A stretch of DNA of 47,412 nt. It comes from an uncultured SAR86 cluster bacterium. GTDB lineage: Bacteria > Pseudomonadota > Gammaproteobacteria > Magnimaribacterales > D2472. Both the position numbers and the translations under genes were made by a program. Position 1 is the stretch's first letter. Each line of letters begins with the position of its first letter. The notes under the pieces are model-generated. The model had not been told where the DNA came from and made no database searches. It worked only from the letters and a program-made list of their open reading frames with translations. Positions 1-47,412 of the stretch are shown piece by piece. The DNA lies in the NCBI GenBank assembly GCA_902602185.1, contig CACKPV010000005.1, positions 1 to 47,412 on the forward strand. Reading direction: 5' to 3'.

Positions 1-1
1 T

Positions 2-127
2 AAAGATACTGGATCGATTTTACCTGGACATGGTGGAATTTTGGATAGGATTGATTCCCATCTTGCTGTGATACCCTTATCAATATTTTTGGACTTCTTA
101 TATACAACCCTGGGATCATATTTATGA
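2..127 (+). CDS. cdsA: Phosphatidate cytidylyltransferase, C-terminal end (5' truncated by window)
   Basis: An open frame entering from the left edge ends at TGA 125-127. Its 41 residues carry the CdsA family signature: K-D-T-G near the start, then [11 protein letters not shown]. CdsA makes CDP-diacylglycerol from phosphatidate and CTP in the inner membrane. The terminal hydrophobic stretch fits the last membrane helix. The stop overlaps the dxr start by 4 nt (ATGA), so the two are probably translationally coupled, and cdsA next to dxr is a common gammaproteobacterial order. Only the last part is visible. Confidence 0.93.
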
Positions 128-1281
128 AGAAAATATTTTTGCTTGGGGCAACTGGAAGTGTTGGTCAAAATACATTAAAGGTTATTGCTGAAAATAAAGA
201 TTTATTTTCTCTGATAGGAATTGCAGCTGACTCAAACTTAGCTGAGTTTAAAAAAATTTGTGACTTGTTCAACCCAAAATATTTATTTTTAAATGATCCT
301 CACAAGAGGTCAGAGATCAATCCAAACCGTGATCAAATTGTATTAAATTCATATGCTGAACTAGAATCAATTTTCTCTGATAACGATGTCGACATCATCA
401 TTTCTGCTATTGTTGGCTTTGAAGGTCTTAAAAGCACCTTTGCAGCAGCCAAAACTGGAAAAACTATTCTGTTAGCAAATAAAGAAAGTATTGTTGCCGG
501 TGGCCAATTATTGATAGATGAGATTCAAAAGAATAAATCAAAAATTATCCCTTTGGATAGTGAGCATAATGCTATTTTACAATGCTTGCCAGATGGAAGG
601 AAAATTGACGAAGTTAAGGAGGTTTTGATTACTGCCTCTGGAGGCCCATTTTTTGGTAGCTCAGAGTATGATTTAAAAAATGTGAGCATAGAAGAAGCAT
701 TAGCACATCCAAATTGGCAAATGGGAGCAAAAATATCGGTTGATTCAGCAACTTTAATCAATAAGTGTCTAGAATTAATTGAAGCAAGTTACTTATTTGA
801 TCTAGATGAAAAAAAAATAAGACTGGTCATCCACCCCCAAAGTATTATTCATTCAATTGTTACTTATATCAATGGTTCGAGTATTGCTCAAATGAGTAAT
901 CCAAGCATGAAGATACCCCTAGCTAGCGCCCTTGGATTGACTCTTGGAAATAGGAAAATTCCAATCTCTTTTAATCCTATAAATTTTGACAAATTAGAAC
1001 TAAATTTCTTTAAATTTCCTGAAGAGCATAATTTTTTAGAATCCCTTGCAAGGGACATTGCAAGGTCCAAGAACTCATCTGGAATTATATTCAATGCAGC
1101 TAATGAGATTGGTGTGGAAGCTTTTCTTGAGAATAAGATACAATTTACTCAAATTAAAGAAGTCATTAGTAGAACTTTTGATACATCTTGTTTGTCTAAT
1201 GTTTCAAGCATAGAGGAGATTTTTGAAATTGATAAAGTTGCACGCAATGCAGCTCATAAGGTGATAAAATCTCTTAATTAG
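124..1281 (+). CDS. dxr: 1-deoxy-D-xylulose 5-phosphate reductoisomerase
   Basis: This enzyme converts DXP to 2-C-methyl-D-erythritol 4-phosphate with NADPH, the committed step of the MEP isoprenoid pathway. The 385-residue protein (E. coli about 398) begins with a Rossmann motif G-A-T-G-S-V-G at residues 8-14. A-N-K-E-S-I-V lies near residue 120, S-E-H-N-A-I near 146, A-S-G-G-P-F near 172 and H-P-N-W-x-M-G near 195; these are the metal- and substrate-binding signatures of the family. The ATG overlaps the cdsA stop by 4 nt and rseP follows after 8 nt, so it sits inside the envelope operon. Length and motifs are complete. Confidence 0.97.
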
Positions 1282-1289
1282 AATTAATC

Positions 1290-2627
1290 ATGACTACCTT
1301 AATAGCATTTATTGTTTTACTTAGCATTTTAGTTGTCATTCATGAAGGAGGGCATTATATTGTCCTGAGACTTTGCGGTGTTCACGTTGACAGGTTCTCT
1401 GTTGGAATGGGGCCTGTTATTTTTTCCAAAAAAGATAAGAAAGGAACTGAATTTGCAATTTCTGCATTGCCTTTAGGGGGATATGTTTCATATCTTTCAA
1501 AAAAAGCTTTGGATATTGACCCGGAGCTTAAATCGAAGTTTACTAAAGAACAATTAGATAATTTATTTGAAACTAAACCAAAATGGCAAAGGGCACTTGT
1601 AATGTTTGCTGGACCACTGGCAAATTTCATTTTAGCTGTTGTTATTTTTACATTCATCTTTGCATCACAGCCAACATTGCAAACTGTTTTTCTAGTCAGT
1701 AACGATGAGGCAATAACTTCAGCTAATACTCAAATTGATAATAATGATGAATTAGTTGCTGTTGGAAGAGAAAATGTTGAAAATCCTACAGATCTTAGAC
1801 TTGCTCTTCTTTCTAAAACAGGTTATTCCGGACCCTTAGAGTTTAAATTTAAGTCTTCAAAAACAAAGGAAGTTTATGTTTCCTCCTTTAATGTTATTAA
1901 TTTTTTATCAACTCCTGAGGAACAGGAAATACCAGAGAAATATTTACCATTTAATTTAGATATTCAGATCTCTCCTGTTGTTGGGAGTGTTGAACAAGGC
2001 AAACCTGCTTTTGTTTCTGGACTAACTGAGGGCGACGAAATTGTTTCAATCGATGGAAAGAATGTTTTTCATTTTTCACAAATATCCCAACTTATCGAAA
2101 GTTCAAATAAAGATAAGTTGATGATTTCTTATATGAGAAATAACACCTTATATTCTTCTGAATTGTCATTGGAGTATGATGAAAATGGTAAATTGATAGA
2201 TAAGATAGGTGTTTCTGCTTATTTTTCGAGATCTTTTATCAATTCTTTTGCTAAGGCTGTTCATGATACATATAACCTCAGTATCAAAACCCTATTGTTT
2301 ATAGGCAAAATGATTTCTGGGAACATGGGAACTGATAATTTAAGTGGTCCAGTTGGCATTGCTAAAATGTCAGGTGAGGCTGCAAGTGCGGGAGTTTTAC
2401 CTTTCTTATACTTAATGGCAATTTTGAGTATAAGTTTGGGAGTATTGAATCTTTTACCTATTCCAGTGCTGGATGGTGGTCATTTGACAATGCTTGCGTA
2501 TGAGGCAGTTGTCGGCAAACCATTGCCGGAAAGAATTGAAGCATTTGCCTATAATGTTGGGGGCATTTTGCTCCTATTAATAATAGTTTTTGCAGTTTTC
2601 AATGATATTTCTCGGTGGCTGAGTTGA
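1290..2627 (+). CDS. rseP: RseP-type site-2 zinc metalloprotease
   Basis: This is an inner-membrane intramembrane protease that, in the family, cleaves anti-sigma factor RseA and remnant signal peptides. The 445-residue protein has H-E-G-G-H at residues 18-22 in the first membrane helix (zinc ligands and catalytic Glu) and the second zinc motif V-L-D-G-G-H near residue 393. The central periplasmic part contains PDZ-like segments; the second is clear around residues 220-275. Membrane helices lie at about 1-25, 100-120, 370-395 and 420-440. It overlaps bamA by 13 nt. No RseA or RpoE gene is in the window, so the stress-response role here is inferred. Confidence 0.95.
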   Translation: MTTLIAFIVLLSILVVIHEGGHYIVLRLCGVHVDRFSVGMGPVIFSKKDKKGTEFAISALPLGGYVSYLSKKALDIDPELKSKFTKEQLDNLFETKPKWQRALVMFAGPLANFILAVVIFTFIFASQPTLQTVFLVSNDEAITSANTQIDNNDELVAVGRENVENPTDLRLALLSKTGYSGPLEFKFKSSKTKEVYVSSFNVINFLSTPEEQEIPEKYLPFNLDIQISPVVGSVEQGKPAFVSGLTEGDEIVSIDGKNVFHFSQISQLIESSNKDKLMISYMRNNTLYSSELSLEYDENGKLIDKIGVSAYFSRSFINSFAKAVHDTYNLSIKTLLFIGKMISGNMGTDNLSGPVGIAKMSGEAASAGVLPFLYLMAILSISLGVLNLLPIPVLDGGHLTMLAYEAVVGKPLPERIEAFAYNVGGILLLLIIVFAVFNDISRWLS

Positions 2628-5044
2628 AACCTTTAAATATCTCAAAAATTCTATTATGTGTTTTCTTTTCTTTAAACTTATTATCTTTTGAGGATTTTAT
2701 TGTTAATGACATTCGCATAGCAGGCCTGCAGAGAGTTTCTACTGGCAGTATTTTTAACACAATTCCTATCTCAGTTGGAGACAAGATTGATCAAAGAAAA
2801 GTCATTGATATTTCAAAAGCACTTTTTGCTACAGAGCAATTTGATGACATCCAAGTAGGTAGAGACGGCAGAAGCTTAATTATTACTGTAACTGAAAGAC
2901 CATCCATAGCTTCAATAAATATTTCCGGTAACCAGGCTTTAAAAACAGAACAATTACTTGAAAGTTTTACAAATATTGGCATCACAGAGGGTCAGGTTTA
3001 TAAAAGATCGACTTTAGAAAAGATGAGGGCAGAACTTATCCGATCCTATTCATCACAGGGAAGATACGGAGCAGGAGTTGAAATTAATGAAATAAAGCGA
3101 GAAAGAAATAGAATTGCTTTAGACATAGTTATTGATGAAGGGGATAGTGCCAAAATTGCTGGCATCTCAATTTTAGGCAATAAAGTTTTTTCAGATGATG
3201 AATTGAAAGATGTTATGGAATTAAGTGAAGGTAGTTGGCTATCTTTTTTATCTAATGACAATCAATATGCAAGAGAAAAATTACAAGGTGACATTGAAAA
3301 TCTTGAGTCTTTTTATCTCGATAGAGGATTTCTCAAATTTTCCTTGGAATCAAATCAAGTAAGTATTTCAAGAGATAGGGAGAGTATTTACATCTCATTT
3401 ATAATTTCTGAGGGAGAAAAATATACAATTGACAAGGTTGAGGTTATTGGAGACATGCCTCTGGATCCAAATATAGTAGATCCAATTGTAAACTCTCAGA
3501 AAGATTTAACTTACTCTCAAGCACAGATTACACAGATTGAAGAAGTTTTCACAAGTTTTCTTGGAAATGAAGGATATGCTTTTGCAAGTGTAAAAGGACA
3601 ACCCTCTATTGATGATAACAGTTTATTGGTTGATCTGAAGTTTATAGTTGATCCTGGAAAGAGGACTTATGCTAGAAAGATTATCTTTGAGGGGAATGAA
3701 ATAACACAAGATGAGGTGTTAAGACGTGAAATGCGACAATTTGAAGGGGCATGGGCTTCAGATGATTTAATTGAACAATCAAGAGTCAGATTAGAAAGAC
3801 TGGGTTATTTTAAAGAAGTTAATGTTGAAACTATTCCAGTACCTGGTACTGATGATGAGATTGATGTTCGTTACTCCGTTGAAGAGGAAACTACTGGAAA
3901 CATTGGTGGAAATGTGGGGTATAGTGATTTTGGTCTTATGCTTGGATTTAATTTACAAGAGAGGAATTTCTTGGGTTCTGGAAATCAAGTTGGAATTGCA
4001 ATAAATAAGAGTATTTATCAGGAGAATTACAATTTATCTTACTATAATCCTTATTTCACCATCGATGGTGTTAGCCGGGGTTACAGCATTTATTATCGAA
4101 AAACTGATTATGGTGAATTTAATGTTGCTAATTACTTGAGTAACTCTCAAGGTTTAGGTCTGCAATTCGGTTATCCGATTTCTGACACCCAAAGGATCGG
4201 ACTAAACCTTACCTATGATAAAACTGACATAGATCCTGGTACGTTACCTGTTAGAGATATTATTGATTTTTTAAATCAAGAAGGGGATATATTTTCAACA
4301 TTTTCTGCGCAAGTTGTTTGGTCAAGAATGACCTTAAATAGAGGGATGTTCCCAACTGATGGAGCATCAACGGATATACTCCTTCTTTCGACCTTGCCTT
4401 TCAGTGACATAAATTACTATAAAATAAATGTTAGACAGAAATTCTATGAACCTCTGGGTTTTTGGGATTTAGTTTTTGGATTTCAGGGTGAGCTTGGCTA
4501 TGTTGCTCCTTATGGGGATACAGAAATTGTCCCATTCTTCCAGCATTTTTATGCTGGAGGTCCAAGATCTTTAAGAGGTTTTGAGTCAAATACTTTAGGT
4601 CCAAGAGCTACTCCTTCACCATGTTATGAATATGATTCGGATACAGATACTTGTGCACCCCTTGTCGATACAGATTTTGATGGTGTGCCAGACTTTCCTG
4701 CTTACAATCCATATTTATTAAGGCAGAGGGATGATCCCATAGGTGGTGATGTAAAAATTGAAGGAAGCCTCCAACTTATTTTTAAACTTCCCATGGTTGA
4801 GGATCAAAGATCGATGAGAACCGCATTCTTTTTCGATTTTGGAAATGTCTTTGCAATGGAATGCAGAGACTATCAAGTCAGCTGTTATAAACCCTCATTT
4901 GAAGAATTACGTTATTCAGTTGGTGTAGGTTTAACTTGGATTACTGGTTTTGGCCCAATGAGTTTCGCAATTTCTAAACCATATAATGCAGATAGATTTG
5001 AAAGGACTGAGCAGTTTTCATTTACTATAGGTACGGTATTCTAA
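2615..5044 (+). CDS. bamA: Outer-membrane beta-barrel assembly protein BamA (Omp85)
   Basis: BamA is the core of the BAM complex that folds outer-membrane proteins. The 809-residue product has a short signal peptide (about 1-24), POTRA domains over roughly residues 25-420 and a C-terminal barrel ending in Phe, as expected for a beta-signal. The conserved loop-6 motif appears as S-L-R-G-F. Two cysteine pairs lie in the extracellular loops (near residues 670-680 and 749-757), and residues 685-693 form an acidic D-x-D-x-D-G-x-x-D stretch. The start used is GTG at 2615 inside rseP; TTG at 2624 is an alternative. No good ribosome binding site is seen, so coupling to rseP is likely. Confidence 0.95.
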   Translation: MAELKPLNISKILLCVFFSLNLLSFEDFIVNDIRIAGLQRVSTGSIFNTIPISVGDKIDQRKVIDISKALFATEQFDDIQVGRDGRSLIITVTERPSIASINISGNQALKTEQLLESFTNIGITEGQVYKRSTLEKMRAELIRSYSSQGRYGAGVEINEIKRERNRIALDIVIDEGDSAKIAGISILGNKVFSDDELKDVMELSEGSWLSFLSNDNQYAREKLQGDIENLESFYLDRGFLKFSLESNQVSISRDRESIYISFIISEGEKYTIDKVEVIGDMPLDPNIVDPIVNSQKDLTYSQAQITQIEEVFTSFLGNEGYAFASVKGQPSIDDNSLLVDLKFIVDPGKRTYARKIIFEGNEITQDEVLRREMRQFEGAWASDDLIEQSRVRLERLGYFKEVNVETIPVPGTDDEIDVRYSVEEETTGNIGGNVGYSDFGLMLGFNLQERNFLGSGNQVGIAINKSIYQENYNLSYYNPYFTIDGVSRGYSIYYRKTDYGEFNVANYLSNSQGLGLQFGYPISDTQRIGLNLTYDKTDIDPGTLPVRDIIDFLNQEGDIFSTFSAQVVWSRMTLNRGMFPTDGASTDILLLSTLPFSDINYYKINVRQKFYEPLGFWDLVFGFQGELGYVAPYGDTEIVPFFQHFYAGGPRSLRGFESNTLGPRATPSPCYEYDSDTDTCAPLVDTDFDGVPDFPAYNPYLLRQRDDPIGGDVKIEGSLQLIFKLPMVEDQRSMRTAFFFDFGNVFAMECRDYQVSCYKPSFEELRYSVGVGLTWITGFGPMSFAISKPYNADRFERTEQFSFTIGTVF

Positions 5045-5104
5045 TTTTTTTGGGTATTTTTTGAAATTTAATATAGAATATACACTCTAACTAAGGGGTT
5101 CAAA

Positions 5105-5647
5105 ATGAAGTATACAGTTAAAAATATTTTCTTTGTTATTGTTGGTTTTTCAACTTTAGCAATTTACTCTCAAAACATTGCAGTAATTGATATGCGTGCA
5201 GCTGTATTATCAACTCAGGTTGCTCAGGATGCGTTTAAAGCCCTTGAAGAAGAGTCTGAATACTCTTCTATGGTTGAGCAAGCTCAACAATTACAATCTG
5301 ATAGACAGTCTCTTGTTGAGAAACTTCAAAAAGACGGCGAAACCTTATCACCTGAGGAGATTAATTCATTACAAAGAGATGTTCAGGAGAAGACAACAGA
5401 TCTAGAATTTATTCTTGGAAAGATTCAAGCAAAACAAACAGAAACCGTTGAAGTAGTAACTAGGCAACTTGATCCTGCTTTAAGAAAAATCCTTGCAGAA
5501 CTTATTGAAGCCAAACAAATCGAAATTCTTTTAGGATCAGAAAATCCTGTTTTATATGCCAGAGAGTCATTGGTTATTACTGATGATGTAACATCTATGT
5601 TAGATGTGGCTGCTTCAACTTCAGAGGGTAATTCAGATTCTAATTAG
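5105..5647 (+). CDS. skp: Skp/OmpH periplasmic chaperone
   Basis: The 180-residue protein has a signal peptide (about 1-22, ending S-I/Y-S before Q), a short beta segment with N-I-A-V-I-D-M, then a long charged coiled-coil-like helical region rich in Glu, Gln and Lys, followed by another beta segment near the C-terminus. This is the layout of Skp, the trimeric chaperone that carries unfolded outer-membrane proteins to BAM. It lies between bamA and lpxD as in many gammaproteobacteria. An AAGGGG ribosome binding site lies 6-11 nt before the ATG. The 60-nt gap after bamA is AT-rich and may hold a weak promoter. Its TAG shares one base with the lpxD GTG start. Confidence 0.9.
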   Translation: MKYTVKNIFFVIVGFSTLAIYSQNIAVIDMRAAVLSTQVAQDAFKALEEESEYSSMVEQAQQLQSDRQSLVEKLQKDGETLSPEEINSLQRDVQEKTTDLEFILGKIQAKQTETVEVVTRQLDPALRKILAELIEAKQIEILLGSENPVLYARESLVITDDVTSMLDVAASTSEGNSDSN

Positions 5648-6600
5648 TGCCTCAAAACATAAAAAGTTTCACATCTAAATTTATTGCTGATCTAGTTAGT
5701 GGAAAGGTCATAGGTGACCCTTCTGTTGAAATCTCTGAATTGTCTTCACTAGGAGATGCAAATAAAAATAGCATCTCTTTCTTATCACATCCTAAGTATG
5801 AAAAGTATTTATCATCATCAGCTGCATCTGTAGTTCTGATCGATAAGGAAATTAATCTCGAAACAGATAAAACACTCATACTCTGTAAAGACGCTTATTT
5901 GGCATATGCTCTTGTATCAGAGCTATTTTCAGACAACATCTCATACGAAATAAAAGATTATCCAAATACTCCAAATAGTTCTGGTATTTATATTCACCAA
6001 ACCGCATCGATTGGCTCAAATGTTACTATTGGTCCAAATACATTCATTGGTGCCAATTGCAAGATTGATGACAATACCATCATTCATCCAAATACAACAA
6101 TCCTTCAAGACGTTGAGATTGGAAAGAGTTGTAATATTTTTTCTAATACAGTTTTAGGTTCAGATGGTTTCGGTTTTGCATCTAATGGAAAAAATTATGA
6201 AAAAATTTATCAATTAGGCAAATTACTCATTGGTAATAATGTAGAAATTGGAGCTTCATGCTGTATTGATAGGGGAGCCCTAGAAAATACTATTATCCAT
6301 GATGGTGTTAAATTGGATAATCTTATTCACATTGCTCATAATGTAGTTATCGGAGAAAATTCTGCCATTGCTGCGAGTTGTGCTATTGCAGGTTCAACTA
6401 AGATTGGTAATAATTTTAGGATGGGCGGATTATCAGGTGTCTTAGGCCATTTATCTATATGTAATGATGTTACAGTAGGAGCAAATACTTTAATAACTAA
6501 GGATATTAATCAATCAGGTGAATATATAGGCATAATGCCTGCTCAAGAAAAGAAAAAATGGGCAAAATCCTCAATTTTTATAAAGAAAAGGGAAGAGTAA
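5647..6600 (+). CDS. lpxD: UDP-3-O-(3-hydroxyacyl)glucosamine N-acyltransferase
   Basis: LpxD is the third enzyme of lipid A synthesis and transfers a 3-hydroxyacyl chain from ACP to the 2-amino group. The 317-residue protein has an N-terminal uridine-binding domain (about 1-100) and a left-handed beta-helix of hexapeptide repeats (about 105-290). The catalytic region I-H-I-A-H-N is near residue 222. The GTG start overlaps the skp stop by one base (TAGTG), implying coupled translation. It is slightly shorter than E. coli LpxD (about 341), mostly at the C-terminus. The chain length specificity cannot be read from the sequence. Confidence 0.95.
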   Translation: MPQNIKSFTSKFIADLVSGKVIGDPSVEISELSSLGDANKNSISFLSHPKYEKYLSSSAASVVLIDKEINLETDKTLILCKDAYLAYALVSELFSDNISYEIKDYPNTPNSSGIYIHQTASIGSNVTIGPNTFIGANCKIDDNTIIHPNTTILQDVEIGKSCNIFSNTVLGSDGFGFASNGKNYEKIYQLGKLLIGNNVEIGASCCIDRGALENTIIHDGVKLDNLIHIAHNVVIGENSAIAASCAIAGSTKIGNNFRMGGLSGVLGHLSICNDVTVGANTLITKDINQSGEYIGIMPAQEKKKWAKSSIFIKKREE

Positions 6601-7041
6601 ATGATTATTTCTAAAGATGAAATTAAAAAGTATTTGCCACACAGAGAACCTTTTTTGTTTGTTGATGAGGTTATTAACATCAATAAAAATTCTGATATTC
6701 ATGCAAAAAAATTCATTAGTGAGGACGAATACTTTCTTCAAGGACATTTTCCCAACAATCCAATATTTCCTGGAGTAATTATTATCGAGGCTTTGGGTCA
6801 AGTTTCTGGAATCTTAGGTTTTGTATCAATGGACAAAACACCAGAAGAAGGATCAATTTATGTCTTGGCAGGAGTAGATAAAGTGAGATTTAGAAAAAGA
6901 CTTGTACCAGGTGATGAAGTACATTTATTCAGTAAAGTCATTAACTCAAAAAATGGTATTTGGAAATTTGATTGCCGAGCTGAAGTGAATCACAAAGAAG
7001 TCTGTTCAGCTTCAATTTTTTGTGCGGATCGGGAGAAATAA
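6601..7041 (+). CDS. fabZ: 3-hydroxyacyl-[ACP] dehydratase FabZ
   Basis: FabZ dehydrates 3-hydroxyacyl-ACP in fatty acid elongation and competes with LpxA/LpxD for the same acyl-ACP pool. The 146-residue hot-dog-fold protein contains L-P-H-R-E-P-F near residue 15. It also has the catalytic motif G-H-F-P-N-N-P-I-F-P-G-V, whose His, with the Glu about 14 residues later in I-I-E-A-L-G-Q, forms the active-site pair. It starts immediately after the lpxD stop and its TAA overlaps the lpxA ATG (TAATG). Length matches the family. Confidence 0.96.
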   Translation: MIISKDEIKKYLPHREPFLFVDEVININKNSDIHAKKFISEDEYFLQGHFPNNPIFPGVIIIEALGQVSGILGFVSMDKTPEEGSIYVLAGVDKVRFRKRLVPGDEVHLFSKVINSKNGIWKFDCRAEVNHKEVCSASIFCADREK

Positions 7042-7817
7042 TGCCAATTCATTCAAGTTCATTGATTGATTCTTCAGCAAAAATTCATGATTCAGTTGAA
7101 ATTGGTCCTTTTTGTACAATTGGAGCAGATGTTGAGATTGAAGCAGGAACCATTTTAAAGTCACATATTGTTGTTAAGGGACCCTCAAAAATCGGTCCTA
7201 ATAATATTTTTTTACAATTTTGTACAATTGGAGAAGACACTCCAGATAAAAAATATAAGGATGAAAGAACAGAGTTAATCATAGGGTCCAATAATATTTT
7301 CAGAGAGGGAGTAACTGTCCATCGAGGCACTATTCAGGATAAAGGTCTTACCAAAATAGGTGATAATAACCTTCTCATGGCTTATGCTCATGTTGCTCAC
7401 GACTGTGAAGTAGGTGATTATAATGTCTTTGCTAATAACTCTGGAATTGCTGGTCACGTGAATGTTGGCAACAAAGTTACCATAGGTGCTCTGACGACCA
7501 TTCACCAATTTTGCCAGATGGGTGATTATTCTTTTGCCGGAATGAATTCTTCTATTACTATGGATGTTCCTGCATTTGTAAAAGTTGCTTCAAACCCTGC
7601 TAGAGTGGTTGGGTTGAATACAATTGGTATGGATAGGGGTGGAATTTCTAAAGATACTATTCAAAAACTCAAAGATGCTTACAGGCTAGTTTATAGAAAG
7701 AGTCTATCTATCGAAGAGGCAATTAAAGCAATTGAGGCCATGGATCTTTCCAGCAACAATGAATTAAATACATTCCTAAACTCAATAAAGTCCTCAAAAA
7801 GAGGTATTTTGAGATAA
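7041..7817 (+). CDS. lpxA: UDP-N-acetylglucosamine O-acyltransferase
   Basis: LpxA is the first enzyme of lipid A synthesis, acylating the 3-OH of UDP-GlcNAc from hydroxyacyl-ACP. With the ATG at 7041 the product is 258 residues (E. coli 262) and begins M-P-I-H-S-S, as the family does. An in-frame TTG at 7020 would add seven residues inside fabZ and is less likely; GGGAG at 7031-7035 serves the ATG. Hexapeptide repeats run from about residue 10 to 180. The catalytic His lies in A-H-V-A-H-D near residue 120. A helical C-terminal domain follows. Confidence 0.96.
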   Translation: MPIHSSSLIDSSAKIHDSVEIGPFCTIGADVEIEAGTILKSHIVVKGPSKIGPNNIFLQFCTIGEDTPDKKYKDERTELIIGSNNIFREGVTVHRGTIQDKGLTKIGDNNLLMAYAHVAHDCEVGDYNVFANNSGIAGHVNVGNKVTIGALTTIHQFCQMGDYSFAGMNSSITMDVPAFVKVASNPARVVGLNTIGMDRGGISKDTIQKLKDAYRLVYRKSLSIEEAIKAIEAMDLSSNNELNTFLNSIKSSKRGILR

Positions 7818-8981
7818 GTGTCAACTAAAAAAATCATTAAGATTGGCATGCTTGCCGGAGAGCACTCTGGTGACAAAATAGGTGCTAAGTTAATCAATCA
7901 ATTAAAAGAATATTCTAATCTTGAAATTGTTGGAGTAGGTGGGCCAGCAATGGAAAAGGCTGGTTTGAAATCTATTATACCTTTCGATGAATTACAAGTT
8001 ATGGGCTTGGTAGAGCCACTGCTAAAACTCAGAAGGTTGCTTAAACTGCGAAAGAAAATTTCAGACTTTTTTATTGAAAATGAGATCGATTATTTTTTTG
8101 GAATAGATTTCCCTGACTTTAATATGGGCATATACAAGAATCTTCGAAGTGCAAAAATAAAAAATGTTCAATTTGTAAGCCCTTCTGTTTGGGCATGGCG
8201 TAAAAGCAGGATTAAAGATATAAAAAAAAATATTGATCTTGTTGCTTGTCTTTTTGGATTTGAGAGTAAGTTTCTTGATGAATATTGCATACCCAACATT
8301 CATATGGGGCACCCCCTTGTTTCTACTCAACACTTTCAGAAGGTTCAGTTTCCTGAATATAATGAAGTATCATTCTCAAAAAAAGAGAACTTGATTGCTT
8401 TGGTTCCTGGCAGCAGAATCTCTGAAATAAAACAGATGATGCCAACATACATTAATTTTATGAAAGATTTTTATGCAGAGCATTCAAAAGCAACTTTTGT
8501 GATTCCTGCAGCTAGTGAAAAAATCAAAACTATGATTATTGCAATGATTGGCAATCATAAATTTCCTGTTTCTGTAAGACTCGGCAAAATGAAAGAATCA
8601 CTCCTATCATCGAAAGTTTCTGTTGTAACTTCGGGAACAGCAACACTTGAATCTGTCACATATGGTGCATGGCCAGTGATATGTTACAAAACCAATTTTT
8701 TCAACTACCAAATTTTGTCAAGAATGATCACAGTTGATCATATTGGACTTCCAAATTTAATGAGAAATAAAAGAGTTTTTCCTGAACTTATCCAAAAAGA
8801 TTGTAATCCATCTTCTATTTCAAAAGCTGTATCTTCCTTATTAGAAAATCATTCTAACTATGAAAAATATTATGGAGAAATTCTGTCGTCAATGTATGGC
8901 ATCGGACTTAATGATACATTTATGAAAATCTTTGGTTATGATATAGAACTACTCAGTGATGGCACAATAATGCCTTTTTAA
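7818..8981 (+). CDS. lpxB: Lipid-A-disaccharide synthase
   Basis: LpxB is a GT19-family glycosyltransferase joining UDP-diacylglucosamine and lipid X at the inner membrane. The 387-residue protein has the N-terminal motif written here as A-G-E-H-S-G-D (usually G-E-A-S-G-D), the F-G-I-D-F-P-D-F-N segment near residue 95, P-S-V-W-A-W-R near 123 and P-G-S-R near 196. It starts with GTG directly after the lpxA stop. The Ala to His change in the first motif is a small oddity; the flanking Glu, Gly and Asp are kept. All other family landmarks are present. Confidence 0.95.
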   Translation: MSTKKIIKIGMLAGEHSGDKIGAKLINQLKEYSNLEIVGVGGPAMEKAGLKSIIPFDELQVMGLVEPLLKLRRLLKLRKKISDFFIENEIDYFFGIDFPDFNMGIYKNLRSAKIKNVQFVSPSVWAWRKSRIKDIKKNIDLVACLFGFESKFLDEYCIPNIHMGHPLVSTQHFQKVQFPEYNEVSFSKKENLIALVPGSRISEIKQMMPTYINFMKDFYAEHSKATFVIPAASEKIKTMIIAMIGNHKFPVSVRLGKMKESLLSSKVSVVTSGTATLESVTYGAWPVICYKTNFFNYQILSRMITVDHIGLPNLMRNKRVFPELIQKDCNPSSISKAVSSLLENHSNYEKYYGEILSSMYGIGLNDTFMKIFGYDIELLSDGTIMPF

Positions 8982-8985
8982 AGCT

Positions 8986-9531
8986 ATGATTGCAGGGGTA
9001 GACGAAGTTGGCAGGGGTTGTATTGCAGGACCTGTGGTTGCAGCAGCTGTAATTTTACAAGCAAATATTGAAGGCATAAAAGATTCTAAAAAGCTTTCTG
9101 TAAAAAAAAGAAATGAGCTATCAGAACTGATTAAGAGTAACTCAATTTATTCTTTTGGAATGAGTTCAAGTGATGAAATTGATGAATTAAACATTCAAAA
9201 CGCAACATTTTTAGCAATGCAACGAGCAGTAAAAAACTTATCTGTGCAACCAAAAAAAATCTTAGTTGATGGCAATCAAGTGTTTGAAACCAATCTGCCC
9301 ATAGAAGCTATTGTAGGTGGTGATAATTTGATAACATCAATTAGTGCGGCATCAATTATAGCCAAAGTATATCGAGACAAAATTATGCAAGACTTAGCAG
9401 CAAAATTTCCACATTATTCTTTTGAGAAGCATAAGGGTTATCCCACTAAACAACACTATGAAGCAATCAAGCATCATGGTATTTGTGAATTCCACCGAAA
9501 AAGTTTCAAAGGAGTTTTAAGAGGTGAATGA
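8986..9531 (+). CDS. rnhB: Ribonuclease HII
   Basis: RNase HII removes ribonucleotides from DNA and cuts RNA-DNA hybrids. The 181-residue protein starts M-I-A-G-V-D-E-V-G-R-G, giving the first two acidic catalytic residues. The third is in L-V-D-G-N near residue 95, and A-A-S-I-I-A-K-V-x-R-D near residue 118 gives the fourth. It is slightly shorter than E. coli RNase HII (198) because both termini are compact. It follows lpxB by 4 nt and overlaps dnaE by 8 nt, the standard lpxB-rnhB-dnaE order. Confidence 0.95.
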   Translation: MIAGVDEVGRGCIAGPVVAAAVILQANIEGIKDSKKLSVKKRNELSELIKSNSIYSFGMSSSDEIDELNIQNATFLAMQRAVKNLSVQPKKILVDGNQVFETNLPIEAIVGGDNLITSISAASIIAKVYRDKIMQDLAAKFPHYSFEKHKGYPTKQHYEAIKHHGICEFHRKSFKGVLRGE

Positions 9532-12500
9532 TTTTGTTCATTTGAGAGTATCCTCAGAATACAGTATTTTTAAAGGATTACCTTCCCCAAAAAAATTTGC
9601 TGCTGAAGCAGCAAAACAATCGATGCCTATGCTAGCACTAACCGATCAAAGCAATATGTTTGGTGCAGTAAAGTTTTTCTCTGAGTGTGAAAAAAAAGGT
9701 GTGAAACCGATTTCAGGAACGGTTTTAAAAATCTTTGATAACGATTCTAGTAAGATTTATGAAATTCTTTGCCTTGCTAAAAATAAAGATGGTCAAAGAA
9801 ACTTGATGCACTTGATATCAAAATCAAGTGCTAACTTGATTGAAAATGTGCCATGTATTACTTTTGCTGAATTGTGTGATTTTAAAAATAATATTTTTAT
9901 TTTTTCAGGTGCAAATGGGAGCGATATTTTTTCTTTAATCAGTCAAAATCAATTTAGTTTAGCTGAAAAGACAGTGGAAAACTATCTAAAATATTTTGGT
10001 GATAATTTTAATCTTGAAATACAAAGTATCAATAATCAAGGGGAGAAAGATGTTGCAGACTTCATTTTTTCAGTGTCTTCACATAAGGGAATTCCAGTGG
10101 TTGCGACTAATGATGTTTTGTTTTTGAAGAAATCTGACTATGAGGCACATGATGCAAAAGTTTGCATTAATACTGGGCAGATATTAAATGATTCATCCAG
10201 AGAAAATCCTTATAAGCAAGAACAATATTTTAAATCAGCAAAGGAAATGCATGAAATATTTGAACAATTTCCGGAAGCTCTCTCAAATTCCCTGGAAATT
10301 GCAAAACAATGCAATGTTAACTTAAATCCAAAAGGGTATTTGCTACCAAATTATCCTGTACCCAAAAAACATGATTATGACTCTTTGTTGAGAGAGACTG
10401 TTGAAAAAGGTCTGAGTAATTTTCTTTCAAAAAAAATAATTGAGGATAAAGATACCTATTCGACTCGAATTAATTATGAATTAGAGCAAATAAGTACTAT
10501 GGGTTTTTCAAGCTATTTCTTAATCGTTTATGACTTTATTCAATGGGCAAAAGATAATGAAATACCTGTTGGTCCTGGCAGAGGTTCTGGTGCTGGATCA
10601 TTAGTTGCCTTTGCACTGGGCATAACTGCCATTGATCCAATTAAATATGGTCTTGTATTTGAAAGATTTTTAAATCCTGAAAGAATTTCAATGCCTGATT
10701 TTGATATTGATTTTTGCATGGAAAAAAGATCAGAAGTTATTAATTATGTTACCGAAAAGTATGGTTCAGAAGCAGTGACGCAGATTGTGACATTTGGAAC
10801 CATGGGTGCCAGAGGAGTTATTTGGGATGTTGCTCGTGTAACTGATAGATCATTAAATCTTGCAAAAAGGCTTGCCGATCTCGTCCCTTCTGATCCAGGA
10901 ATGACTTTGGCGCAGGCAAAAAAGCAACAACCACTATTAGTAGATGAAATTAATAGATCACAAGACGTCAAAGAAATTTTTGATTTATGCCATGAACTTG
11001 AGGGGGTAGTCAGAAATGTAGGTAAACATGCCGGAGGTATCGTGATTGCTCCAGGAAATATTTCTGATTATTCACCTATTTATTATGATCCAAACTCAAA
11101 ATCATCTATGACACAATTTGATAAAGACGATGCGGAGAAAATTGGATTAATCAAGTTTGATTTTCTTGGTTTAAGAACCCTTACAGTCATTGATAAAGCA
11201 CTTAAATCCATAAACAAAATGCTTGCAGGAAAAAATATGGAGCAGTTAAGTATAGATGACATTCCGCTAAATGATCCAAAAGTCTTTGAACTCATATCAT
11301 CTGGTAAAACTACTGCAGTGTTTCAACTTGAATCTTCACAAATGAAAGAAATTATCAGACAACTTAGACCTTCATCATTTGAAGAAGTAATTGCGTTACA
11401 AGCACTTGTTAGACCAGGAGCTTTGAAACATAAGGTCCATGAAAAATTTGCACGCAGAAAAAAAGGAGAAGCTTTCAATTACCCTCATAAACTTTTGGAG
11501 CCTATTTTAAAAGAGACTTTTGGGGAGCTTTTATATCAAGAGCAAGTAATGGAAACAGCAAGAGTGCTTGCTAAATATTCTCTTGGACAAGCTGATTTGT
11601 TAAGAAAAGCAATTGGTAAGAAAGATGAAAAAATAATGACTTCGCAGGAACAAGAGTTTATTGAGGGATGTAAAAGAAACAAAATAAATGAGTATTTAGC
11701 AAAAGATATTTTCTCAAAAATCCAATCGTTTGCCGAATATGGATTTAATAAATCGCATTCTACTGCTTACGCATTATTGTCGTATCAAACGGCCTATTTA
11801 AAGACCTATTTTCCTGCTTATTACATGGCAGCTGTGCTTGCTTCTAATGCAAGTGACACGGACAGAATAAAAGAATTGATCAAAGATTGCAGAGATTTTG
11901 ATATTAAGATTTTAAAACCTGACATTAACTTAAGCTATGAGAACTTCACGGTAATTGATGACAATGAGATAGCATATGGATTGAAATCTTTAAAAGGTGT
12001 TGCAGATTCTTTTGCTGTTGAAATGGAACATATTGGATCAACCACAAAATTTCATGATTTACTAGATTTTTCAAAGAAGGTAGATACAAGATTGGGCGGC
12101 AAAAGATCACTAGATTCAATGGCAAAAGCTGGAGTATTCGATAATATTTGCTCCTCGCGAGCAGTTGCCATAGAGTGTATTCAAGATATTCTTTCAGAAG
12201 CTAAAGATTCTTCAGCTAGTTATGGAGTTCAAGAATCATTATTTGAAGACTTTGACCAAGCAAATGATCCCTATGCAAATTTTGATGATGTAAAGGAGTT
12301 GGATAAACTTCAAAAACTTATGTATGAAAAAGAAGCAATTGGTTTTTTCATGACCGGTCATCCAGTAGAAGATTATTATAGAAATGATTTTTCATTCCTC
12401 GAAACACACACCATTAATGATTTAAAACCAGATACTAAAAAAGCCACAATACTGGGACATATTGATGACATTTGGTTTCCAAAATTTAGGGACACAGATT

Positions 12501-12979
12501 CGGTATATATTAATTTTGATGATTCATTACAAAATCATCTTGATGTAAATCAGGTAAATGGAATTGTTCACAAAGATATTTATCAAAGTAAAAGAGATTT
12601 TTTTAAGAAAGGGCAGGTCTTAGTTTTTTCAGGAAATATCTTGATTGATGAGAAAAAGACAAAAGATTTTGGAAGAACAATGTTTTCAATGAGAGTGCGA
12701 GACGTTAATACTCCACAAGAAGCATTTTCTAAAAATTCAAAAAGTATTTATATTCTTTGTGATTCTTCACCTAATGGATTAGCATTTGTGCAGGAGAAAC
12801 TATCATCAATTGATAACAATTTTTGGGTTGATGGCACTTCTCAGATTAAGTTACAAATTAAAAATGAAAATATTGAGACCTCAATTAGATTAGATGATAA
12901 ATTTAAGATGAATATATCTCCAAATTCCTTATCCTATATCAAGGAGTTATTTGGAGAAGAAAACATTTTAATAAAATAA
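9524..12979 (+). CDS. dnaE: DNA polymerase III alpha subunit
   Basis: This is the replicative C-family polymerase, 1151 residues (E. coli 1160). Domains in order are PHP (about 1-270), palm/fingers with catalytic P-D-F-D-I-D near residue 390 and K-F-D-F-L-G-L-R-T-L near 545, a helix-hairpin-helix part, and an OB fold near 980-1060. A clamp-binding type motif Q-E-S-L-F lies near residue 905. The GTG start lies within rnhB. In the PHP domain the second His of the usual H-L-R-V-H-S segment is Ser (H6-L-R-V-S10-S), so the relic metal site is further degraded. The proofreading subunit DnaQ is not in the window. Confidence 0.97.
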   Translation: MNDFVHLRVSSEYSIFKGLPSPKKFAAEAAKQSMPMLALTDQSNMFGAVKFFSECEKKGVKPISGTVLKIFDNDSSKIYEILCLAKNKDGQRNLMHLISKSSANLIENVPCITFAELCDFKNNIFIFSGANGSDIFSLISQNQFSLAEKTVENYLKYFGDNFNLEIQSINNQGEKDVADFIFSVSSHKGIPVVATNDVLFLKKSDYEAHDAKVCINTGQILNDSSRENPYKQEQYFKSAKEMHEIFEQFPEALSNSLEIAKQCNVNLNPKGYLLPNYPVPKKHDYDSLLRETVEKGLSNFLSKKIIEDKDTYSTRINYELEQISTMGFSSYFLIVYDFIQWAKDNEIPVGPGRGSGAGSLVAFALGITAIDPIKYGLVFERFLNPERISMPDFDIDFCMEKRSEVINYVTEKYGSEAVTQIVTFGTMGARGVIWDVARVTDRSLNLAKRLADLVPSDPGMTLAQAKKQQPLLVDEINRSQDVKEIFDLCHELEGVVRNVGKHAGGIVIAPGNISDYSPIYYDPNSKSSMTQFDKDDAEKIGLIKFDFLGLRTLTVIDKALKSINKMLAGKNMEQLSIDDIPLNDPKVFELISSGKTTAVFQLESSQMKEIIRQLRPSSFEEVIALQALVRPGALKHKVHEKFARRKKGEAFNYPHKLLEPILKETFGELLYQEQVMETARVLAKYSLGQADLLRKAIGKKDEKIMTSQEQEFIEGCKRNKINEYLAKDIFSKIQSFAEYGFNKSHSTAYALLSYQTAYLKTYFPAYYMAAVLASNASDTDRIKELIKDCRDFDIKILKPDINLSYENFTVIDDNEIAYGLKSLKGVADSFAVEMEHIGSTTKFHDLLDFSKKVDTRLGGKRSLDSMAKAGVFDNICSSRAVAIECIQDILSEAKDSSASYGVQESLFEDFDQANDPYANFDDVKELDKLQKLMYEKEAIGFFMTGHPVEDYYRNDFSFLETHTINDLKPDTKKATILGHIDDIWFPKFRDTDSVYINFDDSLQNHLDVNQVNGIVHKDIYQSKRDFFKKGQVLVFSGNILIDEKKTKDFGRTMFSMRVRDVNTPQEAFSKNSKSIYILCDSSPNGLAFVQEKLSSIDNNFWVDGTSQIKLQIKNENIETSIRLDDKFKMNISPNSLSYIKELFGEENILIK

Positions 12980-12980
12980 C

Positions 12981-13925
12981 ATGGATAAATATTTTTTAGA
13001 TTTTGAAAGACCGCTTGAAGAGATTTATAAGCAAATTCAAGCATTAGAAATCGTATCGAAAGAGAACCCAGATTTGCAAGCACAAATTGACTTGCTTTCC
13101 AAAAAATATCAAGAGAAAGAAAAAAAACTCTACTCAAATCTTTCTTCATGGGAAAAGGTTATGGTTGCCAGACACCCAGATAGACCCCATACATCAGATT
13201 TTATTAAATTAATTTTTGATGAATTTGATGAACTACATGGTGATAGAAACTTTGGAGATGACCCCTCTATTATTGGTGGACTGGCAACTTTAGAAAATAT
13301 ACCGGTTATGATAATTGGTCACGAGAAAGGTAGGGGCACTCAAGAAAAACTCAAAAGAAATTTTGGTATGCCTCAACCTGAAGGTTACAGAAAAGCTAAA
13401 AGACTTATGTTACTTGCTGAAAAATTTGAAATTCCCATTGTTACCTTCATTGATACTTCTGGGGCTTATCCAGGTATTGAAGGGGAGGAAAGGGGTCAGA
13501 GTGAGGCCATTGCCACAAATCTTGCAATAATGTCAGATATTGAAACTAGATTACTGTCTGTTGTAACTGGTGAAGGTGGATCAGGAGGAGCACTTGCAAT
13601 TGGCATCTCTGATTATTCAGCTATGCTTGAAAACTCTGTGTATTCAGTTGCTTCTCCTGAAGCATGCGCATCTATAGTTTGGAGATCTTCTGACATGTCA
13701 AAAGAAGCTGCAAATGCAATGAAACTTTGCTCCCAAGATTTACATGATTTAAAACTTATTGATGAAATTATCTCAGAACCTATTGGTGGGGCACATTCAA
13801 ATCATAATGAAACTGCTCTTGCAATAAAAACATCTTTATTAAAGAATCTTTTAAATCTCAATAAAATGAATATTAAGGATATATTAGAAAAAAGATACCA
13901 AAGATTAACCTCAATTGGAAAATAG
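12981..13925 (+). CDS. accA: Acetyl-CoA carboxylase carboxyltransferase subunit alpha
   Basis: AccA pairs with AccD to transfer the carboxyl group from biotin to acetyl-CoA, giving malonyl-CoA for fatty acid synthesis. The 314-residue protein shows the N-terminal helix with F-E-x-P-L-E-E-I and the crotonase-fold core with D-E-F-x-E-L-H-G-D-R-x-F-G-D-D. It also has G-x-E-K-G-R-G-T near residue 113 and D-T-S-G-A-Y-P-G near 158, all typical of AccA. ATG follows the dnaE stop by one base. The end overlaps the preferred tilS start by 11 nt. Confidence 0.96.
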   Translation: MDKYFLDFERPLEEIYKQIQALEIVSKENPDLQAQIDLLSKKYQEKEKKLYSNLSSWEKVMVARHPDRPHTSDFIKLIFDEFDELHGDRNFGDDPSIIGGLATLENIPVMIIGHEKGRGTQEKLKRNFGMPQPEGYRKAKRLMLLAEKFEIPIVTFIDTSGAYPGIEGEERGQSEAIATNLAIMSDIETRLLSVVTGEGGSGGALAIGISDYSAMLENSVYSVASPEACASIVWRSSDMSKEAANAMKLCSQDLHDLKLIDEIISEPIGGAHSNHNETALAIKTSLLKNLLNLNKMNIKDILEKRYQRLTSIGK

Positions 13926-14895
13926 GTTGCTTAAATCAGAAGATATCCAAGAGTTTATTAACCCAAATCAGCAAATTATCGTTGGTTTTAGTGGAGGTAT
14001 TGATTCAACTGCTCTTTTACATTTATGCTTCGAACTTTTTGAGCAGAAAAAAATTTCCAACCTTAGTGCTGTTCATGTCAATCATAATCTTTCTGCTCAT
14101 TCTGATGTTTGGGCAAAGCATTGCCAAGTTACATGTAAAGATCTCAAGATTCCTTTAAAAACTTTTTCTGTCGACATTGATAAAAATAAATCCAGCTTAG
14201 AGTCGCAATCTAGACAACAAAGATTCAATTGTTATAAACAGATCCTACAACCAGATGGTCAGCTGCTTTTAGCTCATCATTGTGATGACGTTGCAGAAAC
14301 TATTTTTTTGCGATTATTTAGAGGGACAGGCATTGATGGCTTGCAAGGACTTAAAACTTATCGAAAGTTTTTTCATGCTCAAATAATAAGACCTCTATTA
14401 AGTTTTAATAAAAAAGATTGCCTGAATTATGTTAAAAAAAATAAATTAAAATTTATTGAGGATGACTCAAATAACAATAATTCATTTGATAGAAATTTTC
14501 TAAGAAATATAATTTTTCCAGAAATAAATAATCGTTGGAAGCAACCTAGTAAAAGAATTTTTGCTATGACCGAAAAAACGCAAAAAAAAATTAATGCTCT
14601 AGATTATTTTTTGCAGGAATCTTTTGCAGAAGAGGTTGAAAATGGTGTTTTAGTCAGAGAAAAATTTAAGAATATTCCTATCTATGTCATTGAAGAAGTC
14701 ATAAGATTTATTTTACGAAAAAAAAGCATTGCTGCCCCAAATGAGAATGTTTTAGCTGAGGTTATCAAAACTTTTTTTATTCAAAGACCAACGCAAAAAT
14801 CACTTGTAAAGTGGTCAAGAAAAGATGGTGACCAACGAGGTGGAAAAGTGTGGTTTGAGCAAGATCAAGTTTTTATTAATTATTCAGAAAGTTAG
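13915..14895 (+). CDS. tilS: tRNA(Ile)-lysidine synthase, short form
   Basis: TilS converts C34 of tRNA-Ile(CAU) to lysidine, switching it from AUG to AUA reading. The P-loop motif S-G-G-I-D-S is at residues 26-31, with H-V-N-H-N-L near 58 and A-H-H-C-D-D near 118, all characteristic of the N-type ATPase domain. The protein is 326 residues against about 430 in E. coli and ends shortly after the middle substrate-binding domain, so the C-terminal TilS domain appears absent. The start is uncertain: TTG 13915 inside accA, or TTG 13927. The 3' end overlaps the convergent leuA end by 4 nt. Confidence 0.9.
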   Translation: MENRLLKSEDIQEFINPNQQIIVGFSGGIDSTALLHLCFELFEQKKISNLSAVHVNHNLSAHSDVWAKHCQVTCKDLKIPLKTFSVDIDKNKSSLESQSRQQRFNCYKQILQPDGQLLLAHHCDDVAETIFLRLFRGTGIDGLQGLKTYRKFFHAQIIRPLLSFNKKDCLNYVKKNKLKFIEDDSNNNNSFDRNFLRNIIFPEINNRWKQPSKRIFAMTEKTQKKINALDYFLQESFAEEVENGVLVREKFKNIPIYVIEEVIRFILRKKSIAAPNENVLAEVIKTFFIQRPTQKSLVKWSRKDGDQRGGKVWFEQDQVFINYSES

Positions 14896-16562
14896 AGAGA
14901 TTTGCTTAGAATTTTGCCTATACCCACGACAATTGCCTCAAACGATGCTCGAGAGGTGTTTTCATGAATGCCAACACCCCAGCAAGTTATTTCATTTAAT
15001 TGCAATTCTATGTGAGCAGCAGCTTTAGCATCAGAGCCCGACGTAATTGCAGTTTGATGATAATCAACAATCGTAAATTCAACCCCCAATAGAGTATTAA
15101 TAGCATTTATAAATGCATCAATGGGGCCGTTTCCAATACCCTGAATGTCTTTAGTGTCACCCTGAATCTGAACCTGAGCTTTTAGTTGATCAAAGTTATC
15201 ATTGTCATTTGTTTTAATACTAAAAGATTCAATTGCAAATCCATCTGGAGGACGAACAAAACTATTATTGAAAACATCCCAAATTTCTGAGGTACTAACT
15301 TCTTTTCCAGACTCATCTGCAATTTTTTGGATTTTCTGACTCATAGTTATTTGCAATCTTCGAGGCAATGAAATTCCATGATCTTTTTCTAGTAGATATG
15401 CAACTCCTCCCTTACCAGATTGAGAATTTATTCTGACTACAGCTTCATAAGTTCTTCCAACATCAGCTGGATCAATAGGTAGATAAGGAACTTCCCAGAG
15501 AGGGTTATTAGAATTTCTCAAAGCATGTAAACCTTTTTTTATAGCATCTTGGTGAGATCCTGAAAAAGCTGTAAAAACTAAATCACCTGCATACGGATGC
15601 CTTGGATGAACTGGAAGTTGGTTACAAAACTCAACTTCTCTCATAATGTGATTTATTTGGGAGAAATCTAGTTTAGGATCAATGCCTTGACTGAACATAT
15701 TCAAAGCAAGAGTTACAATATCAACATTACCAGTTCGTTCACCATTGCCAAATAAAGTACCCTCTACTCTATCTGCACCTGCCATAAGTCCAAATTCAGT
15801 TGCTGCAACTGCTGTTCCTCTATCATTATGAGGATGAAGTGAGATTGAAATTTTTTCTCGATTTTTTAAATTTTCATTCATCCATTCGATTTGATCTCCA
15901 TAAATATTTGCAGTTGACATTTCTACAGTAGCTGGCAAATTTATGATGACTTTCTCGGAGGTTGATTCTTTCAAAATATCTACTACCTCGTCGCATACTT
16001 CTGCAGCATACTCTAGCTCTGTGCCTGTGAAACTTTCTGGAGAATATTCAAAAAGCCATTCTGTATCCTTTGCTTTTTCAGATAATTGCTTGATCAAATG
16101 GGCTCCATTTGTTGCAATTTCTTTTACACCATCTTTATCTGAATTAAAAACTACTTTTCTCTGCAGTGTTGATGTTGAGTTATAGAAATGAACAATTGCT
16201 TTGGGGATGCCGCCAAGTGCTTCAAAAGTTTTTGAAATAATATCTTCTCTTGACTGTGTTAAGACCTGGATTGTCACATCTGATGGTATTTTTTTGTGCT
16301 CAATTAACTGTCTAACAAAATTAAAATCTGTTTCAGATGCAGCAGGAAAACCAACTTCAATTTCCTTGAAACCTATTTGACAAAGCAACTCAAACATCCT
16401 CATTTTTCTATCATTTCCCATAGGCTCAATGAGTGATTGATTGCCATCTCGCAGATCAACAGAACACCATATAGGACTTTCAGATATAACATTTGAAGGC
16501 CAAGATCTATTATCCCTTTTGATAGGTTTAAAACTTTTATATTTTTTCTCAGGGCTATTCAT
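14892..16562 (-). CDS. leuA: 2-isopropylmalate synthase, long (LeuA2/fungal-like) type
   Basis: LeuA condenses acetyl-CoA with 2-ketoisovalerate, the first step of leucine synthesis. With ATG at 16562 the protein has 556 residues. It shows the D-L-R-D-G-N-Q-S motif, the metal-binding H-P-H-N-D-R-G, G-N-G-E-R-T-G-N-V-D, and a C-terminal allosteric LeuA-dimer domain (about 420-556). It belongs to the branch typified by the longer actinobacterial/yeast-like enzymes rather than the roughly 520-residue E. coli LeuA. A TTG at 16604 would add 14 residues but overlap the divergent holD-like start. No leader peptide or attenuator is visible upstream. Confidence 0.93.
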   Translation of the reverse strand: MNSPEKKYKSFKPIKRDNRSWPSNVISESPIWCSVDLRDGNQSLIEPMGNDRKMRMFELLCQIGFKEIEVGFPAASETDFNFVRQLIEHKKIPSDVTIQVLTQSREDIISKTFEALGGIPKAIVHFYNSTSTLQRKVVFNSDKDGVKEIATNGAHLIKQLSEKAKDTEWLFEYSPESFTGTELEYAAEVCDEVVDILKESTSEKVIINLPATVEMSTANIYGDQIEWMNENLKNREKISISLHPHNDRGTAVAATEFGLMAGADRVEGTLFGNGERTGNVDIVTLALNMFSQGIDPKLDFSQINHIMREVEFCNQLPVHPRHPYAGDLVFTAFSGSHQDAIKKGLHALRNSNNPLWEVPYLPIDPADVGRTYEAVVRINSQSGKGGVAYLLEKDHGISLPRRLQITMSQKIQKIADESGKEVSTSEIWDVFNNSFVRPPDGFAIESFSIKTNDNDNFDQLKAQVQIQGDTKDIQGIGNGPIDAFINAINTLLGVEFTIVDYHQTAITSGSDAKAAAHIELQLNEITCWGVGIHENTSRASFEAIVVGIGKILSKSL

Positions 16563-16585
16563 TTCTACGATATTATTATCAAGTA

Positions 16586-17026
16586 ATGCATGATCAAAGA
16601 ACAAAATTTATAATTTCTCATTTAAATTTATCCCAATTTAAGTTACGAACTTCATCAAAAAAAGAAAACAAAACTTTTCTATTGATTATTGAGGACATTC
16701 TAACACTTCTGGACAAACCCTTCGATGATTTAAGTTCATCGAAAAAAGATCTTTTTAAGAATATTATTTTGTCTATAAGGCCAAAAACCTCATTTGAAAA
16801 AACTAAAAATTTTGTGCAAGAAAATAATTTTTTCATGCCTGAAGTCTTAGAAGAAATCTTTGATGAAAAGATTTCTCTCATTATTAATATGACTAATAAA
16901 GAATTTAAGTTTCTAAAAAAAATTCAACAAATCAATTCTCCTAAACTAGATATCTTAGAGAATGATGTTGACGCAAAGGAAATGTTATGGAAAAAACTTA
17001 AACCGTTTTATCAAAATGGAAGTTAA
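16586..17026 (+). CDS. holD: Putative DNA polymerase III psi subunit (divergent HolD)
   Basis: This 146-residue Lys-rich protein has no strong motif, but three things fit HolD. It sits directly before rimI and overlaps it by 11 nt, the holD-rimI order known in E. coli. Residues 12-21 (H-L-N-L-S-Q-F-K-L-R) resemble the E. coli psi N-terminus Q-L-G-I-T-Q-W-S-L-R, the clamp-loader-binding tail. The C-terminus, with A-K-E-M-L-W-K-K-L near residue 135, resembles the family's A-R-A-A-L-W-Q-Q-I end. Psi links the clamp loader to chi. The comparison was made from memory; the function is an inference. It starts 24 bp from the divergent leuA ATG. Confidence 0.58.
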   Translation: MHDQRTKFIISHLNLSQFKLRTSSKKENKTFLLIIEDILTLLDKPFDDLSSSKKDLFKNIILSIRPKTSFEKTKNFVQENNFFMPEVLEEIFDEKISLIINMTNKEFKFLKKIQQINSPKLDILENDVDAKEMLWKKLKPFYQNGS

Positions 17027-17459
17027 TATTTCAGGTATTTCTTTTGACGATATTGATCAAATCCTTGCAATTGAGAATAAGATAAATAAATTTCCTTGGA
17101 GCAGAGCAAACTTTTTATCCTCTATAAATGCTGGACATAAAGCTCTGGCACTGAAATTTAATGATTCGATCATTGGATATACTTTTTTTTATATTGTCGA
17201 TACAGATGCGCATCTATTGAATATTTCAATTAAACGTAGTTTTCAAAAGCAAGGTATGGGGAAAAAATTATTAACTCATGTAATAGGTTATGCAAAATTA
17301 TCTGGGGCTACAATGATGTTCTTGGAAGTTGCTGTGAGCAACCTTAATGCAATTGCTTTTTATGAAAAGCTAGGTTTTATCGGAGATTCTTATCGATATA
17401 ATTATTATGGAACCAAAGACAAAGAGGATGCATTTTTGATGTCTTTAAGAGGATTTTAA
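17016..17459 (+). CDS. rimI: Ribosomal protein S18-alanine N-acetyltransferase family GNAT
   Basis: The 147-residue GNAT acetyltransferase starts at ATG 17016 (M-E-V-N-I-S), inside the holD-like gene. An upstream in-frame ATG at 16962 would add 18 residues that do not look like RimI. Signatures include F-P-W-S near residue 28, the acetyl-CoA loop Q-K-Q-G-M-G-K-K-L near 78, and V-S-N-L-N-A-I-A-F-Y-E-K-L-G-F near 108. RimI acetylates the N-terminal Ala of S18. Length equals that of E. coli RimI (148). The 3' end overlaps the convergent peroxidase gene by 15 nt. Confidence 0.88.
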   Translation: MEVNISGISFDDIDQILAIENKINKFPWSRANFLSSINAGHKALALKFNDSIIGYTFFYIVDTDAHLLNISIKRSFQKQGMGKKLLTHVIGYAKLSGATMMFLEVAVSNLNAIAFYEKLGFIGDSYRYNYYGTKDKEDAFLMSLRGF

Positions 17460-17936
17460 AAAGGAAATTATTCTATCTTTGAAGTCACTGGGTTGTTTAT
17501 TTGGTCCAAATCTTACAATCTTGTTACCATTCTTGGATATTAAAAATTTGGTAAAGTTCCACTTAATACTTCTTGTTCCCAATAGTCCAGGCGCTTGATC
17601 CTTGAGAAACTTATAGAGAGGGTCAGCATCAGGACCATTTACTTTGATTTTTTTAAAAATAGGAAACTTCACAGAATAAATTGATTCACAAAAGGAGGTG
17701 ATTTGATTATGATTCCCTGGTTCTTGAGCAGCAAATTGGTTGCATGGAAAACCTATAATGTCCAGACCTTCGGGATTCAATTCATCATACAATTTCTGTA
17801 AACCCTTGTATTGAGGTGTCAAACCACATTTGCTTGCAACATTAACGATCAAAAGAACCTTATTTTTATAGTCATTCAAAGAAATTTCAGAACCGTTTCC
17901 ATCGATTACTTTAAAATCATATATTGAACTAGACAT
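17445..17936 (-). CDS. Glutathione peroxidase family thiol peroxidase
   Basis: The 163-residue thioredoxin-fold protein reduces hydroperoxides with glutathione or thioredoxin. Family landmarks are N-V-A-S-K-C-G-L-T near residue 37 (peroxidatic Cys in place of selenocysteine), F-P-C-N-Q-F-x-x-Q-E-P-G near 64 and K-W-N-F-T-K-F near 126. Together these supply the Cys-Gln-Trp-Asn active site. It has no signal peptide and is presumably cytoplasmic, like BtuE. It is monocistronic, divergent from the ElaA-PPIase gene with 62 bp between the starts, which must hold promoters for both. Confidence 0.93.
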   Translation of the reverse strand: MSSSIYDFKVIDGNGSEISLNDYKNKVLLIVNVASKCGLTPQYKGLQKLYDELNPEGLDIIGFPCNQFAAQEPGNHNQITSFCESIYSVKFPIFKKIKVNGPDADPLYKFLKDQAPGLLGTRSIKWNFTKFLISKNGNKIVRFGPNKQPSDFKDRIISFLKSS

Positions 17937-17998
17937 AAGTAAGTTTCTTCTAAAAAGGAGTGAATCTAAGTAAAATCATTATACATTGTTGAGGTATC

Positions 17999-19312
17999 AT
18001 GAAAAATCAAAATATTAAATTTGCATGGAGACAGTTCAATGAACTTTCTCCCAATGAAATTTATGAAATACTTCATCTTCGACAAAAAGTTTTTATTGTT
18101 GAGCAAGATTGCCCTTATATCGATGCTGATTTTAGTGATCAAGAAGCATGGCATTACTTAGGTTATGAAGGAAAAAAACTTATCTCTTACCTGAGAGTCT
18201 TTCCACCAGGCATTAAGTATGATGATAGCTCGATTGGAAGAATTGTTATTGATGAAAATTCAAGAAACCATGGTTTTGGTAAACAAATTACTCTGGATGC
18301 AATTGCTTTTCTGCAAAAATATTATCCGAATACAGACATTTGTATTTCTGCTCAACATAGGTTGATTGATTTCTATAGAAGACTTGGATTTAAAGAAGAA
18401 GGAGAAGTATATCTTGAAGACGACATTGATCACATTAAGATGCGTTTGAAAGTTATAGCTAAGAAACTTAGCATTCCTCTTGTATTTAACCCAAATAAAT
18501 TCCTGATACTTTCTGCATTACTTGGATTTCTTGGAGCTTTTATTTTTGCCATTGTTGATTTTAATTTTCAATCTATAGATGCTCCTGCAACTGTAAATGG
18601 TTACCCAATAGACACCAAAAGATTCCAAGCTTATTTGTCTGCAGTTGAGTCATCTCGGAAATTTGGTCTGCGTTCAGAGGATAGATTGAATGTCCTTAAC
18701 CTTTTAATTAACGAGGAACTATTGATTCAAAGAGCTAAAGACCTTGGATTAATTGAAAATGATAACGAAATTCGGGATGTGATTACTAGCAGGATGCTTA
18801 ATTACATTATTGAACCCCTTCAAAATAATACAGTCGATGAGTTATCTTTGAAATCATTTTATGAAAGCAACATTCAAATGTTTGCAAACCCTGATCAATA
18901 TTTATTTGAAGAGTGGATTTTTAATAGTGAATTCGAAAGATCAAAATTAGTCGAGTTACTTGAAGCTGATAACTTTTTTAAACCAGATTTTAAATATAAA
19001 AAAACCACAAATAACTGGTTACCAAGAAGTTATGTTTCATTTGAAAAAATTTCCGATTATCTTGGTTCGGAAAAAGCACAGTTATTAACTGAGGTTGAAG
19101 AAAATAACTTTATTTTATTTAGTGATTACCAGAGGCAGGACTTCTCTGTATATTTTCTGATAGACAAGATTTCAAAGCCCCCCAGAGCATTTCAGGAAAT
19201 TAAAGATATTGTAATGATTGAGTATAAGAAATCACAAGAAAATGAAGTTATTGAGGATTACCTCAATAAATTGAGGGAAACTTACACAGTCGAGATAAGC
19301 AATGACTTCTAG
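17999..19312 (+). CDS. Fusion: ElaA-like N-acetyltransferase + membrane anchor + SurA/parvulin-like periplasmic domain
   Basis: One uninterrupted 437-codon frame encodes two different proteins. Residues 1-150 match the GNAT protein ElaA: L-R-Q-K-V-F-I-V-E-Q-x-C-P-Y near residue 28, I-G-R-I-V-I near 79, A-Q-H-R-L-I-x-F-Y-R-R-L-G-F near 118 and E-D-D-I-x-H-I near 140. A hydrophobic segment at about 168-188 follows, then a roughly 245-residue region resembling the N-terminal SurA-like and rotamase part of membrane-anchored peptidyl-prolyl isomerases (V-N-G near residue 200, L-L-I-N-E-E-L-L near 238). The rotamase core looks degenerate. Predicted topology is a cytoplasmic GNAT and periplasmic chaperone. 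It overlaps the HupE gene by 11 nt. An in-frame GAGG precedes the ATG. Confidence 0.8.
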   Translation: MKNQNIKFAWRQFNELSPNEIYEILHLRQKVFIVEQDCPYIDADFSDQEAWHYLGYEGKKLISYLRVFPPGIKYDDSSIGRIVIDENSRNHGFGKQITLDAIAFLQKYYPNTDICISAQHRLIDFYRRLGFKEEGEVYLEDDIDHIKMRLKVIAKKLSIPLVFNPNKFLILSALLGFLGAFIFAIVDFNFQSIDAPATVNGYPIDTKRFQAYLSAVESSRKFGLRSEDRLNVLNLLINEELLIQRAKDLGLIENDNEIRDVITSRMLNYIIEPLQNNTVDELSLKSFYESNIQMFANPDQYLFEEWIFNSEFERSKLVELLEADNFFKPDFKYKKTTNNWLPRSYVSFEKISDYLGSEKAQLLTEVEENNFILFSDYQRQDFSVYFLIDKISKPPRAFQEIKDIVMIEYKKSQENEVIEDYLNKLRETYTVEISNDF

Positions 19313-20132
19313 GATGTTTTTAATTTTACTTTGCTTATTTGGTATCTTTGTAAACACTCACACTCTTAATCCTCAATTAATAAACGAAGTTATAAATGGT
19401 GACTTTAATAGTTTTGAAGATCAAAATTTCTTATTTAGAGACTTTTTTTTTCTTGGTGTTGAGCATATTTTGACAGGATGGGATCATTTAGCTTTTTTAG
19501 TTGGATTAATGTTAATTTTTAGGAGATTTAATCTATTAATTGCTATTACCTGTTTTACTTTAGGTCACTCTATCAGTCTTGCAATGGGCTCGCTGGGTTT
19601 TATTGCTATAAATTCTGCCTGGATAGAAGCTCTTATAGGTTTTTCTGTAGCGCTTGTTGCCATTGAGGCAGCTTTCAAACACCATTTTGAATTTCGCAAT
19701 ATAAAAAGAATTTCTATCATTGGGATATGTTTTTTCGGAATCTTCTTTCTTCTGAAAAAAATTGATTTCATTACCTTTTTTTCTATGTTTTTATTGACCA
19801 TAAGCTATCTTTATCTCAGTAATTATGGATCGAAGAATAGAACCTCTTTTTTGCTGGTAATACTATTTGGATTTATTCATGGATTTGGTTTTTCAACAAA
19901 TTTACAAGAGTATGATCTCCTCCAAAATGATTTCTTGAAAAGTCTCCTTGGCTTCAATTTAGGTGTTGAGATGGGTCAATTATTAATGATTGGTATTGCC
20001 CTTATTGTTGTTATGATCTCCCATATGCAACTCAGCTTTTCTCATATTAGGTTGGCTAAAGTAATGAGTATTTCTTCCCTCTTGTTTTTGGGTATATTTT
20101 GGTTTTCTTATAGAACATTATTGATAATGTGA
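19302..20132 (+). CDS. HupE/UreJ-family membrane protein
   Basis: This 276-residue protein has an N-terminal signal-like segment (about 5-22), a short soluble stretch and about seven membrane helices. Conserved HupE/UreJ features are H-I-x-x-G-x-D-H-L-A-F near residue 57, T-L-G-H-S-I-S-L near 87, I-E-A-L-I-G-F-S near 107 and F-G-F-I-H-G-F-G-F near 189. The His/Asp-rich motifs resemble metal (Ni/Co) binding in hydrogenase and urease permeases, but no such enzyme is in the window, so the substrate is unknown. It is coupled to the upstream ElaA-PPIase fusion by an 11-nt overlap. Confidence 0.85.
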   Translation: MTSRMFLILLCLFGIFVNTHTLNPQLINEVINGDFNSFEDQNFLFRDFFFLGVEHILTGWDHLAFLVGLMLIFRRFNLLIAITCFTLGHSISLAMGSLGFIAINSAWIEALIGFSVALVAIEAAFKHHFEFRNIKRISIIGICFFGIFFLLKKIDFITFFSMFLLTISYLYLSNYGSKNRTSFLLVILFGFIHGFGFSTNLQEYDLLQNDFLKSLLGFNLGVEMGQLLMIGIALIVVMISHMQLSFSHIRLAKVMSISSLLFLGIFWFSYRTLLIM

Positions 20133-20162
20133 GATAATTGGCAACACATATTTTGATCTGTC

Positions 20163-21935
20163 ATGTCGTATTTTTTGCAAAACTTCAAATTGCTTCCTTA
20201 TAAGAATCTAGCACCTTTTATTCTATCAATTTTCTTTATTGTGAGTTGTGGTGATGGGAATGATGAAAACATTGCACCAATAGAAGTGATTATGTCTGCA
20301 TCTTCTGAGGAAGTTGAATATGAGGAAGAATACACAATTTCATGGGAATCCAATGCAAGTCAATGTTTTGCTACTTCACAAACAGGAGACTGGAATGGAG
20401 AAAAGCCTACTTCTGGTTCTGAAACTTTTCTTGCAAAACGAAGAGGAGTACATAATTTTGGGCTAGATTGTCGAACAAGCATTAATTTTGCTCAAGGTTC
20501 AGTAAATGTGTCCGTTAACAAGACTTTTGAAGAGTATTTTGATTTTGTAGGTTCTGAAATTTATGAGTTAGGTGAAGTAGCCGTTGAATCATTTGATAGC
20601 TTCTTAATTCATGATGTTTCCTTGGGAGATTTTAATCAAGATTTAGCTTTAGATTTGCTCATTCTTGCTGAAGATTTTAAAACAGAAGCATTAGGTGATT
20701 CATCATTTATGTTTATTCTCTATGAGGGTATAAACTTTTATTCACCTTCTGATGATGAAACTCCATCAATAAGTCTTGTTGATTCAAACACATGCTCTGC
20801 TGACAATTTAGCAAGAATTGATATAAATGCTGATGGGAATTTAGACATCATTTCATTTTCAAGTAATGCTAGTGAATCTCTTAACAAGAGAGGGCTTTGT
20901 ATTTTTCTATCTACTGAGGAAGGCTTAATTTTGCAAGAGAATTCCTATTTAGTGAATACGACTTCTCTAGATCTATCCAATATAGCAATAGCCTCTCATG
21001 AGTTATTGGATATAAACGTAGACTCAAATGGAGATGTTCTTTTCTTGGGTAAAGGAGGCACAACTGATTTGCCTTTTTACATTTTAGCTTCTGATTCAAA
21101 TCCTGAAATAAAACTTGCCTCTTCTTTTCAGAATTTAAACCCCTATTCTAGAGCAGAAGGATGTTCTTCAGGACTTTCATATTTATGTGATTGGATTAAT
21201 GAAGATTATGATATTAAAAACTCCGTTTATATATCTGCTGATGGTGATGCTTTGTTTGATATTATGTTATCAGTTAAAAAAACTACTGGACACTCTTATA
21301 TCGCATATACCACAAGGCTTGAGGAAGATATTGACTTTGATTGGTCAGCACCTGTTCATGATGTAATTCAATCTAGCATCTCAAGTGATAATGCATATGC
21401 CCTAAAAATGATGGGATTTGATGCAAATCTAGATGGATTAAATGATTTATTAGTTCTTGAAGGTGGCACTACCAGTGAAGGTAATCTTTTCAAGTTTAGT
21501 TTTCATGAGCAATTAAGCACAGATGATTTCATTGGACTTAATCCAGAAAATAATGGAGAACTAGCTGATGAATTTTTATTCAGTTCACCTTTAAGATTTT
21601 CAAATGAGTTTTTGCGGATTGATCCAAATCTTGACAGTTATTTAGATATCTTTGCACCCTTAACCGAGCTACCTTTCGACCTAAATGTGGCAAATGACCC
21701 CAGACATTTTATCGTCATTAAAAAGACTGTGACATTCGATGAAGAAAATAATGCAACTCAATCTTGGGAAGTCAAAGATTTTTCAGACACTATTAATTTG
21801 GATGCAAACTCCATCCACAATGTTTGGGTGGATTTTGATATAGATCAGGATTTCGATGCTCTTTTAATCAAACCAGGTACAGATTTAAATAACCCTTCCT
21901 TTTCTTTTTCTATACACCTTAACGATTCAAGATAG
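20163..21935 (+). CDS. Predicted lipoprotein with Ig-like domain and seven FG-GAP/VCBS-like repeats
   Basis: This 590-residue secreted protein begins with a hydrophobic signal ending F-F-I-V-S-C29-G, a relaxed lipobox, so it is probably an outer-membrane-anchored lipoprotein. Residues 40-115 resemble an Ig-like domain with S-Q-C-F-A-T-S and W-N-G. Acidic D-x-N/D-x-D-x-x-x-D repeats recur at about residues 149, 217, 280, 355, 416, 484 and 555, spaced 60-75 residues, fitting a seven-bladed calcium-binding beta-propeller of the FG-GAP type. It lies 30 bp after the HupE gene and 5 bp before astA. The function is unknown; surface binding is a guess. No clear ribosome binding site is seen. Confidence 0.78.
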   Translation: MSYFLQNFKLLPYKNLAPFILSIFFIVSCGDGNDENIAPIEVIMSASSEEVEYEEEYTISWESNASQCFATSQTGDWNGEKPTSGSETFLAKRRGVHNFGLDCRTSINFAQGSVNVSVNKTFEEYFDFVGSEIYELGEVAVESFDSFLIHDVSLGDFNQDLALDLLILAEDFKTEALGDSSFMFILYEGINFYSPSDDETPSISLVDSNTCSADNLARIDINADGNLDIISFSSNASESLNKRGLCIFLSTEEGLILQENSYLVNTTSLDLSNIAIASHELLDINVDSNGDVLFLGKGGTTDLPFYILASDSNPEIKLASSFQNLNPYSRAEGCSSGLSYLCDWINEDYDIKNSVYISADGDALFDIMLSVKKTTGHSYIAYTTRLEEDIDFDWSAPVHDVIQSSISSDNAYALKMMGFDANLDGLNDLLVLEGGTTSEGNLFKFSFHEQLSTDDFIGLNPENNGELADEFLFSSPLRFSNEFLRIDPNLDSYLDIFAPLTELPFDLNVANDPRHFIVIKKTVTFDEENNATQSWEVKDFSDTINLDANSIHNVWVDFDIDQDFDALLIKPGTDLNNPSFSFSIHLNDSR

Positions 21936-21940
21936 CACTT

Positions 21941-22951
21941 ATGCAATTAGTTAGGTTGGCAAAAGCTACTGATTTGCAAGATATTTATGATTTAATAAAC
22001 TCTGGTGCTGGCCCAGCACCAGGCATGACAACAATGCCTAAAACACACGATGAAATCGAGGAAAGAATTGATTGGTCACTAAAGTCTATTCAAAAAACAA
22101 ATAAAACTCCTAATCTCGATTGTTATTTTTTTGTACTGGAAGAAGATCAAAAAGTGATTGGCATTTCAGCTATTTATACTTCAGTTTCAAAAAAAGATAA
22201 ATCTATCTTTTTTCAAAGGTCCAATAAAAGAATTTTTTCTCAGTCTTTAGATTTCATAAAATCTATTGAAATTCTTAAGTTAAAAACAGTTAATGATCCA
22301 TATACTGAACTTGGAACATTGTATTTAGATTCAAACTATAGAGGTCAGGGTAGGGGATCTTTGTTATCTTTGGCAAGAATAAAATTTATGACTCTTTGGC
22401 CAAATAGGTTTGATAAAAAAGCTGTTGTTGAGATACGCGGTAAATCCAATAAAGATAACATATCCATTTTTTGGGATGGATTTAGCAAACATTTTTTTGA
22501 CCTAGAACAATTTGACACCAACCAAATGAGTTATATCGACAATGCTTTTGTGGCCGAGTCAATCCCAGATCACCCATTTGTGATCAATACATTAAAACAG
22601 AGTGTAAAAAATGTAATTGGTGTCCCTCATGATAAATCTTTTCCTGCGATGAGAATGATGGAAGGTCAGAATTTTAAGGCTAATGGTTTAATTGATGTCT
22701 TAGATGGTGGACCAAGTCTGGAGTGCAAAGTAAAAGACTTAAAAATCTTCAAATCAAACGAGCTTTATTCAGTTAATCCCAAAAAAACTATTGATTCAAC
22801 TAATGTTGCATTAATTTCAAATACAAAACTTGAAAACTTTATCGTTACAAGATCTACTTTTGAGTTAGCTAATGATAGTATTTTCTTACCTCAATCAACA
22901 TTTGATCTTCTAAACCTTAAAGAAGGGGATAAGGTTGCTTTAAATGTTTGA
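21941..22951 (+). CDS. astA: Arginine N-succinyltransferase
   Basis: AstA transfers succinyl from succinyl-CoA to arginine, starting the ammonia-producing AST catabolic pathway. The 336-residue protein shows the AstA landmarks: L-G-T-L-Y-L-D-x-x-Y-R-G-x-G-x-G near residue 125, V-V-E-I-R-G near 164, F-W-D-G near 178, H-P-F-V-I-N-T-L near 210 and D-G-G-P-S-L-E-C near 253. Length matches the family (about 340). It starts 5 nt after the lipoprotein gene and overlaps astB by 8 nt, so the pair is cotranscribed. astC, astD and astE are not in the window. Confidence 0.93.
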   Translation: MQLVRLAKATDLQDIYDLINSGAGPAPGMTTMPKTHDEIEERIDWSLKSIQKTNKTPNLDCYFFVLEEDQKVIGISAIYTSVSKKDKSIFFQRSNKRIFSQSLDFIKSIEILKLKTVNDPYTELGTLYLDSNYRGQGRGSLLSLARIKFMTLWPNRFDKKAVVEIRGKSNKDNISIFWDGFSKHFFDLEQFDTNQMSYIDNAFVAESIPDHPFVINTLKQSVKNVIGVPHDKSFPAMRMMEGQNFKANGLIDVLDGGPSLECKVKDLKIFKSNELYSVNPKKTIDSTNVALISNTKLENFIVTRSTFELANDSIFLPQSTFDLLNLKEGDKVALNV

Positions 22952-24257
22952 GGTAAACTTTGATGGAATTATCGGCCCTACTCATAATTACGGTGGTTTG
23001 TCTGAGGGAAATATAGCTTCTATTTCAAATTCACAAAATCCTGCAAATCCAAAAAAAGCTGCGCTTCAAGGTTTGAAAAAGATGAAAATCTTAAGAGATG
23101 CTGGCCTTATTCAAGGAGTTTTTCTGCCCCATGAAAGACCTTACCTTGCCAAGATGAGAGAAATGGGCTTTACAGGATCAGATAAGCAAATAATTAATAA
23201 AGTAGCAAGTCATAGCCCTCATCTATTACATAATCTTTACTCTGCATCTTCTATGTGGTCAGCAAATGCTGCCACAGTATCTCCATCGGTAGATACAGCT
23301 GATCAGAAAATTCATATCACTCCAGCAAATTTGAACGCTATGTTTCATAGAAGTATTGAATCAGATTTTACCTACCATCAGTGCTTACAAATTTTTAAAA
23401 ATGAATCTTTTAAGATTCATAAACCAGTTCCTCCAATTTCAGGCTACGGAGATGAAGGAGCAGCTAATCATTTAAGGGTTGCCTCGAATCATGAGCAGAA
23501 GGGTTTTGAAATATTTATTTTTGGTACTAGTGCTTTCAAGGCTTATAACTCATCAATAATGAGACAAGCAAAAGAAATATCTCATACAGTAGCTTTGAAG
23601 CATCAACTGAATACAGAACATTATTTCCTTCTTCAGCAAAACCAAGACGCAATTCAACGGGGAAGTTTTCACAATGATATTGTCAGTTTATCTAATGAAA
23701 ATATATTCATTGCCCATGAGAAAGCTTTTGAAGATAGGAATGCTTTGAATCAGATCATTAGGGTCCTCGAAAATAACGTAAGTAATTTCCAATTTATTGA
23801 AATTAAAGAAAATGAAATCCCATTAACAGACATCATTAAATCTTATTTATTAAACTCTCAACTTGTTTCAACTACTGATGGCGAAATGCTAATGATACTG
23901 CCAGCAGATGTGCGAAATTTTGATAATTGCATGCAATGGATCGATAAGCTTAAACAAATTTCTCCAGTAAAAAAATTTGAGTTTGTAGATATTAAACAAA
24001 GTATGATGAATGGAGGAGGGCCAGCTTGTTTGCGATTAAAAGTACTTATGAATAACAAGGAACTTGAAGGAGTAAATAAAAATTTTATTCTTGATGACAA
24101 TAAAGTTGAACAGATCAAACATCTTATCCAATCATTCTATAGAGATAGAATCTTACCAGATGACTTAAAGGACCCTGATTTATTAGATGAATTTCAAATG
24201 ATACTAGATCAATATACTCAAATCTTTGATTTGGAAAATTTTTACAGTTTTCAGTAA
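22944..24257 (+). CDS. astB: N-succinylarginine dihydrolase
   Basis: AstB hydrolyses N2-succinylarginine to succinylornithine, CO2 and two ammonia, the second AST step. The 437-residue protein begins with F-D-G-I-I-G-P-T-H-N-Y-G-G-L, typical of this amidinotransferase-fold enzyme. It has G-Y-G-D-E-G-A-A-N-H near residue 170 and the catalytic Cys in N-G-G-G-P-A-C-L-R-L near residue 358. The C-terminus (D-R-x-L-x-x-D-L, then Y-S-F-Q) aligns with the expected end of AstB, so the gene is complete. Its stop is only 6 bp from the convergent valS stop. Confidence 0.94.
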   Translation: MFEVNFDGIIGPTHNYGGLSEGNIASISNSQNPANPKKAALQGLKKMKILRDAGLIQGVFLPHERPYLAKMREMGFTGSDKQIINKVASHSPHLLHNLYSASSMWSANAATVSPSVDTADQKIHITPANLNAMFHRSIESDFTYHQCLQIFKNESFKIHKPVPPISGYGDEGAANHLRVASNHEQKGFEIFIFGTSAFKAYNSSIMRQAKEISHTVALKHQLNTEHYFLLQQNQDAIQRGSFHNDIVSLSNENIFIAHEKAFEDRNALNQIIRVLENNVSNFQFIEIKENEIPLTDIIKSYLLNSQLVSTTDGEMLMILPADVRNFDNCMQWIDKLKQISPVKKFEFVDIKQSMMNGGGPACLRLKVLMNNKELEGVNKNFILDDNKVEQIKHLIQSFYRDRILPDDLKDPDLLDEFQMILDQYTQIFDLENFYSFQ

Positions 24258-24263
24258 TTTAAA

Positions 24264-26486
24264 TTAGTCGTAAATAATGCTTGTTTGAAACATTAAATTA
24301 TGGAGTTCCTCTGTAATAAATGGAGCAAATGGATGCATAAAAACTAAGATTTTTTGTAACATTGGATGTAAATTTTCCGTGTTCCCAGACTTTTTACATC
24401 CTTCAATGTATACATCACAGAATTTCCCCCAAAAGAATTCATAAACTTCATTAATTGCAAGATCAAGTCTGTACGATTCAATATTTATTTGTGTCTTTGA
24501 TTTACAAATTCCCAATTCTTTATCAATCCATTTATCTAATTCGTTTTCAGGCAAGAAAATTTCATTGACTTTGTCAAAACCATTAATAAATCTTGCCGCA
24601 TTCCAAATTTTCGTACAAAAGTTTCTATACCCTTTTAGTCTCCCCATTTCAAAACTAATTTCTTTAGCATGCGTTGCTATTGAAAAGAATGTCATTCTCA
24701 AAGCATCAGTACCATGAGCAGGAATGCCATCAGGAAATTGCTTTCTAGTTTTTCTTTCTATTTTTTCAGCAACTCCATCTTGCATTAAGTTGCTGGTCCT
24801 CTTTGTTATCAAGTCCTCAAGCGTGATTCCATAAATTAGATCAATGGGATCGATAATATTTCCTTTAGATTTTGACATTTTTTGACCATTTTCATCTTTA
24901 ATAAGACCAGTGATATAAACATCACTAAAAGGAATTTTTCCGGTGAATTCCAAACTCATCATCATCATACGGGCAACCCAAAAAAATATAATATCGAATC
25001 CGGTTACCAACAGGTTTGTAGGAAAGAAATCTTCTATCTTCTTTGTTTTTTCTGGCCAACCTAAGGTTGCAAAAGGCCACAGGCTTGAAGAAAACCATGT
25101 ATCAAGAACATCGTTATCTTGAGTTAACGTTCTCGCATCAAGTTCATAAAATTTTCTGACATCATCTTCATCATGACCCACATAAACATTGCCTTCTTGA
25201 TCGTACCATGCTGGAATTCTATGTCCCCACCAAATCTGACGACTAATACACCAATCGTCAATATTATTCATCCAGTTATAGTAAGTTTTAATCCAGTTTT
25301 CAGGATGAAACTTAATTTGGCCATTCTCTACAGCTTCATTTGCTTTAGTTGCCATTGATTTGGTTTCAACATACCACTGATTACTTAACATCGGTTCAAT
25401 AACTACATTTGATCTCTCACCCCTTGGAATACTGATTTCACAACTTTCTTCTTTTATTAAAAAACCCATCTCTGCAAGCTTTTTTAAAACAAGTTTTCTC
25501 ACTTTAAACCGATCTAGATTACAAAAAGGTTCAGGAACCTCTTGATTGCTGAAAGCATTTTTGTCAAAAATATTAATAGGCTGAAAATCTAGTACATCTT
25601 CAGAGATAAAAACTTCACCTTTTTTGCAATGTAATGCATATTTTTTCCCTATTTCATAGTCATTAAAATCATGTCCAGGAGTAATTTTGAGACACCCAGT
25701 GCCGAATTCTTTATCTACATAAGTATCTGCTATTACAGGAATTTTTCTTCCAACAAAAGGCAGAGAAACTTTTTTACCGATATATTTTTTGTACCTGGTA
25801 TCTGAGGGATTAACTGCCACAGCCATATCCCCAAACATTGTTTCAGGCCTTGTAGTGGCAATTATCAGAGAATCTGAAGAATCATCGATCGGGTAACTAA
25901 TATGCCATATTTTTCCCATTTTCTCTTGCCTGACAACCTCTAAGTCAGAGACAGCAGTTTGAAGAGAGGGATCCCAATTTACCAATCTATAACCACGATA
26001 TATTTTCTTATCTCTATATAGTTTTACAAAAGCCTCAGTAACAGATTCTGAAAACTTCTCATCCAAGGTAAATCTGTATTGATTCCAATCTACAGAACAG
26101 CCAAGACGTTTGATCTGAGAGGTAATATTTGCCTCTGATTTTTCCTTCCAATCCCAAACTTCATCTAGAAACTTTTCTCTTCCTAAAGTTTCTTTTGTCT
26201 CACCTTTTTTTAACAATCTATTTTCAACAACTAGTTGAGTAGCTATTCCAGCATGATCTGTCCCCATTTGCCAAAAAACATTTTTGTCATTAAGGAAGTT
26301 ATATCTTGAATAGAAGTCCATAATTGCATATTGAAAACTGTGGCCCATATGCAGGGTCCCTGTTACATTTGGAGGAGGAATTACCTGAGCAAAGGTTGAG
26401 AGATTTTTGCGATTTGAAAGAGGTGTCTCAGCCCAATGCTTGCTGAGACGCTCCTCAATTTCAAGGGGTTGGTATTTTTTATCCAT
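24264..26486 (-). CDS. valS: Valyl-tRNA synthetase, C-terminally short
   Basis: A class I synthetase of 740 residues, against about 950 in E. coli. The catalytic motifs are intact: H-M-G-H at residues 46-49 and K-M-S-K-S at 536-540. The CP1 editing domain is present (T-T-R-P-E-T-M-F-G-D near residue 212, G-T-G-C-L-K-I-T-P-G-H-D near 268). The anticodon-binding helices run to P-F-I-T-E-E-L-H, after which the protein stops within about 15 residues. The final part of that domain and the C-terminal coiled-coil tRNA arm are missing. The convergent astB gene begins 6 bp beyond, so no remnant can be encoded there. It may be a natural mini-enzyme or a deletion. Confidence 0.92.
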   Translation of the reverse strand: MDKKYQPLEIEERLSKHWAETPLSNRKNLSTFAQVIPPPNVTGTLHMGHSFQYAIMDFYSRYNFLNDKNVFWQMGTDHAGIATQLVVENRLLKKGETKETLGREKFLDEVWDWKEKSEANITSQIKRLGCSVDWNQYRFTLDEKFSESVTEAFVKLYRDKKIYRGYRLVNWDPSLQTAVSDLEVVRQEKMGKIWHISYPIDDSSDSLIIATTRPETMFGDMAVAVNPSDTRYKKYIGKKVSLPFVGRKIPVIADTYVDKEFGTGCLKITPGHDFNDYEIGKKYALHCKKGEVFISEDVLDFQPINIFDKNAFSNQEVPEPFCNLDRFKVRKLVLKKLAEMGFLIKEESCEISIPRGERSNVVIEPMLSNQWYVETKSMATKANEAVENGQIKFHPENWIKTYYNWMNNIDDWCISRQIWWGHRIPAWYDQEGNVYVGHDEDDVRKFYELDARTLTQDNDVLDTWFSSSLWPFATLGWPEKTKKIEDFFPTNLLVTGFDIIFFWVARMMMMSLEFTGKIPFSDVYITGLIKDENGQKMSKSKGNIIDPIDLIYGITLEDLITKRTSNLMQDGVAEKIERKTRKQFPDGIPAHGTDALRMTFFSIATHAKEISFEMGRLKGYRNFCTKIWNAARFINGFDKVNEIFLPENELDKWIDKELGICKSKTQINIESYRLDLAINEVYEFFWGKFCDVYIEGCKKSGNTENLHPMLQKILVFMHPFAPFITEELHNLMFQTSIIYD

Positions 26487-26510
26487 CTTTATCTAAAGAA
26501 AAAAATGGTG

Positions 26511-28019
26511 TTATTTCACAGCGCCCAAAATATGTTGACATAAAAGCGGGACAGGTCTTCCCGTACCTCCTTTTTCAGCACCTTTCATCCATGCTGTTCC
26601 TGCAATATCTATATGTGCCCAACTATAATCATCTGTAAATTTAGACAAAAAACATGCTGCAGTTACTGTCCCAGCACCTGCACCTCCAATGTTTGCCAGG
26701 TCTGCAAAGTTAGTTTTTGTGCATGCTTTGTACTCATTCCATAAGGGAAGCTGCCAAGCACGGTCACCAGTAATCTCACCACAATCTAATAGCTTGTCAG
26801 CAAGTTTTTGATCATTTGCCATCAAACCAGATGCGAAGTTTCCAAGGGCTACAACTACTGCACCGGTCAAAGTTGCAATATCTATGACATGTGCTGGCTT
26901 GAATCTTTTTACATAGGTGAGAGCATCACATAGCACTAATCTGCCCTCAGCATCAGTATTTAATATTTCTATTGTTTGACCAGACATTGATGTAACAACA
27001 TCTCCAGGTTTTGTTGCGTGAGCAGAGGGCATGTTCTCAGCACATGCCATTACACCAACGACATTAACCTTTGCATTTAATCTTGCGAGTGCAATCATGG
27101 TTCCAAACACAGATGCAGCACCACACATGTCCCATTTCATTTCATCCATTGCAGGGGAAGGTTTAAGAGAAATTCCACCAGTATCAAAAGTAATACCTTT
27201 ACCTACCAGAACAATTGGTTTTTCTGATGATTTTCCTCCTGTGTACTCTATTGTCATCATCCTAGAAGGCTCATCACTGCCTCTACCAACACTTAAAAAA
27301 GAACCCATCTTTAGCGAGGCCAAATCTTTTTCTCCAAAGGTTTTTATTTTAAGTTTTGGAAATAGTTTTTTAAGCCCTTTTACTTTTCTCTCTATAATTC
27401 TCGGAGTGCAATGATTAGCAGGCAGATCACCTAAAAACTTTGCAGCATTCATTGCTTCACCTACTGCAAAGCCTCTTTTCACAGCTTTTCTAGCAAGTGT
27501 AAAATCTTTTGGTGAAAGAGAATTAACAATAACAGAAGCAGATTTTAAAGAGGGTTTTTTAACAGTTTTATTTTTTGATGAACCAAAGATATAAGCATTT
27601 GATTCAATTTGTCTTGCTGTAATTTCAAGCACCCAATTTAAATCTTTGCCTTTGGGAAGACTTGCTGCAAAAATTACAGATAAATCACGTTTTTCAAGAG
27701 AGTTGGCCATTTTTGGAATAGCTTTGAAACAATCTAACCAAACAAAAGTATCTTCTTGATCGGGAGACTTTACTAGCAGGACATCTTTTGCTTGTAGACC
27801 ATTTACATTTTGAAGATTAACCGAAGAAGCTTTTGAATTCAGAAAATGACGAATTGATCTTTTAAAAGAGCCTTTAGTTGATTCATCCATGTTAGAAATT
27901 AATTCATTTTTAGTAAATGTTTTATCAACAACGACAACTAATAATGATGATTTATATTTAACAATTTCTTTTCCAGAAAGATTTTTTGTAGATATTGTAT
28001 TTAAGACCTTATAACTCAT
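26511..28019 (-). CDS. pepA: Leucyl aminopeptidase PepA
   Basis: This M17-family di-metal aminopeptidase trims N-terminal residues in the cytoplasm; in E. coli PepA also binds DNA at carAB and cer. Start ATG 28019 gives 502 residues (E. coli 503) and has a strong GAGGA at 28027-28031 with 7-nt spacing; upstream in-frame codons reaching 28094 would overlap lptF and are unlikely. Motifs are V-G-K-G-I-T-F-D-T-G-G near residue 275 and the signature N-T-D-A-E-G-R-L near 355. It precedes valS by 24 bp with no holC between, unlike the classical pepA-holC-valS order. Confidence 0.96.
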   Translation of the reverse strand: MSYKVLNTISTKNLSGKEIVKYKSSLLVVVVDKTFTKNELISNMDESTKGSFKRSIRHFLNSKASSVNLQNVNGLQAKDVLLVKSPDQEDTFVWLDCFKAIPKMANSLEKRDLSVIFAASLPKGKDLNWVLEITARQIESNAYIFGSSKNKTVKKPSLKSASVIVNSLSPKDFTLARKAVKRGFAVGEAMNAAKFLGDLPANHCTPRIIERKVKGLKKLFPKLKIKTFGEKDLASLKMGSFLSVGRGSDEPSRMMTIEYTGGKSSEKPIVLVGKGITFDTGGISLKPSPAMDEMKWDMCGAASVFGTMIALARLNAKVNVVGVMACAENMPSAHATKPGDVVTSMSGQTIEILNTDAEGRLVLCDALTYVKRFKPAHVIDIATLTGAVVVALGNFASGLMANDQKLADKLLDCGEITGDRAWQLPLWNEYKACTKTNFADLANIGGAGAGTVTAACFLSKFTDDYSWAHIDIAGTAWMKGAEKGGTGRPVPLLCQHILGAVK

Positions 28020-28079
28020 ATATTGTTCCTCAATAATTTTGTTTACCCTTGTATTGTAATGCATCATACTATTTAAGGC

Positions 28080-29195
28080 ATGCTTAACAAACATATTCTT
28101 TTTAAAAGTCTTAATGCAGAGGTAATCAAAACTTTCTTTGGGACAATAGCAATTTTGTTTTCATTGGTAGTAGCATCCAGATTGGTTGATTATTTTGATA
28201 AGTCTATTGAAGGCAAATTAGATTCAGCTTTAATTGGGCTGCTAATACTACTTAAAATTCCTGAATTTATAAATTTATTATTCCCCATCTGTTTTTTTAT
28301 TGCTATTGTCATTCTGATCAGTCGATTAAACGCAGATAGTGAAATTTATGCTCTATACTCAGGAGGATTTTCAAAAAATATTATTGTTTTATGTCTTTTA
28401 CCCTTAGCTATAACTTTTGCTTCTTTAAGTGCAATCTTAAGTTTTTATGTATCTCCATTTACTGAAAAGAAGGTTGATTTTCTGACATCCTCTATAGGTC
28501 TTGAACAAAAATTAAAACTCATTAACGAAGGAAATTTAAATGATTTGGGCAATGGAACCTATTTATTTTTTAATAAATTAGATGGGAGTACTTATAAGAA
28601 CATACTTTTAATTGATGACTCTGAGGAACTTTCAATAATCCAAGCAGACTCTCTGCAATTTTCTTTCGATGAACAAAATCATTTCAATTTTCAAAATGGT
28701 TCTGCAATTTTTTTTTCTAATTCATCACAACCAATACAATCTAACTTTAATTATTTACAAACTTCCACTGAGAGAGAGGAATTATTAACCCAAGATAGTA
28801 ATTTTGGTAAGATTTTTAGCTTCAACCGCAACAAAGAATCGATTAACTTTGAGTGGGCTGTTGCTATCCCAATCACATTGTTTAATCTTTTGTTAATTGG
28901 CGTCTATTTAGTTCAACCTAATCCTCGTCAAGGTAGGTTTATCGGCATTATCCCAAGTTTATTTATCTATTTTTTATACTTAAGTCTATTAATAATTTTT
29001 CGGGATGGAGCAGTTGATGATGCAAACTTCGCTAAATTCGGTTTGTGGCCAATTCATTTTGTTTTTTTTCTGGGGGCAGGATACCTAATGTATAAAGATA
29101 ATTTTGCCACTCCAAGCAACAATATTTTCAAATCTAGAGTTTTTTTAATTGTAATGGCATTTTTATTGATACTTCTTTTAATGTGGTTATTTTAG
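28080..29195 (+). CDS. lptF: LPS export ABC permease LptF
   Basis: LptF and LptG form the membrane part of the LptB2FG transporter that extracts LPS from the inner membrane. The 371-residue protein has membrane helices at about 15-35, 50-80 and 100-120, a periplasmic beta-jellyroll (about 130-265), and three more helices to the end. P-E-F-I-N-L-L-F-P-I near residue 60 is typical of the family. It starts 60 bp from the divergent pepA start, a conserved arrangement; that gap must hold both promoters. lptG follows after 4 nt. lptB is not in the window. Confidence 0.94.
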   Translation: MLNKHILFKSLNAEVIKTFFGTIAILFSLVVASRLVDYFDKSIEGKLDSALIGLLILLKIPEFINLLFPICFFIAIVILISRLNADSEIYALYSGGFSKNIIVLCLLPLAITFASLSAILSFYVSPFTEKKVDFLTSSIGLEQKLKLINEGNLNDLGNGTYLFFNKLDGSTYKNILLIDDSEELSIIQADSLQFSFDEQNHFNFQNGSAIFFSNSSQPIQSNFNYLQTSTEREELLTQDSNFGKIFSFNRNKESINFEWAVAIPITLFNLLLIGVYLVQPNPRQGRFIGIIPSLFIYFLYLSLLIIFRDGAVDDANFAKFGLWPIHFVFFLGAGYLMYKDNFATPSNNIFKSRVFLIVMAFLLILLLMWLF

Positions 29196-29199
29196 TTAG

Positions 29200-30234
29200 A
29201 TGAGAATTTTTGCAAGACATATTATTACGAGAACTTTTTATATTTCATTCTTTGTATTTCTATGCATTGTCTTGTTAGATTTTATTTTTTCTTTACTTGG
29301 AGAATTAGAAGATAGGGATTCTTACAATTCTCTAAAAGATATTTTGATATTTTCATTGTATTTAACACCATCAAATTCTATTAAATACTTGGAAAGTGCT
29401 TGTCTTCTTGGAGCATTGATTTCACTTGCCTTATTTCACAGAGAAAGGGCACTTACTATAATGCAATTTTCAAAACTGGCACCATGGAAAATAATTTCTC
29501 TGAGTTCAATTGGACCACTAATACTTTGCTTTTTATTTTTATCTGCGAATGAATTATTTTTTTATGATTTGCAAAATGTTGCCAAACAAAAGGAGTTGAA
29601 ATTATTAAAATCTAATACCTCTAAAAAATGGTTTAAATCTGGCAATTCTTTTATTCAATTTTCATCTAATAGTCGAACTGAGATACAAAATATTAAAGTA
29701 ATTACTTTTGATTCTCTTAACAAGATTAATTCGTACCAAATCGGTAACAAGGTAACAATTAAAGATAATCAAGTAAGCATAGATGACAAGAGCTTGGTAG
29801 AGATATATTTAAAAGATAAATCAATTGAACCACAAAAATCTTTCAATCTTTCTCAAACTAAAAAACTTTCTCGCTCGGATATTGAGAAAATGAGCATGAG
29901 AGAAATTGTGAGAGAATTGAACACTTCAGCTATTGAAACTGATTCTAGTAAGCAAAAAGTTTTACTCAAAAATAGTTTGATTCAAAAAATTTTTATTCCA
30001 TTAACAATATTCAGTTTGATTTTATTGATGGGCACCATATTTTTTAGGACAGGAAGAGATCTTCCATTAGGAAATTTTATCTTAATTGGTTTTATAGCTT
30101 CTTTCTGTTATCAATTGGTTGAAGATTTAATATTAAATTTTGCAATAACATTTAATTTCAGCCTCCTCCTTTTTGCACTAATACCTCTGATTTTTCTTTG
30201 GTCGTTAGCATCACTTATTTATTCAAGAATCTAG
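29200..30234 (+). CDS. lptG: LPS export ABC permease LptG
   Basis: This partner of LptF has 344 residues (E. coli 360). It opens with the conserved R-x-I-x-R-T segment, and membrane helices fall at about 12-32, 58-80, 98-118, 262-285, 290-310 and 318-340. A periplasmic domain lies between residues 125 and 260. The L-x-x-A-x-L-L-G-A-L-I-S-L-A near residue 65 matches the family's coupling region. It is in an operon with lptF. The 3' end overlaps the convergent RDD gene by 12 nt. Confidence 0.93.
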   Translation: MRIFARHIITRTFYISFFVFLCIVLLDFIFSLLGELEDRDSYNSLKDILIFSLYLTPSNSIKYLESACLLGALISLALFHRERALTIMQFSKLAPWKIISLSSIGPLILCFLFLSANELFFYDLQNVAKQKELKLLKSNTSKKWFKSGNSFIQFSSNSRTEIQNIKVITFDSLNKINSYQIGNKVTIKDNQVSIDDKSLVEIYLKDKSIEPQKSFNLSQTKKLSRSDIEKMSMREIVRELNTSAIETDSSKQKVLLKNSLIQKIFIPLTIFSLILLMGTIFFRTGRDLPLGNFILIGFIASFCYQLVEDLILNFAITFNFSLLLFALIPLIFLWSLASLIYSRI

Positions 30235-30657
30235 ATGCTTAATGACTCTAGTGTTTGATAGATAATCACTTAAAGAGATTTTATCTTTATGTAAGAAAAC
30301 AAAAATAAGAGGTATTCCACAAAGGGCAAATGTGAGAATATTAATAATAAACTTAATGGACAATTGGGCAATACTGAGATTTTGATTGTCAGGATTCACA
30401 ACTTTTATCTTCCAAGATGACATCCCTAAAGTTTTTCCTCCATACATCCAGAAAAATATGAAATACGACCAGGTACTTAAAATTACCAATGACAATCCCA
30501 TCCATGATGGCCAAGAGCCAATATTACCTGTAATTATGTACTGAATGATGAGACCAAGAGATCCCACAGTAAACCAGACTCCCAACATTAGCAGAGCATC
30601 ATAAATACCTGCGGCAAGTCTGACAAAAAAAGAAACTGACTGCTTATTTTCAATCAT
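30223..30657 (-). CDS. RDD family membrane protein
   Basis: The 144-residue protein has three or four hydrophobic segments (about 20-40, 53-75, 105-125). It carries the Arg and Asp pattern that names the family: R-L-A-A-G-I-Y-D at residues 13-20, G-G-K-T-L-G-M near 72, and S-D-Y-L-S-N-T-R near 131. RDD proteins are small inner-membrane proteins often found beside lptFG or pepA; some affect ion tolerance, but the role here is not known. It is convergent with lptG and divergent from the peptide transporter, 40 bp away. Confidence 0.85.
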   Translation of the reverse strand: MIENKQSVSFFVRLAAGIYDALLMLGVWFTVGSLGLIIQYIITGNIGSWPSWMGLSLVILSTWSYFIFFWMYGGKTLGMSSWKIKVVNPDNQNLSIAQLSIKFIINILTFALCGIPLIFVFLHKDKISLSDYLSNTRVIKHLDS

Positions 30658-30659
30658 TT

Positions 30660-30668
30660 TGGTATAGT
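30660..30668 (+). promoter_or_regulatory. Extended -10 promoter element before the POT transporter
   Basis: TGGTATAGT gives a TG-extended -10 (TATAGT at 30663-30668) 29 bp before the transporter ATG. No convincing -35 hexamer is seen at the expected distance, as is common for extended -10 promoters. Predicted transcription start is near 30675. The same TGGTATAAT form recurs before greA. Confidence 0.5.
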
Positions 30669-30697
30669 ACAGAGTAGATTATTTTTTACAAATTTTA

Positions 30698-32185
30698 ATG
30701 GAAATTCAAACTAGACAAACTTCTCAGTTTCTTGGTCATCCTGCTGGACTTTTTGTATGTTTTTTAACCGAAATGTGGGAGCGATTCTCCTACTACGGCA
30801 TGAGAGCTCTTTTAATTTTTTATCTCACAAAGCATTGGGAATTTTCTGATGCCTCCAGTTACTTAATTTATGGAGCATATACCTCGTTAGTCTATATCAT
30901 GCCAGTTTTTGGAGGAATGTTAGCTGATCAGGTTTTAGGATCAAAAAAAGCAGTCACATATGGAGCAATTCTTCTAGTTCTGGGTCACACAGGTATGACA
31001 GTAGAATCTGAAGTTCAAATTTTTTACCTTTCTTTGGCATTAATCATCTCTGGAGTAGGGTTTTTAAAACCAAATATTTCAACTCTTGTTGGAGCACTTT
31101 ATGAAGAAGGTGATCCGAGAAGAGATTCAGGTTTTACAATTTTCTATATGGGAATCAATATTGGTGCTTTCTCTGCAACATTATTATGTGGATATTTGGG
31201 AGAAACCTATGGTTGGGCTTATGGTTTTGGTGCTGCCGGCATTGGGATGTTATTTGGACTAGTTATTTTCTTGTTTGGCCAACCATATCTTCAAGGGCTA
31301 GCTGGTCCACCATCTAATCTTTATAAAGAGAAAAACTTTGGAATTTCTAATGAGAATTGGGCATATATCTCAGGTATCCTCATGGTATTAGTTTCTTGGT
31401 TTTTAGTACAAAACCAGCAATTAGTAGGATCTTTATTAGGTGGTTTTGGAGCAATTTGTATTGGCGGTTGGTTGTTTTATACACTTCTAAAATGTCCACC
31501 GATTGAGAGAGATAGGTTGATTGTGGTTGGAATTCTCATTCTTTTTTCACTAATGTTTTGGGCTCTTTTTGAACAAGCTGGATCTTCCTTAAATATTCTC
31601 ACCGATAGGGGAGTTGACAGATCTCTTCTGGGATGGACTGTGCCAGCCTCTATGTTTCAATCATTAAATGCACTATTTATATTTACTTTAGCTCCGTTTT
31701 TTGCAATGTTGTGGATAGCATTGGCAAAAAGAAATATGGAACCTTCAACACCATTAAAGTTTGCCATTGGCATCATTTTTGTTGGTCTTGGATTCTTAGT
31801 TTTAGTTGCAGGAATGGAGTCTTCAGACGGAGTCCAAACTGCAGTAATTTGGATTATTTTAATCTATCTCCTGCACACTCTTGGTGAGTTATGTTTATCA
31901 CCGGTTGGGCTCTCATCGGTTACAAAACTTTCTCCTCAAAGAATTGTTGGAGTAATGATGGGCATGTGGTTTTTTGCCTCTGCAGCTGGGAATTATGTTG
32001 CCGGTTTAATTGCTCGAGCAACATCCAGCAACTCAATGAGTGCAACTAATGAAACATTTGACTTAGTTCAAAAGGCATCATTTGTTGAAGTTTATACAAA
32101 TGTTGGATTAATGGCAGTTGGATGTGGCATAGTGCTGGCTTTAATTACTCCAATATTGAAAAGATTGATGCATGGTGCTAGTTAG
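30698..32185 (+). CDS. Proton-dependent oligopeptide transporter (POT/PTR2, MFS)
   Basis: The 495-residue inner-membrane protein has about 14 hydrophobic helices. The family signature is E-M-W-E-R-F-S-Y-Y-G-M-R-A-L-L near residue 25 (the ExxERFxYY proton-coupling motif). F-Y-M-G-I-N-I-G-A near residue 150 is the second PTR2 signature, and G-E-L-C-L-S-P-V-G-L near 405 is also conserved. Members import di- and tripeptides with protons; exact substrate preference (DtpA-like or otherwise) cannot be read here. It is probably a single-gene unit with its own extended -10 promoter, followed closely by a tiny basic ORF. Confidence 0.93.
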   Translation: MEIQTRQTSQFLGHPAGLFVCFLTEMWERFSYYGMRALLIFYLTKHWEFSDASSYLIYGAYTSLVYIMPVFGGMLADQVLGSKKAVTYGAILLVLGHTGMTVESEVQIFYLSLALIISGVGFLKPNISTLVGALYEEGDPRRDSGFTIFYMGINIGAFSATLLCGYLGETYGWAYGFGAAGIGMLFGLVIFLFGQPYLQGLAGPPSNLYKEKNFGISNENWAYISGILMVLVSWFLVQNQQLVGSLLGGFGAICIGGWLFYTLLKCPPIERDRLIVVGILILFSLMFWALFEQAGSSLNILTDRGVDRSLLGWTVPASMFQSLNALFIFTLAPFFAMLWIALAKRNMEPSTPLKFAIGIIFVGLGFLVLVAGMESSDGVQTAVIWIILIYLLHTLGELCLSPVGLSSVTKLSPQRIVGVMMGMWFFASAAGNYVAGLIARATSSNSMSATNETFDLVQKASFVEVYTNVGLMAVGCGIVLALITPILKRLMHGAS

Positions 32186-32188
32186 TTT

Positions 32189-32302
32189 ATGAAGAATGAT
32201 CCAGTTAAAAAAAATATGGACAAGATTCACAAACCCAGAACACACAAAGTCAAAACAAAATATAGTAGGAAGAAGCAATCTAACAAGATTGATGAACTTT
32301 AA
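32189..32302 (+). CDS. Possible 37-residue basic small protein
   Basis: ATG 32189, 3 nt after the transporter stop, opens a 37-codon frame ending TAA 32302. The product is very basic (about a third Lys/Arg), with H-K-P-R-T-H-K-V-K-T-K-Y-S-R-K-K in the middle. It fills the otherwise empty gap and overlaps the convergent dapE end by 23 nt. It has no clear ribosome binding site. The Lys-rich pattern loosely recalls ribosome-associated small proteins such as the ArfA core, but this is only an impression. It may be a chance frame. Confidence 0.35.
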   Translation: MKNDPVKKNMDKIHKPRTHKVKTKYSRKKQSNKIDEL

Positions 32303-33416
32303 GTAAAATCTGCTTGTAGATTGCCTTAAGTGTTGCTAATTCCTCTAAATCTACACACTCATCAACCTGATGAATGGTTTTATTTTTTGGACCAAGCTCT
32401 ACAATTTCTGACCCCATTGGAGCTATCCATCTTCCATCAGAAGTACCACCACCATTATCAATGATAGGTTTTTTACCAGTAACAGATTGAACCGATTGCA
32501 TCACCAAATCAATAAAAAAGTTTTCTTCAGTCAAGAAAGGTAAAGCATTTAGTGACCAATCTATTTCAAATTTTAAACCTGAGGATGAAATAATCTTTTC
32601 AAATTCTAGTTTCAGGCTTTCAGGTGTTGATAGCGGTGAGAATCTAAAATTAAAAGTCATCTTGAGTTGACCAGGAACAACATTTGATGCCCCCGTTCCA
32701 GCAGAAATATTAGAAATCTGAAAACTTGTTGGATCAAAATTATCATTGCCTGAATCCCAATTCTTTGATGTTAATTCTGAAATACATCCTGCAATAAAAT
32801 GAATTGGGTTTTTCACTTGATGAGGATAAGCAACATGACCTTGTTTTCCATAAAAAGTTAATTCTCCTGAAAGAGAACCTCTCCTTCCAACTCTCATAAT
32901 GTCTCCAACTTGTTTGAGTGAACTAGGCTCACCAATCAGACAATAATCAATAAACTTTTTTTTATCGATAAACATACTTATCAATTTATCGATTTTTCCA
33001 TTTTCCATTTTCCCTTCTTCATTGGAATTGAAAAGCAGCATCAAATTAAAATTAGGTTCATCTACTTCCTTTAAAAATTCTTTAGTTGCAGCAATAAAAC
33101 TTGCAATACCACCCTTCATATCTGCTGCACCTCTCCCAAAAAGTTTTTCATTTCTTATGGTTGGTTTAAATGGTGGAGATGACCATAATTCCTCTGGACC
33201 GGTTGGAACGACATCCGTATGGCCTAAAAAACAAAAAGTTTTTTTCTGATAACTTTCTCGATGAATAATTAAATTTTTGATATTTAAATAGTCAATTTGT
33301 TCAAATTTAAATTTTAAGTCTTTTAACTCTGACTTGATTACATCAAAACATCCATTATCTTCAGGACTTATGGATTCAATTTCTATTAGTTTTTTTGCTA
33401 TTTGGATTTCGTCCAT
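32280..33416 (-). CDS. dapE: Succinyl-diaminopimelate desuccinylase
   Basis: DapE is a di-zinc M20-type enzyme of lysine and meso-diaminopimelate synthesis. The 378-residue protein has G-H-T-D-V-V-P near residue 64, G-A-A-D-M-K-G-G near 95 and N-E-E-G near 132, which supply the metal ligands and catalytic Glu. G-E-P-S-S near 160 and G-G-T-S-D-G-R near 342 match the family. Length equals E. coli DapE (375). Its start overlaps the map stop (TAATG on this strand), so map-dapE are coupled. Confidence 0.95.
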   Translation of the reverse strand: MDEIQIAKKLIEIESISPEDNGCFDVIKSELKDLKFKFEQIDYLNIKNLIIHRESYQKKTFCFLGHTDVVPTGPEELWSSPPFKPTIRNEKLFGRGAADMKGGIASFIAATKEFLKEVDEPNFNLMLLFNSNEEGKMENGKIDKLISMFIDKKKFIDYCLIGEPSSLKQVGDIMRVGRRGSLSGELTFYGKQGHVAYPHQVKNPIHFIAGCISELTSKNWDSGNDNFDPTSFQISNISAGTGASNVVPGQLKMTFNFRFSPLSTPESLKLEFEKIISSSGLKFEIDWSLNALPFLTEENFFIDLVMQSVQSVTGKKPIIDNGGGTSDGRWIAPMGSEIVELGPKNKTIHQVDECVDLEELATLKAIYKQILLKVHQSC

Positions 33417-34186
33417 TAGAAATTTTCCTCTGATCTTTTTGTAAGTACCTCACAACCTGAAGCAGTTACGGCAATCGTATGCTCCCATTGAGCTGAATTT
33501 CTGCCATCTTTGGTTTCAACTGTCCATCCGTCAGATAATAACTTGGTATATTTTGATCCTTGATTAATCATTGGCTCTATTGTAAAACACATCCCCTCTT
33601 TAATTTCTTTGCCTGTCCCTGATCTTCCAAAGTGAAGAACTTGAGGATCCTCATGATAGACTTTGCCAATACCATGTCCACAATAATCTTCCACAACTGA
33701 ATAAAAGTTTTTTTCAGCATGAGTTTGAATAACACTCCCAATATCACCAAAATACTTGCCAGGCTTGATGATTTCTATTGCTTTATAAAGACACTCTTGA
33801 GTAACTTTTACTAATTTTTCATTGTGCGGTTTACTTTTGCCTACCAAAAACATTTTTGAAGTATCTCCAAACCAACCATCTTTTAATACCGTCACATCAA
33901 TGTTGACAATATCACCAGATTTAAGGATTTTATTTTTTGATGGAATACCATGACAAATTACTTGATTCACACTTATACAGGTTGTTTTTTCATAGCCGTT
34001 GTAACCAATATTACCTGGAATTGCATTTTGATTTTCTGTTATGTGTTTAAAGCATATTTCATCAAGTTCATAAGTACTTATTCCTGGTTTGACAAATGGT
34101 GACACAATCTCCAGAACCTCAGCTGCTAATTGCCCGGCTTCTTTAAGTTTTTGAATTTCTTGTGGAGATTTTAAAGAAATATTCAT
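33416..34186 (-). CDS. map: Methionine aminopeptidase, type I
   Basis: Map removes the initiator Met from nascent proteins. The 256-residue pita-bread-fold protein contains C-H-G-I-P near residue 78, N-I-D-V-T near 95, G-D-T-S-K-M-F near 106, G-H-G-I-G near 168, F-T-I-E-P near 201 and the final Q-W-E-H-T near 233, giving the two-metal Asp/His/Glu set. Length fits type I enzymes (E. coli 264). It is divergent from carA and coupled to dapE by a 1-nt overlap. In many gammaproteobacteria map lies beside rpsB and glnD; here it is with dapE. Confidence 0.96.
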   Translation of the reverse strand: MNISLKSPQEIQKLKEAGQLAAEVLEIVSPFVKPGISTYELDEICFKHITENQNAIPGNIGYNGYEKTTCISVNQVICHGIPSKNKILKSGDIVNIDVTVLKDGWFGDTSKMFLVGKSKPHNEKLVKVTQECLYKAIEIIKPGKYFGDIGSVIQTHAEKNFYSVVEDYCGHGIGKVYHEDPQVLHFGRSGTGKEIKEGMCFTIEPMINQGSKYTKLLSDGWTVETKDGRNSAQWEHTIAVTASGCEVLTKRSEENF

Positions 34187-34339
34187 TATTTAAGTCATTT
34201 ATGTAGACTAATTATCCTTATGATAGTAAAGTACAATTTTAATGTCACCTGCAAATTTTAGTACATTAAAAGTCAACTCACCAAAATATTTATCAAACAA
34301 TTTTAATTCTAATTTCTCTTTGCTTTGGGAGTTAGAATA
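34187..34339 (+). promoter_or_regulatory. map/carA divergent intergenic region
   Basis: These 153 bp separate the map and carA starts and must carry promoters for both. They are AT-rich. A TATGAT hexamer (near 34219) is a possible -10, but no clear -35 partner is seen. GGGAG at 34327-34331 is the carA ribosome binding site, 8 nt from ATG 34340, and decides that start against TTG 34325. I see no obvious arginine-repressor box or pyrimidine attenuator, although carAB is usually regulated by both. Confidence 0.45.
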
Positions 34340-35464
34340 ATGTTTTTTCCTGCAATTCTTGCACTTGAAGATGGATCAATTTTTCATGGAGAAGCTTTTG
34401 GGATTGAAAAGAAAGCAGTTGGAGAATTAGTTTTCAATACCTCTATGAGTGGGTACCAAGAAATTATGACAGACCCTTCATACAACAGGCAGATCATAAC
34501 TTTTACTCACCCCCATATTGGAAATACTGGAATTAACAAGGAAGATTATGAATCACCAACAGTTTTTGCAGAAGGTTTTGTGATAAGAGACTTTTGTAAC
34601 TTACCTAGTAATCATCGGTCCAGTGAAAATCTAGAAACTTTTTTAATTAACAATAACTCAATTGCAATCTCTAATATTGATACTCGACACCTCACTAACC
34701 ATTTACGCGAAAAAGGTGCTTTAAGATCATGCATTGTACCAACTTCGCTTTGTTCTGAAAACGAAGCTGTTGCTTTAGCAAATGATTTTGAGGGACTTGA
34801 AGGATTAGATCTTGCTCAAGTTGTTTCAACCAAAAAAAATTATAAGTGGTCCGAAGGAATTTGGCCAAACTTTTTGGAAAGTTCAGGTAACTTCCACATA
34901 GTTGCCTACGATTACGGGATTAAAAAAAATATTCTAAGGTTGTTAGCAGAGCATGTCGGAAACGTTTCTGTAGTTAATGCTAAAACTCCTGCCGATGATA
35001 TTTTGCAGATGAATCCCGATGGGATTTTTCTTTCCAATGGACCCGGAGATCCTGAACCTTGTGATTATGCAATTAAGAATATTCAAAAATTTTTGGAAAT
35101 AAAAATTCCAATCTTTGGGATTTGTCTTGGCCATCAATTATTGGCATTAGCAGGGGGAGCACAAACTGAAAAAATGAAATTTGGTCATCATGGTGCGAAT
35201 CATCCAGTACAGGACATAAAATCTCGTGAAGTTTTTATTACAAGTCAAAATCACGGTTTTGCAGTGAATGAAAATTCAATTCCAGAGAATATCGAAGTCT
35301 CGCATGTATCACTTTTTGATAATTCTATTCAAGGCATAAATTTCAAAGATAGACCTGCTTTTAGTTTCCAAGGCCATCCTGAAGCAAGTCCAGGACCTCA
35401 AGAAATTAGCTCATTATTTTTACAATTTAAATCCATGGTTGAAAAATATGCCAAAAAGAAATGA
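34340..35464 (+). CDS. carA: Carbamoyl-phosphate synthase small subunit
   Basis: CarA is the glutamine amidotransferase subunit that supplies ammonia to CarB for arginine and pyrimidine synthesis. From ATG 34340 it has 374 residues (E. coli 382). The N-terminal domain includes [11 protein letters not shown] near residue 38. The class I amidotransferase triad is visible: Cys in G-I-C-L-G-H-Q, and His and Glu in [10 protein letters not shown]. It overlaps carB by 17 nt. Confidence 0.96.
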
Positions 35465-38400
35465 TATTTCTTCTATCTTGATTATTGGTGCAGGACCAAT
35501 AATCATTGGTCAGGCTTGTGAGTTTGATTACTCTGGAGCACAAGCATGCAAAGCTCTAAAGGAAGAGGGGTTTAGGGTAATCCTTGTAAACTCAAATCCT
35601 GCAACAATAATGACCGATCCCTTATTAGCAGATGCTACTTACATTGAACCAATTCATTGGCAGTCAGTTGAGCAGATTATCAAAAAAGAAAAACCAAATG
35701 CACTCTTGCCAACGATGGGTGGACAAACAGGATTAAATACTGCTCTGACACTTGCTAAGAAAGGAATTCTTAAAAAGCATAATGTTGAACTCATTGGAGC
35801 ATCAAGGCAAGCAATTGATAAAGCTGAAGACCGTGAACTTTTTGATAAAACAATGAAAAAAATAAACCTTGAAACACCTCGTTCAGGTATTGCTCACTCC
35901 ATGGATGATGCTTTAAAGGTTCAAAAGGATATCGGCTTTCCTTGCATTATAAGACCCTCTTTTACTCTTGGAGGAACTGGTGGTGGAGTTGCCTATAACA
36001 TCGAAGAGTTCCGCTCAATTTGTGAAAAGGGTTTAGATTTATCCCCAACAACTGAATTATTAATTGATGAGTCACTGATCGGGTGGAAAGAGTTTGAAAT
36101 GGAAGTGGTTAGAGATAAAAACGATAATTGCATTATTGTCTGTTCAATTGAAAATCTAGATCCGATGGGAGTTCATACTGGAGATTCAATTACTATTGCT
36201 CCTGCTCAAACTTTAACCGATAAAGAATACCAAAATATGCGCAATGCATCATTTAAAATACTTCGTGAAATTGGTGTAGAAACTGGAGGTTCTAATGTCC
36301 AGTTTGCTGTTGATCCAGAAACAGGCAGAATGGTTGTCATTGAGATGAATCCAAGGGTAAGCAGATCTTCTGCACTAGCATCAAAAGCTACAGGTTTCCC
36401 CATTGCCAAAGTTGCTGCTTTATTATCAGTTGGTTTCACTTTAGATGAGCTACAAAATGATATTACTGGTGGTTTGACACCAGCATCTTTTGAGCCCTCG
36501 ATAGATTATATTGTCACGAAAATACCAAAGTTTGCTTTTGAAAAATTTCCACAGGCTGAACCAAGATTATCAACACAAATGAAATCGGTTGGTGAGGTAA
36601 TGTCAATAGGATCAAATTTTCAAGAATCATTTCAAAAAGCACTATGCAGCATGGAAAATGATAAATTTGGCCTTGAACCCATACTATCAAAGAGTGACTC
36701 AATAAATGAAAAACTCACTTACGAATTAACATTTCCAGGACCTGATAGGATTTATTATGTTGCTGATGCATTTAGATGCGGATGGTCTTTAGAAAAAATT
36801 TATGAGCTTACGTTTATTGACAAGTGGTTTCTGAGGCAGATTGAGGACATAGTTAATGAAGAAACAAATTTAATAGGTACAAGCCTAAATGGTTTAAATC
36901 AAGATGCTTTTTACACTCTTAAGATTAAAGGATTTAGTGATAGAAGAATTGCTGATTTGTTGGAAGTTGAAGAAAGCAAAGTTAGAGGTTACAGAAAGGA
37001 TCTGCATGTGGTACCTGTTTTTAAGAGAGTTGATACTTGTGCAGCAGAGTTTAAAACCTCTACTTGTTACATGTACTCGACATACTTGGGTAAATGCGAA
37101 AGTAATCCAACTACAAATAAAAAGATTATGGTTCTGGGAAGTGGACCAAATCGAATTGGTCAAGGGATAGAATTTGATTACTGTTGTGTTCATGCATCAA
37201 TGGCTATGCAAGAGCAAGGTTACGAGTCAATAATGGTTAATTGTAATCCAGAAACTGTTTCTACAGACTACGATGTTTCCGATCGCTTATATTTTGAGCC
37301 CATTACATCAGAAAGGATTTTAGATATTATTGAAGTAGAAAATCCTGATGGAGCAATAATTCAATTTGGGGGCCAAACTCCTCTAAAATTATCCAAAACT
37401 CTTGAAGACTATGGTTTGACAATACTAGGGACTGATCCTGATGCAATTGATCGTTCAGAGGATCGAGAAAGATTCCAACAGATTATTGAGAAATTAAATC
37501 TCAAACAACCCAACAACAAGACAGTTAGTAATCTTGAAGAGGCACTTGAATCTGCAGATGCAATCGGTTTTCCTATCGTTGTTAGACCATCTTATGTCCT
37601 TGGGGGAAGGGCTATGGAATTGGTTAATAGTATTGATGAGTTATCAGTCTACATAAAAAAAGCTGTTGGTGTCTCAAATGAAAAGCCTATTCTTCTTGAT
37701 AGTTATTTAAGGGATGCTATTGAAATTGATGTAGATGTGATCTCAGATGGTAAAGAGGTAATTATCGGAGGAATCTTGCAACATATCGAACAGGCAGGTA
37801 TTCATTCTGGTGATTCAGCATGTTCTCTTCCTCCATATTCTTTAGATGAAAGAATTATAAAGAGACTTGAAGATCAGTCTAAGAAACTTGCTTATGAATT
37901 AAATATTATTGGATTAATGAATATTCAATTTGCTATCCAAAATGGTGAGATTTATATCTTAGAAGTAAACCCCAGAGCTTCAAGGACCGTTCCTTTCATT
38001 TCAAAATGTATAGGAAACTCACTGGTTAAGGTAGCAGCAAAAGCAATGGTAGGAGCTTCATTATCCGAACAAAAATTTTCAAATCTACTTCCAAAAGATA
38101 TGTTTTTTGTTAAAGAGGCAGTCATGCCATTTGATAAATTTCCTTTAGTTGATCCTATTTTAGGTCCTGAAATGAAGTCTACTGGTGAAGTTATGGGTGT
38201 GGGAAAAACATTTGGGGAAGCCTATGCAAAGTCACAAAGAGCTGCGAATAAAAATCTTAGGAAGAAAGGTAAGGTATTTGTTAGTGTGAAGGATGACGAT
38301 AAAAAATTCTTAAATGAATTTATTCCGAAGATTATTGATTTGAACTTTGAATTAATCGCAACTACAGGCACATATAAATACATAAAAGATTTGGGTTTTT

Positions 38401-38654
38401 CCGTCTCTGAGATCAATAAGGTTCAGGAAGGCAGACCGCACATTGTAGATGAACTTGTGAATGAAAAAGTTGACTTGATAATTAATACTTCAGAGGGACA
38501 ACAAGCAATTGAAGATTCAGCGTCAATCAGAAGAACTGCATTACGCAAGAAGATTTTTTGTACTACCACAATGTTTGGAGCATTTGCATTGGTTGAGGCA
38601 ATTGCCAGTGACGAAAAAGAATGGAGTTATGATTCTTTACAAGAGATAAATTAA
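35448..38654 (+). CDS. carB: Carbamoyl-phosphate synthase large subunit
   Basis: CarB makes carbamoyl phosphate from bicarbonate, ammonia and two ATP. Start ATG 35448 (M-P-K-R) matches the E. coli N-terminus; an in-frame TTG at 35439 would add three residues. The product has 1068 residues. Two homologous ATP-grasp halves are seen, each opening with an N-terminal motif ([16 protein letters not shown] near residue 15 and [15 protein letters not shown] near 565). The oligomerisation domain lies between, and an MGS-like allosteric domain forms the last 130 residues. Confidence 0.97.
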
Positions 38655-38665
38655 TTTTTTTCTCT

Positions 38666-38674
38666 TGGTATAAT
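38666..38674 (+). promoter_or_regulatory. Extended -10 promoter element abutting greA start
   Basis: TGGTATAAT (TATAAT at 38669-38674) is a near-perfect extended -10 lying only 5 nt before the greA ATG. A start site about 7 nt downstream would fall on or next to the start codon, giving an almost leaderless transcript. GAGGA at 38675-38679 touches the ATG, too close to act as a normal ribosome binding site. Confidence 0.5.
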
Positions 38675-38679
38675 GAGGA

Positions 38680-39156
38680 ATGATTACAAATCCATTAACT
38701 GTTCAAGGTGAAAAAGTACTTCGAGAAAGGTTAGCTGATCTAAAATTTGTTCAAAGACCTCAAATCTCTGAAGCCATTGCTGAAGCAAGAGCTCATGGTG
38801 ATTTAAAAGAAAATGCTGAATACCATGCAGCAAGAGAGCAACAAGGTCTTATTGAAGCAAAAATCAAAGAAATAGAAAGCACACTTTCAAATGCAACCAT
38901 AATTGATGTTAAAGAATTGCCACAAACGGGCAGGGTGGTATTTGGATCAACTGTAAAACTGTTTAATCTTGAAACCGAAAATCCAATTTCATACAAAATT
39001 GTTGGTTCTCTAGAGTCTGATCCGGCACAAGGATCAATTTCATTCGATACCCCTATCGGTAAAGGTTTGATTGGAAAGTCAATTGGAGACGAAGTTACTA
39101 TTGAGACGCCAGCTGGTTCTGAAACTTTTGAAATCGAAGATGTATTGCACATATAA
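38680..39156 (+). CDS. greA: Transcription elongation factor GreA
   Basis: GreA stimulates RNA polymerase cleavage of backtracked RNA. The 158-residue protein has the N-terminal coiled coil with [24 protein letters not shown] near residues 27-50, whose acidic tip (D and E of G-D-L-x-E-N-A-E) is catalytic. A C-terminal FKBP-like domain carries the L-I-G-K-x-x-G-D-E-V motif near residue 131. Length is identical to E. coli GreA. It follows carB by 25 bp, as in E. coli-related genomes, and may be transcribed both by readthrough and from its own extended -10. Confidence 0.97.
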
Positions 39157-39161
39157 ATAAA

Positions 39162-39734
39162 ATGTATGCTGACAATTGGGCATTGAGAGCAAAAGAGAAG
39201 GGATATAGATCAAGAGCAGTCTTTAAACTCGAGGAAATTTTTGCAAAGTTTTCAATACCAAAGAAACTGACTATAGTGCTTGATCTTGGTGCAGCTCCTG
39301 GAGGGTGGTCACAATATGTAAAAGAGTATGCAGAAAACCCAAAAGTTTTTGCAATTGATTTGCTCAATATGAAACCTATCAACGGAGTAAAATTTTTTCA
39401 AACTGACATACAGGATCTCGAAATGATTGGGCCGATTATGCAAAACAAAGGTCATACATCGCTTGTTATTTCTGATTTAGCCCCAAACCTAAGTGGTATA
39501 GTTGCTGTTGATGTTGCAAATATTTTTGAACTAAACATGATGACTCTTAAAACGGCTTCAGATTTTTTAGAAAAAAGTGGTATTTTAATAGTTAAAACTT
39601 TTCAAAATGAAAATCTAAAGATTTTTAAGAAAGAGATGGAAAATGTTTTTAAAATAGTTCAAACTCATAAACCGGCTGCGTCAAAAAAACAGTCACAAGA
39701 AATTTATTTAATAGGACAAAAACTACATGAGTGA
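39162..39734 (+). CDS. rlmE: 23S rRNA (U2552-2'-O) methyltransferase RlmE (RrmJ/FtsJ)
   Basis: RlmE methylates U2552 in the ribosomal A loop, a late step of 50S assembly. The 190-residue protein has [12 protein letters not shown] near residue 43 for S-adenosylmethionine binding. It also has the K-D-K-E catalytic set: K in S-R-A-V-F-K, D in S-D-L-A-P-N, K in I-V-K-T-F, E in Q-E-I-Y. Compared with E. coli (209) the N-terminal tail is about 15-18 residues shorter. It follows greA by 5 nt and overlaps ftsH by 8 nt. No ribosome binding site is evident. Confidence 0.94.
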
Positions 39735-41637
39735 TTTTTTAAGAACAGTATTTATTTGGGTTGCTTTAGGAACATTAATTTTCTTTGTATTCAACAACAT
39801 TGAAAATGCTTCTCCAAGAGAAGAAATTTCTTATAGTCAGTTTAAACAAGAGGTGTTATCAGACAGAGTTGCTGAAGTCACTTATAAAGGTGATCAAATG
39901 ACTATATTTGGTCAAAGACTTGATGGTACAAAGTTTCAAACTACCTACTCAATGTATAAGTCAGATGCTGCCCTTGACAGTGCTTTACAAGAAAACGGTG
40001 TTGTTACTATTTACGAAAAACTAGAACAACCATCTATCTGGTCTCAACTGCTCGTTGGCGCCTTTCCAATTTTATTATTGTTAGCTATTTTCTTCTTTTT
40101 CATGCGTCAAATGCAAGGAAGTATGACAGGCAGAGGTGGCCCAATGTCTTTTGGACAAAGTAAAGCAAAATTAATGGAAGGTGGAAAAGTAAAAACTACT
40201 TTCAAGGATGTTGCTGGTTGTGAAGAAGCTAAGCAGGATGTTCAAGAACTCGTTGATTTTTTAAGAGATCCAACTCGATTTCAAAAAGTTGGTGGAAAAA
40301 TTCCACGAGGTGTCCTCATGGTTGGTCCTCCTGGAACTGGAAAGACACTTCTTGCACGAGCTGTTGCAGGAGAAGCAAAGGTTCCATTCTTCAGCATCTC
40401 TGGTTCAGATTTTGTAGAGATGTTTGTAGGTGTTGGTGCTTCAAGGGTTCGTGATATGTTCAATCAGGCTAAGAAACAATCTCCGTGTATTGTTTTCATT
40501 GACGAAATCGATGCTGTTGGTAGACATCGTGGTGCTGGTCTTGGTGGCGGTCATGATGAAAGAGAACAAACCCTCAATCAACTTCTTGTAGAAATGGATG
40601 GTTTCGAGGCTAATGATGGCATTATTGTTGTTGCTGCGACGAATAGACCTGATGTTCTTGATCCAGCCTTATTACGACCTGGAAGATTTGATAGGCAAGT
40701 TGTTGTGGATCTTCCTGATTTAAGAGGACGTGAGCAAATCTTAAAGGTTCATGCAAGAAAGGTTCCTCTCGATAAAGATGTTGATCTTCGCGCAATTGCC
40801 AGAGGCACTCCAGGATTCTCCGGTGCAGATCTTGCCAATCTAATCAATGAGGCAGCATTATTTGCAGCTCGTTATAGTGATAAGAAGGTTCTTCAATCAC
40901 ATCTTGATCTTGCAAAAGACAAAATTATGATGGGTCCTGAGCGCAAATCCATGATCTTAACTGAAGATCAAAAAAGATTAACTGCGTATCATGAAGCCGG
41001 ACATGCAATCGTTGGCAGATTAGTGCCAGAACATGATCCGGTTTATAAAGTTACTATTATTCCAAGGGGTAGAGCACTAGGTGTCACTATGTTTCTCCCA
41101 GAAGAGGATCGCTATATGCAAAGTAAAGAATATCTTTTAAGTAGAATATGTGCTCTTTACGGAGGAAGAATTGCCGAACAAATCATTAATGGTGATAGAG
41201 GCATTACCACTGGAGCCTCGAATGATATTGAGGTTGCGACAAATATTGCAACCAATATGGTTACCAAATGGGGACTTTCTGACTCCATGGGGCCCTTAAA
41301 ATATGGTGAAGATGAATCTAGTCCTTTTTTAGGAAGGTCCGCATCTATGCCAAGTCAAACCTACAGTGATGATACTTCACATAAGATTGATCAAGAGGTC
41401 AAAGGTATTATCAACGACTGTTACAAACGTGCAGATAAGATTTTAAGAGATAATTTGGATAAATTACACACAATGGCTGATGCTTTATTGAAGTATGAGA
41501 CCATCAATGCTGATCAGATTGATGACATCATGAGTGGTGCAGAACCACGTCAACCCTCTGATTGGGACGACAATGATTCGTCTAAAAAAACCAAATCCAA
41601 AGATCCAACTATTAAAGGTCCTGCTAAAGAGGTATAG
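39727..41637 (+). CDS. ftsH: ATP-dependent zinc metalloprotease FtsH
   Basis: FtsH is the membrane-anchored AAA+ protease that degrades membrane proteins and, in E. coli, LpxC and RpoH. The 636-residue protein has membrane helices at about 5-23 and 102-123, Walker A G-P-P-G-T-G-K-T at 200-207, Walker B I-V-F-I-D-E-I-D near 258, the second region of homology with R-P-G-R-F-D-R near 318, and zinc site H-E-A-G-H at 422-426. It is in the rlmE-ftsH pair. folP, which often follows, is absent; glmM comes next after 12 nt. Confidence 0.97.
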
Positions 41638-41649
41638 AATCTTTTAATC

Positions 41650-42972
41650 ATGAATCTTAAATTTGGTACCGACGGCATTAGGGGGGCAGTCGAGACCAAA
41701 ATAACCCCAGAAACTTGTCTAAGAATAGGTTGTGCTGCTGGTTTAGTTTTCAAAGAGTTAGGATGGGATACTGTCTTAATTGGTAAAGATACTCGTGTTT
41801 CTGGATACATGTTGGAATCAGCTCTGCAGGCAGGATTCTTATCAGTGGGTGTTAACGTTAGATTATTAGGCCCTCTACCTACTCCTGGTGTTGCTTACCT
41901 CACAAAATCTCTTAGAAATCAATGCGGGGTTGTTATTAGTGCCTCGCACAATGATTATAAAGATAATGGCATTAAAATTTTTGATGAAAATGGAATAAAA
42001 ATTGATCGCAAAACAGAGATGATGATTGAAAATATCTTATCTGAATCTGCCATAAGTTTACCCACATCCCAAATAGGTAAAGCAGCACGATTTGATGAAT
42101 CGGGTGATCGCTACATCGAATTTTGCAAATCTACTGTTCCTGACCAAGTATCATTCAATGATTTAAGAATTGTGCTTGATTGTGCCCATGGCGCTGCTTA
42201 CAAGGTAACCCCAACCATCTTCTCTGAGTTAGGCGCAGAAATGATTGTTATCGGTAACGAACCAGATGGGTTTAATATTAATCAAGATGTGGGCTCGACT
42301 CACCCTGAGACTACACAAAAACTTGTTAAAAAGCACCGTGCCGATTTTGGTATATCTCTGGATGGTGATGCTGACAGGGTCACTTTAGTTGATAGTGATG
42401 GTCAAATTCTTGATGGTGATGACATCCTTTTTATACTGGGTTATGCCAATCCTTCACGTACCGGTCCTTGGACAGGGATTGTTGGCACACACATGAGTAA
42501 TATTGGTCTTGAAGCAGGACTTACAGAGCTTGGTTATCAATTTAAAAGAGCAGAAGTTGGTGATAAATTTGTTTCAATCATCTTATCTAAAGAAGGTTGG
42601 CTCCTTGGAGGCGAGCCTTCTGGTCATATAATCTGCAGAGATCTTGTAAGTACCGGTGATGGAACCATTGCCGCGCTTAAAACCATTAGCTCTTTGCTTT
42701 TGCTGGATAAACAACCTAAAGATATTCTTAAGCATTTCCAAAAAATTCCTCAAATTAATAAGTCTATTAAGGTAACAAACAAAGATATTGTCAGTGACAC
42801 CGATGTTTTAACCGCAGTGCAGGACATCGAAACAGATCTTGCCGTCAACAGAGTGCTCTTGCGACCATCAGGTACCGTGAATAAAGTGCGGATTATGATA
42901 GAGTCTGAAAATAAAAACATTGCTGAAAAGTACACAAATGACTTAGCAAAACTCATTGAATCCAAACAGTAA
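41650..42972 (+). CDS. glmM: Phosphoglucosamine mutase
   Basis: GlmM interconverts glucosamine 6- and 1-phosphate for UDP-GlcNAc, feeding both peptidoglycan and the lipid A pathway encoded earlier in the window. The 440-residue protein opens F-G-T-D-G-I-R-G. Its phosphoserine loop is I-S-A-S-H-N, with Ser99 as the phosphorylated residue. The metal loop D-G-D-A-D-R is near residue 237, the sugar loop G-E-x-S-G-H near 321 and R-P-S-G-T near 405. Length is near the family norm of 445. Confidence 0.96.
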   Translation: MNLKFGTDGIRGAVETKITPETCLRIGCAAGLVFKELGWDTVLIGKDTRVSGYMLESALQAGFLSVGVNVRLLGPLPTPGVAYLTKSLRNQCGVVISASHNDYKDNGIKIFDENGIKIDRKTEMMIENILSESAISLPTSQIGKAARFDESGDRYIEFCKSTVPDQVSFNDLRIVLDCAHGAAYKVTPTIFSELGAEMIVIGNEPDGFNINQDVGSTHPETTQKLVKKHRADFGISLDGDADRVTLVDSDGQILDGDDILFILGYANPSRTGPWTGIVGTHMSNIGLEAGLTELGYQFKRAEVGDKFVSIILSKEGWLLGGEPSGHIICRDLVSTGDGTIAALKTISSLLLLDKQPKDILKHFQKIPQINKSIKVTNKDIVSDTDVLTAVQDIETDLAVNRVLLRPSGTVNKVRIMIESENKNIAEKYTNDLAKLIESKQ

Positions 42973-42978
42973 GTCATT

Positions 42979-43854
42979 ATGAATCTTCCCCTTGTTATTG
43001 CAAATTGGAAAATGAATATTCCATATTTTGATGAAAAAGATCCAAAAGAAGATTTTGAATGGGCAATGCATTGGAAGCATATTCAACATTGGTTTTTTAA
43101 ATTTCATTCAACAATTAAAGATTATCAATGGAATCGGGGAGTGGTTGACGAATATCTCTGCACCCCTTTTGGTATTGCTCCTCCTCTAACATCAGTTCAT
43201 ACGTGTGAAGAGAATAATGGTAGTGATGAAGTTTCACCGGGTTCATACATCAATGTAAGTATAGGTTTTCAAGATGTTTCTTCTCATAGAAGTGGTGCAA
43301 GAACTGGTGAAATGAGCGCAAGTATGCTTGCAGGGTACTTGTTGAGGGATGATTATTCATTTTGCATTATTGGTCATTCTGAAAGGCGTGAATTTCAAAA
43401 AGAAACCGATGAAGTTATTTCTGAAAAATTAAAGAGGCTACTGGAAACTGATATTGTTCCAGTAGTTTGTATTGGGGAGACACTTAAAGATTTTGAAAAA
43501 GGCTTAACAAAGGAAATTTTAAAGAATCAGATTGATGTTATTTTTAATTCATTGGAATCTGACAAAAACATTATTTTAGCTTATGAACCAGTTTGGGCTA
43601 TTGGTTCTGGGAAACCAGCAGTTCCAACCGACGTGAATGAAATTCACAAATTTATCAAAGATACTGTACAATCTTGTGCAAAAATTACAGATATCAATGT
43701 TTTATATGGTGGCAGTGTGAATGCTGAGAATTCAAAAAGTTTTTTCGAACAAAAGTATATCGATGGTGCTCTTGTTGGTGGTGCCTCCCTTGATCCGGTT
43801 GAGTTTGGAAAAATCTGTATAAATTATATTCACCAAATGGAGACACAGGAATGA
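42979..43854 (+). CDS. tpiA: Triosephosphate isomerase, enlarged
   Basis: TpiA interconverts dihydroxyacetone phosphate and glyceraldehyde 3-phosphate. Catalytic parts are intact: A-N-W-K-M-N near residue 8, G-H-S-E-R-R near 133, A-Y-E-P-V-W-A-I-G-S-G near 204 and L-Y-G-G-S-V near 240. At 291 residues it is about 40 longer than usual. The excess lies between the first strand and residue 115, a Trp/His-rich stretch with W-A-M-H-W-K-H-I-Q-H-W. glmM-tpiA-secG order is known in pseudomonads. The stop overlaps secG by 4 nt (ATGA). Confidence 0.94.
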   Translation: MNLPLVIANWKMNIPYFDEKDPKEDFEWAMHWKHIQHWFFKFHSTIKDYQWNRGVVDEYLCTPFGIAPPLTSVHTCEENNGSDEVSPGSYINVSIGFQDVSSHRSGARTGEMSASMLAGYLLRDDYSFCIIGHSERREFQKETDEVISEKLKRLLETDIVPVVCIGETLKDFEKGLTKEILKNQIDVIFNSLESDKNIILAYEPVWAIGSGKPAVPTDVNEIHKFIKDTVQSCAKITDINVLYGGSVNAENSKSFFEQKYIDGALVGGASLDPVEFGKICINYIHQMETQE

Positions 43855-44162
43855 TTTTATTTCTTCAAATATTAGTTGCTCTTCTTGCGGTAGTTTTAGT
43901 GATATTGGTTTTATTACAACAAGGTAAAGGCTCGGATTTAGGCTCGGCTTTTGGGGGTGGTTCTTCCAATTCAATGTTTGGAGCCTTAGGACCTGGCAAT
44001 GCCTTGGGTCGTCTTACCTGGATTCTTGCAACTATATTTTTAATTTCAACAATGGGTCTTGCTGTTGTATTAAAACAGGTTAATTCTAATGATTTAGAGG
44101 AATTTCCTGAAGAGCTTCTCATAGAAGCCCCTGAAGATACAGATACAGTTCCAGTAGAATAG
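43851..44162 (+). CDS. secG: Protein-export translocase subunit SecG
   Basis: SecG is the small SecYEG component that assists preprotein translocation. The 103-residue protein has two membrane helices (about 3-21 and 55-72). Between them lies the conserved loop with L-L-Q-Q-G-K-G-S-D-L-G-S-A-F-G-G-G, then L-G-R-L-T-W. An acidic tail ends the protein. It is coupled to tpiA by an ATGA overlap. The stop lies 4 nt before the 3' end of an oppositely oriented tRNA-Leu, so no terminator fits between and secG transcripts probably run into the tRNA antisense strand. Confidence 0.95.
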   Translation: MILFLQILVALLAVVLVILVLLQQGKGSDLGSAFGGGSSNSMFGALGPGNALGRLTWILATIFLISTMGLAVVLKQVNSNDLEEFPEELLIEAPEDTDTVPVE

Positions 44163-44166
44163 CCTC

Positions 44167-44253
44167 TGGTGCCGAAGGCGGGACTTGAACCCGCACAGGC
44201 ATTCGCCCACTACCCCCTCAAGATAGCGTGTCTACCAATTCCACCACTTCGGC
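44167..44253 (-). tRNA. tRNA-Leu(GAG)
   Basis: Read on the minus strand, 87 nt fold as a class II tRNA. The 7-bp acceptor GCCGAAG/CTTCGGC, discriminator A and encoded CCA are present. The T loop GTTCAAG sits in stem GCGGG/CCCGC. The anticodon stem CTATC/GGTAG closes loop TTGAGGG, giving anticodon GAG (plus-strand 44217-44219), and a long variable arm follows. It reads CUC and CUU. It is opposite in direction to secG and the initiator tRNA, whereas in E. coli the corresponding leuU runs with them. Confidence 0.95.
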
Positions 44254-44263
44254 AAAAAAAACT

Positions 44264-44269
44264 ATCATA
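44264..44269 (-). promoter_or_regulatory. Candidate -10 for tRNA-Leu
   Basis: TATGAT on the minus strand lies 10 nt upstream of the mature tRNA 5' end. The matching -35 area is a T-rich run with no clear hexamer, so the assignment is weak. Some promoter is required here because the tRNA is not in an operon on its strand. Confidence 0.35.
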
Positions 44270-44305
44270 ACTTAAATTCTAAGAGAAAAAAAAATTTGAT
44301 TATCC

Positions 44306-44333
44306 TTGACCAAGTGCCTATCATTTCTATAAA
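44306..44333 (+). promoter_or_regulatory. Sigma-70 promoter of the tRNA-fMet/rimP/nusA/infB operon
   Basis: TTGACC at 44306-44311, a 16-bp spacer and TATAAA at 44328-44333 make the best -35/-10 pair in the window. The predicted start near 44340 is just before the mature tRNA at 44348, as expected for the promoter driving the initiator tRNA and downstream translation-factor genes. Confidence 0.65.
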
Positions 44334-44347
44334 CTTCCACTCTGCGT

Positions 44348-44424
<77 letters not shown>

Positions 44425-44445
44425 GCTAAAAATAAAATTTTGGTG

Positions 44446-44464
44446 GGGCTTATGCCCTTTTTTT
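44446..44464 (+). terminator. Hairpin with T-run between tRNA-fMet and rimP
   Basis: GGGC-TTAT-GCCC followed by seven T residues has the layout of a short intrinsic terminator. It lies 22 nt after the tRNA and only 4 nt before the rimP ATG. Since rimP, nusA and infB have no other visible promoter, it is probably a partial terminator or attenuator. NusA acts on such hairpins, so feedback is possible (inference). No ribosome binding site precedes rimP apart from the hairpin's own G-rich arm. Confidence 0.55.
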
Positions 44465-44468
44465 ATAA

Positions 44469-44939
44469 ATGGATAGAGAAAATTTAGTAGAAATGATTAA
44501 ACCAGTAGTAACTGGCAACGGTTGCGATTTTTGGGGTTTGGAACTTGTCCATGGCAAAAATACTCCTACCATTCGTGTATTTATTGATGCCATTGGTGGC
44601 CCAACTATTGAGGACTGTGAAAAAATTTCGCACGAGTTGAATTTAGAGTTTTCATTGGATGATTCATTGATTGAAGATTATATTTTGGAGGTTTCCTCAC
44701 CAGGACTAGATCGTAAGATTTTTTATCCCGAACAACTTTTAGAGTATGTAAATGAGGTTTTTAAAGTAAAACTTAGAGAAAAAGTCAATAATCAGAAGAC
44801 TCTCCAAGGAGTGCTTGAAGAGGTTGATAAGGAGATTTTACATTTGAAAATTAAAAAAGAGGTTTTTGAAATTAATTTTAACAATATTGAGTCTTGCAAA
44901 CTGATGCCAGATTTTAAAAAGATTTTAGGAAAGAAATAA
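44469..44939 (+). CDS. rimP: Ribosome maturation factor RimP
   Basis: RimP assists 30S subunit assembly. The 156-residue protein has the N-terminal domain with G-L-E-L-V near residue 23 and V-F-I-D-A-I-G-G near 36, then D-C-E-K-I-S-H-E and L-E-V-S-S-P-G-L-D-R near 75, the family signature. A C-terminal SH3-like domain follows. It lies in the conserved tRNA-fMet-rimP-nusA-infB arrangement. Its TAA overlaps the nusA ATG (TAATG). Confidence 0.95.
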   Translation: MDRENLVEMIKPVVTGNGCDFWGLELVHGKNTPTIRVFIDAIGGPTIEDCEKISHELNLEFSLDDSLIEDYILEVSSPGLDRKIFYPEQLLEYVNEVFKVKLREKVNNQKTLQGVLEEVDKEILHLKIKKEVFEINFNNIESCKLMPDFKKILGKK

Positions 44940-46399
44940 TGGAAGGAAAAGAAATTTTAAGTGTGGTTGATTCCGTATCGTCAGAAAAAGGCCTTGAGAA
45001 AGACATCATTTTTAATGCAATCGAATTAGCTCTTGCCTCAGCATCCCAACGGCATTTTCATGAGGATGCTTTATTAGTTGTTGAAATTGACAAAACTACA
45101 GGAAATTTTGTTACAAAAAGACAATGGGTTGTCAGTGACGAAAGTGATGAAGATTACTATGAGCAAACTCACATCACGCCAGAAAAAGCTGAGATGGAAC
45201 TTGGAGAAGTATATGCAAAGGAGGTTGAAAATGTTGAATTTGGAAGAATTGAAACTCAAGCTGCTCGTCAAGTTATCTTGCAAAAAGTGAGAGAGGCAGA
45301 AAAAGAGTTAATTATTTCTCAATTTAAACCCAATAATAACAAACTCGTCTCTGGAGTAGTCAAAAGAGTTACTCGGGATAATTTTATCTTAGACCTGGGT
45401 CAAGATGCTGAAGCAATCCTTCCCAGAGATTCAATCCTTCCTGGTGAAATTTTTAAGGTACAAGACAGATTGCGAGCTGTGCTCCAGATCAAAGAAGTAG
45501 AAGGACGTGGACAACAACTTATGTTAAGTAGGATTTGCCCCGAAATGGTCACAGAGTTATTCCGAATTGAAGTACCTGAGGTCAACGAAGATGTGATTGA
45601 AATTAGAGGTGTTGCAAGAGATCCTGGATCAAGATCTAAAATAGCTGTAAAAACCAATGATGGAAGAATTGATCCTGTTGGTGCCTGTGTGGGAATGCGA
45701 GGCTCTAGAGTACAAGCAGTATCAAATGAGTTAGGCAATGAAAGGATAGATATTGTTATCTTTGATGATAACCCAGCCCAATTGGTAATTAATGCTATGG
45801 CACCTGCAAAAATTGAGTCAATAGCTCTTGATGAGGCAACAAGATCAATGGAAATTGCAGTTGACCAAGAAAATTTAGCATTGGCAATTGGTTCTAGAGG
45901 ACAGAACATTAGACTGGCATCCAAACTGGTAGGCTGGGAATTAAATGTGATTAGTAATGAAGAGGCAATTGCCAGAGAGAAAGTTGATGAAACCGAATTT
46001 CTCGGCAAACTAGTAGACAGTCTTGAAGTTGATGAAAAAATTGCTGAGGGTTTGATTACTAAGGGGTTCCGATCGTTCGATGACATTGCTTATGCTTCAA
46101 AAAAGAAATTGATGGAAATTCTTGAAGATGAGAATGCTGTTGCAGAGATTAAAAGCAAAGCAGAGGATGCAGCACTTCTTGAAGCCATGAGTGAAGTTGA
46201 AAAAGACGAGCAAGATCAAGAATCACTGAGTGATCTCGAACTTTCATCTGAAGATATTTCTAAATTAAATGCTGCAGGCATAAATAATAAAGACAATCTT
46301 GCAGAACTTGCCACAGATGAACTTTTAGAAATTATTGAAATTTCAGAAGAAGATGCTTCGTCACTTATCATGAAATCCAGAGAGCATTGGTTTAAATAA
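44939..46399 (+). CDS. nusA: Transcription termination/antitermination factor NusA
   Basis: NusA binds RNA polymerase and modulates pausing, termination and antitermination. The 486-residue protein (E. coli 495) has the N-terminal polymerase-binding domain (about 1-125), an S1 domain (about 135-200), KH1 with V-G-A-C-V-G-M-R-G-S-R near 247, and KH2 with A-I-G-S-R-G-Q-N-I-R near 318. Two C-terminal acidic repeats (about 360-415 and 430-480) follow, as in gammaproteobacteria. It is coupled to rimP; infB follows after 3 nt. Confidence 0.96.
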   Translation: MEGKEILSVVDSVSSEKGLEKDIIFNAIELALASASQRHFHEDALLVVEIDKTTGNFVTKRQWVVSDESDEDYYEQTHITPEKAEMELGEVYAKEVENVEFGRIETQAARQVILQKVREAEKELIISQFKPNNNKLVSGVVKRVTRDNFILDLGQDAEAILPRDSILPGEIFKVQDRLRAVLQIKEVEGRGQQLMLSRICPEMVTELFRIEVPEVNEDVIEIRGVARDPGSRSKIAVKTNDGRIDPVGACVGMRGSRVQAVSNELGNERIDIVIFDDNPAQLVINAMAPAKIESIALDEATRSMEIAVDQENLALAIGSRGQNIRLASKLVGWELNVISNEEAIAREKVDETEFLGKLVDSLEVDEKIAEGLITKGFRSFDDIAYASKKKLMEILEDENAVAEIKSKAEDAALLEAMSEVEKDEQDQESLSDLELSSEDISKLNAAGINNKDNLAELATDELLEIIEISEEDASSLIMKSREHWFK

Positions 46400-46402
46400 A
46401 GT

Positions 46403-47412
46403 ATGATTACAGTTAAAGATTTTGCAAAAACACTGAAAATTTCTGAAGAAGCTTTGCTAAGTCGAATGCAAAATGCAGGTCTCTCGCATACATCTGCAGG
46501 CGATGAGGTTACCGCAGCCCATAAGCAAATATTATTGCGGTCTTTAAAGCAAAAGCAAAAAACTACTGCAACATCAATGTCACCTTCTGGTGTAGGCATC
46601 AAAGTCAAATCAAAAATTTCTCAAGGTAAGTCTGACGAGACAGAGTCCAAAAGCTATTCAGATAATATTGAAGCCAAACGTCAAGCTGCATCTGAAGCAT
46701 TAAAAGCTGAACAGAAAAAAAGAGAAGAACAACTTAAAAAAGCAGCCGCACAAAAAAAAGACAAATTTGCTGAAAAACCTGTCAAGAAAGACCCGACAGA
46801 TGTCAAAGATGACTTAAGCAAGGCTGCAAAAGACTATATTCAAGAGAAAGATCAAGAATCAGATAGTTTTGATAGCCATCAATTTGAGAAGCCAGTTGAG
46901 TTTATTAGGAGAGAAATTGAAGTTCCAGAATCAATTCAAGTTGGAGAACTTGCAAAGTTAATGCATGTTAAAGGGGGTGAAGTCCTTACTGTTCTTTTGG
47001 GTCTTGGAGTAACGGCCACCATTAATGACTTATTAGATCAAGAAACAGCTATACTGGCAGTTGATGAAATTGGACATACTGGTATTGCTAAAGAAAGTGA
47101 AGATATCGAAGAAGATCTTCTGAAGAATATTGAATATACCTGTGAAAAATCTTCAAGAAAACCAGTAGTAACGGTAATGGGTCATGTTGATCATGGGAAA
47201 ACAACCTTGTTGGATTACATAAGAAAGGCAAAAGTGGTTGATAGTGAGGCTGGTGGTATTACACAGCACATTGGAGCCTATGAGGTTCAAACAAAGAATG
47301 GAGATATTACATTTATCGACACACCTGGACATGCTGCTTTTTCAGCAATGAGAGCGCGTGGAGCAAATACAACAGACATCGTGATTCTAGTTGTTGCAGC
47401 TAATGATGGGAT
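46403..47412 (+). CDS. infB: Translation initiation factor IF-2, N-terminal part (3' truncated by window)
   Basis: ATG 46403 opens a frame that stays open to the window edge (336 codons). The first 45 residues form an IF2-N winged-type domain ([10 protein letters not shown]). A Lys/Glu/Ala-rich charged linker spans about residues 55-165. A second IF2-N-like domain runs from [11 protein letters not shown] near 172. The GTPase follows, with P-loop G-H-V-D-H-G-K-T at residues 260-267 and D-T-P-G-H near 305. The G domain starts about 130 residues earlier than in E. coli IF2, so the N-terminal region is compact. IF2 brings fMet-tRNA to the 30S subunit. Confidence 0.96.

Follow-up and report, generated by a model that had tools for sequence, protein, structure and literature searches.

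The window, the whole 47,412-nt stretch of SAR86 DNA analyzed here, carries on its forward strand a single intact open reading frame of 437 codons that runs from an ATG at position 17999 to a stop codon ending at 19312. Its product combines, in order, an ElaA-type GNAT domain (residues ∼6 to 151), one membrane span (∼165 to 188), a SurA/PEB4-like periplasmic region, and a degenerate parvulin domain, and a HupE/UreJ_2 gene follows immediately (Table 1). The probability that 286 codons would remain free of stops by chance in this AT-rich sequence is ∼1e-8. In the AlphaFold model, the GNAT domain is predicted with a pLDDT of ∼95, and a helix (165 to 185) and an alpha/beta domain (300 to 391) follow. 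The original prediction, made from the letters alone, that one frame unites an ElaA-like GNAT, a membrane segment, and a SurA-like region is thus borne out by the open reading frame, Pfam, and AlphaFold, and domain searches support both family calls.

Table 1. Features of the fused gene and its downstream neighbor in the window
Feature	Coordinates	Strand	Evidence
ElaA-type GNAT acetyltransferase half (residues ∼1 to 153)	17999..18457	+	Pfam Acetyltransf_10, structure match, acetyl-CoA loop R89-x-x-G92-x-G94 kept
Linker and single membrane span	18458..18562	+	Hydropathy peak 168 to 188, AlphaFold helix 165 to 185
SurA_N-like helical chaperone region	18563..18890	+	SurA_N_2/SurA_N_3 above cut-off; profile and fold matches to Cj1289/PEB4/HP0175
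Degenerate parvulin-like domain and C-terminal helix	18891..19309	+	Rotamase_2 below cut-off, parvulin fold (Z 6 to 8), alignments
HupE/UreJ_2 membrane protein	19302..20132	+	PF13795; start overlaps the end of the fused gene by 11 nt

The N-terminal half matches Pfam Acetyltransf_10 over residues 44 to 151 (42 bits, cut-off 23.6), and VIA-align superimposes residues 6 to 151 on Escherichia coli ElaA (PDB 5z6n; Z = 22.6, rmsd 1.3 over 142 residues, 34% identity), with a further match to Pseudomonas aeruginosa 1xeb (Z = 23.8). Structure match and alignments agree on a GNAT fold with the acetyl-CoA loop R/Q-x-x-G-x-G/A: R89, G92, and G94 are invariant in eight fused proteins, and R89 and G94 are invariant in 44 relatives. 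The score against NCBIfam PRK10314 (91.1 bits) lies below that family's equivalog cut-off of 171, which was passed in none of 369 gammaproteobacterial genomes searched, and we therefore use the name ElaA-type rather than ElaA. To our knowledge, the natural substrate of ElaA is not settled. In a screen of E. coli acetyltransferases, overexpression of ElaA stopped growth, and ElaA was hence not assigned there (PMC6199490). We found no paper connecting ElaA with SurA. The originally expected rarity of such a fusion is supported. Of 28 ElaA-like matches in the 369-genome gammaproteobacterial sample, all but the window frame are no longer than 300 aa. All plasmid matches, among those listed, are confined to the ElaA half.

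A hydropathy scan found only one strong hydrophobic segment, residues 168 to 188, in agreement with the single span originally proposed there and overlapping the AlphaFold helix. The positively charged stretch KVIAKK lies immediately N-terminal to it, predicting an N-in/C-out orientation with the C terminus in the periplasm, and relatives in which the genes are split carry the same span at the N-terminal end of the separate PPI. The product is thus most likely a type II membrane protein whose ElaA domain is tethered on the cytoplasmic side and whose predicted chaperone part lies in the periplasm.

A structure search with the whole fused protein listed only GNATs, and the periplasmic half was therefore folded and searched alone. 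In this form it is similar in fold to PEB4/Cj1289/HP0175 and PrsA, with a best Z of 8.6 (to 5ez1) and a Foldseek E of 8.7e-8, and the family profile also reaches Cj1289 (3rgc) by sequence (E = 1.8e-6). The SurA_N_2 and SurA_N_3 models score above their cut-offs at residues 170 to 267 in the whole protein only (31.3 versus 28.5 bits and 29.2 versus 27.2 bits, respectively). Over residues 279 to 403, Rotamase_2 stays below its cut-off (19.8 versus 27), which split orthologues pass at 41.2 and 38.9. In an alignment to HP0175, the window copy lacks both parvulin active-site histidines, those of the first and last strands; the last-strand histidine is retained only in the genera g7, g9, and g10. 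Isomerase activity of the window's periplasmic half is therefore doubtful, and a chaperone role is more likely.

The downstream gene is a clear HupE/UreJ_2 member (PF13795, 136.9 bits; cut-off 24.5). HupE resides in the inner membrane, and its family is known for transporting nickel and cobalt. At 276 aa, the window HupE is shorter than its relatives at this locus (367 to 412 aa), and alignment shows that it lacks an N-terminal periplasmic domain of ∼120 residues. In every examined genome with PPI at this locus, hupE comes after it. The PPI-HupE pair also occurs without ElaA, in the same order and often beside DUF3604, in separate clusters in SAR86 and in other gammaproteobacteria (outside SAR86, the PPI search covered a sample of 274 genomes). 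Given the 11-nt overlap, the constant pairing, and the occurrence of the pair elsewhere without ElaA, the PPI half probably belongs functionally with HupE. Our literature search on PPI-HupE or DUF3604 clusters returned nothing useful.

Many SAR86 genomes have a second, separate PPI-HupE pair, as in loci L155, L156, L158, and L160, with DUF3604 adjoining in L155 and L158; no such second pair was found in the window genome. L191, which comes from another family of gammaproteobacteria, has a PPI-HupE pair at 4698 to 5585 on the reverse strand that closely matches the SAR86 type (E = 8e-37); the part of L191 that was read contains no ElaA match. Farther downstream in the window, positions 20163 to 21935 encode a 590-aa lipoprotein-like protein with only weak FG-GAP matches. 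In the window genus and in g8, this gene sits between hupE (or a lone elaA) and astA/astB-like genes, and it has no match in the other fused loci examined.

The full stop-free fused frame is present in 32 of 203 genomes of the SAR86 order (22 in g9, 7 in g7, 2 in g10, and the window genome). At least 25 fused loci of 433 to 447 aa, many from single-cell genomes, lie on named contigs among the best 80 loci of the contig scan; an initial genome-contig scan with the window protein alone as query gave no match. Thus, the frame is a real, conserved fused gene in part of SAR86. An error of assembly or sequencing that deleted a stop codon near nt 18450, a concern raised with the original prediction, might be suspected from the other members of the window genus, which have elaA alone, but the chance of this is negligible given that the same architecture recurs intact in 31 further genomes, many of them single-cell. 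Together with the fused loci on named contigs, these genomes rule out an assembly error as the source of the architecture.

Pairwise dN/dS is mostly 0.02 to 0.15 in both halves for close species at moderate divergence, very close pairs being noisy and distant pairs reaching ∼0.4 with saturated dS. By this measure, purifying selection acts on each half of the fused protein wherever close relatives allow a comparison, at least in g9, and we infer that the fused product is translated. In pairwise comparisons of fused genes, the linker and span change faster than either domain. Most genomes of the window family (f1), as well as f4, have ElaA alone at the same locus; 3′ of lone elaA genes we found no convincing PPI or HupE remnants (best match, E = 0.001, on the opposite strand).

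In families f2 and f3, elaA, ppi, and hupE are separate genes at the same locus, downstream of leuA, rimI, and a glutathione peroxidase gene (GPx). Most sampled split cases have elaA and ppi overlapping by 4 to 11 nt, and in one the genes are 10 nt apart. In G097 and all nine g16 genomes found, the two share a frame that is interrupted by just one TAA. The original prediction would have taken against itself any relatives in which a stop near nt 18450 separates two genes; such relatives do exist in sister families, but they represent the ancestral state rather than an error. In the g16 loci L207 to L215 (genomes G068, G071, G077, and G517 to G522), the junction reads AAA-TAA-TTG, with the TAA unchanged in nine of nine and no nearby ATG for ppi, as would be expected if ppi is read from a stop-coupled TTG start or by read-through of the TAA.

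In the ElaA tree, the fused g7, g9, and g10 sequences are basal in f1, with lone elaA nested inside, and the window is sister to the lone-elaA members of its own genus in a weak join (89/62). Constraining the fused sequences to one clade is rejected (p-AU = 0.009), as expected under one early fusion followed by losses. The fusion thus appears to be a merged operon, most simply explained by one stop loss at the base of f1 and then at least two losses of ppi-hupE that left elaA alone. The window's PPI half has a very long branch and could not be placed on the tree, so we also weighed the alternative that the window lineage retained the unfused operon and underwent a fusion of its own. The grouping of the window ElaA with unfused ElaA (98/91 support), the rejected monophyly of fused sequences, and the existence of split in-frame arrangements one change away from fusion would all fit such an origin. 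We nevertheless regard it as unlikely, as the locus is the same and linker length is similar in the window, g9, and g10, and one gain with two losses fits the tree without convergence.

The separate PPI already starts with its membrane anchor, so that losing the intervening stop between the cotranscribed genes simply puts ElaA on the cytoplasmic end of what is predicted to be a signal-anchor protein, leaving each domain in its proper compartment. After the merger, ElaA would probably still work on its own as an acetyl-CoA-dependent N-acetyltransferase, with the inner membrane as its new anchor point, and the periplasmic half would probably assist the cotranslated HupE-type protein as its chaperone or holdase, a role suggested by gene order (overlap and constant pairing). 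Functional coupling of the halves would not be required.

The window copy itself may have departed from this pattern. Within its genus, only the window genome, 1 of 10, has the fusion; the otherwise conserved LP..LLP..K.REYIGP motif of PPI is mostly eroded; and a second HupE gene, which six of the other nine members of the genus have, was not found in the window genome, which is 82% complete. Since the frame has stayed intact across a long divergence, the copy is unlikely to be a pseudogene, although its role may have changed. The fast evolution of the PPI-HupE side and the loss of the HupE periplasmic domain in this lineage suggest changed or relaxed use.

Two other readings concern what the fused frame makes. 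One is that it yields two proteins, PPI being freed either by translation from the conserved Met148 within the frame or by cleavage in the linker, such that the genes are fused at the DNA level only. A product begun at Met148 would be 290 aa long, nearly the length of a split PPI (285 aa), and plausible as a signal-anchor protein; with no Shine-Dalgarno-like motif before this methionine, and with its motif conserved also in lone ElaA, we find this quite improbable. The other is a working transmembrane unit, in which the periplasmic half controls the acetyltransferase in response to the state of the envelope or of metals, or ElaA acetylates a membrane partner near HupE. That the window and three genera retain the fused frame, and that each half is under purifying selection, would be consistent with such a unit, but the occurrence of lone ElaA at this locus in f4 and in most genomes of f1, PPI-HupE without ElaA in other clusters, and the fast-evolving linker and span make it very unlikely. 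The strongest version, a regulatory enzyme whose chaperone-like periplasmic sensor has controlled the cytoplasmic acetyltransferase through most of one SAR86 family's history, seems to us highly implausible. The persistence of each half apart from the other indicates that the two activities are separable and argues against obligate coupling. Of the two interpretations offered originally, the merged operon therefore stands, given sister families with adjacent, overlapping, or in-frame abutting genes, and the coupling of acyl transfer to envelope folding is unsupported. Overall, we consider it probable that a stop-loss operon merger joined an ordinary, now tethered ElaA to a HupE-associated periplasmic chaperone, with no coupling needed.

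As either half can also be found on its own, the architecture, though new, looks like joined neighbors of ordinary origin rather than a new machine. At one locus, living relatives display overlapping separate genes, in-frame genes divided by a single stop, the complete fusion, and the subsequent loss of a half, making this a clean example of gene merger. The PPI-HupE pair, often with DUF3604, is a recurring unit of unassigned function in marine gammaproteobacteria. Were the halves shown to cooperate, they would connect acylation in the cytoplasm with folding in the envelope, which would be unusual.

The fused protein can be compared with several known systems. It shares with E. coli ElaA (5z6n) the GNAT fold and the conserved acetyl-CoA loop but adds a C-terminal membrane span and periplasmic domain, and it remains under the PRK10314 equivalog cut-off (91 versus 171 bits). 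Like Cj1289/PEB4 and HP0175 (PDB 3rgc, 3rfw, and 5ez1), it has SurA_N helices, one parvulin-like domain, and a C-terminal helix; unlike them, it is predicted to be membrane anchored, is fused to ElaA, and, in the window copy, is without the parvulin histidines. PpiD of E. coli has an N-terminal inner-membrane anchor and a periplasmic parvulin domain, and the parvulin domain of the fused protein matches that of PpiD (2kgj; Z = 6.5), but PpiD is a longer protein without an acetyltransferase. The DUF3604-PPI-HupE/UreJ_2 clusters contain the same PPI-HupE pair in the same order and differ from the fused locus in having separate genes, no ElaA, and an adjoining DUF3604.
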